From: Clostridia bacterium
Lineage (GTDB): Bacteria; Bacillota; Clostridia; Oscillospirales; Acutalibacteraceae
DNA: 64,000 nucleotides
NCBI GenBank assembly: GCA_017380575.1
Contig: JAFODS010000046.1
Coordinates: 89,506-153,505, forward strand
Reading direction: 5' to 3'
How positions within the stretch are numbered: the stretch's first letter is position 1; the number at the start of each line of letters is the position of its first letter. Shown piece by piece: positions 1 through 64,000 of this stretch. Position numbers and translations under genes: made by a program. Under the pieces are notes generated by a model. It made no database searches. It was not told the origin of the DNA and saw nothing but the letters and a program-made list of their open reading frames with translations.

Positions 1-694
1 CCATACGGCAGATGCTTGCAGACTGCTTAAATGTGTCTGTGAAAACATTGCCGAAAGATTTATCTACACCGAGAATCGTAATCTGAAACGGTGATATTTC
101 GACGTCTGTGAGCTCGATTTTCTCACCGTCACGTTCAACAACAAAGTCTGTTGTGCCGTCTGTTCTGCTGAGAAGGTAACCGATATCCGTATAGTAAAGA
201 ACACGTCTTCCGTCAATTTTGATTATCTCATCTTTGGATTTAAGTCCGTTATATTCTGCAACCTGCTTTGAATCCACGGTAAAGCTATGAAAGCTGTTCG
301 TTCCTGCAAGTCCGTCGTTGATGCTGAGCGTTACGGCAACAATTATCAGACCGAGGAAAATGTTTACAAGTGCACCTGCAACAACGATAACAATTCTCTG
401 CCAGCACGGCTTGTTATTGAATGCATGTTCATCGTCGCTGTCCTCGTCTTCGCCTTCCATGCTGACAAAACCGCCAATCGGGAAAAGTCGCACCGAATAC
501 TGGGTGTCGCCCTTCTTTTTGCCGAAAAGCTTAGGCCCCATACCCATTGAAAATTCATTTACTTTTACTTTGAAAAGCTTTGCAAAAGTAAAATGTCCGA
601 GCTCGTGCACCATTACGATTACACCGAAAAACAGAAGTGCAATAAGCACCGTCCATTTGCTTGCGATAAAGGAAAGAAATTCTATCTTAAACAC
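1..694 (-). CDS. rseP: RseP-type site-2 zinc metalloprotease (partial, C-terminus beyond window)
   Basis: Membrane-embedded M50 protease that cleaves transmembrane anti-sigma factors or signal-peptide remnants. The visible N-terminal part has a first membrane helix ending in the zinc motif HELGH (about residues 31-35), then a GMGPKLF segment and the FPIGGFV loop, both typical of RseP. A second helix follows, then a PDZ domain with the usual GLKSKDEI and DGRRV strands. It is the last visible gene of pyrH-frr-uppS-cdsA-dxr-rseP, starting about 20 bases after the dxr stop. The start is uncertain. A perfect GGAGG (694-698) overlaps the GTG at 692-694, so the best-spaced start codon would be a rare ATA at 683-685. 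The 3' end lies outside the window. Confidence 0.9.
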   Translation of the reverse strand, partial: MFKIEFLSFIASKWTVLIALLFFGVIVMVHELGHFTFAKLFKVKVNEFSMGMGPKLFGKKKGDTQYSVRLFPIGGFVSMEGEDEDSDDEHAFNNKPCWQRIVIVVAGALVNIFLGLIIVAVTLSINDGLAGTNSFHSFTVDSKQVAEYNGLKSKDEIIKIDGRRVLYYTDIGYLLSRTDGTTDFVVERDGEKIELTDVEISPFQITILGVDKSFGNVFTDTFKQSASICRM

Positions 695-714
695 CTCCGC
701 AGTGTTTTGAAATC

Positions 715-1860
715 TCAGTTAATTTTATTTTTTACATATTCCCTTGCCCAACTGTACATTGCAAGAACATCGTCAAGGGTATAAGTATCATAATGCTGTG
801 AAGCTTCAACGGCTGAGCGTACGAACTCTTCAATTTCAAGGAATTTTATTTTACCCTGACGGAAAGCAAGGTTTGCTTCCTCATTTGCCGCATTCGCACA
901 GGCAGGATAAAGACCGCCGTCGTTGATTGCCTTTCTGCAGACGTTGATAAGTCCGAATGTTTCGTAATCGGGTTCAAAGAAGGTAAGGTTACCGTACTGT
1001 GTTAACGAAAGAGGCTTCACGGGTGACGGAATTCTGTTCGGGTAAGTAAGTGCATACTGAATCGGAATCCGCATATCGGGAACACCGAGCTGTGCAATAA
1101 CAGAATTGTCACAATACTCAACAAGAGAATGAATAACACTCTCGCGGTGCACAACGATATCAATATCGTCGGGCTTCATATCAAAAAGCCATACAGCCTC
1201 GATAAGCTCAAGACCCTTGTTCATCATTGAAGCAGAGTCGATGGTTATTTTTGCACCCATACTCCAGTTCGGATGGTTAAGTGCTTCCTTAACCGTTACG
1301 GCTTCAAGCTCGGCACGCTTCTTTCCGAAGAACGGACCGCCCGATGCCGTAAGAATAAGCTTTTTGACTTCTTTTTTATCTGCACATCCCTGAAGGGACT
1401 GAAAAATTGCTGAATGTTCACTGTCAACAGGAAGAATGCTGACACCTTTTTCTTTCGCAAGGTTCATTACGAGCTGACCGCCTGCAACAAGTGTTTCCTT
1501 ATTCGCAAGGGCGATTTCGCTGCCCTTGTTGATTGCTGCCACCGTAGGCTCAAGACCTGCCATTCCGACAATGCTGTTAAGAACATAGTCTGCACCAAGT
1601 GCCGCACATTCGCAAACACCGTCCATTCCCGAAAGAACCTTTGTGTCTGTATCAGCCACACGGACTTTCAGGTCTGCAGCAGCTTTTTCGTCAACCATGG
1701 CCGCATATTTCGGCTTGAATTTACGAATCTGTTCTTCAATTATGTCAGTATTTGTACTTGCGGTAAGAGCGACAACCTCATAACCCTGCATCTCTATAAC
1801 TTCAAGAGCCTGAGTGCCGATTGAACCTGTTGAGCCAAGTATTGTTACAGTTTTACTCAT
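715..1860 (-). CDS. dxr: 1-deoxy-D-xylulose 5-phosphate reductoisomerase
   Basis: Converts DXP to 2-C-methyl-D-erythritol 4-phosphate with NADPH, the committed step of the MEP isoprenoid pathway in the cytoplasm. The 381 residues match the usual family length. The N-terminal Rossmann motif GSTGSIG (residues 9-15) binds NADPH. The metal and substrate segment DSEHSAIFQ (about 145-153) and the SMMNKGLELIEA loop (about 211-222) are both present. It lies between cdsA and rseP in the conserved envelope operon, where it feeds precursor to the UppS enzyme encoded two genes upstream. Confidence 0.97.
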   Translation of the reverse strand: MSKTVTILGSTGSIGTQALEVIEMQGYEVVALTASTNTDIIEEQIRKFKPKYAAMVDEKAAADLKVRVADTDTKVLSGMDGVCECAALGADYVLNSIVGMAGLEPTVAAINKGSEIALANKETLVAGGQLVMNLAKEKGVSILPVDSEHSAIFQSLQGCADKKEVKKLILTASGGPFFGKKRAELEAVTVKEALNHPNWSMGAKITIDSASMMNKGLELIEAVWLFDMKPDDIDIVVHRESVIHSLVEYCDNSVIAQLGVPDMRIPIQYALTYPNRIPSPVKPLSLTQYGNLTFFEPDYETFGLINVCRKAINDGGLYPACANAANEEANLAFRQGKIKFLEIEEFVRSAVEASQHYDTYTLDDVLAMYSWAREYVKNKIN

Positions 1861-1888
1861 AAAATCACCATGCTATCCCGAAAGTATA

Positions 1889-2743
1889 TCACTTAAGTGT
1901 GTTTATTATGTTGAGAATAACATACATTGACGGCAAGACAAACAATGCACTGTCAATTCTGTCCATTAATCCACCGTGTCCGGGGATAAGATTTCCGTAG
2001 TCCTTGATACCGTAGTTACGCTTGATAACCGATGCGCAAAGGTCGCCGAAAATACTGATAACGCAAAGAGCGATTGAAATCGGAATCACTAAATACCAAT
2101 CCCAACCTGTAAACGGAGCACTGAAAAATCTTTTTGCAACAAAGAATACTCCGATATTCATCAACGTTGCCAGAAATACACCGCCGATTGCACCTTCCCA
2201 TGTTTTTTTCGGGCTGATGACGGGAGCCATCTTGTGTTTGCCGAAAAATACTCCTGAGAAGTAAGAGAATGTGTCCGTACCCCAGGCACAGACAGCACAG
2301 GTAAAGATAATATAAATTACATGTGACTCAACGTGACGTGCATCAGTTACAAACTGCCAGTCGTAAAGCTTGATCAGGCAAGCGATTGCATTCGGCACGG
2401 CAAGTGATGACATAAGGCACATTGAAACCTGGTCAAACTTTACTTCCTTGTTCCATTTTACCATCATAATAAGCAAGGTGATAAAATAAACAGAAATTGC
2501 CGCTACCGGTGTGATGCCGATTCTGTCAAGCAGATTATAAGAAACATTAAACGGAATAAATGCACCGACAACCATTGAAAGGATCGTCATCGGCATTTTC
2601 ACTTTTGCCACTCTGCTGAGCTCGTAAACCGAGATACCGCTGGCGATTGCAGCGATAAGCGGCAAAAGAATTGTATCCATATTAAAAAGCAGGAAGATGA
2701 ACAGCGCTGCACAGACAAGTCCTGCAATAATTCGAGTTTTCAT
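1889..2743 (-). CDS. cdsA: phosphatidate cytidylyltransferase
   Basis: Makes CDP-diacylglycerol from CTP and phosphatidic acid at the membrane, the branch point for phospholipid synthesis. The 284 residues contain about seven to eight hydrophobic segments. The CdsA signature is near the C-terminus: SVIKRNYGIKD followed by the PGHGGLMDRIDS metal-binding stretch. An earlier SPKKTWEG motif is also characteristic. Its ATG overlaps the uppS stop codon by one base (TGATG), so the two are translationally coupled. Confidence 0.96.
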   Translation of the reverse strand: MKTRIIAGLVCAALFIFLLFNMDTILLPLIAAIASGISVYELSRVAKVKMPMTILSMVVGAFIPFNVSYNLLDRIGITPVAAISVYFITLLIMMVKWNKEVKFDQVSMCLMSSLAVPNAIACLIKLYDWQFVTDARHVESHVIYIIFTCAVCAWGTDTFSYFSGVFFGKHKMAPVISPKKTWEGAIGGVFLATLMNIGVFFVAKRFFSAPFTGWDWYLVIPISIALCVISIFGDLCASVIKRNYGIKDYGNLIPGHGGLMDRIDSALFVLPSMYVILNIINTLK

Positions 2744-3456
2744 CAGACACCTCCGAAACGTCTGTTACGGTTGTTGAAATCATCAATCGCTTTGTCAAGG
2801 TCAGCTTCCGTAAAATCAGGCCAGAGAATGTCTGAAAACCAGAATTCCGAATAAGCTGACTGCCAGATGAGGAAATTAGAAAGTCTGTATTCACCGCTCG
2901 GACGGATGATAAGATCCGGGTCAGCCTGACCTGCAGTGTAAATGTTATCGGAAATATCCTGCTCGGTTATATCCTCGGGATTAAGTTCATCGTCTTTTAC
3001 CTTCTGTGCAATTTTCTTAACTGCATCAACAATTTCAAGCCTTCCGCCGTAGTTGATTGCGATATTCACATCAATCTTATCGGCATCCTTTGAATCACGC
3101 TCGGTTGTTTCAAACCTTTCAATGATATCCTCGGGAACACCCTCACGGTGACCGATAAAATGAATTCGCATACCTTTCTGTACATTCTCTTCCTGACGCT
3201 CTTCTGCTTCGTCAAGGTAATCGCGGAAAAGGTTCATAAGTGCAGAAACCTCTGCGGGAGGTCTGCGCCAGTTTTCAGTTGAGAAAGCATAGAATGTGAT
3301 ATATTTTACGCCGATTTCACCGGCATATTCACAAATTCTGCGAAAAACATTTGCACCTGCTTTGTGGCCTTCCGAACGTTCAAGACCGCGTTGCTTTGCC
3401 CAACGGCCGTTACCGTCCATAATTATTCCGATATGCTCGGGAATTTTTCTTTCCAT
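2743..3456 (-). CDS. uppS: undecaprenyl diphosphate synthase (cis-prenyltransferase)
   Basis: Condenses farnesyl diphosphate with eight isopentenyl diphosphates to make the C55 carrier for peptidoglycan and wall glycans. The 237 residues start near the catalytic motif IIMDGNGRWAKQRG, whose Asp binds the diphosphate metal. The later segments TFYAFSTENWRRP and DLIIRPSGEYRLSNFLIWQSAYSEF are diagnostic cis-prenyltransferase regions. The gene sits between frr and cdsA, with a hairpin in the frr-uppS gap that could attenuate read-through. Confidence 0.97.
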   Translation of the reverse strand: MERKIPEHIGIIMDGNGRWAKQRGLERSEGHKAGANVFRRICEYAGEIGVKYITFYAFSTENWRRPPAEVSALMNLFRDYLDEAEERQEENVQKGMRIHFIGHREGVPEDIIERFETTERDSKDADKIDVNIAINYGGRLEIVDAVKKIAQKVKDDELNPEDITEQDISDNIYTAGQADPDLIIRPSGEYRLSNFLIWQSAYSEFWFSDILWPDFTEADLDKAIDDFNNRNRRFGGV

Positions 3457-3474
3457 AATTCTACCTCAAACAAA

Positions 3475-3500
3475 CAGGGCAGACAATGAAGTCTGCCCCG
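3475..3500 (-). terminator. hairpin between frr and uppS
   Basis: Perfect 8-base inverted repeat GGGCAGAC/GTCTGCCC with a 6-base loop. It lies in the 67-base gap downstream of frr and is followed on the minus strand by a weakly T-rich tract (TGTTTGTTTG). Because uppS continues in the same direction, it is more likely a partial terminator or mRNA-processing stem than a full stop. Confidence 0.55.
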
Positions 3501-3523
3501 GTTTTTCTGATTTGTCAGACAAC

Positions 3524-4078
3524 TTAGATTTCCATAACTTCTTTTTCTTTTGCAGATGCGATTTCGTCAACCTTCTTAACGAACTCATCTGTGATTTTCT
3601 GAAGTTCATTTTCACCGTTTTTAAGGTCGTCCTCTGTGATTTCAGAAGCCTTCTGCATTTTCTTGATCTTATCGATTGAATCGCGGCGGACTGCACGGAT
3701 TGCAACCTTTGAATCCTCAGCAAGCTTCTTGATATCCTTAACGATTTCCTTACGTCTGTCTTCTGTAAGTGCCGGGAATGTAAGACGGATTACAACACCA
3801 TCATTCTGCGGGTTGATGCCGATATCTGAAGTAAGGATTGCCTTATAGATAGGCTCAAGAGAAGACTTATCCCACGGCTGAATAACAAGGATTCTTGCCT
3901 CTGCAACAGAGATAGCAGCCATCTGATTGATCGGTGTGGGAACTCCCCAGTAATCAACCAAGATCTTATCAAGAACAGCAGCGTTTGCACGGCCTGCACG
4001 GATTGCTGCATACTCTTCCTTGAGTACGTTTGTTGTTTTTGTCATTTTGTCTCTTGTAAAGCTGTAAACTTCTTTCAT
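3524..4078 (-). CDS. frr: ribosome recycling factor
   Basis: With EF-G it splits post-termination ribosomes. The 184 residues match the strict family length (about 185). The core segments RAGRANAAVLDKI, the YWGVPTPINQMA loop and the long C-terminal three-helix region RRDSIDKIKKMQ are all recognisable. It lies 40 bases downstream of pyrH, as in most Firmicutes. Confidence 0.98.
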   Translation of the reverse strand: MKEVYSFTRDKMTKTTNVLKEEYAAIRAGRANAAVLDKILVDYWGVPTPINQMAAISVAEARILVIQPWDKSSLEPIYKAILTSDIGINPQNDGVVIRLTFPALTEDRRKEIVKDIKKLAEDSKVAIRAVRRDSIDKIKKMQKASEITEDDLKNGENELQKITDEFVKKVDEIASAKEKEVMEI

Positions 4079-4118
4079 GACTATTTCTCCTTTTATGTAA
4101 GTTTATGTAAATTTTAAA

Positions 4119-4823
4119 TTATTCCTTAACGAGTGTACCGATGTTTTCACCCTTGACAGCTCTGATGATATTTTCAGGGTCTTCAAGATTGAAAACAAGA
4201 ATTGCGATTGAGTTATCTCTGCAAAGTGAAGCCGCTGTGCTGTCCATAACCTTAAGTCCCTTTGCGAGAACCTCAGAATGTGTAAGCGTGTCATACTTCA
4301 CAGCGTCAGCAAACTTGTTCGGGTCCTTATCGTAAACACCGTCAACGTTTGTTGCCTTGAAGATAACGTCAGCTTCAATTTCAGCAGCTCTGAGTGCTGC
4401 AGTTGTATCTGTTGAGAAGAACGGACAACCCGTACCGCAACCGAAGATAACAACCTCGCCGTTTTCAAGGTGCTTCACTGCATCGCGAGCAACAAACTGC
4501 TCAGCAATCGGCTGCATTGCAACGGCACTCATAACGCGTGCCTTGACACCGAGCTGTTCAAGTGCTTCGCAAAGAGCAAGTGAATTCATAACGGTTGCGA
4601 GCATACCCATATTATCTGCTCTTGTTCTGTTCATTGAGCCTGAGCTTCTGCCACGCCAGAAATTACCGCCGCCGACAACGAGACCGACCTGAACACCCAT
4701 ATCTGCAACCTTTTTAACGTATGAGCAGACGTTTGTTACCATATCAAAGTCAATTCCGTGACCCTGCTCACCGGCAAGCACTTCTCCGCTCAGTTTAAGC
4801 AAAATTCTTTTAAACATTTTCAA
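4119..4823 (-). CDS. pyrH: UMP kinase
   Basis: Phosphorylates UMP to UDP, the essential entry to UTP and CTP. The 234 residues belong to the amino-acid-kinase fold: [10 protein letters not shown] at the N-terminus, the GGGNFWRG glycine loop, DNMGMLAT, and the VDGVYDKDP segment. It is the first gene of the pyrH-frr-uppS-cdsA-dxr-rseP run. GGAGGG lies just before the ATG, and a TATAAT-type -10 box sits about 33 bases upstream. Confidence 0.98.
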
Positions 4824-4998
4824 CCCTCCGTTGATGTTGAATAATACACAATTACATTATATATTTTACTTTAAAACAAGTCTTATGTAAAGCCTTTAAC
4901 TGTAAATTTTCTTATTTTTTTAAATTTTATCTTTATTTATTCTTCAGGACAATGTATAATAGCTTTAGTTTTTATTGTATACGTCCGGAGGCAGAAGA
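4824..4998. promoter_or_regulatory. divergent promoter region pyrH / GH89 gene
   Basis: AT-rich 175-base gap between divergent genes. On the minus strand a TATAAT box at 4856-4861 would serve pyrH. On the plus strand TATAAT at 4955-4960 lies about 39 bases before the GH89 start. Neither -35 box is convincing, and no operator-like palindrome is apparent. Confidence 0.5.
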
Positions 4999-7086
4999 AT
5001 GTTTGATTTTATTCAGAGAAACACACCTAAAATCATAGATAATTTTATTGTCAGAAAAATTGATTCCGACAACGGATACGATTGCTATGAAATATATTCT
5101 GAGGTCAAAAAAGTTGTCCTTGCAGGTAACAGCAACTTAAGCCTCGCAATGGCATATTACCGTTATCTTAACGAGTATTGCAACGTCGTTATAACTGATG
5201 GTGATTATGATATTTCATACATCGCAACAACTCCGCTTCCCGAAGAAAAAATAACATACACCGCAAAGCAGAAAATCCGTGCAAGAACAAGCTACGAAAT
5301 GTTTTCTCTTGAAGGAAATTACTGGGGCTTTGACCGTTGGGAAAAAGAAATCGACTTTATGGCGATGCACGGAATCAATACTGCACTTCAGCCCGTCGGT
5401 TTTGACGGTGTTCTTTACCGCACACTCTGCGATATCGGTGTCAAGGAAGAGCTCGCTGTTGAATTTTCAAGCGGTCCTGCTTTCCTTATGCGACAGCTTA
5501 CGGGTAATGTTGCAGGTACAAATTCCGTAAACAGCAAGGAGTACCTTGAAAGAAAAATTTATATCGGCAAGCAGATTACACAGAGAGAAAAGCATATGGG
5601 CATCACCCCTGTTTTCCCTGCTATGATGCCGAGTGTGCCTTTCAGTATCCGCAGGAAATATATTAAAATGGATATTTTTAAAGCTCCGCTTTGGCACAAC
5701 CTCCCGCCGATTTTCTGTATGAAACCTGACAACGCGTTTTTCACTATTTTCAACAAAAGATTTCTTGAATTTCAGCGTGATTTGCTCGGCGAAACAAACA
5801 GTTACATTGCAGAACCACTTTACGACGTAAATATGAAGGGGTATAATTCGCACCTCGCTTCTTTGGGCAGGGCACTCGACGAGCTTTTTGATGAGTTTGA
5901 TGAAAACGCAGTCTGCTACACTCACTTGAGTGCAATCAACAGCGAATTTTTCAAGAAAACTTCGCACGAAAGATTTATTATCATCAACGATTCTGACGAA
6001 GCAAATCCTGAAATTCTCCGCGACAAAAAGCACCTTGTTGCTATCAAGGGCAATCGCTACGGCAGAACGGGACTTTGCGGCGATATCGGCAAAATCAGCC
6101 GTTGCCCCTATGCAGAGGCAAAAACAGAAAACCTCCTCGGTTCAGCTGTTGAGGTTGACACATTCAGTGAAAATCCGATGTTCTGTGCTGCTGTTCTTGA
6201 ATCGATTAAGACAGACGAAGCTTTCGATGCTGATGAGTTTGTAAAAGATTTTGCAAAGAAGCGTTATCGCACAGAAAATTTCACAGATGAAATTATAAAG
6301 CTCAAGAATCTTTGTTATAACACGGACGAATGTGCAGGTTCAATCATCTGTGCAAGACCGTCAACAAAGCTTAAGCACACAGCTCCTTTCGATACACTCG
6401 AAAGAAAGTACGATTTCAAGGAAATTTATGCTATTGTAAAAAATATCCTTGAAAACGAAGCAACAAAGAATGACAAAATGCGACTTGATATCGTGTCCTT
6501 TGTCCGTCAGTTCCTTTCGGAATTTGCTTACCCCGTTTACCTGACCGCAACCGCATTTTTCAAGGAAGAAAATGCACGCGATTATGAGCAGGCAAGCAAC
6601 CTTTTCCTTGAAATCTGTCAGGATATGGACAGACTTCTTAAAACGCAGGAAAGCACAAACCTTTCAACTGTTTACGAGAAGGCTCACGAGCTTGGTAATA
6701 ATAAGGAAGAGATGCAGGCGATTGATATAAACTTCCTTATGTACCATACAATCTGGGGGCCGTTCGACCGCAGTGTTCTTTACGATACAGCATGGACAGA
6801 AATCGGTGGAATGGTCAAGGATTTCTACGCTCAGCGTTGGTTTATGTATTTCCGTGCACTTGCCGCATACTTTGATAACCCCAAGAAGCTCAAGGATTAT
6901 TCAAAGAAACAGCCGCTTGACCGTAACGAATATAACGGTTCTTATCAGCACAAGCGTCTTACACTTTTCGAGAACAACTTCCTTGAAAATTATATTCCCC
7001 GAAAAGACGGAATCTGCGAAGAAGACACAATCGAAGTCGCAAAAGAAATCCTCGAAAAATATTCAGAAGTTATCCATCAGTTTTAA
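4999..7086 (+). CDS. GH89 alpha-N-acetylglucosaminidase-family protein, possibly catalytically altered
   Basis: GH89 enzymes (human NAGLU, clostridial CpGH89) remove terminal alpha-GlcNAc from glycans such as mucin or heparan. The 695-residue protein follows NAGLU through the NAGLU_N, TIM-barrel and C-terminal regions: FDRWEKEIDFMAMHGIN, GPAFLMRQLTGN, GITPVFPAMMPSVP, LDIVSFVRQFLSE, and IWGPFDR...DFYAQRW. The start at 4999 is chosen because GGAGG lies 8 bases before it; a longer start at 4975 has no such site. There is no signal peptide, so it should act in the cytoplasm. Aligned from memory, both catalytic Glu positions read Asp (AEPLYD and VEVDTF), so activity is uncertain. It is monocistronic and ends at a bidirectional terminator. 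Confidence 0.85.
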   Translation: MFDFIQRNTPKIIDNFIVRKIDSDNGYDCYEIYSEVKKVVLAGNSNLSLAMAYYRYLNEYCNVVITDGDYDISYIATTPLPEEKITYTAKQKIRARTSYEMFSLEGNYWGFDRWEKEIDFMAMHGINTALQPVGFDGVLYRTLCDIGVKEELAVEFSSGPAFLMRQLTGNVAGTNSVNSKEYLERKIYIGKQITQREKHMGITPVFPAMMPSVPFSIRRKYIKMDIFKAPLWHNLPPIFCMKPDNAFFTIFNKRFLEFQRDLLGETNSYIAEPLYDVNMKGYNSHLASLGRALDELFDEFDENAVCYTHLSAINSEFFKKTSHERFIIINDSDEANPEILRDKKHLVAIKGNRYGRTGLCGDIGKISRCPYAEAKTENLLGSAVEVDTFSENPMFCAAVLESIKTDEAFDADEFVKDFAKKRYRTENFTDEIIKLKNLCYNTDECAGSIICARPSTKLKHTAPFDTLERKYDFKEIYAIVKNILENEATKNDKMRLDIVSFVRQFLSEFAYPVYLTATAFFKEENARDYEQASNLFLEICQDMDRLLKTQESTNLSTVYEKAHELGNNKEEMQAIDINFLMYHTIWGPFDRSVLYDTAWTEIGGMVKDFYAQRWFMYFRALAAYFDNPKKLKDYSKKQPLDRNEYNGSYQHKRLTLFENNFLENYIPRKDGICEEDTIEVAKEILEKYSEVIHQF

Positions 7087-7095
7087 ATAATAAAC

Positions 7096-7127
7096 AAAAA
7101 GGGCGGTTCACAGAACCGTCCTTTTTG
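7096..7127. terminator. bidirectional intrinsic terminator
   Basis: AAAAAGGGCGGTTC / AACCGTCCTTTTT hairpin with an ACAG loop. A-tract and T-tract flank both sides, between the convergent GH89 gene and the bile salt hydrolase family gene. Confidence 0.85.
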
Positions 7128-7154
7128 CTTGAAGTATCGCTTTGATAAACATCT

Positions 7155-8114
7155 TCAGTTAATAAAGTTAATGCAGAGTTGGTTTTTTAGCGGATACTCG
7201 GAAAGGGTATCTGAGTCAAGATTTTCCTTATACATATCAACTGCACAAATCTGTGGATTTTCGTACGTTTTGTAATAAAAAATACCTTTGTCTGTATTAC
7301 AGCACGAGGTGTAAACGGTGATTTCATATTTTTCGTCACCGAGGCGGACTGTTCCCTTTGTATGCTCAACCGCACCGAGAATATGGAAAAACTGACTAAC
7401 GCTTTCTTCTTCGCTTTCACCACAGACGGAATTCAGCTTTGTAAAAGTTGCACGTACAAACCTTGATGCGGAAGAAAGATCACCCGGCAGACCGACAGCA
7501 CCCATTCCTTTTGAAAATGTACAGATGTCCGCAGACGGAGCAAATGTGTTTTCAGGCTCTTCTGCTGTCAGATTGATATAATTTGCAAGGTTGGTTATGT
7601 GCCAATCAAACGGCGGATTGTTTGTCAGCACACCGACGTGATTGTTGTAAATCCTCAGACCTTCTTTTACTGATTCAACGGTTATGCTTTCATCTTTATC
7701 CGAAATCATCCAATGAAGGGGAGATGCCTTCAAATCGGGACGAAAGTTTATGTCAGCGATATTGACATTCTCAAGCAAAGCCTTTGCTTCGCTGACATTT
7801 GCACATTGAGTCAGAATATACGGAATGAACTCAAACGGTGCGACGTTTATTTTACTTTCATCAACGGGATGAAAAACTGCATTACCCGGAAAGTTAAGCC
7901 CTGCAACGCTCAATCCCTTTTCATTTGATGCTTCGTAATAAAGAGGGTAGGAGTCTATAACTGTTGCAATACCGATTAAAGCATAATGCTTGTCTGAAAA
8001 AGGGAAAGAGAAGTTTCTCGGAGTTATTACAACGCTTTCATTATAATGATATTCAAGATCGAGCGTTCTGCCGAAGTAATGATCTTTTGTTTTAAAGCTT
8101 ATTGCTGTACACAT
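7155..8114 (-). CDS. bsh: choloylglycine hydrolase family protein (bile salt hydrolase)
   Basis: Hydrolyses the amide bond of glycine- or taurine-conjugated bile salts in the cytoplasm; relatives act on penicillin V or N-acyl homoserine lactones. The 319-residue protein begins MCTAISF, so Cys2 becomes the N-terminal nucleophile after Met removal. Arg16 and Asp19 lie in FGRTLDLE, an active-site Asn in VAGLNFPG, and another in VLTNNPPFD. An Arg lies in the LPGDLSSASRFVRA segment. The whole chain resembles my memory of Clostridium perfringens CBAH-1, including SVSQFFHILG and YTSCCNTDKG, which favours true bile salt hydrolase over penicillin acylase. It appears to be monocistronic. Confidence 0.9.
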   Translation of the reverse strand: MCTAISFKTKDHYFGRTLDLEYHYNESVVITPRNFSFPFSDKHYALIGIATVIDSYPLYYEASNEKGLSVAGLNFPGNAVFHPVDESKINVAPFEFIPYILTQCANVSEAKALLENVNIADINFRPDLKASPLHWMISDKDESITVESVKEGLRIYNNHVGVLTNNPPFDWHITNLANYINLTAEEPENTFAPSADICTFSKGMGAVGLPGDLSSASRFVRATFTKLNSVCGESEEESVSQFFHILGAVEHTKGTVRLGDEKYEITVYTSCCNTDKGIFYYKTYENPQICAVDMYKENLDSDTLSEYPLKNQLCINFIN

Positions 8115-8134
8115 AATTTCACCTCATAAAATTT

Positions 8135-8170
8135 AAAGGACGGAATGTTTTTTCAACAATCCGCCCTTTT
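8135..8170 (-). terminator. terminator of the arg operon
   Basis: Inverted repeat AAAGGACGGA / TCCGCCCTTT with one mismatch and a 15-base loop. It is followed on the minus strand by a short T-rich tract and lies downstream of argD, before the bsh start. Confidence 0.6.
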
Positions 8171-8191
8171 ATTATTTGTATTAATTTTTAA

Positions 8192-9358
8192 TTATTCAGC
8201 GATAGTTTCTTTAAGAATCGCGATAGCCTTTTTAAGCTCGTTCCAACCGATGTTAAGCGGAGGAAGAAGTCTTACCTTCGTTTTTGCAGTAAGGATAAGA
8301 ACACCCTTCTGCATACAAGCCTTCACGATTTCTTTAGCGTCCTTCTCGGTTTCAATACCTATCATCAGACCGAGACCGCTGACACTTTTTACACCCTTTG
8401 CACCCTCAAATTCCTCAAAGATATACTTTGACTTTGCCTGAACTTCGCTGAGAAGCTCGTCGTCGATTCTTGAAAGAATGTTACAAGCTCCTGCACAGCA
8501 CACGGGATTTCCACCAAAAGTTGTTCCGTGTGAGCCGGGGACAAGAACATTCTCAACCTTTTCGCCAAGCATTGCAACACCGATCGGAAGACCGCCGCCG
8601 ATACCCTTCGCCGTTGTAACGATATCGGGCATAAATCCGTACTGCTGGAAAGCGTAAAGCGAACCTGTTCTGCCGTTACCTGTCTGAACCTCATCAACGA
8701 TGATGAGCATATCTTTTTCATCGGCAATTTTCTTTACTTCGTCAACAAACTCCTTGTCAAGCTTGCAGACACCGCCTTCTCCCTGAACAAGCTCCATCAT
8801 AATTGCAACGCAGTTATTCTCTTCGGCAAGCTTTCTTACGCTCTCTGCATCGTTTGCATCAGCATAAACAAAGCCTTCAACGAACGGACCGAAATGTGTG
8901 TGGTAACCGTCCTGTCCTGTTGCTGTAAGAGTTGCGATTGTTCTTCCGTGGAAGCTGTTTTTAAGAGTGATGATTGTTGAATGGCTTTCGTCACCGTATT
9001 TGTCGAAAGCGTAGCGACGAGCAACCTTGATTGCACATTCGTTAGCCTCGGCACCGCTGTTGCCGAAGAAAGCTTTTTTCATTCCTGTTCTTTCGCAGAG
9101 CATTTTTGCAAGAGTTGAACAAGGCTCTGTGAAATAAAGATTAGATGTATGTGTGAGTGTTGAAAGTTGGTCTGTAACCGCCTTGAGCCACTCGTCGTCA
9201 GCAACACCGAACACGTTAACCGCAATTCCTGAACCGAGGTCGATGTATTCCTTGCCTTCGGAATCCTTAAGAATTGCACCTTTTCCGCTGACAAGCTCAA
9301 CGGGGAAACGTGCGTAAGTGTTGGCTACGTACTGCTTATCGATTTCTGTAATGCTCAT
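8192..9358 (-). CDS. argD: acetylornithine aminotransferase
   Basis: Class III PLP aminotransferase that makes N-acetylornithine from N-acetylglutamate semialdehyde. In 388 residues it shows the GSGIAVNVFG N-terminal motif, FFGNSGAEANE phosphate-binding loop, NSFHGRTIATL, IIVDEVQTGNGRTG, and the PLP lysine in TTAKGIGGG. Its ATG directly abuts the argB stop, and it is the last gene of argC-argJ-argB-argD. Confidence 0.96.
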   Translation of the reverse strand: MSITEIDKQYVANTYARFPVELVSGKGAILKDSEGKEYIDLGSGIAVNVFGVADDEWLKAVTDQLSTLTHTSNLYFTEPCSTLAKMLCERTGMKKAFFGNSGAEANECAIKVARRYAFDKYGDESHSTIITLKNSFHGRTIATLTATGQDGYHTHFGPFVEGFVYADANDAESVRKLAEENNCVAIMMELVQGEGGVCKLDKEFVDEVKKIADEKDMLIIVDEVQTGNGRTGSLYAFQQYGFMPDIVTTAKGIGGGLPIGVAMLGEKVENVLVPGSHGTTFGGNPVCCAGACNILSRIDDELLSEVQAKSKYIFEEFEGAKGVKSVSGLGLMIGIETEKDAKEIVKACMQKGVLILTAKTKVRLLPPLNIGWNELKKAIAILKETIAE

Positions 9359-10249
9359 TTATTTTGCCTCCGGGTGTCTTTTCTTGTAATCCTCACCTTT
9401 GACGAACATCGTTCCGATACCTTCATCGGTAAGAATTTCAATTATGATTGAGTGCTTAACTCGTCCGTCAATAACAAAAACCTTGCGGACACCCCAGTTG
9501 ATAGCATCAACACAGCACTGAACCTTCGGAATCATACCGCCTGAAATAATGCCTTCTTCCGTAAGCTTAGGAGCATCTTCGATGAAAATTTTTGAAATAA
9601 GTGATGACGGGTCGTCCTTGTCGCGGAGGATACCCTCAATGTCTGTCATTGAAATAAGGCTTTCCGCCTTGAGCTCGCCTGCGATTTTAGCAGCAACTGT
9701 ATCAGCGTTGATGTTATAAACGTTACCCTCTTTGTCACAGCCGACAGTTGAAACAACGGGGATGTATCCCATTGAAAGTGTATCGAGAATCGGAGTAACA
9801 TCAACCTTTTCAATATCGCCAACGAATCCAAGTTCGGCACAACGCGGCTTTGCAATAATCATATGTCCGTCAGCACCGCTGAGACCGATTGCCTTACCGC
9901 CCTTTGATTCAATAAGGCTTACAAGGCTTTTGTTGATTTTACCTGCAAGAACCATCTGTACGATTTCTGCAGTTTCTTTATCTGTAACGCGAAGTCCGTT
10001 GACAAACTGAGTTTCCTTGCCGATTTTTGCAAGCATCTCTGTAATCTCAGGACCGCCACCGTGAACGAGAACAACCTTGATGCCTACTGTTGAAAGAAGG
10101 ATAATATCGCTCATAACGGACTGCTTAAGGTCCTCGTTAATCATAGCGTTGCCGCCGTATTTCACAACAAGGATTTTGTTTGTATATTTCTGTATGTAAG
10201 GCAGAGCGTGTGTAAGAACGTGAGCTCTGTCTGCATTTGAAATCTTCAT
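9359..10249 (-). CDS. argB: acetylglutamate kinase
   Basis: Phosphorylates N-acetylglutamate, usually the arginine-inhibited step. The 296 residues carry the VVKYGGNAM Lys-Gly motif, LVHGGGPEI, GLSGADG, and the C-terminal GGMIPKVQCC segment of the amino-acid-kinase fold. The ATG at 10249 is preferred because GAGGTG precedes it at good spacing; a GTG nine bases further upstream would overlap the ribosome binding site. Confidence 0.96.
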   Translation of the reverse strand: MKISNADRAHVLTHALPYIQKYTNKILVVKYGGNAMINEDLKQSVMSDIILLSTVGIKVVLVHGGGPEITEMLAKIGKETQFVNGLRVTDKETAEIVQMVLAGKINKSLVSLIESKGGKAIGLSGADGHMIIAKPRCAELGFVGDIEKVDVTPILDTLSMGYIPVVSTVGCDKEGNVYNINADTVAAKIAGELKAESLISMTDIEGILRDKDDPSSLISKIFIEDAPKLTEEGIISGGMIPKVQCCVDAINWGVRKVFVIDGRVKHSIIIEILTDEGIGTMFVKGEDYKKRHPEAK

Positions 10250-10261
10250 TTGTAACACCTC

Positions 10262-11473
10262 TTAGGTTCTGTAGTCACCGTTGATTTTAACGTAATCGTA
10301 TGTAAGGTCGCAACCCCAGGCTGTAGCGTTTGCTTCGCCTGAGTTGAGCTCAACAAGGATATCGATTTCCTTTTCGAGAAGGATTTCCTTTGCTTTTTCT
10401 TCGGAGAAATCAATACCTGCACCGTTGACGCAGACATCAAGCTTACCCTTTGAGGATTCGAAGCTTACGTCGATTTTGTTAACGTCAACTTCTGCACCGC
10501 TGTAACCGATAGCACAAAGAACACGGCCCCAGTTAGCGTCGGCACCGAACATTGCAGCCTTGAGAAGAGAAGAACAGATAACTGACTTTGCAACAGTTTT
10601 TGCTGTCTTTTCATCTGCGGCACCTGTAACCTTGCATTCAAGGAGCTTTGTTGCGCCTTCACCGTCGCCTGCAATTTTTCTGCAAAGATAAACCGTTACG
10701 CTGTTAAGAGCCTTACAGAATTCTGCAAAGTTTTCATCTTCTTTATCGATAATTTTGTTGCCTGCCATACCGTTGGCAATAACTGTTACCATATCGTTTG
10801 TTGAAGTGTCGCCGTCAACACTTACCATATTGAAAGTTGAAGCGATGTCTGTGCTCAGAGCCTTCTGAAGAAGCTCGGGAGCGATTACAACGTCAGTTGT
10901 GATGAAAACAAGCATTGTTGCCATATTCGGGTGAATCATACCACTGCCCTTTGCGATACCGCCGATTTTGCATTCAACACCGTCAACTTCAAAGCTGATT
11001 GCGATTTCCTTTTTAACTGTGTCTGTTGTCATAATGCCTTCTGCTGCAAAGTCGCTGTGGTCGCCAAGACCTGCTACAAGCTCATCCATACCGTTTGCAA
11101 TCGGAGTGATGTCAAGCACCTGACCGATAACACCTGTTGATGCAACAACAACGTCGTTCTTTGAAATACCTGTTGATTTCTCAACAAGCTCGCTCATCTG
11201 CTCAGCAATTTCAATTCCGTTTGCATTGCATGTGTTTGCGTTGCCGCTGTTGCAGATGATTGCCTGAGCATAGCCGTCAGCAATATGATTTTTTGTAACT
11301 GTAAGGGGAGCACCCTTAACAAGGTTTGTTGTATAAACTGATGCGGCCGCAGCCTTAACATCACTTGTGATAAGAGAGAGGTCTCTTTTGGTTTTGTTCT
11401 TTCTTATTCCGCAATGGATTCCGTTTGCCTTGAATCCTTTAGCGGCACAGATTCCGCCTGTAATTTCTTTCAT
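10262..11473 (-). CDS. argJ: bifunctional ornithine acetyltransferase / N-acetylglutamate synthase
   Basis: Transfers the acetyl group from N-acetylornithine back to glutamate, closing the cyclic arginine pathway; bifunctional forms also use acetyl-CoA. The 403-residue precursor has the autoproteolysis site in GMIHPNMATMLVF, where the Thr becomes the nucleophile of the beta chain. FKANGIHCGI at the N-terminus and GDTSTNDMV are also typical. An ArgJ suggests a recycling pathway without a separate ArgE; none is visible here. It is 3 bases from argC and 12 from argB. Confidence 0.96.
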   Translation of the reverse strand: MKEITGGICAAKGFKANGIHCGIRKNKTKRDLSLITSDVKAAAASVYTTNLVKGAPLTVTKNHIADGYAQAIICNSGNANTCNANGIEIAEQMSELVEKSTGISKNDVVVASTGVIGQVLDITPIANGMDELVAGLGDHSDFAAEGIMTTDTVKKEIAISFEVDGVECKIGGIAKGSGMIHPNMATMLVFITTDVVIAPELLQKALSTDIASTFNMVSVDGDTSTNDMVTVIANGMAGNKIIDKEDENFAEFCKALNSVTVYLCRKIAGDGEGATKLLECKVTGAADEKTAKTVAKSVICSSLLKAAMFGADANWGRVLCAIGYSGAEVDVNKIDVSFESSKGKLDVCVNGAGIDFSEEKAKEILLEKEIDILVELNSGEANATAWGCDLTYDYVKINGDYRT

Positions 11474-11476
11474 GTC

Positions 11477-12412
11477 TTACACCTCTAAATTAAGTCCTGT
11501 AGTTTCGTCAACACCGAGAAGAATGTTCATATTCTGGATAGCTGCGCCCGAAGCACCTTTGCCGAGATTGTCGTAACGTGCCATAAGCATAATTCTGTCC
11601 TCGTTACCTTCAACGAAGATTTCCATACCGTCGTTGAATGAAAGCTTGTTTGAACAGATAAATCCGCCCTCACCGATGTCAGACTTATATTGTACCACAG
11701 GTCCGTGGTATTTTTCACTATAAATTTTACGAATTTCGTCTAAATTTGCTCCGTTTACCTGATTTTTAAACAAAGGAACGGTCACAAGCATACCGCTGTA
11801 GTAGTTTGCAACGATAGGAGTGAACGCAGGAGCGTTCTTTATGCCTGTAATTGCCGTCATTTCAGGAAGATGCTTGTGTGTCTGTGCAAGACCGTACTGA
11901 CGGGGTGAACCGTATGCTTCTTCAACCTCAGGACTCTCGTATTCGCCGATCATCTTGTTACCGCCACCGCTGTAGCCTGTAAGTGAATGACAGGCAAGAA
12001 GTGCTTCTTCAGAAAGAACACCTTTTTCAACAAGGGGATAAACAAGAGAGATAAATCCGCTTGCATGGCATCCGGGAACGGCAATTCTGTTGGAATCAAT
12101 AATCTTCTGTCTATGAGCGTCAGAAAGCTCGGGGAAACCGTAAGCCCATGCAGGATTTGTACGGTGAGCTGTTGAAGTGTCGAGAACTTTTACATCAGGA
12201 TTCTCGATAAGAGAAACAGACTCCATAGCCGCCGCATCCGGAAGGCAGAGAAAAGCGATATCGCATGCATTGAGCATCTCTTTCCTTGCGTTTACATCCT
12301 TACGTAATTCGTCAGAAATGAGCATAAGCTCAATATCGTTTCTTTCGCTGAGTCTTTCGTATATACGCAGTCCTGTTGTGCCTGCTTTTCCGTCAATAAA
12401 AATCTTTTTCAC
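11477..12412 (-). CDS. argC: N-acetyl-gamma-glutamyl-phosphate reductase, short (type 2) form
   Basis: NADPH-dependent reduction of N-acetylglutamyl phosphate. The 311 residues and the N-terminal IDGKAGTTGLRIYERL motif mark the type 2 form, shorter than the roughly 345-residue type 1 enzyme of Bacillus. The catalytic Cys lies in AVPGCHASGF. It is the first gene of the arginine operon, behind a recognisable promoter and operator. Confidence 0.95.
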   Translation of the reverse strand: MKKIFIDGKAGTTGLRIYERLSERNDIELMLISDELRKDVNARKEMLNACDIAFLCLPDAAAMESVSLIENPDVKVLDTSTAHRTNPAWAYGFPELSDAHRQKIIDSNRIAVPGCHASGFISLVYPLVEKGVLSEEALLACHSLTGYSGGGNKMIGEYESPEVEEAYGSPRQYGLAQTHKHLPEMTAITGIKNAPAFTPIVANYYSGMLVTVPLFKNQVNGANLDEIRKIYSEKYHGPVVQYKSDIGEGGFICSNKLSFNDGMEIFVEGNEDRIMLMARYDNLGKGASGAAIQNMNILLGVDETTGLNLEV

Positions 12413-12425
12413 CTAATCACCCTAT

Positions 12426-12471
12426 ATTCATTGATAATGAATAATTATACAGTTATTTCGCAGAAAGTCAA
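12426..12471 (-). promoter_or_regulatory. argC promoter with ArgR-like operator
   Basis: On the minus strand a -35 TTGACT (12466-12471) and -10 TATAAT (12444-12449) are 16 bases apart. Overlapping the -10 is TGAATAATTATACA (12438-12451), one mismatch from the ARG-box consensus TGAATWWWWATTCA. Next to it is a perfect ATTCATT-GAT-AATGAAT palindrome (12426-12442). This arrangement would let an ArgR/AhrC protein block the promoter when arginine is plentiful. Regulator identity is inferred. Confidence 0.7.
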
Positions 12472-12526
12472 GGGATATACGTGAATATTATATTTTTTAT
12501 TGCATATATACAATTTATTTTATTTC

Positions 12527-12555
12527 TTGACAAATGGTTCGTCAAAGTATACAAT
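12527..12555 (+). promoter_or_regulatory. promoter of the glycyl radical enzyme operon
   Basis: Consensus -35 TTGACA (12527-12532), then 17 bases, then TACAAT (12550-12555). This is about 38 bases before the first ATG of the five-gene operon. No riboswitch-like structure fits in the short leader. Confidence 0.7.
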
Positions 12556-12593
12556 CAAGTTAATATTACAATGGTATAGTATGAGGGAAAATA

Positions 12594-13298
12594 ATGTTAA
12601 TTTTGCAAAAAGGGTTCAATTATTCACAGGATGGACCCGGAAACAGACTTGTGTATCATTTGCAAGGATGCAACTTCCGATGCAAGTGGTGTTCGAATCC
12701 CGAGAGTATGAACGGTGAGGACAAAAACGCAAAAAATTACACGGTGGAGGAGCTTCTTTCGGAGGCAAAACGTAGCCGTATGATGTTTTTTGACGGTGGC
12801 GGAGTAACCTTCACGGGCGGAGAATGTACGCTTCAGTATAAGGAGCTGACAGAGCTTCTGAAAAAGCTTCGGGCAGAGGGGATAAACACCGCAATCGAAA
12901 CGAATGCATCAAGTCCGTATCTTTTGAAGATTGCCGAAAATATCGACTATCTTATTGCAGATTTCAAGCATTATGATACCGATATTCACAAAAAATGGAT
13001 AGGTGTCGGTAACGAAGCGGTCAAGGCGAACCTTGAAAAAATATTCGCTTCGGGCAGGCAGATTCATATAAGAATTCCTGTCATAAAAAACATCAACGAT
13101 AATCCGCAAGGCTTTGTTGATTATTTCAAAAGTTTTGATACCTCATCTGCCGTCTTTGAATTCCTTTCCTACCACGAATTCGGTAAGGATAAATGGACAG
13201 AGGATTATGAAATAGAGGACGGATTTGTTTCAGACGAAACGATTGAGAAATTTATAAAATTATTTAAACAAAACGGAATGAAAGTAACGAAAACATAA
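12594..13298 (+). CDS. glycyl radical enzyme activating enzyme (radical SAM)
   Basis: Uses S-adenosylmethionine and a 4Fe-4S cluster to abstract hydrogen from a glycine of the partner enzyme encoded next. The 234 residues carry the cluster motif C26-x3-C30-x2-C33 (GCNFRCKWC), the SQDGPG motif before it, and the TFTGGEC segment that binds the SAM methionine. There is no ferredoxin-like insert with extra Cys clusters, so it resembles PflA in architecture rather than the longer activases of glycerol or choline GREs. It lies 12 bases upstream of the glycyl radical enzyme. GAGGG precedes the ATG. Confidence 0.92.
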   Translation: MLILQKGFNYSQDGPGNRLVYHLQGCNFRCKWCSNPESMNGEDKNAKNYTVEELLSEAKRSRMMFFDGGGVTFTGGECTLQYKELTELLKKLRAEGINTAIETNASSPYLLKIAENIDYLIADFKHYDTDIHKKWIGVGNEAVKANLEKIFASGRQIHIRIPVIKNINDNPQGFVDYFKSFDTSSAVFEFLSYHEFGKDKWTEDYEIEDGFVSDETIEKFIKLFKQNGMKVTKT

Positions 13299-13310
13299 AG
13301 GAGAATAGCT

Positions 13311-15638
13311 ATGCAAAAAATTTACACTCCCGAAAAATTAACTAAGAAGGCAAAGGCACTCTTTATAAATGAAAGAGCAAAAATGCGTCTTGACGGCTGG
13401 TTTATTGCAAAGGAAGCTGAACTCAACCTTCAGGAGAAATATAAGAACGAGAGCGAGGAAGTAAAGAAAGCTTACATCCTCCGCGAGCTTGTTGATATCG
13501 TACCTCTCTGGATTGATGATAATCAGATTTTTGCAGGCACACAGGACGATGCATTCGCAAGAAGCTATGCTCTTATCAATCCCTCTTTCAGGGTTGAAGG
13601 CTTCAGCGGTTATTGTGACCCTGCGGCTGTTTTCGGCGACATTGAGCCGAATGAAGAATTCACCGCCGAAAGAATTGAAAAGGCAAAGGCTGTTTTCAGT
13701 AAAACTGACTACGCTGTGAAGCTTGGCGAAACATATGCAAAGTGCGAAGACAGCACAAAGGAAGTTATTTATTTCGTTGAGCAGGTTACGGGACATCTTA
13801 TCCCTGATTTCCGTTATGCAATCAAAAACGGTGTTCGTTCAATGATTGATGCAATCAAGGATAAGGACGGCAACGGCTACAAGGCTTTTAAAATTGCTCT
13901 TGAAAGCGTTGTCGCACTTGCAAACAAGTATGCTGACCTTGCAGAAGAAAAGCTTGCTGATGCTGACGATGAACGTAAAGCTGAGCTTGAACTTATGATT
14001 AAAACTCTTCGCAAGGTGCCCGAAAACGGTGCGGAAAATATGTACGAAGCAATGCAGTCTTTCATTCTCCTCTGGCAGATGATGTGTCTTGAACAGACTC
14101 CGAATCCGTTCGCATTTTCAGTAGGTAATGCAGACAGAATTTTTGAGCCGTACAGAAACGGACTTGACCGCGACACGGTTGCAGGTTTTTTCAAGCACTT
14201 CCTCGTTTTCTTCAACGTTGCTGACAGAAGCTGGGCAATTTCACAGAACATTATCATCAGCGGACGTGACAAGGACGGCAACGACCTTACAAACGACACT
14301 TCATACGCTATGCTTGATGCATACTTTGATATGAACCTTCCTCAGCCGATTCTTTCGGTTAAGCTTCACAAGAATACACCGCAGAAGCTTTATGAGGAGC
14401 TTGGCAGATTTTTCTTCACACCGGGTGTGCTTACACCGTCAATGTTCAACGACGATTCACTCTTTGAGGTTCTCGGAGCAAACGGTGTTGACGAAGCTGA
14501 CCTTCCCGATATCTCAATCGCAGGCTGTCAGGAACCGCTTATTATGGGTAAGGACAACGGCAACACAACAAACAGCTGGCTCAACCTTCCGAAGATTCTT
14601 GAAATGACACTCACGGGCGGTATTTCAACAGTTACAGGCGAACGCCTTGCTGATACAAAAGTAGCTTCACTCGAGAATATTCAGGAAGAGTTTTACAAAA
14701 ATGTTGAATTTTTTGTTGCAGAAATGGCAGGTGCAGCAAACGGTGCTTCCGTTGCTCTTTCAACACAGCGTGTACCTTTCCTTTCATGTTTTATGGGCGG
14801 TATGGAAAACGGTATCGATATGCGTGACTTCAACGCTCAGGGAACAAAGTATAACGGCAGCGGATGCCTTATCCACGGCACATCTGTTATCGCCGACTCA
14901 TTTAGCGCAATTGACAAGCTTCTTGCAGAACGTCCTGAGGATGCTGACAAGCTTGTTCCTGCTCTCAAGGCAAACTTCGAAGGCTACGAGGATTTAAGAG
15001 AATTCCTTCTTTCGGCAGATAAATTCGGAAATAACATCGAAAAGGTAGACGACTATGCGGCAGAGGTTGCTTCAAAGGTTGCTGATATCGTTGCGAATGC
15101 AAAGAATTACCTCGGCAACAGCTTACGTCCCGACTTCTCAAGCCCGTCAACACACCTTCTTTACGGTTACTGGGTAGGTGCAACACCTGACGGCAGAAAA
15201 TCAAGAGATATGCTCGGCTACGGTGTTGACCCGCTTTACGGCAGTGCAGAAAACGGACTCGGCTTCCGTATGCTTTCAAATATGAAGCTTCCGTTTGAAA
15301 AGTTCAACGGCGGTTACGCTTCACACCTCGGCATTGACCCGAAATATTTCACAAGCGACTCTGACGAAGGTAATGGTGTTGAATTCAGAGATAAAATCAT
15401 CAATCCTCTTTTCTTCAACGAGCTTAATGAAGGCGTTGCTCCGTTCTATCTCTACGTTAACGTAACAACAGTAGAAATCCTTAAAAAGGTACTTGAAAAT
15501 CCGAAGAAGTATGCTCCGAGCGGAGTTTACATTATGCGAATTCACGGTACATTTGTTAACTTCCTTGATTTGTCACCCGCAATCCAGCAGGATATTATCA
15601 AACGTCTTGACCCGAAATCATCAAATCTTGGTTGCTGA
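13311..15638 (+). CDS. glycyl radical enzyme of unassigned substrate (eliminase-type active site)
   Basis: A 775-residue PFL-like barrel enzyme. The thiyl Cys is C406 in IAGCQEP, and E408 sits two residues later; the Cys-x-Glu pair is known from dehydratase and lyase members such as glycerol dehydratase, whereas pyruvate formate-lyase has Cys-Cys. The radical glycine is G746 in MRIHGTFVNF, 30 residues from the C-terminus. The family usually has an aromatic residue after the Gly, so Thr is odd. It is not pyruvate formate-lyase. The activase lies just upstream and a ketose-type kinase 10 bases downstream, which suggests a polyol, sugar or sugar phosphate substrate. The exact reaction is unknown. 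Confidence 0.9.
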   Translation: MQKIYTPEKLTKKAKALFINERAKMRLDGWFIAKEAELNLQEKYKNESEEVKKAYILRELVDIVPLWIDDNQIFAGTQDDAFARSYALINPSFRVEGFSGYCDPAAVFGDIEPNEEFTAERIEKAKAVFSKTDYAVKLGETYAKCEDSTKEVIYFVEQVTGHLIPDFRYAIKNGVRSMIDAIKDKDGNGYKAFKIALESVVALANKYADLAEEKLADADDERKAELELMIKTLRKVPENGAENMYEAMQSFILLWQMMCLEQTPNPFAFSVGNADRIFEPYRNGLDRDTVAGFFKHFLVFFNVADRSWAISQNIIISGRDKDGNDLTNDTSYAMLDAYFDMNLPQPILSVKLHKNTPQKLYEELGRFFFTPGVLTPSMFNDDSLFEVLGANGVDEADLPDISIAGCQEPLIMGKDNGNTTNSWLNLPKILEMTLTGGISTVTGERLADTKVASLENIQEEFYKNVEFFVAEMAGAANGASVALSTQRVPFLSCFMGGMENGIDMRDFNAQGTKYNGSGCLIHGTSVIADSFSAIDKLLAERPEDADKLVPALKANFEGYEDLREFLLSADKFGNNIEKVDDYAAEVASKVADIVANAKNYLGNSLRPDFSSPSTHLLYGYWVGATPDGRKSRDMLGYGVDPLYGSAENGLGFRMLSNMKLPFEKFNGGYASHLGIDPKYFTSDSDEGNGVEFRDKIINPLFFNELNEGVAPFYLYVNVTTVEILKKVLENPKKYAPSGVYIMRIHGTFVNFLDLSPAIQQDIIKRLDPKSSNLGC

Positions 15639-15648
15639 GGTAGATTAA

Positions 15649-16941
15649 ATGTATTCAATTGGTATAGACATCGGCACAACAAGCATATGTGCAGTGCTGA
15701 TGAATTCACAAACAGGTAAAATTATAACTACGGCAACGCATCAGAACGATTCTTTCATTCCGACACCGAATGTGTGGGAAAAGATTCAGGACGTTGCTGT
15801 GATAGAAGAAAAGGTTTCTGAAGTAATCAGTCATCTTTTTATGAACAAACCCGACGGTGAGGTTGACTCTATCGGCATTTCAAACCAGATGCACGGTATT
15901 ATGTACTACGATGCGGACGGTAATGCTGTCAGTCCGCTTTACATCTGGCAGGACGAAAGAGGCAATCTTCCTTACAAGGACGGCAAAACCTATGCACAGT
16001 ATCTTGGCAGTTTTGCAGGCTACGGCCTTGTAACGGATTTTTATAACCGTGAAAACTCGCTTGTTCCCGAAAAAGCTGTAGGTGTGTGCACAATCGGTGA
16101 TTATATCGCAATGAAGCTTACGGGAACGAAAAAAGCACTTATGCACATCACAAATGCCGCAAGCTTCGGTTGCTTTGACATTAATAAAAACGAATTTACA
16201 ATCGACAATGGTATGCTTCCCGAGGTTACGGCAGATTTTGCAACCGTCGGTGAATGGAACGGAATTAAGGTTTCGGTTGCTGTCGGTGATAATCAGGCAA
16301 GCTTTATCGGCTCTGTCGGAGTGGACGCTCCGCTTCTTAATGTCGGTACAGGCTCGCAGATTTCATATCTTAACGACACACCCGTAACAGGCGAAAATAT
16401 CGAATCACGTCCGTATGACGGAAGACGTTTTCTTATCGTCGGTGCGGCACTCTGCGGAGGACGTGCATTCTCAATGCTTGAACGTTTCTTTGCTTCTGTT
16501 GTTGAAATGGCAACGGGTGAGGAGTGTCCGTCACTTTACAAACAGATTGATAAAATGCTTGAAACAAAAACACAGACAGACCTTGTTGCGGACAGCCGTT
16601 TCTGCGGTACTCGTGCAAATCCTGAAATCCGTGGAGGTTTTTCGAATATGTCGCAGGATAATTTCACGGCAGGAGATGTGGCTGTTTCAATGCTTTATGC
16701 AATTGCAGGTGAGCTTCGTGCAATGTATGCAGGCGGTAAAACAGAAAAAATTGTTTGCTCGGGCAACGGTATAAGAAAAAATCTCGCTTTGCAGAAGGTT
16801 GTTTCTGAAATGTTTGAGGCAGAGATAAAAATTCCTCTTTACGAGGAAGAGGCGGCATACGGTGCAGCATTGACTTCTCTTGTCGCAATCGGCAAAGCTG
16901 AAAATATCGACGAAGCACAAAAACTTATTAAGTACAGGTGA
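15649..16941 (+). CDS. FGGY-family carbohydrate kinase, sedoheptulokinase-like
   Basis: Cytoplasmic sugar or polyol kinase. The 430 residues start with the ATP-phosphate motif GIDIGTTSICAV. They continue with GISNQMHGI and the IWQDERG substrate loop, then TNAASFGCFD, a VGDNQASFIGS glycine-containing loop and NVGTGSQISYL. The pattern GISxQMHG, WQDxR, NAASxGxF and a later GxR follows my memory of sedoheptulokinase better than xylulokinase or glycerol kinase. The true substrate could be another ketose or an anhydro-polyol. It lies between the glycyl radical enzyme and the mannose isomerase gene, and so is a natural candidate to phosphorylate that enzyme's substrate or product. Confidence 0.85.
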   Translation: MYSIGIDIGTTSICAVLMNSQTGKIITTATHQNDSFIPTPNVWEKIQDVAVIEEKVSEVISHLFMNKPDGEVDSIGISNQMHGIMYYDADGNAVSPLYIWQDERGNLPYKDGKTYAQYLGSFAGYGLVTDFYNRENSLVPEKAVGVCTIGDYIAMKLTGTKKALMHITNAASFGCFDINKNEFTIDNGMLPEVTADFATVGEWNGIKVSVAVGDNQASFIGSVGVDAPLLNVGTGSQISYLNDTPVTGENIESRPYDGRRFLIVGAALCGGRAFSMLERFFASVVEMATGEECPSLYKQIDKMLETKTQTDLVADSRFCGTRANPEIRGGFSNMSQDNFTAGDVAVSMLYAIAGELRAMYAGGKTEKIVCSGNGIRKNLALQKVVSEMFEAEIKIPLYEEEAAYGAALTSLVAIGKAENIDEAQKLIKYR

Positions 16942-16945
16942 TTTT

Positions 16946-17965
16946 ATGTTTTTTGATTATCCTATATTTTTTGAAAAGAACCGTGTTTTCCGTGTTTATA
17001 AGGGTGGAAAGCTTTTTGCGGATTTCTTTTCCGATGACTCAACAGACGGCAATTATCCCGAAGAATGGGTAGTTTCTGCAGTTCACGCTCTTAATGAGGG
17101 CAGTACAGACGAATACGAGGGCATTTCAAAAATTCAGGGTGCTGACCTTTATCTCAGCGATGCTCTTAAGGAATATAAAAACGAGCTTCTCGGCGACAGA
17201 GAGGATATCGGAATTCTTACAAAGATTCTTGACAGTGCAATCCGTCTTCCTGTTCAGGCTCACCCGGATAAGGCTTTTTCAAGAGCTCATTTCAACTCTA
17301 ATTACGGTAAAGAAGAAAGCTGGGTTATCCTTGCAACAAGGCCCGATGCGAAGATTTTTTACGGCTTCAAAAAAGGCGTAACAATGGAGCAATTTGAAAA
17401 GGCTATTGAAGCGAGCGAAACAAGCCTCACGGCAATGGAAGAACTGCTTGAATCTTTCCCTGTTAAGTCAGGTGACATCATTTACATCCCTGCAAAAATG
17501 GTTCACGCTATCGGTGCAGGCTGTCTTCTTCTTGAAGTTCAGGAGCCGACGGATTTCACAATTCAGCCTGAACGTTGGTGCGGTGAATACAGACTTTCGG
17601 ATAACGAGATGTATCTCGGTCTTGATAAGAAAACTGCACTTGAATGCTTTGATATGGAAAAAACTTTCCCGGCACCCCTTTCAAGCAAACCGCTTGCAAG
17701 CGAATCGGGAGTTAACTATCAGTCAGTAATTGACGAGAGCATTACAGAAAGCTTCAAGGTAAGAAAGATTATCTTTGACGGTGGCAACTTCGTCCTTGAT
17801 AAGGGTGCTTGCATCTACGTTGTTACTGAGGGCAATGGCAAAATCGTTGGTGACAGCTACGAGAAAGCAGTCACCAAGGGTGATTATTTCTTCGTTCCCG
17901 AAGCAATTAAAAATAAATTCTCAATCACAGGCGAAGATATGACAGTAGTTGAGTGCTATAAATAA
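16946..17965 (+). CDS. class I mannose-6-phosphate isomerase-like protein
   Basis: Zinc cupin enzyme that interconverts mannose-6-phosphate and fructose-6-phosphate. The 339 residues contain the metal ligands Q104 and H106 in VQAHPDKAF, Glu in GKEESW (about 123-124), and a His in KMVHAIGAG (about 190). The short length and the C-terminal small cupin fit the Firmicutes ManA type. The ATG at 16946 follows the kinase stop by 4 bases; a longer in-frame extension into the kinase gene has no ribosome binding site. Its place between the kinase and the alpha-mannosidase points to mannose use. Confidence 0.85.
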   Translation: MFFDYPIFFEKNRVFRVYKGGKLFADFFSDDSTDGNYPEEWVVSAVHALNEGSTDEYEGISKIQGADLYLSDALKEYKNELLGDREDIGILTKILDSAIRLPVQAHPDKAFSRAHFNSNYGKEESWVILATRPDAKIFYGFKKGVTMEQFEKAIEASETSLTAMEELLESFPVKSGDIIYIPAKMVHAIGAGCLLLEVQEPTDFTIQPERWCGEYRLSDNEMYLGLDKKTALECFDMEKTFPAPLSSKPLASESGVNYQSVIDESITESFKVRKIIFDGGNFVLDKGACIYVVTEGNGKIVGDSYEKAVTKGDYFFVPEAIKNKFSITGEDMTVVECYK

Positions 17966-17975
17966 GGAGAAATTT

Positions 17976-20411
17976 ATGGATAAGAAGTATTTTCTTATGG
18001 GCAATGCCCATCTTGATCCCGTATGGCAGTGGAGAGTACCCGAAGGACTTGCACTTGTAAAGTCAACCTTCAAGGCTGCTCTTGACAGAATGGAAGAATT
18101 CCCCGACTATGTTTTCACTTCAGCTTGTGCAGGCTATTATCAGTGGATAAAGCTTTCCGAGCCTGAAATGTTTGAAGAAATAAAGAAAAAGGTTGAAGAG
18201 GGCAGATGGCAGTACACAGGTGCAATGTGGGTACAGCCCGACTGTAACATTCCTTCAGGCGAGGCATTTGCGCGTCATTTCCTTTATTCGCAGAAGTTCT
18301 ATCAGGAAAACTTCGGCAAAAAAGCCGAGTCTGCATACAACGTTGACTCTTTCGGTCACAACGGTATGCTTCCTCAGCTTATGGCAAAGTCCGGCATAAA
18401 AAATTATGTTTATATGCGTCCGCACAGAGGCCCTGAAAAGCCGAACCTTCCGTTTGAAAATCTCCATTGGTGGGAAAGTCCCGACGGAAGCCGTGTTCTT
18501 GCTTTCAGGATTCTTGACGGTTACGGTGACAACCTTCGTGAAGAAAGAATTGAACGCTATGAATCACAGCCGCATTCGCAGATTCTAGCTTACGGTGTCG
18601 GTAACCACGGCGGCGGCCCGTCAATCGAAACTCTTCAGATGGCTGAAAAACTCCGTGAGGGCGAAGGTAAAGAAAAATACATCTATTCGGGTGTTGATAA
18701 ATATTTTGACTATGTCAGAAACAATGAACCCGACGATTTCCCTGTAGTCAAAGAGGATTTACAGCACCATGCAAGCGGTTGCTACAGTGCAAATTCAAAG
18801 GTGAAGATGCTCAACCGTCAGGCTGAAAACGGACTTGTTTATGCAGAAAAGCTTGACGTTATGGCAAATGTTCTTACAGGCTCAGATACACAGACTGACA
18901 GAATTGAAAGAGCGTGGCAAAGGGTTATGTTCAATCAGTTCCACGATATCCTTGCAGGCTGTTCAATCAAGCCTGCTTATGACGATGCTTATTCAGCATT
19001 CGGTTGTGCGAAGGAGGTTGCTCTTGAAGTCGGCACTTTTGCTGCAGAGCGAATTTCGTGGAGAGTAAACACAACAAAGTTCTTCGAAAACGGTGTTCCC
19101 GAACAGCGCGGAAGACTCTGGGTACGTGAGGGCGAAGGTAGTCCGATGGTTGTTTTCAATCCTCATTCTTTCCCTGTAAAGGAATATGTCAGCTTCGGCA
19201 CACAGTGGGTATCGGGTGTTGTTGATTCCAACGATAACGATGTTCCGTTCCAGCTCGTTCGTGCACCTTACACAGACGGTGACCACGTGAATATGTGTAT
19301 GTTCGAAGTCGAGATGCCTGCATTCGGCTACGCTACATATTATATCTATAAAGAAGATCAGAACCACGAAGCAAAGACAATTGAAAATCAGTTTGTTATC
19401 ACGGAAAATTCAATCGAAAACAGCGTTGTAAAGGTTGAATTTGACGCTGACGGTGCAATCAAGTCTTACTTCAATAAGCTTGAAAACAAAGAATATTGTG
19501 CTTCACCAATGAAGGCTGTTGTTTGTGAGGATATTGAAAGCGATACCTGGGGTCATATGGTCTTTGACTATAACAAGGATATCGGCTCTTTCTCCAATGC
19601 AGAGTTTAAAATCCTTGAAGAAGGTACTCTCCGTGCAACGCTCAAGGTAACTTCGTATTATAACGATTCAAAGCTTGAACAGTATTTCACTCTTTACAAG
19701 GACAGCCCGAAGGTGGCTGTAAAGAGCAGAATTAACTTCAAAGAAAAGTACAAGATTCTCAAGCTTACATTCCCGATGAACATCGAAAATCCCGAGGCTG
19801 TTTATTCGATGCCTTACGGATTTATCAAAAAAGCTCCCGACGGACTTGAAGAACCTGCACAGAAATGGATTTCTGTTAACGGTGACAACGGCGGTGTTGC
19901 TCTTATCAATAACGGCAGATACAGCTTCTGTGTCAAGGATAATGAAATGCGAATGGTTGTAGCTCGTACCTGTGCATACCTTGATCATTTCGGTCAGCGT
20001 TCACGTGACGATGAAATCGCATTCATCGATATGGATGAGCTTGAGCTTGAATATGCACTTATTCCGCACGCGAAGGATGACTTCACGGCAGTAGTGAAAG
20101 AAGCTGAAGTTCTTAATATGCCTCTTCAGCTTTATCAGGAAACTCACCATAAGGGCACATTACCGCCTGTTTTTGAGGGCATTACGGTTGACTGTGACAA
20201 TGTTATCGTTACCGCTCTCAAGCTTTCAGAGGACGGAACGGGTTATATCGCACGTGCTGTTGAATGTGCCTCAAAGCCTGTTATGGCAGAGTTCAATTTC
20301 AAGCTTCTTGACAGAAAGTTTGCTTTTGACTTCAAACCGCAGGAAATCAAAACGATTTTCATTCCTAAAGAAGGCGGAAGCGTCAAGGGTGTACCAACAA
20401 CTGAAAAATAA
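17976..20411 (+). CDS. GH38 alpha-mannosidase
   Basis: Cleaves alpha-mannosides, or in MngB-like members mannosyl-glycerate phosphates, by a retaining zinc-dependent mechanism. The 811 residues open with the zinc motif NAHLDPVWQW (H12, D14). The nucleophile Asp124 lies in NVDSFGHNGMLPQL, and the later zinc His in NQFHDILAG. There is no signal peptide, so it works on imported oligosaccharides. The start at 17976 is chosen for AAGGAG six bases upstream. It is the last gene of the operon, followed by a strong terminator. Confidence 0.93.
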   Translation: MDKKYFLMGNAHLDPVWQWRVPEGLALVKSTFKAALDRMEEFPDYVFTSACAGYYQWIKLSEPEMFEEIKKKVEEGRWQYTGAMWVQPDCNIPSGEAFARHFLYSQKFYQENFGKKAESAYNVDSFGHNGMLPQLMAKSGIKNYVYMRPHRGPEKPNLPFENLHWWESPDGSRVLAFRILDGYGDNLREERIERYESQPHSQILAYGVGNHGGGPSIETLQMAEKLREGEGKEKYIYSGVDKYFDYVRNNEPDDFPVVKEDLQHHASGCYSANSKVKMLNRQAENGLVYAEKLDVMANVLTGSDTQTDRIERAWQRVMFNQFHDILAGCSIKPAYDDAYSAFGCAKEVALEVGTFAAERISWRVNTTKFFENGVPEQRGRLWVREGEGSPMVVFNPHSFPVKEYVSFGTQWVSGVVDSNDNDVPFQLVRAPYTDGDHVNMCMFEVEMPAFGYATYYIYKEDQNHEAKTIENQFVITENSIENSVVKVEFDADGAIKSYFNKLENKEYCASPMKAVVCEDIESDTWGHMVFDYNKDIGSFSNAEFKILEEGTLRATLKVTSYYNDSKLEQYFTLYKDSPKVAVKSRINFKEKYKILKLTFPMNIENPEAVYSMPYGFIKKAPDGLEEPAQKWISVNGDNGGVALINNGRYSFCVKDNEMRMVVARTCAYLDHFGQRSRDDEIAFIDMDELELEYALIPHAKDDFTAVVKEAEVLNMPLQLYQETHHKGTLPPVFEGITVDCDNVIVTALKLSEDGTGYIARAVECASKPVMAEFNFKLLDRKFAFDFKPQEIKTIFIPKEGGSVKGVPTTEK

Positions 20412-20416
20412 AAAAC

Positions 20417-20446
20417 AAGGTAGCAACTTTTTACGGTTGCTACCTT
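20417..20446. terminator. bidirectional intrinsic terminator
   Basis: Perfect 11-base arms AAGGTAGCAAC / GTTGCTACCTT with an 8-base loop, T-rich on the plus side and A-rich on the other. It lies between the convergent alpha-mannosidase and acyl-CoA synthetase genes. Confidence 0.9.
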
Positions 20447-20452
20447 AATTTT

Positions 20453-22096
20453 TTACTGTTTAATTTCGTTCTGCTGTGCAACAACGCTTTCTCCGCAGTA
20501 TCTCTTTCGAAGAACAGGCTTTTCAATCTTGCCTGTCGGGTTACGCGGAACTTCGCTGAAGATTATTCTTCTCGGTCTCTTGTACTTCGGAAGGTCAAGG
20601 CAGAAGTCGTTGACATCCTCTTCCGTAAGAGTGCATTCAGGCTTAACTTCAATAACCGCTGCCGCAATTTCGCCAAGTCGTGCATCGGGAATACCGATAA
20701 CCGCTACGTCCTTGATTGCATCGTTCTTACGAAGGAAGTCTTCAATCTGTACGGGGTAAAGGTTTTCACCGCCTGAGATGATAACGTCTTTCTTACGGTC
20801 AACGAGGTAGATGAAGCCGTCCTCGTCCTCCTGTGCCATATCACCTGTGAAGAGCCAACCGTCAGCAAGAACTTCGTTTGTAGACTGTTCGTCGTTGTAG
20901 TAGCAGGTCATAACACCGGGACCCTTGACAGCGAGCTCACCAACGTCACCCTTCGCAACCTCGTTACGGCAAGTGTCAACAATCTTGACTTCCCAACCGA
21001 AGCCTGCTTTACCGATTGCACCGACCTTGTGGATGTTTTCAACACCGAGGTGAACGCAACCGGGGCCGATTGATTCGCTGAGGCCGTAGTTTGTGTCGTA
21101 GTCGTGATTCGGGAAAATTGACTTCCAACGTCTGATAAGGCTGGGCGGAACAGGCTGTGCACCGATGTGCATAAGTCGCCACTGTGAAAGCTCGTATTCA
21201 GAAAGGTCAATGTCACCGCGGTCGATTGAATCGAGGATGTCCTGAGCCCATGGCACAAGAAGCCATACGATAGAGCATTTTTCTTCCGAAACAGCTTTTA
21301 AAATCCATTCAGGCTTAATACCCTTAAGGAGAACTGCTTTACCTCCAACAAGGAAAGAGCCGAACCAGTGCATCTTTGCACCCGTATGGTAAAGGGGAGG
21401 AATGCAAAGGAAAACATCGTCCTTTGTCTGTGAATGGTGGTTCTGCTCAACGCGTGCAGCGTGAACAAGGCTTTCGTGCTTGTGAAGAATTGCCTTCGGG
21501 AAGCCTGTTGTACCTGATGAAAAGTAGATTGCACCATAGTCTTCGTCAGTGATGTCAATCTTCGGAGCGTGAGTTGAACAGTACTGAATGAGTGACTCAT
21601 AGCTCTCTGCAAAAGTCGGACATCCTTCACCTGCATAGAGCCACATTTTAACCTTGGGCATTCTGTGGCAGATTTCTTCAATACGTCCGATGAATTCAGG
21701 ACCGAAAACAACAAATTCTGAATCTGACTTGTTTACGCAGTATTTGATTTCTTCAGCTGTGTAACGGTAATTAAGGGGAACTGCGATTGCACCCGCCTTA
21801 AGAATACCGAAATAAATCGGTAACCACTCAAGACAGTTCATCATAAGAATTGAAACCTTGTCACCCTTCTTGATTCCGCGTGTCATAAGAAGGTTTGCAA
21901 AGCGGTTAGCTTTTTTGTTAAAGTCCTTCCAAGTGATTTCACGGCGGTAAGCCTCGTCGGGCTTAGCCTCAATAAGCGAATAGTCACGCCACGTTACACG
22001 CACACCGTCAGCTTCATTTTTAGGGTTAATTTCAACAAGAGCAATATCATCAGGATAAAGCTCCGCGTTCTTGTCAAGTATTTCTGTAATAGGCAT
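20453..22096 (-). CDS. AMP-dependent acyl-CoA synthetase
   Basis: Activates a carboxylic acid to acyl-AMP and then acyl-CoA. The 547 residues show the phosphate-binding motif YFSSGTTGFPKAIL, the NYGLSESIG A5 motif, GWLFTGDMAQ, the hinge DRKKDVIISGGENLYP, and the catalytic Lys in NPTGKIEKPVL. The substrate is unknown: a medium- or long-chain fatty acid is likely, and a bile acid or aromatic acid is possible. It has its own promoter, overlapped by a 28-base palindrome. Confidence 0.85.
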   Translation of the reverse strand: MPITEILDKNAELYPDDIALVEINPKNEADGVRVTWRDYSLIEAKPDEAYRREITWKDFNKKANRFANLLMTRGIKKGDKVSILMMNCLEWLPIYFGILKAGAIAVPLNYRYTAEEIKYCVNKSDSEFVVFGPEFIGRIEEICHRMPKVKMWLYAGEGCPTFAESYESLIQYCSTHAPKIDITDEDYGAIYFSSGTTGFPKAILHKHESLVHAARVEQNHHSQTKDDVFLCIPPLYHTGAKMHWFGSFLVGGKAVLLKGIKPEWILKAVSEEKCSIVWLLVPWAQDILDSIDRGDIDLSEYELSQWRLMHIGAQPVPPSLIRRWKSIFPNHDYDTNYGLSESIGPGCVHLGVENIHKVGAIGKAGFGWEVKIVDTCRNEVAKGDVGELAVKGPGVMTCYYNDEQSTNEVLADGWLFTGDMAQEDEDGFIYLVDRKKDVIISGGENLYPVQIEDFLRKNDAIKDVAVIGIPDARLGEIAAAVIEVKPECTLTEEDVNDFCLDLPKYKRPRRIIFSEVPRNPTGKIEKPVLRKRYCGESVVAQQNEIKQ

Positions 22097-22126
22097 AATT
22101 GGTCTTCCTTTAATTTGATTTCCGAA

Positions 22127-22168
22127 AGTATAACACTTTAAAGCGGTAAAGTCAATACTTTACCGCTT
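22127..22168 (-). promoter_or_regulatory. acyl-CoA synthetase promoter with overlapping palindrome
   Basis: Minus-strand -35 TTGACT (22150-22155) and -10 TATACT (22127-22132) are 17 bases apart. The -35 box sits in a perfect inverted repeat with 12-base arms AAGCGGTAAAGT / ACTTTACCGCTT and a 4-base centre (22141-22168). It could be a repressor operator for the synthetase gene. It could also act as the transcription end of the upstream tautomerase gene, but there is no T-tract on the minus strand. Confidence 0.6.
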
Positions 22169-22195
22169 ATATTTTTATAAAATTATAAGATTTTA

Positions 22196-22540
22196 TCAGA
22201 AATTTACGCCGTTATATCCCCATTTGTCAGTTTCTTCGTATTTGACGTAAACTCCGCTGCCGTCAATTCCGAGAACATCTTTGCAGATGTTGCAGATTTC
22301 AGCTGTAAGTTCTTCTGCAGAAGCGGGGCTGATTTTTCCGAGTGCACTTACTTCAATGTAAGCAAGCGGAGCTGAATTGTCACCTCTGAACCAGAGTCTG
22401 CAGTTATCTTCAAAACCGAGCATAAGCCAGGCTTCAGTTTTGCCGGGGAGGATTTCGATAGCTTTTCCGAACTTTTCTTTAAGAATTAATTCCTGTTCTT
22501 TTGTGATGGGTGTTGTGGTTTTTGTTGATATCATCGGCAT
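22196..22540 (-). CDS. macrophage migration inhibitory factor (MIF)-like tautomerase
   Basis: A 114-residue member of the tautomerase superfamily that matches MIF along its length. It begins MPMIST, leaving the catalytic N-terminal Pro. A Lys in LPGKTEAW matches MIF Lys32 and a Tyr in GVYVKY matches Tyr95. The SALGKISPASAEELTAEI and KWGYNGVNF segments align with the end of MIF. The MIF CALC redox motif is absent (PLAYIE here). The likely activity is phenylpyruvate or related keto-enol tautomerisation. It is separated from the upstream aldo/keto reductase by 15 bases and so is probably co-transcribed. Confidence 0.8.
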   Translation of the reverse strand: MPMISTKTTTPITKEQELILKEKFGKAIEILPGKTEAWLMLGFEDNCRLWFRGDNSAPLAYIEVSALGKISPASAEELTAEICNICKDVLGIDGSGVYVKYEETDKWGYNGVNF

Positions 22541-22555
22541 AATAAATCGCTCCTT

Positions 22556-23677
22556 TTATTTGATGCTGTCCATTTCAACCTGAAGTTTTGCAAGGTCTTC
22601 ACGGATGCTGATTTTCTGCGGACATTTTGTTTCACAAGCACCGCATTCAATGCAGTTGTGAGCTTTTTCTTCATCCTTTAAGTTTGCCCAACGGTTTTTG
22701 GCATCTTCTGCATTTCCGTAAACTGCATACTTGTTCCAACGGTCAAAGTTTGCGGGGATGTTTACGCCTGCAGGGCAAGGCATACAGTAACGGCAGTCTG
22801 TGCAGCCGTTTCTCATTCTGCTGTTGAGGGTATCTGCAACGTCTTTAACAAGAGCTTTTTCTTCCTCATCAAGAGGCTTGAATTCTCCGAATGTTTTAAG
22901 GTTGTCCTCAACCTGCTCCATTGTGCTCATACCGCTGAGGATAACTTTAACGCCTTCAAGTGTACCGCACCAGCGCATTGCCCATGAAGCTGTTGTTGCA
23001 TCTGCATCCTTAGCCTTGAACTTTGCCTCAACCTCATCGGGAAGCTTTGCAAGTGTACCACCCTTGACAGGTTCCATAACGATAATCGGCACACCAAGCT
23101 TGTTGCAAAGCTCAACTCCTCGTAAACCTGCCTGCTCGCGGATGTCGATGTAATTGAGCTGAAGCTGGACAAAATCCCATTTTCTGTATGAAATAATTTC
23201 TTCAAAAGCTTCATATTCATCGTGGAAAGAAAAACCGAAGTAACGGATTTTGCCTTCTTTTTTAAGATTATCGCAGTAATCAAGAATACCAAGCTCAAGA
23301 ATAGTCTTCCATTTTTCCATATCAACAGCGTGAAGAAGGTAGAAGTCAACGTAATCAACGCCAAGTCTTTCGAGCTGTTCGTTAAAAATTCTTTCTACGT
23401 CTGCAATGCTGTCGAGCTTCCAGATGGGAAGCTTTGTTGCAAGATAAAATGACTCTCTGTCATATTTTTTAAGTGCTCTGCCGACGAACGGCTCGCTTTC
23501 ACCGTCGTGGTACGGATAAGCGGTGTCGTAATAATTAACGCCTGCTTCCATAGCACGGTCAAGCAAACGCTCAGATTCAATTTCATCAATTTTTCCGTCT
23601 TTCATCGGGAAACGCATACAACCGTAGCCGAGAACCGAAGCCTCTGCACCAAGGTTTTCAAATTTTCTTTTCTGCAT
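22556..23677 (-). CDS. aldo/keto reductase with C-terminal ferredoxin domain
   Basis: A 373-residue oxidoreductase. The N-terminal TIM barrel has GYGCMRFP, the catalytic Asp/Tyr in YYDTAYPYHDG, ATKLP, and DFYLLHAVD. The C-terminal about 80 residues carry two Cys-rich motifs, CTDCRYCMPCP and CIECGACETKCP, which should bind iron-sulfur clusters. This architecture is common in anaerobic Clostridia and may couple NAD(P)H and ferredoxin. The substrate is unknown. It heads a pair with the MIF-like gene. Confidence 0.9.
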   Translation of the reverse strand: MQKRKFENLGAEASVLGYGCMRFPMKDGKIDEIESERLLDRAMEAGVNYYDTAYPYHDGESEPFVGRALKKYDRESFYLATKLPIWKLDSIADVERIFNEQLERLGVDYVDFYLLHAVDMEKWKTILELGILDYCDNLKKEGKIRYFGFSFHDEYEAFEEIISYRKWDFVQLQLNYIDIREQAGLRGVELCNKLGVPIIVMEPVKGGTLAKLPDEVEAKFKAKDADATTASWAMRWCGTLEGVKVILSGMSTMEQVEDNLKTFGEFKPLDEEEKALVKDVADTLNSRMRNGCTDCRYCMPCPAGVNIPANFDRWNKYAVYGNAEDAKNRWANLKDEEKAHNCIECGACETKCPQKISIREDLAKLQVEMDSIK

Positions 23678-23716
23678 AAAACTGACCTCCTTGAAAATAA
23701 AGAAAATAACAATGTA

Positions 23717-23782
23717 ATTTTATCATACAGAAAATTAGATTTCAATATTTATATTGAAATTCAGTAATTAATATGGTATTAT
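23717..23782. promoter_or_regulatory. divergent promoters sharing a 22-base perfect palindrome
   Basis: The palindrome ATTTCAATAT-TT-ATATTGAAAT (23739-23760) contains a TTGAAA -35 box on each strand. On the plus strand TTGAAA (23754-23759) is 17 bases from TATTAT (23777-23782), serving the small membrane protein gene. On the minus strand TTGAAA (23740-23745) is 17 bases from TAAAAT (23717-23722), serving the aldo/keto reductase. One dimeric repressor could shut both promoters. Confidence 0.65.
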
Positions 23783-23814
23783 ACCTTAAACGTATTTTAA
23801 AAGGAGGGATAGCG

Positions 23815-24156
23815 ATGAGTGAGCAGGCAAAGAACGAGAAAAAAGAAAAGCTTCCGAAACCGTTTGAAAAGTTCATTTGGCTTCTGATTTCCTGTGTAAT
23901 CGCTGTCGGTGGCTTCTTTTTAAGGACAGGCGATTTTGAAGCACCTCTTTGGTTAAGTATCATCTGTGCTTTGGCTCTTCTTTCTACAATAATTATTGCT
24001 GCACAGAAAGCAAGTGCAGAGCGTGCTGCAGCTGCAGACGATAAAGAGAAAAAACTTAAGTATATGATGAAAACTGCAGTGTATTATTTTTACATACTTG
24101 TCGCCGTTGTTTTTGTTTTTATGTCAATCTGGATTGTAGGAATCCTTACAATATAA
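23815..24156 (+). CDS. small three-helix membrane protein of unknown function
   Basis: The 113 residues start with a strongly charged stretch (Lys/Glu-rich, about residues 3-20). Three hydrophobic segments follow, near FIWLLISCVIAVGGFF, LWLSIICALALLSTIII and YFYILVAVVFVFMSIW. A charged loop separates the last two. The start at 23815 is chosen for AAGGAGGG seven bases upstream; an earlier in-frame ATG at 23773 overlaps the promoter. I do not recognise the family. It shares a divergent control region with the aldo/keto reductase. Confidence 0.8.
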   Translation: MSEQAKNEKKEKLPKPFEKFIWLLISCVIAVGGFFLRTGDFEAPLWLSIICALALLSTIIIAAQKASAERAAAADDKEKKLKYMMKTAVYYFYILVAVVFVFMSIWIVGILTI

Positions 24157-24159
24157 CAG

Positions 24160-24185
24160 AACACCACGTCTTGTGACGTGGTGTT
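24160..24185. terminator. bidirectional intrinsic terminator
   Basis: Perfect 11-base arms AACACCACGTC / GACGTGGTGTT with a TTGT loop, followed on the plus strand by TAATTTTTT. It lies between the convergent small membrane protein gene and lexA. Confidence 0.85.
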
Positions 24186-24199
24186 AATTTTTTATGGGA

Positions 24200-24787
24200 T
24201 TAATAATATCTCATTACAGCGACAACCTTACCGAGGATTGAACAGTCGTCAACAATAATCGGTTCGTAAGTGTCGTTTTCAGGCTGAAGACGGTAATATC
24301 CGTTTTCTTTGTAGAATGTCTTACACGTTGCTTCGTCATCAACCATAGCGATAACGATTTCTCCGTTTCTTGCAAACGGAGTTTTTTCTGCAATAACAAG
24401 GTCACCGTCAAGGATACCTGCCTGAATCATACTTTCACCGCGTATGTGAAGAGCGAAAAGAGGCTTGTCCCTTGAAACTGTTCCTGTGTAGGGGAAATAA
24501 CCCTCAATCTGCTCAACGGCAAGAATCGGTGCACCTGCGGTTACTGTACCGAGAATCGGCACCTGAGTAACGTTATCCGCCTGACCCATAATTCGGATTG
24601 AACGCTTAAGAAGCGGGTCGCGCTGAATGTAGCCGGCAGCCTCAAGAGCGTCGAGATTTGACTGTACGGACGAGGTTGAACGAAGGCCGACTGCTGCACC
24701 TATTTCACGAACTGAAGGCGGAACACCGTCAGTACTTCTTTCAACAAGAAATTCATATATTTTTCGTTGGGTATCATTAATCTGCAT
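24200..24787 (-). CDS. lexA: LexA SOS repressor
   Basis: Represses SOS genes and self-cleaves when RecA is active. The 195-residue form starts MQINDTQRKIYEF, at the ATG preceded by GAAGGGA; an upstream start at 24850 would overlap the promoter. The winged-helix domain covers about 1-65, with VGLRSTSSVQSNL as recognition helix. The cleavage site Ala-Gly is in TVTAGAPILAV, the catalytic Ser in RGESMIQAG and the Lys in VIAEKTPFA. Confidence 0.96.
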   Translation of the reverse strand: MQINDTQRKIYEFLVERSTDGVPPSVREIGAAVGLRSTSSVQSNLDALEAAGYIQRDPLLKRSIRIMGQADNVTQVPILGTVTAGAPILAVEQIEGYFPYTGTVSRDKPLFALHIRGESMIQAGILDGDLVIAEKTPFARNGEIVIAMVDDEATCKTFYKENGYYRLQPENDTYEPIIVDDCSILGKVVAVMRYY

Positions 24788-24820
24788 ACTGAAATCCCTT
24801 CTTTGCACTATTGTTGAGGA

Positions 24821-24862
24821 CATTATATCACACATTTTCAGAAAAAGCAAACATTTGTTTGC
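24821..24862 (-). promoter_or_regulatory. lexA promoter with LexA (SOS) box
   Basis: Perfect inverted repeat GCAAACA-TT-TGTTTGC (24847-24862), close to the Gram-positive SOS box CGAACRNRYGTTYG. It overlaps a -35 TTGCTT, 17 bases from a minus-strand -10 TATAAT (24823-24828). The site supports autoregulation of lexA. The box also lies about 80 bases upstream of the divergent GDPD-like gene, so SOS control of that gene is possible but unproven. Confidence 0.75.
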
Positions 24863-24942
24863 TAAATTATATAAAAATTTTTTCTTTATTTTTTATATAT
24901 TTTGTGCTATAATAATAGAAAAATATGGCATAGGAGAACAAA

Positions 24943-26169
24943 ATGGTTCGTTTTTGGAATAAATTTGTATTATCGATGTTAAGCCTGACATTAGTTTTCA
25001 ACATTTTTTCAATTAGTGTCGGAGCTGTATCAAGGGAAGACCTTGATTCGGCAGAAAAAATAATCTGTATTGTACACAGGGGCGATTGGCATTCCTTCCC
25101 TGAAAATTCGGCTGAGGCTGTTAAGGCAGGCTGTGAATATGGTTTTGTTTCTGTTGACGTAAAGCTGACAAAGGACGGCAAGGCTGTTCTTTTGGCAGAC
25201 GACACAACGGACAGAATGGTTGTTGACGCGGACGGAAAAACTGTTTCGGGAAATGTTGCTGACAAAACATACGCAGAGCTGACGGCACTTTATCTTCGTG
25301 CTGAAAACGGCTCTGAGGACAAAGCGAAAACCGATTGCCGTGTTTCTGGTCTTGACTCCGCACTCTCTTTTGTAAGCGAAGATTCGCTTCTTATCCTCAA
25401 CACAAACTGTGAGAATTTTGAAAAGGTTTATGCCGAGGTAAAGGCTCTCGGAGCAACAGAGAAGGTTGTCTTCCGTTTTCTTTCAGATTCAAATTCGGAT
25501 ATAATTAAAACAACATCGGTATATGACGATATTACGGTTTTCGGCAATTATCAGGGTAATATAATTTTTCTTGCAACTTCAGCCGTGAAAAAATCTTTTG
25601 AAAACGGCATGAATGTTGTTGAGCTCGGAAGCAAAAACGGAAACGGTGTGCTTTACGATGAATTCCTTATGGATCGCTTTAACGAACAAGGCAGAGCGAT
25701 GGCTTCAATGGTAAACGGCAGAAGCGGCAAGCGACCCGACAGCGAACGCGGTTGGGATGACCTTATCAGACTTGGTTATTCCGTAATCGAAACCGATTAT
25801 CCCGAGCAGTTCAACGAATACCTTGAACAAATTGAAGACGAAGAAAAACAGCTCAATTATTATGTTGATTTGTATAAGTCAACCGATCTTCAACCGTACA
25901 CAACGGATTCTGAAAAAGCATTTTCAACAGCACTTGACGAAGCAAAAAATCTTCTTTCGGGAAAGGGTTCTCTTTCTGAAATGCAGAATGCACGTCACGC
26001 TTTGCAGTTGGCTTATGATAATCTTACTCTTGGTGAGAAAAAGGCTGTTACACTTAAGTTTGAATTCACTGCAGGACGTCTTATTGCGGTTGTTCTTTGC
26101 GGTGGTGCAATAATTGCGGCACAGGTTTTCTTTTTCAGAAAAAGAGACAAAAACAAGAAGGCTAATTAA
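24943..26169 (+). CDS. membrane-anchored GDPD-like protein with degenerate active site and FIVAR-like repeat
   Basis: A 408-residue secreted surface protein. Signal peptide at about 1-28; then a glycerophosphodiester phosphodiesterase-like barrel starting IVHRGDWHSFPENSAEA. A helical segment of about 60 residues (roughly 300-360, NYYVDLYKSTDLQPYT onward) resembles FIVAR. A C-terminal membrane helix and a Lys/Arg-rich tail complete it. The HRG motif is kept (H45, R46), but the metal Glu of the usual ELDV motif is Ser70 and the usual catalytic His before Asp is Ala85. It may therefore bind rather than cleave. It is 22 bases upstream of the serine-hydrolase/dUTPase gene. Confidence 0.8.
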   Translation: MVRFWNKFVLSMLSLTLVFNIFSISVGAVSREDLDSAEKIICIVHRGDWHSFPENSAEAVKAGCEYGFVSVDVKLTKDGKAVLLADDTTDRMVVDADGKTVSGNVADKTYAELTALYLRAENGSEDKAKTDCRVSGLDSALSFVSEDSLLILNTNCENFEKVYAEVKALGATEKVVFRFLSDSNSDIIKTTSVYDDITVFGNYQGNIIFLATSAVKKSFENGMNVVELGSKNGNGVLYDEFLMDRFNEQGRAMASMVNGRSGKRPDSERGWDDLIRLGYSVIETDYPEQFNEYLEQIEDEEKQLNYYVDLYKSTDLQPYTTDSEKAFSTALDEAKNLLSGKGSLSEMQNARHALQLAYDNLTLGEKKAVTLKFEFTAGRLIAVVLCGGAIIAAQVFFFRKRDKNKKAN

Positions 26170-26191
26170 TATATTTCTGAGGTGATAGGTT

Positions 26192-28408
26192 ATGGAAAAC
26201 AAAAAGAATATCAGCCTCGAAAGGGCTGACTACCCTGAACAGATCGGCGTTTCTTCAAGGGAGATTGCCGAGCTTATAAAAGATTTTAAAGAAAGCAATA
26301 TTGAAGTCCACAGCATTATGGTTTTAAGACACGGCAAGGTTGCTTTTGAAACGTGGGCAGACCCATACGCTCCCGATATGCCGCATGCCGCATATTCCGT
26401 CAGCAAAAGCTTCACTTCTGCCGCTGTCGGCTTTGCTGTCAGCGAAGGACTTCTTTCACTTGACACAAGAGTTATGGATATTTTCCCCGAATACTGCGAG
26501 GGCGAGCCTGACGAAAACCTTCAGATTCTTAACGTGCATCATCTTCTTTCGATGCAGTCGGGTAAAAGCGTAAGCGTTTTTACAGACAAGGGTAAGAATC
26601 AGTGGATTAAGGATTTCTTTGATGCTCCGTGGAAATTCAAGCCGGGCGAGGGATGGGAGTATATAAGCGAAAATCAGTATATGCTTTGTGCAATGCTCAC
26701 AAGAGTTACAGGTATGAGCGTTATTGATTATCTTACTCCGCGTTTGTTTGAGCCTCTCGGAATTGATGTTCCTTTCTGGGAAAAGGATGCCGACGGTATT
26801 GAAGCAGGCGGATGGGGACTCTTCCTCAAAACAGAAGATATTGCAAAATTTACGCTCTGCTATCAGCAGAAGGGCGTTTTCAACGGTCAGCAGGTTATTC
26901 CTGCCGATTGGGTGCATAAATCACAGAAAATTCAGGCAGATAATTCTGCTGTCAATAAGACTCCTGACTCACAGTCAGGCTACGGATATTGCTTCTGGCG
27001 TTGTGCAGGTGTTAACGGTTACAGAGCTGACGGTATGTTCTCTCAGTTCGGTATAGTTGCGAAGGATTATGATGCTGCTTTCATTATGACAGCAGGCGAG
27101 GTTAATGAGCAGAAAACACGTGACTGCATCTGGCGTCATTTCCCGAAATGTCTTATTGAAGCTGACGCGGAAGAAACGCTTGAAGAAAGACCTGCACTGG
27201 CTCCTCTTGACGATGATCTTCCCGCAATGCAGAGAAGTCTTCTTGAAGAATGGCTTCACGGTAAGAAAATGAAGTTCTCAAAGAATATGGTTCTTTCTGC
27301 GGCAGGTTTCCCTGTAAGTATGCTTCCGATTCCGATTGTTTATATGTCTGCTGACAAAGCGGGCGGAATTACGGACGTTGTTTTTGAGTTTTATGAGGAT
27401 ACCTGCACAATGAGTTGGGCAGAGGGTGACGAGAAAAACACAATCGTCTGCGGTATGGACGGTAAACCTCGCCGCAGTCCGATAACTCTTGCGAAGATGC
27501 CGTTTACGGCAAACTCAACTGCAGCGTGGACAACGCAGAATGAGCTTACAATCCATATGCGACCGATTGAGGCTGTCTGCCAGCGTATAATTAAATTTAC
27601 TTTTGACGATGACGAAGTTTCGTTCAGCCCGTCAAGCAAACCTCCGATAACGGCAATTGCAGATTATCTTAAGCATGATATGGATCATTTCCTGCCTCAG
27701 ATTGCTCCGATTCAGACTCTTGGTGTTAAAGCTTTTGAACAGGCTCATCACGTGTTGGATGTTACCCACAAGGGTAAGTTTGTTGATGAGGATGCAGAAA
27801 AAGAGAAGGAAAAGAAGAAAGAAAAGGACAAAGAAAAAGAGAGAGATAAAGAAAAGAAGAGAGAAAAACGAAGAGAACGTAGAAATAAAAATGCTAACAT
27901 CAAACGTGTTGCACAGTTCAGCAAGGTAAGCTTTGAAAACTTCTGCGAATCGTGGGCAGATGACTTCGGCGGTACACCTGAAGAGATCAAAGAAATTTAT
28001 GACGGAATCAACCTTCCGCGAAGAGCAACATCAGGCTCCGCAGGATATGATGTTTTCAGCCCTGTTGATTTCACTCTTGAACCCGGTCAGACAATAAAAA
28101 TTCCGACGGGTATCCGTTGTGAAATTGAAGAGGGTTGGGTTTTGAAAATTTATCCCAGAAGCGGTCTTGGATTTAAATTCCGTCTTCAGCTTAACAACAC
28201 CGTCGGCATAATCGACAGCGATTATTTCTACTCGGACAATGAGGGTCATATCTTCATTAAAATAACAAATGACTCCAACGAGGGGAAAACTGTTGAAGTC
28301 AAAGCGGGTCAGGGATTTGCACAGGGTATTTTCATTGAATACGGAATCACGTTTGATGATGACGTAACCGATGTCCGCAACGGCGGATTCGGAAGCACAA
28401 CAAAGTAA
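26192..28408 (+). CDS. serine hydrolase (beta-lactamase class C fold) fused to dUTPase
   Basis: A 738-residue two-enzyme chain. Residues about 1-345 form a penicillin-binding/esterase domain with S69-V-S-K72 (the SxxK nucleophile) in AAYSVSKSF and a GWEYISENQY second motif. Residues about 350-525 are an extra domain I do not recognise. About 530-570 is a highly charged Lys/Glu/Arg linker. Residues about 605-738 are a trimeric-type dUTPase with AGYDVFSP, PRSGLGFK, NNTVGIIDSDY, GQGFAQGIF and NGGFGSTTK. There is no ATG, GTG or TTG in frame from the linker to the dUTPase, so a separate dUTPase start is unlikely. No signal peptide, so both halves are cytoplasmic. dUTP removal is the firm prediction; the hydrolase substrate is unknown. 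Confidence 0.88.
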   Translation: MENKKNISLERADYPEQIGVSSREIAELIKDFKESNIEVHSIMVLRHGKVAFETWADPYAPDMPHAAYSVSKSFTSAAVGFAVSEGLLSLDTRVMDIFPEYCEGEPDENLQILNVHHLLSMQSGKSVSVFTDKGKNQWIKDFFDAPWKFKPGEGWEYISENQYMLCAMLTRVTGMSVIDYLTPRLFEPLGIDVPFWEKDADGIEAGGWGLFLKTEDIAKFTLCYQQKGVFNGQQVIPADWVHKSQKIQADNSAVNKTPDSQSGYGYCFWRCAGVNGYRADGMFSQFGIVAKDYDAAFIMTAGEVNEQKTRDCIWRHFPKCLIEADAEETLEERPALAPLDDDLPAMQRSLLEEWLHGKKMKFSKNMVLSAAGFPVSMLPIPIVYMSADKAGGITDVVFEFYEDTCTMSWAEGDEKNTIVCGMDGKPRRSPITLAKMPFTANSTAAWTTQNELTIHMRPIEAVCQRIIKFTFDDDEVSFSPSSKPPITAIADYLKHDMDHFLPQIAPIQTLGVKAFEQAHHVLDVTHKGKFVDEDAEKEKEKKKEKDKEKERDKEKKREKRRERRNKNANIKRVAQFSKVSFENFCESWADDFGGTPEEIKEIYDGINLPRRATSGSAGYDVFSPVDFTLEPGQTIKIPTGIRCEIEEGWVLKIYPRSGLGFKFRLQLNNTVGIIDSDYFYSDNEGHIFIKITNDSNEGKTVEVKAGQGFAQGIFIEYGITFDDDVTDVRNGGFGSTTK

Positions 28409-28447
28409 AGGGAATCAGAGAAAAATAAAAATGAGGAGGAATGCGGA

Positions 28448-29185
28448 ATGTCAGTACCGTATATTATAGGATTTGTCGCTTTATTTGTGGCGCAAATAGT
28501 TTCAAGCAGTATTTTTCTGAAGGTTGAAGTTCCGAAACCAAGCAAAAAATCATTGGCAATGAAGGCTACCTGTTCAACGATTTTTGTGTTGACAGCAATT
28601 CTTTCGATGTTTTGTGCAAACAATTTTACAGGCTATGCGTGGCTTGTTCTGCTCGGCTTGTGTATTTCGTGGGTAGGCGATTTCGTTCTTCATTACAACA
28701 CGAACGAAAACTTCTTCGTTGCGGGAATTATCACTTTCCTTCTGGGTCATATCTGTTACATAATTGCATTTATGAAAGTGCAGAATATGTACTTCCCGGA
28801 AGCTCCGTTTCTCAGCATTGCGGAAGCAGTTCTGTTGATTGGCGGTGTGTGCTTCGGTCAGTGCCGACTGCATATGCTTAAAGCTGATTACGGAAAAGCT
28901 TTTATTCCGTGCACGATTTATATGAACGTAATTATGGTTATGTTCGTTAAAGCGATTACTTTGAGCATACATTTTATGAAGGAAAGCCCGATAGAAAACG
29001 GACTTCTGACAGGAATTATACTTGCAGTCGGAGTTTGTATGTTTGATGTTTCCGATTTCACTCTTGCATTGCTCCGATTCACACCGATGTATTCGAAAAG
29101 TTACTCGATGAGAAAAATTAATGTCTGGACTTACTTCTTTGCACAGATGTGCCTTGGACTTACAATTTTAAATGTTGCAGTATAA
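28448..29185 (+). CDS. YhhN family membrane protein (lysoplasmalogenase-like)
   Basis: A 245-residue polytopic protein with about eight hydrophobic segments. The family pattern SWVGDFVLHY, FFVAGIITFLLGHICYI and the late MFDVSDFTLAL fit YhhN/TMEM86 proteins. Some members hydrolyse the vinyl ether of lysoplasmalogens, and plasmalogens are common in anaerobic Clostridia. Activity here is inferred from the family. GAGGAGG precedes the ATG and a terminator follows. Confidence 0.8.
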   Translation: MSVPYIIGFVALFVAQIVSSSIFLKVEVPKPSKKSLAMKATCSTIFVLTAILSMFCANNFTGYAWLVLLGLCISWVGDFVLHYNTNENFFVAGIITFLLGHICYIIAFMKVQNMYFPEAPFLSIAEAVLLIGGVCFGQCRLHMLKADYGKAFIPCTIYMNVIMVMFVKAITLSIHFMKESPIENGLLTGIILAVGVCMFDVSDFTLALLRFTPMYSKSYSMRKINVWTYFFAQMCLGLTILNVAV

Positions 29186-29189
29186 ATTA

Positions 29190-29220
29190 AAAGAGGAAGC
29201 TGATGCTTCCTCTTTCTTTT
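29190..29220. terminator. bidirectional intrinsic terminator
   Basis: Perfect 11-base arms AAAGAGGAAGC / GCTTCCTCTTT with a TGAT loop and a following CTTTT tract. It lies between the convergent YhhN gene and darA. Confidence 0.85.
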
Positions 29221-29225
29221 TTGTA

Positions 29226-29552
29226 TTAATATTTATCTACGCCTTCAACGTCTACGGTGAAAACTATCGCACCGCCGATTGTTACCTCAACTCCAAGATC
29301 ACCTTCGGAAAGACCGCTGCCGAGAGCTGATGTTGAGGGGACTGAACGCTTTCTTTTTTCAGAATTCTTTTTGATGATTTCCTTTGCCTTCGGAACATCC
29401 TTGTCCTCAGCACCGATGAGGAAGGTTGTGTTGCCTACCATAAGGAATCCGCCTGTGGTGGAAAGCTTTGTAACGCTGAATCCGTCCTTTGTCAATGCAG
29501 AAGAAACAACTGCACTGTCTTCGTTATTTACAATAGCAATAAGTAATTTCAT
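29226..29552 (-). CDS. darA: cyclic-di-AMP receptor DarA (PII-like)
   Basis: Trimeric PII-like protein that binds c-di-AMP and relays the signal to unknown partners. The 108 residues match the family in length and pattern: MKLLIAIVNNEDS, KLSTTGGFLMVGNTTFLIG, and VEVTIGGAIVFTVDVE. In Bacillus darA lies with tmk and holB. Here it is instead 16 bases downstream of a DUF1854-type gene, itself next to an ABC exporter, and is the last gene of that operon. This suggests c-di-AMP control of the transporter. Confidence 0.93.
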   Translation of the reverse strand: MKLLIAIVNNEDSAVVSSALTKDGFSVTKLSTTGGFLMVGNTTFLIGAEDKDVPKAKEIIKKNSEKRKRSVPSTSALGSGLSEGDLGVEVTIGGAIVFTVDVEGVDKY

Positions 29553-29568
29553 AGTTTTTACCCTTTCG

Positions 29569-30054
29569 TTAAATCTTCGGAGCTAACATATTGTAACTCT
29601 TTTTGTCAAGTTTTTTTACATCGGGCACCTCGTAACGGTTATCGTTTGCATCCTTGATAAGTATGCGTCCGTCGTACAAAGGCTTGATTGCGGTAATATG
29701 ATTACGGATTTCAAAAGTACAGATACCCTTGTCCGTTTCAACTGTCCACATCCATATTTTAAATTTTTCACTCATTTTTATAAAACGCTTGATTCTCGGC
29801 ATCATATAGTATTCATCAAGACAGCCTAAAGCAACATCGCGCGATTCGGGAATAAGATCGTTCAGGTCACGGATTATACCGATTTCGTTACCCTCAGAGT
29901 CTATAAGTGCGATGTATTGCGTAAGGCCTGTGATAGGAAACATTCTGTGCAGTTCAGCGTTTTCAAACTTTTCACCTGAATAAAACTCTGCATTGACAAA
30001 TATGCGATCAACAGGTGTAAGCTTCAATGAACTTCCTTCAATATAGTTCGGCAT
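29569..30054 (-). CDS. DUF1854 family protein, ABC exporter partner
   Basis: A 161-residue cytoplasmic protein with the DUF1854 pattern: EIGIIRDLNDLIPESRDVAL, a LDEYYMMPRI helix, WTVETDKGICTFEIRNH, and a C-terminal DANDNRYEVPDVKKLD strand. DUF1854 genes are repeatedly found next to ABC exporters, and in some proteobacteria near cyanophycin genes. Here it directly follows such an exporter (13 bases) and precedes darA (16 bases). Its molecular role is unknown. Confidence 0.8.
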   Translation of the reverse strand: MPNYIEGSSLKLTPVDRIFVNAEFYSGEKFENAELHRMFPITGLTQYIALIDSEGNEIGIIRDLNDLIPESRDVALGCLDEYYMMPRIKRFIKMSEKFKIWMWTVETDKGICTFEIRNHITAIKPLYDGRILIKDANDNRYEVPDVKKLDKKSYNMLAPKI

Positions 30055-30067
30055 ATTTTGTCACTCC

Positions 30068-32317
30068 TTATTCAAAGTTTTCTTCTTCTTTTTTCTTCCT
30101 GAGCAAGTCGCCCATAGACTGAATTTCAATCAGCTTGTAGTACTTGCCCTTAAGTGCCATAAGCTCTTCAGGTGTGCCGCACTCAACAATTTCACCTTTG
30201 TCAACAACAACGATTTTGTTTGCCTTGCGAAGAGTTGAAAGACGGTGAGCAATCATGATTGTGGTACGTCCGCTGATGAGTCTTTCAATAGCACCCTGGA
30301 TAAGATTTTCAGTTTCAGAGTCAACGGCGGCTGTCGCTTCGTCAAAAATAAGTATACTCGGATTTTTAAGAACAGCTCTTGCAATTGAAACTCTCTGCTT
30401 TTCACCGCCCGAAAGGCCGACACCTCTTTCGCCAAGCATTGTGTCATAAGCGTCGGGCATTTTGGAAATAAATCCGTGGGCATTGGCAACCTCTGCTGCA
30501 TAAAGAACCTGCTCAACTTTAGTGTTGTTGCTTCCGTATGCAATGTTGTTAAAGATTGTGTCACGGAACATCATCGGCTCCTGCTGAACAAAACCGATAG
30601 AGTTTCTGTAGTAATCCATATCGATGTTACGGATATTTTCTCCGTCAACAAAAATCTCACCGTCATATTCGTCGTAGTAACGCATAAGCAGGTTAATAAG
30701 CGTTGACTTACCCGAACCTGTTGTTCCTACAATGCCGACGATGTCGCCCGGTTCAATTGTGAGATTGATATTTGAAAGAACTTTCTTTGAACGGTCAAAA
30801 GCAAAGTTGACATTCTTGAATTCAATTCTTCCGTCAAGTCGGGGCTCTGTGTTGCCTTTACCGAAGTTGTGCTCGGGTTCAGCATCAAGGATGTCGAGGA
30901 TTTTTTCAGCAGAAGCAAGAGTGTTCTGATATGTATCGCCGATATTTGCAAAGAAATTGACGGGAGTATAGAACATACTTGCATATGAAATAAACGAAAC
31001 GAGCAAACCGAGAGTGATGTCGCTTTCTCCTCCGATAACCATTTCACCGCCGATGAACCATATTACAAGCGAACCGCAGGTAACAAGGAACGTGATAACT
31101 GACGGGAAGATAGCTGCAGGTGCAGCAACCTTTTTGTCTTCGTGGTACCATTCGTCACAGTATGAATCGAATTTACGGATAGCACTTTTTTCGTTGGTGA
31201 ATGCTTTAACAATTCGTACACCGGGAATGGTGTCTGCAAGGATAGTTGAAATTGCAGAACCTCTGCGCCACAAACGCATATATTTCGGCTTTATCGTTTT
31301 TGTGAAAATTTTTGCAACAATTACAACAGTAGGAATCGGGATGAGCGAAAACAAGGTCAGCTTCCAGTTCATACTGAGCATAATAATTATAAGACCGATA
31401 AGCGTGAAAGCCTGCACAATTGCTTCCTGAGATATTTTCATAACGAAGTTCTGAATAACAGAAGCGTCGGAATTGACTCTGTTGATAACAGAACCTGTTG
31501 AAATTTTGTCATAGAAGCTCATCGGGAGATACTGTGCTTTCGCATAGATATCTTTTTTGATTCCCATAATGATTCTGTCACCGGTCAGTCGGAGCTGGTA
31601 TGCACGAAGTCCGTTAACTGCATACTGTACAACATACACACCGACAAGCAACAGGATTATTGCAATAAGACCCTTTCTGTTATGATCGGGGATAACGCTG
31701 TCGACAAGCGTTTTGGTTATGTATGGCGGAACAAGTGACATAGCCGTTGTAACAACGGAAAGAATCATACAAAATATAAGTGAACCTTTTTCGGGACTGA
31801 TGTATTTTGCAAATTTACTTATTATTTTGCCTTTACCTGAACAGTTGATACATTCGGCATTAGGCTTTGGAAGCTTACGTCCGCACTTTGGACAGAAAGA
31901 ACGCTGCTTACTGTAAACTGCCTCAACAACCTCAAGCTCATCTTCCTTGTAACCGTTCTGATTTGTTACGTTGATGAAATTGGCACCTGCATCGGCAACC
32001 TCAGCTGCAGCATATGAAAACCTGAGCAAGGCTTCATAAGTGCCGTCGTTCTTTTTGACTTTGAAAATTGCATTACCGTAAAGTCGTTTGATTTTTGCTT
32101 TTTCAACGTCAGAATATTTTGTTTCTTTATATTCGACATCAAGGCATTCATCAAAGGTTATAACACGGTCTTTTAAGAACACAGCCATTGATTCCGCATA
32201 CTTTCCGTTGAGGTTCAAATCACCTACGACGATAAAAAGTATGTCTTCAGGCTTCACAACAGAATAAAGTTTATCGCGAAACTCGGAAGGAATGGGCCTG
32301 TTACTTATTTCAGCCAT
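30068..32317 (-). CDS. ABC exporter with N-terminal PH-like domain and zinc ribbon
   Basis: A 749-residue half-transporter. Residues about 1-140 form a soluble PH-like domain with DILFIVVGDLNLNGKY and VFLKDRVITFDE. A zinc ribbon follows (CPKCGRKLPKPNAECINC, about 142-159). Next comes a six-helix exporter domain (about 175-470) and an ATPase with Walker A GTTGSGKST, Q-loop FVQQEP, signature LSGGEKQR, and Walker B ILIFDEATAAVD. It is likely a homodimeric exporter; substrate unknown. It is the first gene of the ABC-DUF1854-darA operon. Confidence 0.93.
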   Translation of the reverse strand: MAEISNRPIPSEFRDKLYSVVKPEDILFIVVGDLNLNGKYAESMAVFLKDRVITFDECLDVEYKETKYSDVEKAKIKRLYGNAIFKVKKNDGTYEALLRFSYAAAEVADAGANFINVTNQNGYKEDELEVVEAVYSKQRSFCPKCGRKLPKPNAECINCSGKGKIISKFAKYISPEKGSLIFCMILSVVTTAMSLVPPYITKTLVDSVIPDHNRKGLIAIILLLVGVYVVQYAVNGLRAYQLRLTGDRIIMGIKKDIYAKAQYLPMSFYDKISTGSVINRVNSDASVIQNFVMKISQEAIVQAFTLIGLIIIMLSMNWKLTLFSLIPIPTVVIVAKIFTKTIKPKYMRLWRRGSAISTILADTIPGVRIVKAFTNEKSAIRKFDSYCDEWYHEDKKVAAPAAIFPSVITFLVTCGSLVIWFIGGEMVIGGESDITLGLLVSFISYASMFYTPVNFFANIGDTYQNTLASAEKILDILDAEPEHNFGKGNTEPRLDGRIEFKNVNFAFDRSKKVLSNINLTIEPGDIVGIVGTTGSGKSTLINLLMRYYDEYDGEIFVDGENIRNIDMDYYRNSIGFVQQEPMMFRDTIFNNIAYGSNNTKVEQVLYAAEVANAHGFISKMPDAYDTMLGERGVGLSGGEKQRVSIARAVLKNPSILIFDEATAAVDSETENLIQGAIERLISGRTTIMIAHRLSTLRKANKIVVVDKGEIVECGTPEELMALKGKYYKLIEIQSMGDLLRKKKEEENFE

Positions 32318-32408
32318 TTTAACACCCCTTTATGCTGGATTCAATCGGATTTTAGCAAAAAAAGAAATAAATGTAAATATATAAGAGGCAAAATGTTGCA
32401 CAAAACAA

Positions 32409-32440
32409 AAGACCCAACATTGTTTAAAATGTTGAAGTCT
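32409..32440 (-). terminator. terminator after trmL
   Basis: Imperfect hairpin AGACttCAACATT / AATGTTGggTCT on the minus strand, followed by TTTTGTTTT. It ends the pdxK-like/trmL pair. Confidence 0.6.
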
Positions 32441-32445
32441 GAATG

Positions 32446-32958
32446 TTATGCATCTTCCCAGTTGAATTGTGTTAATTTTCCCGAACACAAAAGGTCAGGG
32501 TAGTCCCACTGACGAAGAACCTCGTAAACCGCAATTGCAACTGAATTTGAAAGATTGAGGCTTCGTGCGGACGAATCGTTAATCATCGGAATTCGTACAC
32601 ATTTTTCAGGATTTTCAAAAAGCAACTGTTCGGGCAAACCTTTTGTTTCTTTTCCGAAGAAAAGATAAACGTCATTGTGATACTCAACGTCTGTGTGTCT
32701 GTTCTGAGCCTTTGTTGTGAAAAATCTGAATTCACCGCCTTGGTTTTTCTCAAAGAAATCGTCAAGGTTTTTGTAGTATGTAATGTCAAGCAGGTGCCAG
32801 TAATCAAGCCCTGCTCTTTTTAATTTTCTGTCATCAATTTTGAAACCCATCGGTTCAACGATATGAAGCCTTGTTCCCGTTGCGGCACAGGTACGTGCGA
32901 TGTTGCCTGTGTTCTGCGGAATTTCGGGTTCAACAAGAACTATGTTAAGAGTTGCCAT
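32446..32958 (-). CDS. trmL: tRNA (cytidine/uridine-34-2'-O)-methyltransferase
   Basis: SPOUT methyltransferase that modifies the wobble base of certain leucine tRNAs. The 170 residues contain the knot motifs: VLVEPEIPQNTGNIARTCAATG at the start, YLFFGKETKGLPEQLL, and IPMINDSSARSLNLSNSVAIAVYE. Its start overlaps the stop of the kinase gene by one base. Confidence 0.95.
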   Translation of the reverse strand: MATLNIVLVEPEIPQNTGNIARTCAATGTRLHIVEPMGFKIDDRKLKRAGLDYWHLLDITYYKNLDDFFEKNQGGEFRFFTTKAQNRHTDVEYHNDVYLFFGKETKGLPEQLLFENPEKCVRIPMINDSSARSLNLSNSVAIAVYEVLRQWDYPDLLCSGKLTQFNWEDA

Positions 32959-33800
32959 TATTTCACCGCTTTAATAAGTTTTTCTATCTGTGGTTCAAAC
33001 TGAAGTCCGAATCCTCTCGGCTCGTCTGTCAGTGCTGTTTTTTCAACACAGTCGCAGGTAAAGGACATTGCAATCTGTACCGCATCCGTAAATTCTTTGC
33101 CGTTCATAACTGCAGAAACAAGCGAAGAAGCAAAAACGTCGCCCGCTCCGGGGAAACGACCTTCAGCTTTCGGAGTGAAAAACATATTTGCTTTTCTTGT
33201 GTAGCTGTCGTAAACAGCACAGCCGATCTGTCCGTCTTCGCTTTCAATTCCCGTAATGACAATTCGACCTGTGCCGAGGTTGCGAAGGCTTATAAGAAGC
33301 TCTTTGATATGATCAGCACTGTAAGGAGCCTGTGTGCATTCAACGCCGGCAAGCATCTCCGCTTCCGTAACGTTCGGTGTGATGATGTCTGCCATAGCAC
33401 AAAGAAAACGCATTTCCGAAATAAAGCTTTCGTCAATCTGGCTGTAGAAATTACCGTTATCACCCATAACCGGGTCAACGATACAGAGAGTATCGCTCTT
33501 TTTAAAATCAATTAAAAATCTTTTAACGGTTTCTGCCTGCTCTCTTGTTGCGAGATAGCCTGTGTAAATAGCATCAAAACGGATTCCGATGTTTTTCCAG
33601 TGGTCTGCAAATGATTGCATTTTATCCGTCAGGTCAGCACAAACAAAACCTTCAAATTCCGTGTGTGCGGAAAAAATTCCCGTAGGCATCGGCACAGCCT
33701 GAAAACCGCAGGAGGATATAATAGGAAGTGCGACGGTAAGCGAGCATCTTCCGACGCAGGACATATCGTTAATCAGTGCAATTTTTTTCTGTTTTTCCAA
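32958..33800 (-). CDS. pyridoxal/pyridoxamine kinase family protein
   Basis: Ribokinase-fold kinase that phosphorylates vitamin B6 vitamers, giving PLP. In 280 residues it shows the INDMSCVGRCSLT start, PTGIFSAHT, the VDPVMGDNG ATP-region motif, PNVTEAEML, and the anion-hole motif GRFPGAGDVFASSL with the catalytic Asp. The TTG start at 33798-33800 is preferred because GGAG lies nine bases before it; the ATG at 33807-33809 directly abuts the ribosome binding site. Confidence 0.9.
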   Translation of the reverse strand: MEKQKKIALINDMSCVGRCSLTVALPIISSCGFQAVPMPTGIFSAHTEFEGFVCADLTDKMQSFADHWKNIGIRFDAIYTGYLATREQAETVKRFLIDFKKSDTLCIVDPVMGDNGNFYSQIDESFISEMRFLCAMADIITPNVTEAEMLAGVECTQAPYSADHIKELLISLRNLGTGRIVITGIESEDGQIGCAVYDSYTRKANMFFTPKAEGRFPGAGDVFASSLVSAVMNGKEFTDAVQIAMSFTCDCVEKTALTDEPRGFGLQFEPQIEKLIKAVK

Positions 33801-33915
33801 AATTATCATCTCCGAAAAAATCTAAAAAGTATTATATCAACTCTGACAGGAAAAATCAACATCAAGTATATTATTCTCTCTTTCGCAAACAATAAAAACG
33901 AGGAGGGATTTTGAA

Positions 33916-34086
33916 ATGAAAAACACAACTTCAAACGTAATGAAGGGTATTGGCGTCGGAATGCTTGTCGGCGGAGCAACTGCACTTATCGGCGGTTCAA
34001 TGAAGGGTTCAAAAAAAATGAACTACAAGAAAATGGCAAACAAGGCAATGAAGACAGCGAACAACCTGATGGATACGTTTATGTAA
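33916..34086 (+). CDS. 56-residue glycine-rich small membrane protein
   Basis: Short ORF with a strong GAGGAGGG site seven bases upstream and a terminator directly behind it, so very likely real despite its length. It starts MKNTTSNVMKG and has a glycine-zipper helix GVGMLVGGATALIGGSM (about residues 13-29). A basic tail rich in Lys and Met follows. The helix could insert in a membrane. Family unknown; it resembles small DUF3918/YtxH-like proteins only in general style. Confidence 0.75.
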   Translation: MKNTTSNVMKGIGVGMLVGGATALIGGSMKGSKKMNYKKMANKAMKTANNLMDTFM

Positions 34087-34089
34087 AGA

Positions 34090-34121
34090 AAAGACCGAGG
34101 CTTAATTGAACCTCGGTCTTT
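34090..34121. terminator. bidirectional intrinsic terminator
   Basis: Perfect 11-base arms AAAGACCGAGG / CCTCGGTCTTT with a 10-base loop. It lies between the convergent 56-residue gene and the acyl-CoA synthetase gene. Confidence 0.85.
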
Positions 34122-34125
34122 GAAC

Positions 34126-35772
34126 TTATTTATCTCTGTTGTTTCTGAGAATCTTGAGTGTTGTTGTCTTCGGGAATTCTGTGTCACGTGTCTTAATCTT
34201 AGCAACCTGCTTGTAGCCGGGAAGCTTTTTGTTAATTTCGTTAACGTCGTTCTTGATTCTTTCCTTTGCATCGGGAACCTCAAGTGTGTCAAGGAAGAAT
34301 TCAGCTGTGATAAAGCCGTCTTCGTCGTAAACAACAACTTCTTTAACGTACTCAATTGTTGAAAGCTTATCTTCAATTTCTTCGGGAGAAACGTTTTTAC
34401 CGTTGCTAAGAACGATAAGGTTCTTCTTTCTTCCGCGGAAGAAGAGGAAGCCGTCCTCATCGATGTAGCCGTAGTCGCCTGTCTTGAACCATTCGCCGTC
34501 GAATGCTGCAGCAGTTGCTTCAGGATCCTTGTAGTAACCCTTCATAACGTTCTTACCGCGAACATAGATTTCACCAACACCTTCTTCGTCAGGGTCGTGA
34601 ATCTTAATTTCGTTACACTCAAGCGGAGTACCGCAGCTGCCGAACTTGAAGTGGTCAGGGTTGTTAGCAGTAATAGCGGGTGAGCATTCTGTAATGCCGT
34701 AGCCGTTAACAATGTGAATACCTAAATCGTACATACCGCGCTCGTACTTTTCGTCAAGGTAAGCACCACCACAGATGATAAGAGCAAGCTCACCGCCAAG
34801 ATTGTCGATGATTGTCTTGAAAAGCTTTCTTCTCTTGTCGATGCCGTACTTCATAAGGAAGTTGCTGATCTTAAGACCTTTCTTGAGCTTTTCATCTCTG
34901 CCTGTCTTTTTAGCTGTGAACCAGATTTTTTTGTAAATTGTTTCAACTGCAAGAGGAACACCGGCGAAGTTGTGCGGATGATAATCTGCAAGGTCTTTCT
35001 GAATGTCCTTGATGCTTCTGCAGATGAAGCCCCACTCTGAAAGAAGGCAGCCTGTGAAGAGTGCACTTACCCATGAGTATGTATGGTGAAGCGGAAGGAA
35101 GCCGATTGCGTGTCCGCTCGGTGCAGACTTAACACCTGCAAGTGCATCAGCTGCAACACTGCCCTGAGTGAGCATAACACCCTTGCTCTTGCCTGTTGTG
35201 CCTGATGTGTAAACGATGAATGCAACGTCATCGGGTTTAACCTCTTCGTCAAGGTAACTCTTGCCTGTTTCCTTTGCGTATGCGTGGCCTTCTTCAATGA
35301 TGTCGTAATAATTTTCAAGCTGTATGTACTCTGTGAGAACAACGCCTTCTGTTTTCTTCATCATTTCGATTGAAGACTTGAAATCTTTTGAGTAAATGAT
35401 AGCATCACAGTCACTTCTTACGATAACGTCTGTAAGGTCTTCATCGGGAAGCTTCGGGTCCATCGGGATAACTGTCATGTTACCTGTGATGATTGCAAAG
35501 TAACAAGCAATCCAGTAGTAGCAGTTTTCGCTGAGAATTGCTACTTTTTTGCCGCCAAGACCTTTTTTGTAAAGATACTCACCGATACCTCTGAATTCAT
35601 AATTTACTTCGTTGAAAGTTTTGCTTTCAACTTCATCCTTGAAATTATAGTATTTATACTGTAATTTATCTCCACCTGCCTGAGCACCGTAGAGAACGAT
35701 TTCCTTAGTTGTTTCAAAATTGGGGAGCGGGGGACATTTTCTACCGGCAACGTTAGCCTTCATCGGTTTCAT
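34126..35772 (-). CDS. long-chain acyl-CoA synthetase-like AMP-binding protein
   Basis: A 548-residue adenylating enzyme. The motifs are FIVYTSGTTGKSKGVMLT, GFLPLHHTYSW, NGYGITECSP, FKTGDYGYIDEDGF, GRKKNLIVLSNGKNVSPEE and FPKTTTLKILRN with the terminal Lys. The pattern matches FAA1/FadD15-type long-chain ligases. It is a close architectural relative of the protein encoded at 46089. The start at 35772 is supported by GAGAGAGG upstream; the ORF extends further but crosses the promoter. Confidence 0.88.
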   Translation of the reverse strand: MKPMKANVAGRKCPPLPNFETTKEIVLYGAQAGGDKLQYKYYNFKDEVESKTFNEVNYEFRGIGEYLYKKGLGGKKVAILSENCYYWIACYFAIITGNMTVIPMDPKLPDEDLTDVIVRSDCDAIIYSKDFKSSIEMMKKTEGVVLTEYIQLENYYDIIEEGHAYAKETGKSYLDEEVKPDDVAFIVYTSGTTGKSKGVMLTQGSVAADALAGVKSAPSGHAIGFLPLHHTYSWVSALFTGCLLSEWGFICRSIKDIQKDLADYHPHNFAGVPLAVETIYKKIWFTAKKTGRDEKLKKGLKISNFLMKYGIDKRRKLFKTIIDNLGGELALIICGGAYLDEKYERGMYDLGIHIVNGYGITECSPAITANNPDHFKFGSCGTPLECNEIKIHDPDEEGVGEIYVRGKNVMKGYYKDPEATAAAFDGEWFKTGDYGYIDEDGFLFFRGRKKNLIVLSNGKNVSPEEIEDKLSTIEYVKEVVVYDEDGFITAEFFLDTLEVPDAKERIKNDVNEINKKLPGYKQVAKIKTRDTEFPKTTTLKILRNNRDK

Positions 35773-35801
35773 AAAAATACCTCTCTCAATAAATTTATTC
35801 T

Positions 35802-35835
35802 TGTGTAGTATACCACACAGTGTCGGAAAACGCAA
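35802..35835 (-). promoter_or_regulatory. acyl-CoA synthetase promoter with near-palindrome over the -10
   Basis: Minus-strand -35-like TTGCGT (35830-35835), 17-base spacer, -10 TATACT (35807-35812). The -10 lies within TGTGTAGTATACCACACA (35802-35819), an 18-base palindrome with one mismatched pair, a plausible operator. Confidence 0.55.
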
Positions 35836-35901
35836 GAAACACAAGTGAAAAAAATCATATCGACCGAAGCTTTTTCTTTTTTAAAAGTAGATTAAAAAAC
35901 A

Positions 35902-35934
35902 CAAACCGCCTTATGTGTTGCATAAGACGGTTTG
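35902..35934 (-). terminator. terminator after nagB
   Basis: 14-base arms CAAACCGCCTTATG / CATAAGACGGTTTG with one mismatch and a TGTTG loop, followed on the minus strand by TGTGTTTTTTAAT. Confidence 0.85.
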
Positions 35935-35946
35935 TAAATATGAAAA

Positions 35947-36669
35947 TTAAAGAAGCTTTGCAGCAGCCTTATCGAGCATGATGATAACATCATCGTGCTG
36001 ATTAAGGATTGAACAGGGGATTCTCGGTGTGATTTCACCTGAGTGAAGAGCCTTTACAGCGTCGGCCTTAGCTTCGCCTGTTGCGATAAGAAGAATCTTC
36101 TTTGAACGCATAATTGAGCCGATACCCATTGTCATAGCATATCTCGGCATCGGAGTGTCACCGAAATACTTCTGGTTTGAATCAATTGTGCTCTGTGTAA
36201 GAGTAACCTTGAAAGCTTCGTCTGTGAATTCGTCAGCAGGCTCGTTGAAAGCGATGTGACCGTTTGTACCGATACCGAGGAGCTGAAGGTCAATACCGCC
36301 TGCAGCCTTGATTGCCTCAGCGTATCTTTTGCTTTCAGCGTCGCAGTCAGGAGCATTACCGTCAAGGAAGTTTACCTTATCCTCGTTGATATCAACCTTT
36401 GAGAAAAGGTTTTCGTGCATAAATGTGTAGTAGCTGTTTTTGTCGTTTTTGTCAAGGTCGCAGTATTCATCAAGGTTGAATGTTGTGATGTCCTTGAAGC
36501 TTACTTCGCCGTTTTCATACATCTTGATGAGATTCTGGTATGTCGGAACGGGAGTTGCACCTGTTGCAAGGCCGAGAACAGCGTTCGGCTTGTTGTTTAT
36601 AAGTTCTTTGTAAAGCTCGGCAGCTGCAACTGCGATTTCTTCAGCATTTTCAAAAATTCTGGTTTCCAT
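35947..36669 (-). CDS. nagB: glucosamine-6-phosphate deaminase
   Basis: Converts glucosamine-6-phosphate to fructose-6-phosphate and ammonia, the last step of GlcNAc catabolism. The 240 residues carry LGLATGATPVPTY, the TFNLDEYCDL catalytic Asp region, LLGIGTNGHIAFNEP with the catalytic His, and SKKILLIATGEAKA. It lies 17 bases downstream of a Gfo/Idh oxidoreductase gene, so they probably form an operon. nagA is not in the window. Confidence 0.96.
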   Translation of the reverse strand: METRIFENAEEIAVAAAELYKELINNKPNAVLGLATGATPVPTYQNLIKMYENGEVSFKDITTFNLDEYCDLDKNDKNSYYTFMHENLFSKVDINEDKVNFLDGNAPDCDAESKRYAEAIKAAGGIDLQLLGIGTNGHIAFNEPADEFTDEAFKVTLTQSTIDSNQKYFGDTPMPRYAMTMGIGSIMRSKKILLIATGEAKADAVKALHSGEITPRIPCSILNQHDDVIIMLDKAAAKLL

Positions 36670-36686
36670 TTTTAACGTCCTCCGTA

Positions 36687-37754
36687 TTATAATGTGATTT
36701 CCTTCTGCTCGTCAGATGATCTGTAAATAGCATCAAGAAGCTTTGATGTAAGGATTGCCTTGTCGATATGTGCCTGATTCGGTTTTCTTGTTTCAACAGA
36801 TTCAACAAAAGCTTTGATTTCTGCAAAGTAGTCGAAGCCTGTTGTAGCAAAGTCAGTCTTGATTTCTGTAAGCATACCGTTCATTGTTGAGTACATTGTG
36901 AACTTTCCGCCGTAGTAAAGACGAACGCCTGCTTTTGTACCCATAAAGTCAACGAAAGTTTCTGACTGACCGATGTTCTGTGCCCATGCTCCGTTGAATG
37001 TGATGTTTGCACCTGTTGTGCGGATAAATCCTGAAACAAAGTCGTCAACGTCGTATGTACCGTTTTCCTTATCTGAAGAGTCTTCAGCCCACATTCCTGT
37101 GTAAACGTAGTTCTTCATATCCTTACCGAGCTTGCAATAAGCTTCACCTGAGCAGGTAAGGGGAGTCGGGTCGCCAAGGCAGTAAAGTGTAAGGTCAAGG
37201 TAATGAACACCCCAGTCGATAAGAACGCCGCCGCCTGACTTAGCCTTCTGTGTGAAGTCGCCGCCAAGACCGGGAATTGAACGGTGAGCACGGAAGCTTA
37301 CATATACCTGATAAACCTCACCAAGTTCACCGTCAGCAATAAGCTTTCTTACGTGGTTAACATTGTCGCAGAAACGGTTAACAACACCAATCTGAAGCAT
37401 TCTGCCTGTTTCCTTGGCAACCTTCTGCATTTCGAGAGCCTCTTCAACAGTTCTCGCAGCGGGCTTTTCGCAAAGAACGTCTTTACCGTCACGCATAAAG
37501 TCGATAGAAATCGGAGCGTGGAAATCGTTATGTGTACAAACAGAAACGATGTCGATATCGTCCTTGCCAAGAAGCTCCTTGTAATTATATACAGCAGTAC
37601 CGCAACCGTATTTTTCAACAGCTCTGTCTGCTCTTTCGGGAATAATGTCGCAGAAATATCTTACTTCGACATTATCAAGTTTAAGATAATTCGGGATGTG
37701 TGAACCTGAAATGTTACCGCATCCGATGATTGCAACGCCTAATTTTTTACTCAT
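36687..37754 (-). CDS. Gfo/Idh/MocA family oxidoreductase
   Basis: A 355-residue NAD(P)-dependent sugar or inositol dehydrogenase-type protein. The Rossmann start is GVAIIGCGNISGSHIPNY, followed by VSVCTHNDFH and the catalytic-Lys motif LCEKPAARTVEEAL. A C-terminal alpha/beta domain has GGGVLIDWGVHYLDL. Substrate unknown; the nagB partner suggests amino-sugar or glycan metabolism. Confidence 0.9.
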   Translation of the reverse strand: MSKKLGVAIIGCGNISGSHIPNYLKLDNVEVRYFCDIIPERADRAVEKYGCGTAVYNYKELLGKDDIDIVSVCTHNDFHAPISIDFMRDGKDVLCEKPAARTVEEALEMQKVAKETGRMLQIGVVNRFCDNVNHVRKLIADGELGEVYQVYVSFRAHRSIPGLGGDFTQKAKSGGGVLIDWGVHYLDLTLYCLGDPTPLTCSGEAYCKLGKDMKNYVYTGMWAEDSSDKENGTYDVDDFVSGFIRTTGANITFNGAWAQNIGQSETFVDFMGTKAGVRLYYGGKFTMYSTMNGMLTEIKTDFATTGFDYFAEIKAFVESVETRKPNQAHIDKAILTSKLLDAIYRSSDEQKEITL

Positions 37755-37854
37755 AATATCACCTCAGAATATTGTTAAAACTATTCTACCAACTTTTGAA
37801 AGAAAAGTAAACACAGTTACGGGAAAAAATGTAAAATATCCCTTTTAAAGCAAA

Positions 37855-37886
37855 AAAACAGGCCGTACCGTGTTGGTACAGCCTGT
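37855..37886 (-). terminator. terminator after the restriction endonuclease gene (copy 1 of a repeated terminator)
   Basis: AAAACAGGC...GCCTGT hairpin with GTACC/GGTAC inner arms, followed on the minus strand by a T-tract. It is almost identical to the terminator behind groEL at 40183-40213, so copies lie on both sides of the restriction-modification genes. Confidence 0.85.
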
Positions 37887-37900
37887 CTGAGTGATAACAT

Positions 37901-38980
37901 TTAAAAATCTAACAGGTATATGTCGTCTTCATATTTTCTGAAAGTGACAAATGTTTTTCCATACAATTCGAGCATTTGTTTAGTAATATAACCGCCCAAT
38001 GGGGCTCCTATGCGTTTGCGAATCCATTCACCTAAAATAGCGTTGCTTTCAACACTGTGCAAAGCTTTATTCCCTTGCTGTGCCATTCGCATATGAAACG
38101 ACCCGAAATCTTTTGTGATTACTCTAAACATAGGACAGTTTTCATCATCTAAATTTCGTCTGTCTGGGAAAAAGCCATCCCGTTTATCTTGACGATTATA
38201 GGGTATATATGCTTGGTTCTGGTTTCTTTTTGTGCCGTTTTTTCTAATACCCCAATTAATTCCAGAACCATAGCCAGTGTCTGAACCATCTGCACGCAAG
38301 AGAGAAACTTGCAAAATATCTATTGGTTCCTTTTGATCGTAAAAAAGATAATCCCTTTCTGAATTGTCGGGGTCAATAAAAGTGTCTGGTGTGTTGTTGG
38401 AGACACTCTTTATGTGTTCAAAAACATTTTTATCGAAACAATCGATAGTGTCTGGTAACAACTCCCTGTAATAGGTATAAGCTTGTGTAGTGTGGCACAT
38501 ACTTACAGACTCTCTTCTTTTATAAAAAGCATTCATTGTATAGTTTAGAGAACCACAAAAGGCTATACGAGGTATTTCTCCAATTTCGTTATCAGGTTGT
38601 GTCCAAATGTATATCTTAGAGTGTACTTCAGGTCCGTTGCAGATATATTTACACGATATGTTTGGCATATCCTTAGAATTGTTCAAAAAACCTATCAAAC
38701 GACAGATATCTTCGTGCTTTTTCTGTGAAAGACTGGATTTTGTCATTCCAAGAATAATCTCTACAGACAAACCTTTAATTAAACGGTTGTTTTTCATTCC
38801 CTCCGAGAGATGTATCATATGAGTAGATATTCTCTCACAATCGGTAAATGCAGTGATGATTTTTAAAGAAGGGCATGGACTGATAAAATCGGTTCTTGCA
38901 GGTGCATATAAAACAGGTTCGTCAAACTCTGATGTAAGAAAGGTAGGAAGACCTGTTAAATTATCATATTTGCAAATCAT
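37901..38980 (-). CDS. type II restriction endonuclease, NgoFVII-like
   Basis: A 359-residue protein whose first half resembles the NgoFVII restriction enzyme family, with a phospholipase-D-like nuclease core. The H-x-K motif is in EVHSKIYIW and the partner Asn region in AFCGSLNYTMNAF. The C-terminal half (IPYNRQDKRDGFFPDRR onward) probably contacts DNA. Its start overlaps the stop of the cytosine methyltransferase gene, which confirms a restriction-modification pair. Base and codon use are more AT-rich than in the neighbours, which suggests transfer. The recognition site cannot be read from sequence; GCSGC is only the family precedent. Confidence 0.82.
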   Translation of the reverse strand: MICKYDNLTGLPTFLTSEFDEPVLYAPARTDFISPCPSLKIITAFTDCERISTHMIHLSEGMKNNRLIKGLSVEIILGMTKSSLSQKKHEDICRLIGFLNNSKDMPNISCKYICNGPEVHSKIYIWTQPDNEIGEIPRIAFCGSLNYTMNAFYKRRESVSMCHTTQAYTYYRELLPDTIDCFDKNVFEHIKSVSNNTPDTFIDPDNSERDYLFYDQKEPIDILQVSLLRADGSDTGYGSGINWGIRKNGTKRNQNQAYIPYNRQDKRDGFFPDRRNLDDENCPMFRVITKDFGSFHMRMAQQGNKALHSVESNAILGEWIRKRIGAPLGGYITKQMLELYGKTFVTFRKYEDDIYLLDF

Positions 38981-40044
38981 CTATATTCCCCCATGTTTGC
39001 TGAAATAGAGGGGTATTCAATTCCAGCAAAACTATTAAGAATAGCGGTTAAAACAATTTTTGAAAGTTTACATGGAACAGCCATACCTATCTGTTTTCTT
39101 ACGCTACTATAATTTCCAACAAACTCGTAATTGTCTGGAAAAGTTTGTAGTCTGGCTCTCTCTCTATTTGTAAGCTCACGATTAGTCCAGTGATACATAA
39201 AAGTGCCACCGCCGCCAGCAGCTGTCACAGTATAAGCTGGTTTAGTGGGGTCTAATTTGCGATAAATTTGGCTAATTTTAGTTTTAGTGTGTATTTTTAA
39301 GTCGTCAGGAAAATCTTTACCCAATCGCTCTTCTGCTTGCCAAACATTTTCTCCAGGTCGTATCAAAGATAGTCTTTTTATGACTTTTTTTGAAAGTGTA
39401 CGCACTTCGTTGTTAGTTGCTTCTAATGGTATATTCGAAAGGGCTGTACCGGAAGAAATATCAGTTTTTGAATAAATGTCAGGACTTGGCACTTTAAAAT
39501 CAACATCAAGATCGTTTCGTATACCGACGATGATAACTCTGTGTCGAGTTTGAGGTACTCCGTATTGTTCAGCTTTATATAAATGCACAGTTAATTTGTA
39601 ACCGGCTTCGCGCATATCGTTCAATATAATTTCAAAATCTCCTGAGCCAGCAGAACGTATACCGGAAACGTTTTCAGCGACAAACCATTTTGGCTGATGA
39701 ATTTTCAATACTTCAATACCATACCAATACAACTGACCAAATTTTTTATTCTCAAAACCTTTGTGTTCTCCAACATTGGAAAAGCTGTTGCAAGGAAACC
39801 CATAACAAAAGGCATCAATGGGCTTGAGGGACTTTATATCAAGATCTCTAACATCTCCACAGTAAACTGTTTCAGGCGAGTCGGGACAAATGTTTTTGGT
39901 ATAAGTTTGGCACGTATCAAAATCATAGTCGTTTGCCCAAGAGTGCACAATATTAAATTGATCATCGGCACTTTTGGCGTTGAGTGCACCACAAGCAATT
40001 CCACCAGGACCGCAAAACAATTCACCTAGTCTAAATGTTGGCAT
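38977..40044 (-). CDS. DNA (cytosine-5-)-methyltransferase
   Basis: A 355-residue m5C methyltransferase protecting host DNA. Motif I is LGELFCGPGGIACGAL; the catalytic Cys of motif IV lies in YGFPCNSFSNVG, and motif VI is FVAENVSGIRS. Motif VIII VPQTRHRVIIVGIR and the late RERARLQTFPDNYEF are also seen. It lies upstream of and overlaps the restriction gene by four bases (ATGA), a common order for cytosine-specific type II systems. Confidence 0.95.
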   Translation of the reverse strand: MPTFRLGELFCGPGGIACGALNAKSADDQFNIVHSWANDYDFDTCQTYTKNICPDSPETVYCGDVRDLDIKSLKPIDAFCYGFPCNSFSNVGEHKGFENKKFGQLYWYGIEVLKIHQPKWFVAENVSGIRSAGSGDFEIILNDMREAGYKLTVHLYKAEQYGVPQTRHRVIIVGIRNDLDVDFKVPSPDIYSKTDISSGTALSNIPLEATNNEVRTLSKKVIKRLSLIRPGENVWQAEERLGKDFPDDLKIHTKTKISQIYRKLDPTKPAYTVTAAGGGGTFMYHWTNRELTNRERARLQTFPDNYEFVGNYSSVRKQIGMAVPCKLSKIVLTAILNSFAGIEYPSISANMGEYR

Positions 40045-40182
40045 TTATTTATCCTCCGAGGTTTGAAAGATACAAATATATCTGTGAATAAATCAAAAAC
40101 AGTATATCACAACGTGTGTAGCATTTCAATATGTATAAAAGCAATTAAATGAGATTGAGATATATTTTGTGTTTTTATAAAT

Positions 40183-40213
40183 AAAACAGGCCGTACCGCG
40201 TGGTACAGCCTGC
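40183..40213 (-). terminator. groEL terminator (copy 2 of the repeated terminator)
   Basis: Hairpin GCAGGCTGTACC / GGTACGGCCTG followed by TTTTAT on the minus strand, directly downstream of groEL. Nearly the same 30 bases recur at 37855-37886. Confidence 0.85.
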
Positions 40214-40233
40214 TGAAATATCGATTTTTGGAA

Positions 40234-41889
<1,656 letters not shown>

Positions 41890-42174
41890 TTATTCAACAA
41901 CAGCAAGAATGTCGCTCTGACGTACGATGATGTACTCTTCTTTGTTGAGCTTAACTTCTGTGCCTGCGTATTTGCTTGTGATAACCTTGTCGCCAACCTT
42001 GACGTACATTTCAACTTCCTTACCGTCAACGATTCCGCCGGGGCCTACTGCAAGAACCTCAGCAACCTGCGGTTTTTCCTTTGAAGCAGCTGCGAGGATG
42101 ATACCGCTCTGGGTTGTTTCCTCAAGCTCTGTCATCTTAACCACAACACGGTCTGCAAGTGGTCTGATATTCAT
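41890..42174 (-). CDS. groES: co-chaperonin GroES
   Basis: The 94-residue lid of the GroEL chamber. It starts MNIRPLADRVVVK and carries the mobile-loop region TTQSGIILAAASKEKPQ, followed by VGDKVITSKYAGTEVK. It is the first gene of groES-groEL, behind a CIRCE element. Confidence 0.99.
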   Translation of the reverse strand: MNIRPLADRVVVKMTELEETTQSGIILAAASKEKPQVAEVLAVGPGGIVDGKEVEMYVKVGDKVITSKYAGTEVKLNKEEYIIVRQSDILAVVE

Positions 42175-42211
42175 AAAAATTCCTCCTATGAAAAATGTTT
42201 TAAATATTGAT

Positions 42212-42271
42212 TTGGCACTCTCTTCTTCTGAGTGCTAAATCTATTTTAGCCACATTTTCTGAAAAAATCAA
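42212..42271 (-). promoter_or_regulatory. groESL promoter with CIRCE operator (HrcA)
   Basis: CIRCE: TTGGCACTC-N9-GAGTGCTAA (42212-42238), one mismatch from the consensus TTAGCACTC-N9-GAGTGCTAA. Upstream on the minus strand is -35 TTGATT (42266-42271), 17 bases, -10 TAAAAT (42243-42248). CIRCE thus sits at the transcription start and leader, as expected for HrcA heat-shock repression. hrcA itself is not in the window. Confidence 0.93.
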
Positions 42272-42375
42272 CCCCTTTTGGAAAAATTAACAATTTTATA
42301 ATATTTATGCATGTTTTATCTTCTTTACTACTAACCGAAATAGTGGTATCATATCATAGGAAAGCAGGTGATTGT

Positions 42376-43167
42376 ATGCAGATCGGTATTTCGTCCTCGT
42401 GTCTTTATCCGATGCAGGTGGAGGATGCGTTCAGAACCGTCGGTGAGCTCGGTGCAAAGACGGCTGAAATTTTCTTTAATTCCTATTGTGAGCTGAAAAA
42501 GCCTCTTCTGAGTGAAATTAAAAGCATAAAAGATTATTACGGAATCAACGTCCGTTCAATTCATCCGTTCACATCGGCCTATGAGCCTGTACTATTTTTT
42601 GGCGGATATGAAAGAAGGCTCAAAGACGGAATTGAGTTTTACAAAAACTACTTCGAAACAGCAAACGAGCTTGGTGCAGAAATGGTTGTCCTGCACGGAG
42701 GAAGAGTTTATCTTGAAACTACTCCCGAAGAGTATGCACAAAGTTACATTCCGCTTCACGAGACGGCACTTCGCGAAGGACTTCACATCGCGCACGAGAA
42801 TGTGCATAATCACCATTGCGGAAATCCTGAGTTTATGAAAGCTCTGGCAGATTTGGTCGGAGATGAATTCCGTATGGTGCTTGATATAAAGCAATGCAGA
42901 AGGTGCTCTGAGAGTGCATACGATTTCATAAATCTGCTTGGAGAGAAGATTTATCAGGTGCATATCAGCGACGGTCTTCCGGGTAAGGATTGTCTTGCAC
43001 CCGGAGTGGGAGAATATGATTTTGAGAAGCTCTTTTCAGCACTTAAAGGTGCAGGATATGACAAAACGGCAATCATCGAGCTTTACCGCCATAATTACGG
43101 TGAGGTCGAGGAATTAAGAACAGCAAAAAGCTATTTGGAAAATCTTTTATCAGAAAATTCAGAGTGA
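42376..43167 (+). CDS. sugar phosphate isomerase/epimerase family TIM-barrel protein
   Basis: A 263-residue AP-endonuclease-2/xylose-isomerase-like barrel. It starts MQIGISSSCLYPMQVEDAF; the metal-binding strands include EMVVLHGGRVY, LHIAHENVHNHH, MVLDIKQCRR and YQVHISDGLP. A C-terminal Glu lies in AIIELYRHNY. The start at 42376 has AGGTG six bases before it; the longer ORF start at 42307 has no such site. Substrate unknown. Confidence 0.8.
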   Translation: MQIGISSSCLYPMQVEDAFRTVGELGAKTAEIFFNSYCELKKPLLSEIKSIKDYYGINVRSIHPFTSAYEPVLFFGGYERRLKDGIEFYKNYFETANELGAEMVVLHGGRVYLETTPEEYAQSYIPLHETALREGLHIAHENVHNHHCGNPEFMKALADLVGDEFRMVLDIKQCRRCSESAYDFINLLGEKIYQVHISDGLPGKDCLAPGVGEYDFEKLFSALKGAGYDKTAIIELYRHNYGEVEELRTAKSYLENLLSENSE

Positions 43168-43194
43168 GCAGTGTTGATAACGCTGCTCTTTTTT
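43166..43194 (+). terminator. intrinsic terminator overlapping the stop codon
   Basis: GAGCAGTGTT / AACGCTGCTC with one G-T pair and a 3-base loop, followed by TTTTTT. The stem begins within the TGA stop of the TIM-barrel gene. Confidence 0.8.
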
Positions 43195-43225
43195 ATCGAT
43201 AGCCTGAAAATCTCGCATAAACATA

Positions 43226-43255
43226 TTGAAATTCTATATTAATGTATGGTATAAT
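43226..43255 (+). promoter_or_regulatory. nrdR promoter
   Basis: -35 TTGAAA (43226-43231), 18-base spacer, -10 TATAAT (43250-43255), about 50 bases before the nrdR start. The stretch ATATTGAAATTC...TATGGTATAATACC closely resembles the promoter at 23752-23785. Confidence 0.7.
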
Positions 43256-43304
43256 ACCCAAAATAATGCGTTATTATGCGCAAAGTGTAAGGAAGTGACT
43301 GAAT

Positions 43305-43763
43305 ATGAAATGCCCGTTCTGCGGTTTTTCAGAGAGCAAGGTTATCGACTCACGCCCGACTGATGAGGGTGAACGCATCCGCCGTCGCAGAGAATGTACG
43401 AGCTGCGCGAAGAGATTTACAACTTATGAGGTAATCGAGAGTGTACCCATCATCGTTGTGAAAAAGGATAAATCAAGAGAGTCTTTTGACCGCGCAAAAT
43501 TATTCAACGGTCTTTTGAGAGCTTGCGAAAAGCGTCCCGTTTCAATCGATACAATTGAAAAAATCGTGGATGACATTGAGCTTACTCTCCAGAATTCACT
43601 TGACCGTGAGGTTACTGCTACACGTATCGGTGAATTGGCAATGGATAAACTTAAGGACACAGACGAAGTTGCATACGTGCGTTTTGCTTCAGTTTACCGC
43701 CAGTTCAAAGACATAAACACATTTATGGATGAACTTGCAAAGCTTCTTGGCGAGAAAAAATAA
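43305..43763 (+). CDS. nrdR: transcriptional repressor NrdR
   Basis: Represses ribonucleotide reductase genes in response to dATP/ATP. The 152 residues match the strict family length. The N-terminal zinc ribbon is MKCPFCG...CTSCAKRF (Cys pairs at 3/6 and about 31/34), and an ATP-cone domain starts near [18 protein letters not shown]. The C-terminal helix [16 protein letters not shown] is typical. Confidence 0.97.
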
Positions 43764-43782
43764 TTTTAAGTGAGATGATATT

Positions 43783-44736
43783 ATGAGTAAGAAAGGTACA
43801 GCTGCAAAGGTTGCTTTAGGTGCTGCTGCTGTTGTTGCGGTTGCAGGTAATATGGCTTGCGATCTTGCAATCAAGCGTCCCGATCCTTTGAAGGAAAAAA
43901 AGCCTGAAACACGCGAAGTATATATCAAGCGTGCACAGACAAGAGAAAGAAATAACCGTAATTTCTACAATTGTGAGCCGGAAGATCTCTCACTTACAGC
44001 AATCAACGGCGATAATATGAGAGCTTGGTTCCTTCCTGCTGAGAAAGAATCAAAGAGATTTGTTATCTGCGTTCACGGTTACAAGTGCAACGGACCCGAC
44101 GAATTCAGCCATATGGCACCGTTTTATCACAACGACCTCGGTTATAACTATCTTCTTCCTGACCTTACAGCTCACGGCAGAAGTGAGGGTGACTATATCG
44201 GCTTCGGTGCTCCCGATGCAAAAAATATCCTTTTATGGGTAGACTATCTTATAAACCGTTTCGGTAATGATATTGAAATCATTCTTCACGGTATTTCAAT
44301 GGGTGCGGCAACAGTTATGAACTGTAACGAAATGTCACCGCCCGACCAGGTTAAGATTATTATTGAGGATTGCGGCTTTACAAGTGCAACCGAAGTTATG
44401 AATCTCAAGCTTAAGGATATGATCGGCTTCAAGTTCCTTCCTGCTGTTAAGGTCGGCAGCCTTTTCAGCAAGCTTAAGGCAGGTTATTTCTTTGAGGAAA
44501 GCAATCCTCTTAAGAATATGAACAAGGCGAAGAATCCGATTCTTTTCGTTCACGGTGATCAGGATCAGGTTGTTCCGTTTGAACACGGCAAGCGTCTTTA
44601 CGAAGCTTGTAAGGTAGAAAAGGATTGCCTTTGGGTTGAAAACACAGCACATGCATTCAGTTATTACAATGCTAAGGATGAATACGAAGCAAAGATTAAA
44701 GCATTCATCGCAAAGCATATGGATAAAGAAGATTAA
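43783..44736 (+). CDS. alpha/beta hydrolase with N-terminal membrane segment
   Basis: A 317-residue serine hydrolase (S33/YqkD-like). An N-terminal hydrophobic stretch (about 5-30) may anchor it or serve as a signal peptide. The core has the oxyanion HGYKCNG, the nucleophile Ser in LHGISMGAATV, a likely Asp in VHGDQDQVVPF and the His in NTAHAFSY. Substrate unknown. It lies 19 bases after nrdR and ends at a terminator. Confidence 0.85.
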   Translation: MSKKGTAAKVALGAAAVVAVAGNMACDLAIKRPDPLKEKKPETREVYIKRAQTRERNNRNFYNCEPEDLSLTAINGDNMRAWFLPAEKESKRFVICVHGYKCNGPDEFSHMAPFYHNDLGYNYLLPDLTAHGRSEGDYIGFGAPDAKNILLWVDYLINRFGNDIEIILHGISMGAATVMNCNEMSPPDQVKIIIEDCGFTSATEVMNLKLKDMIGFKFLPAVKVGSLFSKLKAGYFFEESNPLKNMNKAKNPILFVHGDQDQVVPFEHGKRLYEACKVEKDCLWVENTAHAFSYYNAKDEYEAKIKAFIAKHMDKED

Positions 44737-44743
44737 TTAAACA

Positions 44744-44765
44744 AAAGGGCACGGAAGTGCCCTTT
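44744..44765 (+). terminator. intrinsic terminator after the hydrolase gene
   Basis: Perfect 8-base arms AAAGGGCA / TGCCCTTT with a CGGAAG loop and a short following TAAATTT. Confidence 0.65.
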
Positions 44766-44790
44766 AAATTTGGAGGCACTCAGAGTCACG

Positions 44791-46074
44791 ATGACACTAT
44801 ACGAAGATTTATCAAAAGACGAATTACTTTCACTTAAAAGTGAACTTGAAAAAAAATACGAAGATTTCAAAAAGCTCGATCTGAAGCTTGATATGTCAAG
44901 AGGTAAACCGAACAAGGAACAGCTTGACCTCAGTAACGGACTTCTCGACGTTTTTACATCAGAAAACGATTTTAAAACAGTTGATGGTTTTGATACAAGA
45001 AACTACGGTCTTCTTCTCGGCATCCCTGAGGCAAGAGAACTTTTTGCCGATCTTATGGGTGTTGAATCGAAGAACGTTGTTATGTACGGAACCGCAAGCC
45101 TTACAATTATGTATGACTACATTTCACAGTGTATGGTTATGGGTAGCGGCGGTGAACCTTGGATGAAGCAGGGCAGAATCAAATTCCTTTGTCCTGCACC
45201 GGGTTACGACAGACATTTCCTTATTCTTGAGCATTTCGGTATCGATCTGATTGCTATCAGAATGAAAGATGACGGCCCCGATATGGATGCGATTGAAGAG
45301 CTTGTAAAGGACAGCAGCGTAAAGGGCATTTTCTGTGTACCGAAGTATTCAAACCCCGACGGTATTACTTTCTCAGACGAGGTTGTAAGACGTTTTGCAG
45401 CGCTTAAGCCTGCAGCAAACGACTTCAGAGTTATCTGGGATAATGCATACATTGTTCACGATATCAACGATACGCCCGATGAGCTTCTCAATATTTTCGA
45501 TGTTGCGAAGGAATACGGCAGTGAAGATATGTTCATCGAGGTTTGCTCAACTTCAAAGATTACATTTGCAGGTGCAGGTGTTTCTGCTATTGCAGCATCT
45601 GAAAAGAACATTGAAGCAATTCTCAGCAGAATGACAGTGCAGACTATTTCGCACGATAAGATGAATCAGATGAGACACGTAAGATTCTTCAAGAATCTTG
45701 ACGGTATCAAGGCTCATATGAAGAAGCACGCTGAAATTCTCAGACCGAAGTTCGAGGCTGTAACAAACGGTCTTACAAAAGAGCTTGAGGGAACAGGTAT
45801 CGCACACTGGAAGAATCCGAACGGCGGATATTTCGTAAGCCTTTACGTTATGAAGGGTTGTGCAATGCGTGTCGGTGAGCTTTGTAAGGAAGCAGGACTC
45901 ACACTTACAACCGTAGGTGCAACTTATCCGTACGGTATTGACCCATATGACAGCAATATTCGAATTGCTCCGTCATTCCCCGGACTTGATGAACTTAACA
46001 AAGCGGTTGAGCTTCTTTGTGTATGTGTTAAGCTTGCAGCCGTTGAAAAGCTTTTGAAAGATTTTGATATATAA
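44791..46074 (+). CDS. aspartate aminotransferase, subgroup Ic type (PLP-dependent)
   Basis: A fold type I aminotransferase of about 427 residues. The family marks of the Ic/MocR-like aspartate aminotransferases are present: LDMSRGKPNKEQLDLSNGL near the N-terminus, NYGLLLGIPEARELFA, and the PLP Lys in STSKITFAGAG. The late segments GGYFVSLYVMKGCA and NIRIAPSFP also fit, the latter with the substrate-carboxylate Arg. Start: ATG at 44791 or an upstream TTG at 44770. A GGAGG is nearer the TTG but overlaps it, so the ATG is tentatively preferred. Confidence 0.88.
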   Translation: MTLYEDLSKDELLSLKSELEKKYEDFKKLDLKLDMSRGKPNKEQLDLSNGLLDVFTSENDFKTVDGFDTRNYGLLLGIPEARELFADLMGVESKNVVMYGTASLTIMYDYISQCMVMGSGGEPWMKQGRIKFLCPAPGYDRHFLILEHFGIDLIAIRMKDDGPDMDAIEELVKDSSVKGIFCVPKYSNPDGITFSDEVVRRFAALKPAANDFRVIWDNAYIVHDINDTPDELLNIFDVAKEYGSEDMFIEVCSTSKITFAGAGVSAIAASEKNIEAILSRMTVQTISHDKMNQMRHVRFFKNLDGIKAHMKKHAEILRPKFEAVTNGLTKELEGTGIAHWKNPNGGYFVSLYVMKGCAMRVGELCKEAGLTLTTVGATYPYGIDPYDSNIRIAPSFPGLDELNKAVELLCVCVKLAAVEKLLKDFDI

Positions 46075-46088
46075 AGAGTGGTTGAAAT

Positions 46089-47783
46089 ATGACTCGTCCG
46101 TTATATGATGTCAGAGAATTCCATACATTCCGTGAGCTTCTTACGCAAAGTATGGCGATTTACGGCAAAAGTCCCGCGTTCAAAGTGAAAAATGAAATTG
46201 GCCAGATCATTGATGTTAGCTATAATCAGTACCATGAGGATGTATTTTCTCTTGGTACAGCTTTGCTTGATCTTGGTCTTAAGGACTGCAGAATTGCAGT
46301 AGCAGGTGCAAGCAGCTACAAATGGTGCATGAGTTATATGGCTGTTGTCTGCGGTGCAGGTGTTGTTGTGCCGACAGACAAGGAGCTTCCGTTTGCGGAT
46401 ATCAAGAGCATTCTTGAGGTTTCTGAATCAAAGGCGATTATCTTTGATGAAAAATTCGGCAAGAAAATTCTTGAACACCGTGATGAGCTTCCGAAGGATA
46501 TGATTTATATCTGTATGGATAAAATTGAGGATGAAAATGTAATTCACCTTGATTCTCTTGTCAAAAAAGGTGCACAGCTTATCGCTGACGGAAACGAAGA
46601 GTATATCAATGCAAAGCCTGACAGCAATAAGCTTGCTGTTCTTCTGTTCACCTCGGGTACAACGGGAATGTCAAAGGCAGTTATGCTCAGCAACCGTAAT
46701 ATATGCTCAGACATTATGTCGATTATGGGAATTGTTAAAATCAACAAGGGCGAAAGAATTATGTCCATACTTCCCATTCATCATACTTACGAATGTACGG
46801 TTACCTTCCTTTGCTGTGTTTACGGCGGAGTTACAATCTGCTTCTGTGAAGGTATACGTTACATTACAAAAAATCTTGAGGAATACAAACCTGATATACT
46901 TATTGTTGTTCCTCTCGTTATTGAAAAATTTTACGGCAGAATAAAGAAAGCTCTTGAAAAAGAAAAGGCACAGTCGAAAATTAAAGTTGCAAGTAAAATT
47001 TATAAAGTTGCAAAGAAATTCGGCATTGATACAAGTGACATTTTCTTCCAGAAGATAAAGGATGCTTTCGGCGGAAATATACGATTGATTATTTCAGGTG
47101 CCGCAGGCATTGACCCGAAAATTATCGAGGATATGAACAGCTTCGGTATAAAAACTTTCCAGGGCTACGGTCTTACGGAATGTTCACCGATTGTTATCTG
47201 CAACAGCGACAAAGAAAGCAAGCACGGCTCAATCGGAAGACCGATTCCGAACGTTGAGGCAAAGCTTATCAATTGCGACGAAAACGGTATCGGTGAGCTT
47301 TGTGTCAAAGGTCCGATGATTATGCTCGGTTATTATAAAAACGAAGAAGCAACAAATTCTGTTTTCGATTATGACGGCTGGTTCCATACGGGTGACCTTG
47401 CAACGGTCGATAAGGACGGATACTATTATATTCAAGGCAGAAGCAAAAATGTGATTGTTACAAGAAACGGTAAAAACATCTATCCTGAAGAGCTTGAGGC
47501 ACTTCTCCTTAAGGAAAAGGTTGTCAAAGAGTGTATGGTTGTCGGTTCTGAAAGCGACAAGGAAGATACTGTTGTCAAAGCAAGGATTTTCCCCGATGTA
47601 AGTGCAATTTCTGCAGAAACAGGAAATATAAATGTTTCTCGCGAAGAAATTGAAAAAGCCGTTAAAAAGGCTGTCCGAAATGTCAACAGTCAGGTCGTCG
47701 CTTACAAGGCAATTAAAGAAACTGAAATTATGGAAAAAGAATTTGCAAAGACAACAACAGCTAAAATTAAAAGAAATCAGTAA
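46089..47783 (+). CDS. long-chain acyl-CoA synthetase-like AMP-binding protein
   Basis: A 564-residue adenylating enzyme with LLFTSGTTGMSKAVMLS, SILPIHHTYECT, QGYGLTECSP, WFHTGDLATVDKDGY, GRSKNVIVTRNGKNIYPEE and FAKTTTAKIKRN. It has the same motif set as the protein at 34126, so the two are paralogs of one fatty-acid-activating type. It starts 14 bases after the aminotransferase stop and is probably co-transcribed with it. Confidence 0.88.
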   Translation: MTRPLYDVREFHTFRELLTQSMAIYGKSPAFKVKNEIGQIIDVSYNQYHEDVFSLGTALLDLGLKDCRIAVAGASSYKWCMSYMAVVCGAGVVVPTDKELPFADIKSILEVSESKAIIFDEKFGKKILEHRDELPKDMIYICMDKIEDENVIHLDSLVKKGAQLIADGNEEYINAKPDSNKLAVLLFTSGTTGMSKAVMLSNRNICSDIMSIMGIVKINKGERIMSILPIHHTYECTVTFLCCVYGGVTICFCEGIRYITKNLEEYKPDILIVVPLVIEKFYGRIKKALEKEKAQSKIKVASKIYKVAKKFGIDTSDIFFQKIKDAFGGNIRLIISGAAGIDPKIIEDMNSFGIKTFQGYGLTECSPIVICNSDKESKHGSIGRPIPNVEAKLINCDENGIGELCVKGPMIMLGYYKNEEATNSVFDYDGWFHTGDLATVDKDGYYYIQGRSKNVIVTRNGKNIYPEELEALLLKEKVVKECMVVGSESDKEDTVVKARIFPDVSAISAETGNINVSREEIEKAVKKAVRNVNSQVVAYKAIKETEIMEKEFAKTTTAKIKRNQ

Positions 47784-47793
47784 TAATATAAAT

Positions 47794-47829
47794 TCCCTTC
47801 TCATAGCTTGAAATGAGGAGGGATTTTTT
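47794..47829 (+). terminator. terminator-like hairpin that also contains the next gene's ribosome binding site
   Basis: TCCCTTCTCAT / ATGAGGAGGGA stem of 11 pairs (one G-T) with an 8-base loop, followed by TTTTTT that abuts the ATG at 47830. The GAGGAGGG in the 3' arm is the only ribosome binding site for that gene, so the same element can end transcription and hide the start site. Confidence 0.7.
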
Positions 47830-48240
47830 ATGCATAAAAAAAGAAAGACAAAAAGCAAGGTGCAGAACACCACAGCGAAAAATATTGCAATCAAAACTGC
47901 AATCGGTTCAGGTGTAAGCCTGGTTGTCTTTTTCCTGCTCGCTCTTCTTGCAGGATTTGTTTTATGGAAAAACGATGCAGATACAAATTCTTTTAAATAT
48001 GTAATATTCGCTTTAAGTGCAGTTTCGGGTTTCATCGGTGGGTTTGTTGCCGTAAGACCTGTCAGGAAAAACGGAATAGCTTTCGGTGCTTTAAGCTCGG
48101 TTGTGCCGTGTGCCATAATAATTCTTATATCTGTGCTTATTGCAAAAAGCTCTGTTTCCGTCACAGGATGGATTTTTATTGCACTTTACATTCTTTTTTC
48201 TGCAATCGGCGGAATTGTTGCTGTAAATAAGCGTAAATAA
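47830..48240 (+). CDS. small four-helix membrane protein (TIGR04086-like)
   Basis: A 136-residue protein with a Lys-rich N-terminus (about 1-22) and four hydrophobic segments, near SLVVFFLLALLAGFVLW, YVIFALSAVSGFIGGFVA, SSVVPCAIIILISVLIA and WIFIALYILFSAIGGIVAV. The layout matches TIGR04086 membrane proteins of Clostridia and Bacilli, whose function is unknown. The ribosome binding site lies inside the preceding hairpin. Confidence 0.75.
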   Translation: MHKKRKTKSKVQNTTAKNIAIKTAIGSGVSLVVFFLLALLAGFVLWKNDADTNSFKYVIFALSAVSGFIGGFVAVRPVRKNGIAFGALSSVVPCAIIILISVLIAKSSVSVTGWIFIALYILFSAIGGIVAVNKRK

Positions 48241-48300
48241 AGTTTACAAAATACCGTTCCGTGTGGTAGAATAAAGAAAAACACAACGGAGGAAAAAATA

Positions 48301-49926
48301 ATGGACTTTCAGGTTAAACAGATTTCTTCACTCAGTAAAGTTTACCTTGACGGCAAAGGTGAATTTTTTGAAATAAAAAAAGCTAAAATGCTCAAGGGCG
48401 AGCGTTTTTCATATCAGATTGCATACAAATCGGACGAAAGATTTACTTCAACGGTAAAGATTGAATCCGAGCTTGAAAAATATATAACTATCCGTGCAGT
48501 CGGAAATGTTCCGTCAGAGCTTCCTTGCTATCCTGATAAAACGCTTTATGCTGAGCGAACCGAGCCGGGTCTTTTCCCCGATGTTCTTTTTCCTGTTAAG
48601 GAAAGCCATTTCATAAAGCCGAGTAATTGGTTCAGCTTGTGGATAACTGTTGAACTTCCCGAAAATGTCGAGGCAGGAAAATACGATATCAAAGTTAAGC
48701 TTTATAAAGATGAAGAAGAGCTTTCATCGAATAAACTTACTCTTACGGTTATTGACACCGTTCTTCCCGAGCAGACACTTATCAATACAGAATGGTTCCA
48801 TGCAGATTGTATCGCTGACTATTTCAACGTTTCTGTTTTCTCTGAAGAGCATTGGACTTATATTGAGAGCTTTATGGAAGCTTTCCTTAAGTGCGGAAAC
48901 AATATGATTTTAACTCCCGTTTTCACACCTCCGCTTGATACGGATATCGGCGGTGAGCGTACAACGGTACAGCTTGTTGACGTAAAAAAAGAAAACGGAG
49001 CTTATACCTTCAACTTCGATAAGTTCCGCCGTTGGGTTGAGCTCGCAAAGAAAGTCGGCATAAAGTATTTTGAAATCTCTCATCTTTTCTCCCAGTGGGG
49101 TGCTTTTGCCGCACCGAAGGTTATGGCAGAGGTTGATGGCGAGTACAAGCGTATTTTCGGTTGGGAAACCGAGGCGGCAGGGGAGGAGTATTCAACTTTT
49201 CTGCACACATTCCTGCCTGAACTTATCAAGGTTATTGGAGAGCTGGGAATCAAGGATGTAACTGTTTTCCATATTTCCGATGAACCGAGCGAGGAACAAG
49301 TTGAATCTTATGCGAAAGCAAAGAATGTTGTCGCAGAAATTCTCAAGGATTTCACGATTATTGATGCACTTTCTGATTACGAATTTTTTGAAAAAGGCTT
49401 CATCAAACAGCCGATTCCTGCAACATCAAGCATCGAAGAATTTATTGAAAAAGGCTTTGAAAACCGCTGGACATACTATTGTTGCGGTCAGGGCGAAGAC
49501 CTCAGCAACAGATTCTTCGGAATGCCTCTTTCTGCAACACGAATCCTTGGTACACAGCTTTATATTCATGAAATCAAAGGCTTCCTTCAGTGGGGATTCA
49601 ATTTCTACAATTCAGCTAAATCGTTAAGACACATCAGTCCTTACGAGGTAACGGATGCAGACTGTGCTTTCCCGTCAGGCGACTCGTTCCTTGTTTATCC
49701 TTATGATAACGGAGCAATTATGTCTGTCAGAGGCGAGGTTATTTTTGAATCCTTGCAGGATATGAGAGCAATGCAGCTTCTTGAATCCCTTGTCGGCAGA
49801 GAAAAGATTCTTAAAAAGCTCGATAAGAAATTCGGTGATATCAAGTTCCGTTTCTACCCGAGAGGCACCGAAGCAACCCTCGCAATAAGAGAAACAATCA
49901 ACGATATGATTGCGAAGAATATATAA
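48301..49926 (+). CDS. DUF4091 / GH123-like protein
   Basis: A 541-residue cytoplasmic protein (no signal peptide). Residues about 1-150 form a beta-sandwich (KGERFSYQIAYKSDERF, NWFSLWITVELPENVEAGKYDI). The barrel follows with DCIADYFNVSVFSEEHW, GIKYFEISHLFSQWG, and the Asp-Glu pair in VFHISDEPSEEQ, which matches the catalytic DE of GH123 beta-N-acetylgalactosaminidases. The DUF4091 C-terminal domain has FLQWGFNFYN and FPSGDSFLVYP. Glycan hydrolysis is likely; GalNAc specificity is unproven. A -10-like TAGAAT (48267-48272) lies upstream. Confidence 0.82.
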   Translation: MDFQVKQISSLSKVYLDGKGEFFEIKKAKMLKGERFSYQIAYKSDERFTSTVKIESELEKYITIRAVGNVPSELPCYPDKTLYAERTEPGLFPDVLFPVKESHFIKPSNWFSLWITVELPENVEAGKYDIKVKLYKDEEELSSNKLTLTVIDTVLPEQTLINTEWFHADCIADYFNVSVFSEEHWTYIESFMEAFLKCGNNMILTPVFTPPLDTDIGGERTTVQLVDVKKENGAYTFNFDKFRRWVELAKKVGIKYFEISHLFSQWGAFAAPKVMAEVDGEYKRIFGWETEAAGEEYSTFLHTFLPELIKVIGELGIKDVTVFHISDEPSEEQVESYAKAKNVVAEILKDFTIIDALSDYEFFEKGFIKQPIPATSSIEEFIEKGFENRWTYYCCGQGEDLSNRFFGMPLSATRILGTQLYIHEIKGFLQWGFNFYNSAKSLRHISPYEVTDADCAFPSGDSFLVYPYDNGAIMSVRGEVIFESLQDMRAMQLLESLVGREKILKKLDKKFGDIKFRFYPRGTEATLAIRETINDMIAKNI

Positions 49927-49943
49927 ACATGGATTTAACACAC

Positions 49944-49968
49944 AAAAGCAGGGCAATGCCCTGCTTTT
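49944..49968. terminator. bidirectional intrinsic terminator
   Basis: Perfect 11-base arms AAAAGCAGGGC / GCCCTGCTTTT with an AAT loop, between the convergent DUF4091 and acyltransferase genes. Confidence 0.88.
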
Positions 49969-49975
49969 TAAAATT

Positions 49976-51259
49976 TTATTTATCTTTTTTCTCTGTAAGG
50001 ATTTTGTACATCTCTTCTGTTGCGAAGGAAAGCTTTGTTATAACGTTCTGCTTTGTCGGATAGCAGAAGAATGAATCGTGCTGTGTTGAAATATCAAAGC
50101 AGTCAATCGGTTCAATATGACAGTAATCATACTCAACGTGAAGGCTGTAAAGACTTTTTGGTGTACGTTGAACTCTGTACGGTTCGCCGTTATAGCTGCC
50201 TTCAAGAACGAAGCCTTCTTCGATATTATGACGAACCTTTGCATCGCCCATATAGTAGTATTTAAGTGCACCGGGCAATGTGTAAACGCGAACATCATCC
50301 TCAAAGGAATATCTTCCTTCTTCAATTTCCTTGCGGACATTTGCACGTTCCCATTCAAACCAATCGGGAATGTGCGGAAACTCTGTTTCACCTTCAAGAG
50401 CCTTAAGCTCACCAAGCTCGGTAAGCTCCCATTTCTTTCCGCATTCCTCGCAGAAAAGGTGGATTCCCTTTGAATTCATCTTTGACTCTGCCATACAGTG
50501 CGGACACTGATAAAGCACCTTGTGCAGACCCTCTGCACGGTAGTCTTCAGTTATGCGGATGTTGTTTTCCTTCTGCCACTTGTATTCGTCATATTCCATT
50601 TCCTTGCGGATGGTTGCATTGATTTCGTCAACGCTCATCTCAGCAACCTGGTCAGCGGTAAGAATCTGCTTCATCGTTGCATAAAGCGGAACCTTTTTCT
50701 TGCGTCTGAAGTCCCAGAACGGTGCACGGAGATAGTTTCCGTGGTGTACGATAACAACAACGGGAACCTTGTTTTTCTTTGCAAGCTTACCGATAACCTC
50801 GGGAATTATTGACTGTGTACCGATAGGAGAATAGCGTGCTTCGGGATAAATACAGAGAACATCTTTGTATTCGCGAAGAACCTTTGCACATGAACGGACA
50901 AGACTGATATCTGTTGTGAATTTTCTCTTGCAGATTGAGCCGATCTGTTCCATAACCCACGGCTTGTGGTAATAACCCTCAAGCGTTGCGATTGTATGCA
51001 CTCTGTGAGGGAATGTGGCCTTGTATTTGATAGGAAAGTCAATAAACTGCATATGATTGCTTAAAAGCAGATACGGCGGCTTAAGACCCTCCATATTGAT
51101 TTTTTCGACCTTACTGCCTCCTTTGACGGTTGCAACGGCAAGGTTTGATGCAATATATAAAAGCGATGTAAAAAAGAAATTCTGCCTTTTCGGGAGCTTT
51201 GAAGTGTCATATTTCTTTACATCAGCGGGGTAATTGATATAATCTTTAATTTCGCTCAT
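49976..51259 (-). CDS. PlsC-like 1-acylglycerol-3-phosphate O-acyltransferase with zinc ribbon
   Basis: A 427-residue membrane-associated acyltransferase. The H-x4-D catalytic motif is LLSNHMQFIDFP, and the second motif is YPEARYSPIG. The C-terminal half carries a zinc ribbon CPHCMAESK...FCEECGKKW (about 252-277), unusual for simple PlsC. Two weak hydrophobic stretches near the N-terminus may anchor it. Lysophosphatidate acylation is inferred. Confidence 0.85.
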   Translation of the reverse strand: MSEIKDYINYPADVKKYDTSKLPKRQNFFFTSLLYIASNLAVATVKGGSKVEKINMEGLKPPYLLLSNHMQFIDFPIKYKATFPHRVHTIATLEGYYHKPWVMEQIGSICKRKFTTDISLVRSCAKVLREYKDVLCIYPEARYSPIGTQSIIPEVIGKLAKKNKVPVVVIVHHGNYLRAPFWDFRRKKKVPLYATMKQILTADQVAEMSVDEINATIRKEMEYDEYKWQKENNIRITEDYRAEGLHKVLYQCPHCMAESKMNSKGIHLFCEECGKKWELTELGELKALEGETEFPHIPDWFEWERANVRKEIEEGRYSFEDDVRVYTLPGALKYYYMGDAKVRHNIEEGFVLEGSYNGEPYRVQRTPKSLYSLHVEYDYCHIEPIDCFDISTQHDSFFCYPTKQNVITKLSFATEEMYKILTEKKDK

Positions 51260-51327
51260 TTAATCCCTCCGATAATCCAAATCAAAGCAATTTTACCATA
51301 CATCATATTTTAATGCAAGTGCAAAAA

Positions 51328-51353
51328 AAGGGAGACGGTTTTCCGTCTCCCTT
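51328..51353 (-). terminator. terminator after the EF-G-like gene
   Basis: Stem AAGGGAGACGG / CCGTCTCCCTT with a TTTT loop, followed on the minus strand by a run of T. Confidence 0.88.
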
Positions 51354-51365
51354 AAAATTTATTAA

Positions 51366-53405
51366 TTATTCTTCCTCTTCAACCTTAGCTTCTGCGATAA
51401 CCTTTTCAGCGATTGCTGCAGGTGCATCTTCATAGCGTGTGAATTCGAATGTGTAGTAGCCTCTGCCTGCTGTTACTGAACGAAGAACTGTTGAGAAGTT
51501 GTTCATTTCAGCCATCGGAACTTCAGCAACAAGCTCCTGATACTTCGGCTCTTCTTCGGAAGCACCCATACCGAGAACACGGCCGCGACGCTTTGTAACG
51601 TCCCCCATGATATCACCGAGGAATGCTTCAGGCATAATAGCCTTCAATGTGCCGACGGGCTCAAGGATTGTCGGGTTAGCCTGCGGAACACCTGCCTTGA
51701 AAGCAAGGCTTGCAGCCATCTTGAATGCCATTTCTGAAGAGTCAACGGGGTGGTAAGAACCGTCGTAAAGAACAGCCTTAAGACCAACCATCGGATAACC
51801 TGCCATAACACCCTTCTTCATGCATTCGTTAAGACCCTTTTCAACTGCGGGGAAGAAGTTCTTCGGAACTGAACCGCCGACAACTTCTGATTCAAAGATA
51901 AGTCCTTCTTCTTCTGTCGGCTCAAAGCGGATCCAAACGTCACCAAACTGACCGTGACCGCCTGACTGTTTCTTATGACGTCCCTGAACCTGAACTGTCT
52001 TACGGATTGCTTCTCTGTATGCAACACGCGGAACTGTAAGCTCGATGTCAAGACCGAACTTACTTCTGAGCTTGGAAACGATGATATCAAGATGCTGTTC
52101 ACCAAGACCTGAAATAATCTGTTCCTTTGTTTCCTTGTTCATTTCGAACTTGATTGTCGGATCTTCTTCAAGAAGACGGTTGATAGCAGAAACGATTTTT
52201 TCCTCGTCGCCCTTCTTGCAAGCCTTAACAGCCATTGAAAGGCAAGGCGTCGGGAACTTAACACCGCTGAGTTCAACAACGTTGTTAGCTGCACAGATTG
52301 TGTCGCCTGTCTTTACGCAGTTGAGCTTTGTAACAACGCCGATGTCACCTGCAGGAATGCACTTGCAGTCTTCTGACTTGTTACCGCGAACTGTAATGAT
52401 TTTACCCATTCTTTCAGTTTCGCCTGTACGAGCGTTATAAACAGGAGTTTCGGGAGTGATCTTACCGCTGCTTACCTTAAAGTAAGACATCTTACCAACA
52501 AACGGGTCAGCAACTGTCTTGAAGCAAAGAGCTGCAAGAGGACCGTCTTCGTCACAGTCAACGTCCTTACCGCCTGCGTAAGAAGCAGCGTCGGGAGCTG
52601 AGTATGCAAGTTCGTCCATAAGAAGGTCAACACCGTCCATTGTGTAACCTGAACATGCATATACAGGATAAACTGAAGATTCGTTAACGCCCTGGTTAAG
52701 AGCCTGGATAATTTCTTTTCTTGTGAATTCTTCGCCTGCAAAGAATTTTTCCATAAGGTCATCGCTTGCAGTTGCAACAGCTTCTGTGAGGATATCAAGC
52801 ATTTCCTTAATCTTTGCATCATCGGGCATCGGGATTTCTGTTGCCTTGCCGTCCTTGTACTCAAAGCCCTTACGTGATGCAAGGTTAACATATGCCTTAA
52901 CCTGACCGTCAACTACGTAAGGAACAATAACGGGACAAACAGCACCGCCGTGAACAGCACGGACTTCTTCGAATGTTTTGTAGAAGTCAGCATTTTCCTT
53001 ATCACAACGAGTGATAGCAAACATCTTACCGCGTTTTCTTGCAGCCTTGAATGCTTTTTCAGCACCAACGTCATACTTGTGACCTGCACCGAGAACGATA
53101 AGAACACATTCTGCAGCTGTGATACCTTCTGCCATTTCACCCTCAAAGTCGAAAAGACCCGGAGTGTCGATTATATTAAGCTTGCAGTCTTTCCATTCAA
53201 TGGGAGCGAGTGCAGTCGCAACGGAAACGTGGCGGCGCTTCTCTTCAGGGTCAAAGTCAAGAGCTGTGTTGCCTTCTTCAACTCTGCCTAATCTGTCTGT
53301 AAGACCTGCAATATAAAGCATAGCTTCTGCGAGTGATGTCTTGCCTCGGCCTGCATGACCTGCAAGAGCAACGTTACGGATATCTTTCGCGTTATAGTAT
53401 TTCAA
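51366..53405 (-). CDS. elongation factor G-like GTPase (second EF-G type)
   Basis: A 679-residue translational GTPase with all five EF-G domains in outline. G1 is GHAGRGKTS, G3 DTPGLFDF, and domain IV contains HKKQSGGHGQFGDV. G4 is ITRCDKEN rather than NKMD, which marks the EF-G-like subgroup often found alone, away from the rpsL-rpsG-fusA-tuf operon. It may act in ribosome recycling or stress. It is monocistronic with its own terminator. Confidence 0.9.
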   Translation of the reverse strand: MKYYNAKDIRNVALAGHAGRGKTSLAEAMLYIAGLTDRLGRVEEGNTALDFDPEEKRRHVSVATALAPIEWKDCKLNIIDTPGLFDFEGEMAEGITAAECVLIVLGAGHKYDVGAEKAFKAARKRGKMFAITRCDKENADFYKTFEEVRAVHGGAVCPVIVPYVVDGQVKAYVNLASRKGFEYKDGKATEIPMPDDAKIKEMLDILTEAVATASDDLMEKFFAGEEFTRKEIIQALNQGVNESSVYPVYACSGYTMDGVDLLMDELAYSAPDAASYAGGKDVDCDEDGPLAALCFKTVADPFVGKMSYFKVSSGKITPETPVYNARTGETERMGKIITVRGNKSEDCKCIPAGDIGVVTKLNCVKTGDTICAANNVVELSGVKFPTPCLSMAVKACKKGDEEKIVSAINRLLEEDPTIKFEMNKETKEQIISGLGEQHLDIIVSKLRSKFGLDIELTVPRVAYREAIRKTVQVQGRHKKQSGGHGQFGDVWIRFEPTEEEGLIFESEVVGGSVPKNFFPAVEKGLNECMKKGVMAGYPMVGLKAVLYDGSYHPVDSSEMAFKMAASLAFKAGVPQANPTILEPVGTLKAIMPEAFLGDIMGDVTKRRGRVLGMGASEEEPKYQELVAEVPMAEMNNFSTVLRSVTAGRGYYTFEFTRYEDAPAAIAEKVIAEAKVEEEE

Positions 53406-53665
53406 AACAAATTCCTCCTTTGTTTTTGGGCGTCAGGTTATATTTGCTGTGGTTTTTATGTATTAAAAATCAACTTGCTTACCTATACGTCATGTTGCAA
53501 CTATATCACATATTAACAGAAAAAACAAGAGATATTTAAAAATTATGTATAAAATATTTAAAAAATAACCAAAAAATTACGGCTGTGAGCATTGTAATAA
53601 AGCCCACAGCCGTTCAGTGTAAATTTTAAGTTGTCTGTTTTGTATAAAGTGACAGTTTTTGAGAA
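53406..53665. terminator. intergenic region with LRR gene terminator
   Basis: A 260-base AT-rich gap. At 53579-53613 lies ACGGCTGTGAGC / GCCCACAGCCGT (one mismatch), followed on the minus strand by AATTTTTTGG: the terminator of the LRR-dockerin gene. The rest should hold the EF-G-like promoter; no small ORF or operator is evident. Confidence 0.7.
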
Positions 53666-55927
53666 TTATTTAACAACACCGGGATTGTAATCATTTGCGA
53701 TGATTTTAGTGCCGACAGAAATCTGAAGGATTGCAAGAGCATCGGATGAGTTGATTGAGCCGTTATGGTCAAGGTCGCTTGCGTTAAGCTTGCTGTCGTC
53801 TTCCATAACAGCTGACTGAACCGAGTGCTTAAGAACTGCAAGGGCATCGGTTGAGTTTATCTTACCGTCGCCGTTGTTGTCACCTTTGACAACAATTTTA
53901 TAAGTATAAGAACCGTTTGCATTGACAACCGTAAATTCATTACCAGTACCGAAAACCTCAGGAGCCTTGACTTCGCTGAAGTCTGCTGACGGGAAAGCAG
54001 CCATAATAGCTGCAGCATCAGGTGCCTTCATGGGGTCTTCGCTGTAAATAATAATGAATTTATTAATGTGGTCGATTACTGATTTAACGATAAGTGAGAA
54101 GAGAGGATACTTGTCACCGTCGAGAGCTTCAAACTTGAATTTATAGAAGCTTGCGTATTCATCAGCAGGAGTTGCGATGTATCCGCGGACAGTAAATTCA
54201 GGGTTTAATGTAAGCTCATATTCACCAAGAAGGTTGCCGTCCTCGTCCATCTTTTCAGCTACCGTGTAACCGAAAGACTTTTCTCCGATTTCAATGAGAT
54301 CGGTATTAAGCTTGATTGTCGCACAGGGCTTGTTTGTAAGGAAGGCGTGGTCACCGATTGATGTAATGCCTTCTGAAACAAGGATTGACTGAATGTCATA
54401 TTCTGCAAAAGGAACAGCATCGGGTGTATAGCTCGGAATTGCTCCTGTACCGCTTACGGCAAGAGTTTTTGATTCCTTGTCGTAAATCCATGAAATTTCG
54501 TCTGTGAGCTTACCTTCCGAAGCAACAAAATCGCCGAGTGAATTGAATTTCAGGTTGTTATTAGCTGCGTAGATTACAGCAATTGTTTTGTCATAGCCGG
54601 TGATTGATGTGCCTTCGCGAAGTGTGGGTTCGCCTTTTTCATCGTAATAACCGATAGCGTTTTCACCGATGCTTTCAATATTTCCGGGAAGAGTAAAATC
54701 GGCAACGGGTGCATTATAGAACATATAACTTCCGATTTTTGTAATCTTTTCGTCAATTACAGCCTTTTCAAACGGCAAAAGATTGAATGGAATAAAGTCT
54801 GTACTATTGTAGTTCGGTGTTGCACCTTCGCCTTTGATGTAAAGTGTCTTGGTTTCTTCATTATACTCCCACGACAGATTTTCATTGCAGGTTCCGCTTG
54901 TAACATAACCCAAAGAAACGAAAATGAAATCGTTTGCTTCAGCGTAAGAAATAATCGGAGTGTTAGCGTAACCGTTGATTGTAAAACCGGTCACTTTATT
55001 TCCTGTCAATCCGTAGCCGAGAGCCTTTTTGCCGATAGAAGTAATTGTTGAGGGAACTGTAATTTCTTTAAGTGAAGGACAGATATTGAATGCACCTTCA
55101 CCGATATCAGTAAGATTTTTCGGAAGAGTAACGGTTTCAAGTGCACGGCAACCGTTACATACATTAGCAGGAAGCTTTGTTATAGAGTCAGGGAAGGTAA
55201 GAGCCCTGATTGCACGGCAACCGTCGAGAGCACTTTCTTTTATAGTTGTAAGAGTTGAGGGAAGAGTAAACTCCGCAAGCTTTTCACAGCTGTAGAAAGC
55301 ACGTGCACCGAGAGTTGTGAAGCCTTCAGGGAGGATGGCTTTTTTGAGCGAAGTACACATTGCAAATGCACCTTCGTCAATAGTTTTCAGTGTTGCAGGG
55401 AAAGTGATTTCTTCAAGCGATGAACACTGTGTAAAAGCTTCCTTGCCGATTGACTGTGTAACCGGGCTGAGAGTAACGTTTTTGAGCTTTTTGCAGTTAG
55501 CAAACATACTTTCGTTTGCTCTGTTGACAGAAGAGGGGAGAGTTGCACTTTCAAGAGCACTGCAACCCATAAAAACACCCTTACCGAGAACTGCAACGGT
55601 TTCAGGAATTTCAACAGACTGAAGACTGTTGCTGTAACAGAAAGCGTAGTTACCGATACCTGTGATATCCGGTCCGAAAACAACCTTTGTGTATTCAACG
55701 TCTTTCCACGGATATTTAAGGGTAATTTCACCGTCTGTAATGTACTCATTATAGTCTGGAATAGAGCCTTCACCTTCAAAGGTGAGCACCTTGGTTTCGG
55801 TATTGAAGCTCCAGGTTACGTTTGAACCGGGAATGACATTGCCTTCTGCGAACGCTGTAACAACCCCTGAAACAAGAGTTGTAAGAATAATACATACAGA
55901 AAGCAAAACGGAAATTGATTTTTTCAT
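53666..55927 (-). CDS. secreted leucine-rich-repeat (BspA-like) protein with C-terminal dockerin
   Basis: A 753-residue surface protein. Signal peptide at about 1-28 (MKKSISVLLSVCIILTTLVSG, then AFAEG). Residues about 60-350 and 380-610 carry LRR_5 repeats of the LPxxVxxIGxxAFxxC type, including TLPSSVNRANESMFANC and TFPATLKTIDEGAFAMC. A type I dockerin lies at the C-terminus with two calcium loops, DNNGDGKINSTDA and DLDHNGSINSSDA. A dockerin implies docking on a cohesin scaffold, as in ruminococcal cellulosomes. The LRR part may bind host or plant glycans. Monocistronic, with a terminator. Confidence 0.9.
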   Translation of the reverse strand: MKKSISVLLSVCIILTTLVSGVVTAFAEGNVIPGSNVTWSFNTETKVLTFEGEGSIPDYNEYITDGEITLKYPWKDVEYTKVVFGPDITGIGNYAFCYSNSLQSVEIPETVAVLGKGVFMGCSALESATLPSSVNRANESMFANCKKLKNVTLSPVTQSIGKEAFTQCSSLEEITFPATLKTIDEGAFAMCTSLKKAILPEGFTTLGARAFYSCEKLAEFTLPSTLTTIKESALDGCRAIRALTFPDSITKLPANVCNGCRALETVTLPKNLTDIGEGAFNICPSLKEITVPSTITSIGKKALGYGLTGNKVTGFTINGYANTPIISYAEANDFIFVSLGYVTSGTCNENLSWEYNEETKTLYIKGEGATPNYNSTDFIPFNLLPFEKAVIDEKITKIGSYMFYNAPVADFTLPGNIESIGENAIGYYDEKGEPTLREGTSITGYDKTIAVIYAANNNLKFNSLGDFVASEGKLTDEISWIYDKESKTLAVSGTGAIPSYTPDAVPFAEYDIQSILVSEGITSIGDHAFLTNKPCATIKLNTDLIEIGEKSFGYTVAEKMDEDGNLLGEYELTLNPEFTVRGYIATPADEYASFYKFKFEALDGDKYPLFSLIVKSVIDHINKFIIIYSEDPMKAPDAAAIMAAFPSADFSEVKAPEVFGTGNEFTVVNANGSYTYKIVVKGDNNGDGKINSTDALAVLKHSVQSAVMEDDSKLNASDLDHNGSINSSDALAILQISVGTKIIANDYNPGVVK

Positions 55928-56038
55928 TTTTATCTCTCCTTTGTTAACTAAGCATAAATAATAAGCTGAAAGCTTATGAGGTTATATCCTATACCAAATT
56001 AATTATATTTGATTTTTATGCTTATGTCAACGGAAAAA

Positions 56039-56061
56039 AGAGGTCGGAAATTCCGACCTCT
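56039..56061 (-). terminator. terminator of the phage head operon
   Basis: Perfect AGAGGTCGGAA / TTCCGACCTCT with almost no loop, followed on the minus strand by TTTTTT. It closes the phage cassette immediately after its last gene. Confidence 0.88.
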
Positions 56062-56068
56062 CTAAAAT

Positions 56069-56902
56069 TTATTTAAACGCTATGAAATTATATGAAACAC
56101 CCATCTCGTTCAAAGCAAGGGTGGATCCTCCTGCGATACCGTTTTGAGTCCTGAATCCGTTAGAGGTTATAATAATTCCCATCGTTGAATCCTGCAGAGC
56201 CATAGCAAAGTAAGTTTTTGATGTAGAAGAAGCAAAATTCACTCTTACTGCAGGGAAACCGGGAACAAAAACAATAACAAAAGACGGCTTGAAACCGAGA
56301 GCAACCGTTTGCGAAGATTCACCGTTTCCGAAATATAAACCCGTGACGAATGGCTCGTTCCATTTAAGCTTATCCTCGGAAGTAACGTGAATAACGCTGT
56401 TGCGAATGTGGCTTCCGCAAAGAAGTTCTTTATCAAGGAAAGAAGCAAAATTTTCGTCCGTGCTTTGTGCAGGGCAAAAATCTGCTTCCATAAGAAACCA
56501 ACCCGTCATAACAAGTGCATCCGTGTCACGGTCAGATTTGATTTCGACACAGCCCGATTCAAGTATATTAAGATTGGTACGGAAGGTAAGTGCGTTTGCA
56601 ATCCGTGTGAAAATATCGTGACAGGTTTGTCCGCCCATTGAAAAAGGGACACAGATGCTCAGGTTTGCTTTGATTTTTGCAAGCCTGCAATATTCCTGCC
56701 TTTCAAGCACGCCGTCATCGTTGGCAACAAATTTATCAACAATTTCAATGTTATCAATTCCGACGGCAACGATTGACCTTCGGAGAGGAACAGCTTTGTT
56801 AACGGGAGGATATTCAACGAAAAATTTGATATCTTCCATATCGTCCTGAGATGAAAGCCAGTCAACAATCTGTTGCGGTAAAGAAACAATACTGTCCATC
56901 AA
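56069..56902 (-). CDS. phage protein: tail-terminator-like domain with C-terminal surface beta domain
   Basis: The last gene of the phage cassette, 277 residues. About 1-160 resembles tail terminator or completion proteins (KANLSICVPFSMGGQTCHD, FLMEADFCPA). About 185-277 looks like a phage appendage domain: GLYFGNGESSQTVALGFKP, then repeated short strands and a final YNFIAFK. The combination is unusual and may be a module decorating the head or a short neck. Function inferred from position and pattern only. Start codon overlaps the previous stop by four bases. Confidence 0.6.
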   Translation of the reverse strand: MMDSIVSLPQQIVDWLSSQDDMEDIKFFVEYPPVNKAVPLRRSIVAVGIDNIEIVDKFVANDDGVLERQEYCRLAKIKANLSICVPFSMGGQTCHDIFTRIANALTFRTNLNILESGCVEIKSDRDTDALVMTGWFLMEADFCPAQSTDENFASFLDKELLCGSHIRNSVIHVTSEDKLKWNEPFVTGLYFGNGESSQTVALGFKPSFVIVFVPGFPAVRVNFASSTSKTYFAMALQDSTMGIIITSNGFRTQNGIAGGSTLALNEMGVSYNFIAFK

Positions 56903-57234
56903 TCCACCTCCACAATCTCTCGGATGATTGCCCAGACGTAAATTACCTCGTTTTTGAAATAAACCTTTTCGCTTCTGTCAACGGTGAATTTCTGCGAATT
57001 GGATTCAATCCATTGCTCGCTGCCGAGTCGACTGACGTCGTGGTCAGGCGGACCGATATAAAGGTAATGTCCCTGACTGTTGAAGCCGATAACCGTATTG
57101 ACACCGTTAAGGTACATTTTATTTTTGTATCTCAGCGGCTGGATGAAGCCACCGAAAATCGGTGTGCTCCATCCGTCTGAACCCTTGAAGGTGATTTCCT
57201 GCCCGTATTTTTCGAATAATGCTGTCAATGTCAT
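56899..57234 (-). CDS. phage head closure-like protein
   Basis: A 111-residue protein rich in beta-strand (QEITFKGSDGWSTPIFGGFIQPL, LNGVNTVIGFNSQGHYLYIG). Its size and position, after the connector and before the terminator-like gene, fit a head-tail stopper/closure role. I recognise no signature. Overlaps both neighbours by four bases. Confidence 0.6.
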   Translation of the reverse strand: MTLTALFEKYGQEITFKGSDGWSTPIFGGFIQPLRYKNKMYLNGVNTVIGFNSQGHYLYIGPPDHDVSRLGSEQWIESNSQKFTVDRSEKVYFKNEVIYVWAIIREIVEVD

Positions 57235-57629
57235 GGCATCACCTTTATCTTTACATTTTCAAAAGCGAATCCGTTATCCTGACAAAGCGGGATAATACTT
57301 CTGAGAGCTTCGTTATAAAGCTTTTCGGCTTTGTCGAGGATTTTTTCGCTTCGGTTCTGACTGTTGCCCTGTGTAATGCTGACGTCACCTGCTTTAAAGC
57401 TTGTGAATTCCTCCTGAGAAGAGGAAAAACTGCGTTTGAGCGAAAGCTTGTAGTAAGCATTGGCGGCGGCAGCGGATGCGATTCTTGCATCTGCACGGTC
57501 AGCATCAGCTTTGAGCATGGAAGTAATTTCATTAAGTGAGGCTTTACAAAGAGAGAGAATATTTTCTTCTTCGTTTTCTTCCCAGCTTGTCAGGTGTGAA
57601 AGATAGTCTTTAACTTCCCATGCTGTCAT
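57231..57629 (-). CDS. phage head-tail connector-like protein
   Basis: A 132-residue, mostly helical protein. The start MTAWEVKDYLSHL, then LSLCKASLNEITSML and the AAANAYYKLSLKR helix, fit the gp6/HK97 connector type in pattern. It is the first gene after the capsid gene, the usual connector place. Confidence 0.6.
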   Translation of the reverse strand: MTAWEVKDYLSHLTSWEENEEENILSLCKASLNEITSMLKADADRADARIASAAAANAYYKLSLKRSFSSSQEEFTSFKAGDVSITQGNSQNRSEKILDKAEKLYNEALRSIIPLCQDNGFAFENVKIKVMP

Positions 57630-57632
57630 ATT

Positions 57633-58691
57633 TTATTCACCTTCAATTGTTCCGTCTGTTCCGCCGCCTGAATTAAATCCCTGAGCAGAGAGTGTTTTTA
57701 CACAGCCGGGAAGAATTCGTGCGAAGCCTGTGATTGATGTAATGGCAATCTGCTCAAGCTGTCTGTCAACGAGCTTGCCGTAGTCAGTTTCAATGTCACC
57801 GACCTTAACCATTTCAAGGGCACAGTTCTTGTCAAGACCAATCATCATATCGGGGCTTGTAACAAAGCTTGTCTTGATAAGGTTAGCACCGAAAGGTGTG
57901 ATGAGCTTGCCTGTGCCGTGGAAGTTGAGTCCTGCAGCAGCATCTCTGAACTCTTCCATCTTGAGAAGGTTATTTGTAACGTTTCTTGAAGCAAGGATTG
58001 TGTTAAGTTCATACGGTGCAAAGCTTGACCAGAAATCGATAAGGTCTGCATATGTGCAAGGTGTTGATCCTGCCTCAACGTTTTCAGCTGCATTACCTGC
58101 ACCTTCAGAATCGCCGTTAAGAAGAACGTCAACAGCATCAGCCATAAGGCTCTGTGCAAGGTAAGCACCGATTCTCTTAAGTGCGATTGAAACGATGTCA
58201 AGACGCTGGAAGCGGAGCACATCGTAAGATGTTGTAATCATTCTGCCGCGCTTCTTGAGGCGGATTGTTCTGTCGCTGACGGTGAAATCTGAATTCTGAA
58301 GCACTTCGCCTTCAGAAACAACGTTCATTGTTGCGTTGTTGCTTGTCATCTGCAAGTCCATAACGCGGTAGTCCATTAAATCGATGTTTGTTGTTGCGGC
58401 AACGATATCGGGAAGAAAGCTTGCTTCATCCATACCGTAACGTACCGCACGCGATACATATTCAGGGAAAAGAACAGCTGCATCGCTTGTCTGGAAAAAC
58501 TTGCCGACAACAGAGCTGTCTGCACCTGTCGGCTTGATGTTGAATCGCTTGAGCTGTCTTTCGTAAGCGTCAAGTCCCTCAAGCTCAGTACCCTTGTAAT
58601 TTTCTGTCGGGTCAAGAGCTTCAAGTGTCTGTGTAAAAGAACGGCCTGTGCCGTACATACCTTTTTCAAGTCTTATATTGTCAAAACTCAT
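57633..58691 (-). CDS. phage major capsid protein
   Basis: A 352-residue HK97-fold-type coat protein. The N-arm (about 1-75) is polar; then FPEYVSRAVRYGMDEASFLPDI, DRTIRLKKRGRMITTSYDVLRF, IALKRIGAYLAQSLMADAVDVLL (spine helix region) and GANLIKTSFVTSPDMMIGLD. The C-terminus is LPGCVKTLSAQ. AAGGAGGAC precedes the ATG. No separate scaffold gene lies before it; the protease gene may supply that role. Confidence 0.8.
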   Translation of the reverse strand: MSFDNIRLEKGMYGTGRSFTQTLEALDPTENYKGTELEGLDAYERQLKRFNIKPTGADSSVVGKFFQTSDAAVLFPEYVSRAVRYGMDEASFLPDIVAATTNIDLMDYRVMDLQMTSNNATMNVVSEGEVLQNSDFTVSDRTIRLKKRGRMITTSYDVLRFQRLDIVSIALKRIGAYLAQSLMADAVDVLLNGDSEGAGNAAENVEAGSTPCTYADLIDFWSSFAPYELNTILASRNVTNNLLKMEEFRDAAAGLNFHGTGKLITPFGANLIKTSFVTSPDMMIGLDKNCALEMVKVGDIETDYGKLVDRQLEQIAITSITGFARILPGCVKTLSAQGFNSGGGTDGTIEGE

Positions 58692-58703
58692 TTCAAGTCC
58701 TCC

Positions 58704-59669
58704 TTAAAATTTGAATTCATTGTTGTTTGTAACGTTGTTTTCTTTCTTTGCCTTAAGCTGTGGCGAAAGGGGAACGATTTCGCCTGCCTTAAGTCTGAAA
58801 GCATCCCTTAACTTAATAAGTTCTTTCGTGTCTGAACCGGCACACATCTTTTCAAAACTTTCCGAATCAAGCGAAGGAAGGCAGATTAAAGCAAACTTGT
58901 TAATCTCACCCATAAGCGATTGACGGAAGATTCTGCCGTCATCTGCCTGCTTTTCGAGCAAGGAAATATATCCGCAAAGCTCTTCTGCCTGCTGACGGTC
59001 AATCTTAACGCATTCTCCGTTTTTAATCGATTTGATAAGATTCTGTGTATGCCTGAACTTGCTTTCAAATCCTTTGGTAACCCCTGCATTAACCTGTGCG
59101 GGAATTGCAACAAAGGACCATTCGTATGCATCGTTGATATCCGAAATAATACAATGGCAAAGCTTGCCATTATAGGTTTCGCCCTTGATGTGGTTGCAGT
59201 TGCCGTAGCGGATATCGCCTCCGCAGACGGAGCAGGTGAATGTCTTTGCGGAACAGCTTACGCTGACTTCTTTTTTGATTCCTGCATCAATTTCAGTGAT
59301 GAGGTCAGCGTTCTTGTTTGTTCGCGGCATATATGCCCTTGCCTTAACGCAGGTATAGTCATCACCGAGTGATGTTTTCTTTTCGGGATATTTTTCGCAT
59401 TTTGCGGAAAAGATTCGTGCGGTCTGGTTGCCGCTACCGGGATTGTGGTCAAAAATTCCTGTTACACCCACAAAAAGCTCGGCCATTTTTTCAAGCGCTG
59501 CAATGTCGAAACGCTCACAGTCGCGGTCAACCTCGTTATCGCAAAGGATAACATTAAATGTATAAACTTCCTCTGCCGTAAGCTCCTTGACGGTCAGTTT
59601 GTTGATAAGCTTCAGATCCTCATCTGTGACCGTGCAGGGAGAAATACTTGATTTAAATTCTTTATTCAT
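58704..59669 (-). CDS. phage prohead protease/maturation-like protein with Cys-rich insert
   Basis: A 321-residue protein between portal and capsid genes. N-terminal segment with DNEVDRDCERF and a GIFDHNPGSG loop; then a zinc-like Cys/His cluster (CSAKTFTCSVCGGDIRY, then CNHIKGETYNGKLCHC); then the AYEWSFVAIPAQVNAGVTKGF segment seen in clostridial phage proteins. The C-terminal about 100 residues are helical and could serve as scaffold. Overlaps the portal gene end by eight bases. Confidence 0.7.
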   Translation of the reverse strand: MNKEFKSSISPCTVTDEDLKLINKLTVKELTAEEVYTFNVILCDNEVDRDCERFDIAALEKMAELFVGVTGIFDHNPGSGNQTARIFSAKCEKYPEKKTSLGDDYTCVKARAYMPRTNKNADLITEIDAGIKKEVSVSCSAKTFTCSVCGGDIRYGNCNHIKGETYNGKLCHCIISDINDAYEWSFVAIPAQVNAGVTKGFESKFRHTQNLIKSIKNGECVKIDRQQAEELCGYISLLEKQADDGRIFRQSLMGEINKFALICLPSLDSESFEKMCAGSDTKELIKLRDAFRLKAGEIVPLSPQLKAKKENNVTNNNEFKF

Positions 59670-60804
59670 TGTTTTTCAACTCCTGTTCGATCTTCTTGCT
59701 CTGTGCTCTGTAAAGCGCGGCTCTTGAAAGCTCAACCTCATCCTGAAGAGTGATGTCGTTCCAGATGACTTCGGTTTTTTCCTGAATACCGTTCGAAGCA
59801 AGCCAGAAACGGCAGATCTTTTCTATAACGGGTGTAAGGATTCTTCGGTAAGCTTCAAGCTCACTCGTAAGAACATCCGCCTGCTGAGAAGACATTCTTT
59901 CCGTTGCCGACCAGTTAAGACCGAGCATAAACGGAGGAATACCCGTTTTTGAAATAATCTGTTCGAGCATCTGACGGACGGGAACCTCGCTGTCAAGAAT
60001 CTGATTGTCGGCACCGATAGCCTTGATGCTGACATCACCGACGGCGACGAAATCGCGTATCTGCTTGCCAGATTGCATAGCTTCGCTCCATTCGCGTGCG
60101 ACCTGCTGAGCTCTGTCTTTTGCATAAGCTCTGTCCACAACATCATTCTGTGGCTTGTATGTAACGGCAAAGCGGACATTGCCGACTCTTTCCCAGTTGA
60201 TGCCGATTGTGTTGTAAATCTTCATAAGAATATTGCTCACAAAGGGCAGACCCTTCATAATCGAGTTTCCGCAAAGCTGACCTGCATCAGGATTGAGGAC
60301 GGAAAGGGTCACAAGCTGAGGATATGCGACGGGTGAAGTTTCGTAAAAATTCTTTACGCAGACAATGGCGGAAATTCCGTCATCACCGCGTCTGAGTTCA
60401 ATATCGTCAGGGTCAGCGTTGTAAAGTGCCGCAAAACTGCCGTGATTGTCCGTGACAATTTCACCGACAGCCGTGCCGAACGTCAGAAGCTGTTCAAGAT
60501 AGGTTGAAATAAATGCTTCTATGCCCTGTTGATTGCCGCCGACACAAACATTCCTGAGAAAGCTGTTGAGTGCTGCCGTTGTTGATTCCTTTGAACATTC
60601 AACCGTGAAACCGCCCGTAAGACGAACGATTTTATGGATTGCGGCATCAAGCACGGGTACAGCCTCACGCAGTTCTCTGAATAACGAATTCTGTGCAGAA
60701 GCAAGAGGGACATAGTTATCAAGTCGGTCGAAAGGATTGTGTCTGTAAGTCTGAGGGACGGAAACTGCAGTTTTTGCAGAAGATAATTTTTTGAAAATTC
60801 CCAC
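59662..60804 (-). CDS. phage portal protein
   Basis: A 380-residue portal subunit, the ring through which DNA enters the capsid. Segments include LREAVPVLDAAIHKIVRLTGGFTV, GIEAFISTYLEQLLTFGTAVGEI, the MKIYNTIGINWERVG helix and FMLGLNWSATERMSSQQADVLTSE, which fits portal C-terminal regions. The GTG start at 60802-60804 follows AGGAGA by six bases; a longer ORF overlapping the terminase gene is not favoured. Confidence 0.8.
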   Translation of the reverse strand: MGIFKKLSSAKTAVSVPQTYRHNPFDRLDNYVPLASAQNSLFRELREAVPVLDAAIHKIVRLTGGFTVECSKESTTAALNSFLRNVCVGGNQQGIEAFISTYLEQLLTFGTAVGEIVTDNHGSFAALYNADPDDIELRRGDDGISAIVCVKNFYETSPVAYPQLVTLSVLNPDAGQLCGNSIMKGLPFVSNILMKIYNTIGINWERVGNVRFAVTYKPQNDVVDRAYAKDRAQQVAREWSEAMQSGKQIRDFVAVGDVSIKAIGADNQILDSEVPVRQMLEQIISKTGIPPFMLGLNWSATERMSSQQADVLTSELEAYRRILTPVIEKICRFWLASNGIQEKTEVIWNDITLQDEVELSRAALYRAQSKKIEQELKNNE

Positions 60805-60841
60805 TAAAACTCTCCTTTCAGAAAATAACGGGAGAGTGTAT

Positions 60842-62113
60842 CTAACGCGATACACTCATAACGAAAAAGTCATTGTCAGGTGCGTTTAGCGCCGTTGTGA
60901 CGAAGTACCGAAGCTCGTCCATTGCATGGTCATTCTCCTTGCGCGGTGCATCTCGGACAGCTTTTTCGTCCCATTTATAAAGAGAAAATTCTCTCAGCGT
61001 GTCCTCGCACTCAGGCGAGAAATAAATCAATTCCTGCTTGAGTGCATCGGACACCTGACGTATACCGTCAAGAACATCGTTTTTAGCCGGTATAACGGTA
61101 AATCTGCCTTTACGGCGGATACATTGAATAAAGCTTGCGGCTGACGGGTCAACGATAACAGCCTCGGGCGTAAGCGTTCCTGCCAGCTTTTCGAGCTCTT
61201 CATAATGCTCAATATCCGTCCGTTGTTCACCTTCGGAACGCGAATTATAATAGTATTCGCGGATTCTGTACCATCTGCCGTTGTATTCTCCCCACAATCC
61301 GAACGAACACGGGTTGACCGTGCCGTAGTCGCAGGAGATATAATAACGGTCAATCAGGCTCGGGGCGGGCGGTTTTCGCACATGAATTTCGGATGAAAAC
61401 ATCGGGTAAACCGTACCCTGAGCCGCAACCCATTTGCCCTCGACAAAACGCTTGTAGAAAGCACCCGAATAAAGGCTTTCGTATCGCCTTATTATTGTGG
61501 GTGTCAGGGCAGGATTATCGTGCATGGTAAAGTGAAGATAAAGACAGTTTTTCTCTTTTGCTTTCTTTATCCATTCACGGTAAAACCAATGCATGGGATG
61601 CTCGGGGTTGCAGTTGAACCACATTTTTGAGCCTTCAAGCGAACAACGTGCGATTGCCTGTTCAACGAAGGAACGTGGCATAAGAGCCACCTCGTCAAGC
61701 AAAACGCCTCCGAGGGTCATACCCTGAATCAGCGAGGCAGAACCTTCGTCCTTTCCGCCGAAAAGATAAAAACGGTTCAGTTTGTCTTTGTACGTGATTT
61801 CAATAAAATTCTGCGAAGACTTCATTTTCAAGCCGAAGCCAAGGGAGGTTAAAATTGGTGTCAACGGTGTGATTACGTTGCGTTTGAGTGATGCTATTGT
61901 TTTGCCACAGATTGCAAATGAAGTTTCGTTGAAATCGTAGAATGTCCAAGCGACAAACGAAAGGGACATACAAACGGTTTTTCCTGAACGCACGGCACCG
62001 TCACAGATAATTGCATCGTAGCGATGTTTGTCGGAATTACGGCACCACCACGTAAGCACGTCAAGCTGTTTCGGCGAAAACTCAGAGAAGCTTGCAAGAG
62101 CATTGTTACTCAT
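60842..62113 (-). CDS. phage terminase large subunit
   Basis: The 423-residue packaging motor. Walker A is GAVRSGKTVCM (about 39-49), Walker B GGVLLDEVALM with the catalytic Glu, and coupling region FNCNPEHPMHWFYREW. The RNase H-like nuclease has the first Asp in YISCDYGTVNP and later VDPSAASF. Intact and in frame. Overlaps terS by eight bases. Confidence 0.92.
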   Translation of the reverse strand: MSNNALASFSEFSPKQLDVLTWWCRNSDKHRYDAIICDGAVRSGKTVCMSLSFVAWTFYDFNETSFAICGKTIASLKRNVITPLTPILTSLGFGLKMKSSQNFIEITYKDKLNRFYLFGGKDEGSASLIQGMTLGGVLLDEVALMPRSFVEQAIARCSLEGSKMWFNCNPEHPMHWFYREWIKKAKEKNCLYLHFTMHDNPALTPTIIRRYESLYSGAFYKRFVEGKWVAAQGTVYPMFSSEIHVRKPPAPSLIDRYYISCDYGTVNPCSFGLWGEYNGRWYRIREYYYNSRSEGEQRTDIEHYEELEKLAGTLTPEAVIVDPSAASFIQCIRRKGRFTVIPAKNDVLDGIRQVSDALKQELIYFSPECEDTLREFSLYKWDEKAVRDAPRKENDHAMDELRYFVTTALNAPDNDFFVMSVSR

Positions 62114-62585
62114 CTTCGTTTACCTTTAATGCGGCGGCGCTTTTTTCAAGAGCAAGGTAGAAGGGCAGGGCAGAATCATCGTTCTTCCCTCCGCTCAAAG
62201 CTTCAAGATGCTCAAGAGCTTTAAGGCGGTCAAAGAATTTGATTTCGATTCCGCCACCCTTCGGCTTCTTGATTTCGCTGACGTTAAAAAGGTCAAGCGT
62301 TTCGAGCTCATACCTGTCCGGTTGCTCATCGTAATAAACAAGCTTGAGTGCATCTGCAACAGAGCCGAAAGCAAGCTGACGGTAACCTGAAATAACCTCT
62401 TCAGCACTGACAAGTCGGGTACGGTCAATACGTTCAATCTCCTTACGGATTTCTTCACGTGCAAGAAGCTTGACCGCACTCCTGTGTGTCAGTATACCGT
62501 AGCCTGCCTTTGCGGCGGCATTTCGTGCGTTTCTTGACTCGCAGAAATATGAACAGAAAAGCTTTTCTTTTTCTTTAAGGGCCAT
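62106..62585 (-). CDS. phage terminase small subunit
   Basis: A 159-residue DNA-recognition subunit. The start reads MALKEKEKLFCSYF; the helix-turn-helix region NARNAAAKAGYGILTHRSAVKLLAREEIRKEI is the classic TerS pattern. The second ATG (62583-62585) is preferred because AGGA lies seven bases before it; the first ATG (62589-62591) is too close. It is the first gene of the cassette. Confidence 0.88.
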   Translation of the reverse strand: MALKEKEKLFCSYFCESRNARNAAAKAGYGILTHRSAVKLLAREEIRKEIERIDRTRLVSAEEVISGYRQLAFGSVADALKLVYYDEQPDRYELETLDLFNVSEIKKPKGGGIEIKFFDRLKALEHLEALSGGKNDDSALPFYLALEKSAAALKVNEDE

Positions 62586-62591
62586 TTGCAT

Positions 62592-62897
62592 TTCCTTTCT
62601 TTCTGATTTGTTCTTGATTGTTCTGAGAAAATCCTCTCACCCATAGTGCAAAAAAAGAAGGCTTATACCCCGAAAAGGGTATAGCCTGAAAGAAAAATTA
62701 AAATTTGTGATATTTTACAAAAACAAAATAAAAATTTTTTATATTTTAAAAAAGAGCATTTGATATGAAAAAACGAGAAAAACGGAGAAAAAACGAGCTT
62801 GTAAAAGTTAAATTAAAAAATTGCAAAAAAGGTATTGACTTCTTTTGAGGCTTGTGATAAACTATCCGAGCATTAAAAATTATTTGGAGGTAAGTTT
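62592..62897. promoter_or_regulatory. divergent region phage cassette / rplM with minus-strand hairpin terminator
   Basis: A 306-base, very AT-rich gap. A hairpin AGGCTTATACCC / GGGTATAGCCT (62659-62687, one bulge) is followed on the minus strand by TTCTTTTTTTG, so it would stop transcription entering the phage cassette. No gene lies upstream of it on that strand. The rplM promoter is at 62835-62863. No confident minus-strand promoter for terS was found. A 27-codon Lys-rich ORF at 62764 lacks a ribosome binding site. Confidence 0.6.
62835..62863 (+). promoter_or_regulatory. rplM-rpsI promoter
   Basis: -35 TTGACT (62835-62840), 17-base spacer, -10 TAAACT (62858-62863), giving a short leader of about 28 bases. 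No L13 leader structure is visible. Confidence 0.75.
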
Positions 62898-63326
62898 ATG
62901 TCAACTTATATGCCTAAGGCGAACGACATCGTTCGTAAGTGGTATGTGCTTGACGCAGCAGGTAAGCCGCTCGGCCGCGTAGCAACTGTAGCAGCTGATC
63001 TTCTCCGTGGTAAGCATAAGCCCACATTCGCACCGCACGCAGACTGCGGCGACCATGTAATCGTTATCAACGCAGAAAAAGCTATTCTTACAGGTAACAA
63101 GCTCAACCAGAAGATGTACTACCATCACACAGGTTATGTTGGCCACATGAAGGAAGTTAAGTACAGCACACTTATGCGTACAAAGCCGACTTTCGCAATG
63201 GAAAAGGCTATCAAGGGTATGATTCCTGACACAACAATCGGCCGTGAAGCTCTTACAAGACTTCGTGTATATGCAGGTGCAGAGCACAAGCATGCAGCAC
63301 AGAAGCCTGAAGAGTGGGCATTTTAA
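62898..63326 (+). CDS. rplM: 50S ribosomal protein L13
   Basis: The 142 residues match the family length. The pattern WYVLDAAGKPLGRVAT, HADCGDHVIVINAEK, YYHHTGYVG and RLRVYAGAEHKHAAQKPE is diagnostic. TTGGAGG precedes the ATG. Followed by rpsI after 18 bases, the conserved pair. Confidence 0.99.
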   Translation: MSTYMPKANDIVRKWYVLDAAGKPLGRVATVAADLLRGKHKPTFAPHADCGDHVIVINAEKAILTGNKLNQKMYYHHTGYVGHMKEVKYSTLMRTKPTFAMEKAIKGMIPDTTIGREALTRLRVYAGAEHKHAAQKPEEWAF

Positions 63327-63344
63327 TGAAGGGAGGCAAATATA

Positions 63345-63743
63345 ATGTACGATTCAATTCCGTATTTCTATGGTACAGGCCGTAGAAAGAAGTCTGTAGC
63401 ACGTGTTCGTGTATATGCAGGTACAGGTAAAGTTACAATCAACGACAGAGATATCGACGATTATTTCGGTCTTGAAACACTTAAGCTCATCGTTCGTCAG
63501 CCTCTCGAGTTGACAGGCACAACTGAAAAGTTCGACATCGTATGCCGTGTAAACGGTGGTGGCGTAACAGGTCAGGCTGGTGCTATCCGTCATGGTCTTT
63601 CAAGAGCTCTCCTTCAGTATGACGAGGCTCTTCGTCCTGTTCTCAAGAAGGCAGGCTTCCTCACTCGTGACCCGAGAATGAAGGAAAGAAAGAAGTACGG
63701 TCTCAAGGGCGCACGTCGTGCTCCTCAGTTCTCAAAGAGATAA
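63345..63743 (+). CDS. rpsI: 30S ribosomal protein S9
   Basis: The 132 residues show [16 protein letters not shown]-type start ([18 protein letters not shown] here), [19 protein letters not shown], and the basic tail [16 protein letters not shown] ending in the conserved Lys-Arg that reaches P-site tRNA. Confidence 0.99.
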
Positions 63744-63757
63744 CTTTATTTCAGCAA

Positions 63758-63787
63758 AAAACCTCAAAACTTCGGTTTTGGGGTTTT
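63758..63787 (+). terminator. terminator after rpsI
   Basis: 13-base arms AAAACCTCAAAAC / GTTTTGGGGTTTT with one T-G pair and a TTCG tetraloop, followed by CTTTTT. Confidence 0.88.
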
Positions 63788-63806
63788 CTTTTTAGGAGGG
63801 GGAAAT

Positions 63807-64000
63807 ATGAGATTCCACGGACTGAAACTCACAGCGCTTGTAATAGCAGGATATCTGATATTTTGTTGTATGGGCGTATTGCCGAAGTATATGTCACTTG
63901 TGAAGTTTCCGAGCAGCATACAACGTTATAACTCAGCCTATACGTATGTAGGCTATACCTATGATGATAAGTTCTCAGAGGAAAAGGACAAGCCTGTTAT
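63807..64000 (+). CDS. secreted or membrane protein, N-terminal part only
   Basis: Open to the window edge: 64 residues visible. GGAGGGGG lies five bases before the ATG. A hydrophobic helix LTALVIAGYLIFCCMGVLP (about 7-25) is probably a signal anchor. A polar, Tyr-rich stretch follows (YNSAYTYVGYTYDD). Family not recognisable from this part. Confidence 0.65.
   Translation, partial: MRFHGLKLTALVIAGYLIFCCMGVLPKYMSLVKFPSSIQRYNSAYTYVGYTYDDKFSEEKDKPV

Follow-up and report, generated by a model that had tools for sequence, protein, structure and literature searches.

Glycyl radical enzymes (GREs) are oxygen-sensitive. Members acting on sugar derivatives have been described in Escherichia coli, where, in the account of the work of Ma et al. 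given in PMC12441222, YbiW and PflD convert anhydrohexitol 6-phosphates to 1-deoxyfructose 6-phosphate after PTS uptake. In the E. coli genome, fsaA adjoins ybiY-ybiW. Another point of comparison is the B12-independent glycerol dehydratase, for which we take H281, S282, D447 and Y640 to be the substrate contacts and H164, H281, S282, D447 and R782 to be the diol-binding residues (structure 1r9d). In GRE eliminases, a Glu residue two positions after the active-site Cys has a catalytic role. The Arg residue of the TYRxYD motif binds the 6-phosphate in phosphomannose isomerases; no literature support for this last role was found.

In the anaerobic gut, many chemically difficult reactions depend on GREs, and new nutrient routes have come to light when further branches of the family were assigned. 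Here we describe an operon in which an activase and a GRE are followed by a sugar kinase and other sugar genes. No report of this module was found in the literature searched, most subscription journals being outside its scope.

Layout of the operon

The operon lies in a window of 64,000 nucleotides, i.e. the whole stretch of DNA that was analysed. It consists of five ORFs on the forward strand (12594..20411), in the order activase, GRE, FGGY kinase, ManA-like isomerase and GH38 mannosidase. The gaps are of 12, 10, 4 and 10 bases, in agreement with the preliminary description of five genes in one direction separated by 4 to 12 bases. The consensus promoter also described was recovered by a consensus scan as a promoter-like TTGACA-17-TACAAT sequence (12527..12555, forward strand, 11 of 12 positions agreeing), although such matches are common on this DNA, with 49 found against 25.5 expected in shuffled sequences. 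A terminator-like hairpin of 12 pairs follows the last gene (20417..20446, forward strand). The flanking genes, named from their translations, are an arginine gene set upstream and an AMP-ligase downstream, both on the opposite strand, and the operon thus forms an island.

The first gene (12594..13298, forward strand) codes for a radical SAM GRE activase of 234 residues, a short form devoid of the cysteine-rich insert. It matches Pfam Radical_SAM and passes TIGR02494 (175.6 bits, cut-off 174.35). The cysteine count used for activases is crude, as it also flagged six short ones without the insert. Pfam supports the family names given earlier to the activase (Radical_SAM), the GRE (PFL-like), the kinase (FGGY) and the mannosidase (GH38), whereas the ManA-like label of the isomerase is a loose one, with 89 bits against a cut-off of 116.2 for ManA TIGR00218, so that ManA membership is not supported.

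Place of the glycyl radical enzyme in its family

The second gene (13311..15638, forward strand) codes for a protein of 775 residues that matches PF02901 with 340 bits. Its PFL-like domain, Cys residue, C-terminal Gly residue and cognate radical SAM activase place it among the predicted GREs. It exceeds no NCBIfam cut-off, reaching 236 bits against 678 for the subfamily model TIGR01774 (PFL2/glycerol dehydratase group) and 182 bits against 1100 for HypD, the best equivalog model. HypD, CutC, HpsG, HpfG, indoleacetate and hydroxyphenylacetate decarboxylases and PFL1 were rejected as assignments (at most 182 bits against NCBIfam cut-offs of 994-1150). The protein shares 24.0% identity with PflD and 21.6% with YbiW, compared with 38.8% between those two. 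The preliminary description had left this GRE outside the assigned families, and the family models and sequences compared support this.

In 60 related genomes, that of the window included, members of this GRE family score at least 1069 bits (at least 62% identity), and the next GREs at most 189 bits (at most 31%). Fourteen of 391 genomes of the class match at E <=1e-150, the weakest match being a fragment with 832 bits; at this threshold, relatives of ~265-500 bits are outside the reach of the search. Among 398 genomes of the phylum, searched to E 1e-75, the best other GREs reach 265 bits. A plasmid collection yielded 140 records, all with <60% identity (best 26%).

A tree that included 15 other GREs, PflD and YbiW placed the family on one side of a long branch (support 91/91), with one faulty row, L026, read in the wrong frame. 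A second tree, computed by a quick method with frames chosen by motif and 8 of 22 family rows, gave a stem of 2.2 changes per column (SH-aLRT 100), where long branches meet. No clustering with YbiW or PflD was found, both being on the opposite side of the tree, as far as a quick method and long branches allow. By these comparisons, the GRE is an apparently isolated branch, far from the assigned GREs that were compared. The branch recurs in clostridia, mostly in MAGs whose record titles refer to ruminant, deer and horse gut; Sporanaerobium hydrogeniformans (L067) and Ohessyouella blattaphilus (L094) also carry it. Solved GREs resemble it only distantly in a structure-sequence search, and the best solved match of the family profile is the B12-independent glycerol dehydratase (PDB 1r8w, 278 bits).

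The active-site positions named in the preliminary description, C406 and E408, are present. C406-Q407-E408 (14526..14534, forward strand), in a GCQEP motif found in all 95 GRE loci described below, comprises the presumed thiyl cysteine and catalytic glutamate. H162 and R765 are, like C406 and E408, invariant in the family alignment. The presumed radical glycine, G746 (15546..15548, forward strand), is in the sequence RIHGTFVNF; RIHGT is found in 94 of 95 loci, the exception being L147, which a contig end terminates at residue 666. In contrast, 16 other correctly read GREs have R-V/I-x-G followed by Tyr, Phe or Trp at this site. The invariant Glu two residues past the active-site Cys (C406-Q-E408) is as in GRE eliminases, and the invariant C406, E408 and G746 would fit hydrogen abstraction and elimination, roles suggested by general GRE chemistry. 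The diol-binding residues of glycerol and propanediol dehydratases are not conserved as a set, although H162 and R765 are kept. The glycerol dehydratase residues H281, S282, D447 and Y640 align with F267, A268, T420 and S610, the first three of these being invariant in the family. As the contacts are replaced, the glycerol dehydratase precedent yields no substrate.

Linkage and identity of the sugar genes

We collected 95 loci with this GRE, namely the best 80 of 248 relatives and 15 from other searches, the window being excluded. The set includes at least two same-contig pairs (L066/L134 and L091/L136), and genes lost at contig ends were counted as misses. In the same-strand runs around the GRE gene, the kinase is present in 89 cases and the activase in 87. 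The ManA-like isomerase occurs in 54 runs and GH38 in 9. The kinase was labelled in 90 runs, but L105 has a XylB-type enzyme in its place (50 bits), hence the count of 89. In four of the five runs without a kinase (L060, L107, L147 and L148), the GRE gene is at a contig end; the fifth is L052, whose genome, G016, has the kinase on another contig than the GRE. At 83 loci, the GRE and kinase genes adjoin, the median distance between them being 9 bases, and some runs (for example L068, L092 and L104) contain the activase, GRE and kinase alone. All 14 GRE-bearing genomes of the 391-genome class sample have the kinase, and in G012 (86% complete), the sole member of the genus without a GRE match, the kinase is likewise without a match. 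The activase, the GRE and the kinase make up the stable unit.

These counts uphold the link between the GRE and a sugar kinase in the preliminary description, which had counted unlinking from the sugar genes as evidence against it. The outcome of this check is mixed. The kinase stays linked, whereas the isomerase and the mannosidase are often found apart, and the idea of the five genes forming a single fixed pathway was rejected on the same frequencies for GH38 and the ManA-like isomerase.

Other neighbours agree with the mannose/fructose context described earlier. Rbs/Ara-type sugar ABC importer genes are found upstream at L094, L105 and L109, and genes for a D-psicose 3-epimerase, over the cut-off, at L094 and L055. 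PfkB genes occur at L144 and L055, and Lyx_isomer genes at L144 and L074, both over the Pfam cut-off, that of L144 being under the NCBIfam cut-off. At L142, genes for a DUF2961 protein and a GDSL esterase lie between those of the GRE and the kinase. Where no family search was made, the neighbours were named from their N-termini, and gene neighbourhood only suggests function. Cyclophilin, SecB-like, TauE, rubrerythrin and Mur ligase neighbours and arginine genes were also seen; these associations are weak and seem lineage-bound.

The kinase (15649..16941, forward strand; 430 residues) matches FGGY_N with 73.2 bits and FGGY_C with 34.3 bits, both over the Pfam cut-offs. It is under every NCBIfam cut-off, the best model being XylB TIGR01312 (85.4 bits against 380), and its assignment as a xylulokinase is not supported. 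Its sequence alone names no substrate, as it scores about equally with kinases for gluconate, glycerol and xylulose. A profile built from the GRE-linked members detected the kinase in 35 of the 391 class genomes (E <=1e-60), 21 of them without the GRE. The surroundings were taken for 20 of these 21; G128, with its match at a contig end, was omitted. Seven of the 20 GRE-free loci adjoin genes of the GH32 or GH172 families. At L179, a GH32 gene overlaps the start of the kinase gene by 4 bases, with two further GH32 genes downstream. A GH32 gene is 6 bases away from the kinase gene at L185, and at L194 GH32N and FGGY_N are in a single frame of 1038 residues, with two further GH32 genes upstream. 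At L188, L190, L191 and L193, a DUF2961/GH172 gene adjoins that of the kinase (a Pfam identification for L190, and a BLAST match to L142 in the other three). In addition, L181 has a D-psicose 3-epimerase gene over the cut-off nearby, on the opposite strand, and L187 a GH78-like neighbour. At 12 of the 20 loci, no GH32, GH172 or psicose epimerase gene was found near the kinase gene by reading.

In a tree of the kinases computed by a quick method, with 19 of the 20 GRE-free rows (L196 being too short), the GRE-free rows are interspersed among the others, with six label changes, at least four of them forced by well-supported branches. Each of the two kinds of neighbour is confined to a single clade, GH32 (three cases) to one and GH172 (four cases) to another. 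The simplest reading of this interspersion is a common function of the kinase. From the GH32 and GH172, epimerase and isomerase neighbours, we infer that it acts on free fructose-type ketoses. The DUF2961/GH172 family is treated in PMC8605356. Arabinofuranosides are a possible alternative substrate of GH172 enzymes, which weakens the fructose reading.

The ManA-like, type I PMI-like isomerase (16946..17965, forward strand; 339 residues) is taken to start at the ATG at 16946, whereas the ORF listing gives an upstream TTG at 16880. Among the Pfam models, only Cupin_2 is barely over its cut-off, and two PMI models are barely under theirs. The presumed zinc ligands Q104, H106, E124 and H187 are invariant. 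In an alignment with PDB 1qwr, Q207 (17564..17566, forward strand), invariant in 15 of 15 aligned isomerases, takes the place of the Arg residue of the canonical ManA TYRxYD motif. The genome also has a separate canonical ManA (184.7 bits, cut-off 116.2). Isomerases of this kind score at least 497 bits in 10 of the 391 class genomes, and the next score is 251. Nine of these ten genomes hold the GRE, which in G137 is on a different contig. Judged from these scores, the isomerase is a subfamily of its own. Given the Gln residue in place of Arg and the separate ManA, conversion of free mannose to fructose is plausible.

The GH38 alpha-mannosidase (17976..20411, forward strand; 811 residues), with an ATG start at 17976 (TTG at 17949 in the ORF listing), has the N, middle and C domains of GH38 and is thus a member of this family. 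No signal peptide was seen on inspection by eye. The GH38 proteins of the nine runs are of two types, of 805-822 and 1012-1132 residues (24-26% identity), plus one fragment. All 18 genomes of the genus carry GH38 matches, between 3 and 8 each, so the presence of GH38 alone is weak evidence; by position, it is near the GRE in 10 of 17 GRE-bearing genomes of the genus. GH38 is accessory, being rare in the runs and of two types. A single compound handled by all five enzymes, as previously proposed, is therefore unlikely.

Proposed route and comparison with described systems

We tentatively favour an anaerobic sugar catabolic module made up of the activase, the GRE and the kinase, in which the radical step precedes phosphorylation, as the kinase appears to use a free ketose. 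The activase would install the radical on G746, from which it would move to C406. The C406 thiyl radical would abstract hydrogen from an OH-bearing carbon of a free sugar or polyol, and E408, as a base, would aid the expulsion of the neighbouring C-O group. This would give a free ketose resembling fructose, to be phosphorylated by the FGGY kinase for glycolysis. In the window, GH38 and the ManA-like isomerase may provide a second feed into the kinase, from mannoside to mannose and fructose. We infer the substrate of the kinase and the order of the steps from these data, and the substrate of the GRE is a guess. In the version with the best precedent, the ring of a 1,5-anhydrohexitol would be opened to give 1-deoxyfructose, a PTS-independent counterpart of the YbiW and PflD reactions. 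By this analogy, a 1,5-anhydrohexitol would be the GRE substrate, which we consider an unlikely guess, weakened by the lack of a transaldolase/FSA-family gene in most GRE genomes. No TAL_FSA gene was found in 27 of 34 GRE genomes, including that of the window; among the 16 with a completeness of at least 90%, 10 are without one. A general route through 1-deoxyfructose 6-phosphate and FSA was rejected on this basis, unless another aldolase serves.

The preliminary description had the kinase act first. An imported polyol or anhydrosugar would be phosphorylated, and its phosphate would then be opened or dehydrated by the GRE, as described for YbiW and PflD in PMC12441222. No PTS gene was noticed among the neighbouring ORFs read by N-terminus, and the kinase could substitute for it. 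FSA genes, over the equivalog cut-off, are found between the GRE and kinase genes at L138 and after the GRE gene at L105, and they are compatible with either order. Nevertheless, this GRE is not closely related to YbiW and PflD, the kinase at L105 is one over the xylulokinase cut-off that replaces the usual enzyme, and GH32 or GH172-family genes accompany the kinase at seven of its 20 GRE-free loci. The isomerase is also devoid of the Arg residue held to bind phosphate. We regard phosphorylation as the first step as improbable.

A GRE that catalyses a reaction outside sugar metabolism, fermentative or other, and is only co-regulated with sugar use would agree with the kinase also occurring in 21 class genomes that lack the GRE and with the separate contigs of G016, but it is distinctly unlikely in view of the kinase being present in all GRE-bearing class genomes, of the 83 adjoining loci with their short gaps and of the joint absence of matches in G012. 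Cleavage by the GRE of a sugar-polyol ether, such as a mannosyl-polyol, to mannose or fructose and a small carbonyl compound, with the isomerase and kinase then yielding fructose 6-phosphate, would account for the loci with activase, GRE and kinase alone and for why isomerases of the mannose type and mutually unrelated kinds of mannosidase recur, and would make a special aldolase unnecessary, but no gene hints at such a substrate, we know of no GRE that cleaves acyclic glycosides, and we find it very unlikely.

To return to the order with the radical step first, its most novel form is possible but rather doubtful. The GRE, as a new subfamily whose glycyl loop is recoded (RIHGT), would convert an anhydrosugar or glycosyl-polyol that carries no phosphate to a free ketose. 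A hitherto unassigned FGGY fructose-type kinase, interchangeably common to GH32 and GH172 modules, would feed this ketose to glycolysis. The small set of accompanying genes makes the GRE substrate testable, and if the kinase is indeed a fructokinase, this would also assign a new FGGY group.

Compared with the known FGGY kinases (xylulokinase, gluconokinase and glycerol kinase), the kinase has the FGGY_N and FGGY_C domains and the QMHG and GDNQA motifs, but it is short and its neighbours point to fructose-type ketoses. The isomerase keeps the presumed zinc ligands of ManA (PDB 1qwr) but differs by Q207 in place of Arg and by missing the ManA cut-off. With the glycerol dehydratase (1r8w), the GRE shares the Cys-x-Glu motif, the radical Gly and the equivalents of H164 and R782 (H162 and R765), whereas its similarity to that group is distant, at well under the NCBIfam cut-off, and the substrate contacts are replaced by Phe, Ala, Thr and Ser. 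Finally, like YbiW and PflD, this GRE is found in a sugar context, and an FSA gene adjoins it at L138 and L105 as fsaA does in E. coli. It differs from them by its low identity of 22-24%, its position on another branch and the presence of an FGGY kinase where they use the PTS.

Activase forms and neighbouring genes at the GRE loci

Based on a crude cysteine count, two forms of the activase, long and short, occur within the single glycyl radical enzyme (GRE) family. The long form, of 286-302 residues with a cysteine-rich insert, is found in 12 of the loci around GRE relatives (L082, L105, L106, L108-L111, L139, L140, L143, L145 and L146). The short form, to which the activase of the window belongs, has a median length of 239 residues and is devoid of this insert.

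At L105 (8195-9493), from a Blautia MAG, the GRE and FSA genes are followed by a GatZ/KbaZ-like gene and a kinase gene scoring above the XylB cut-off. In 14 loci (L070:14759-15439 and 13 more), a protein of ~216-227 residues is encoded after the ManA-like gene; the single member scanned gave no Pfam match.

Additional GRE matches in the genome of the window

The same genome harbours two additional GRE matches, on contigs C19 (10188-11564) and C14 (36832-38592). Their scores are 360 bits, within a 730-residue frame, and 687 bits, the latter high-scoring and PFL-like.

Kinase fusions in GRE-free loci

At L194 (6862-9978), a single open frame of 1038 residues apparently holds both a GH32 fructosidase and an FGGY kinase of the GRE-linked family. 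The N-terminus of the L195 kinase resembles that of the L196 kinase, yet it has no MerR match in the Pfam scan. At L196 (5266-6171), a MerR-type DNA-binding domain is fused N-terminally to the FGGY kinase domain, which suggests that this kinase has an additional regulatory role.
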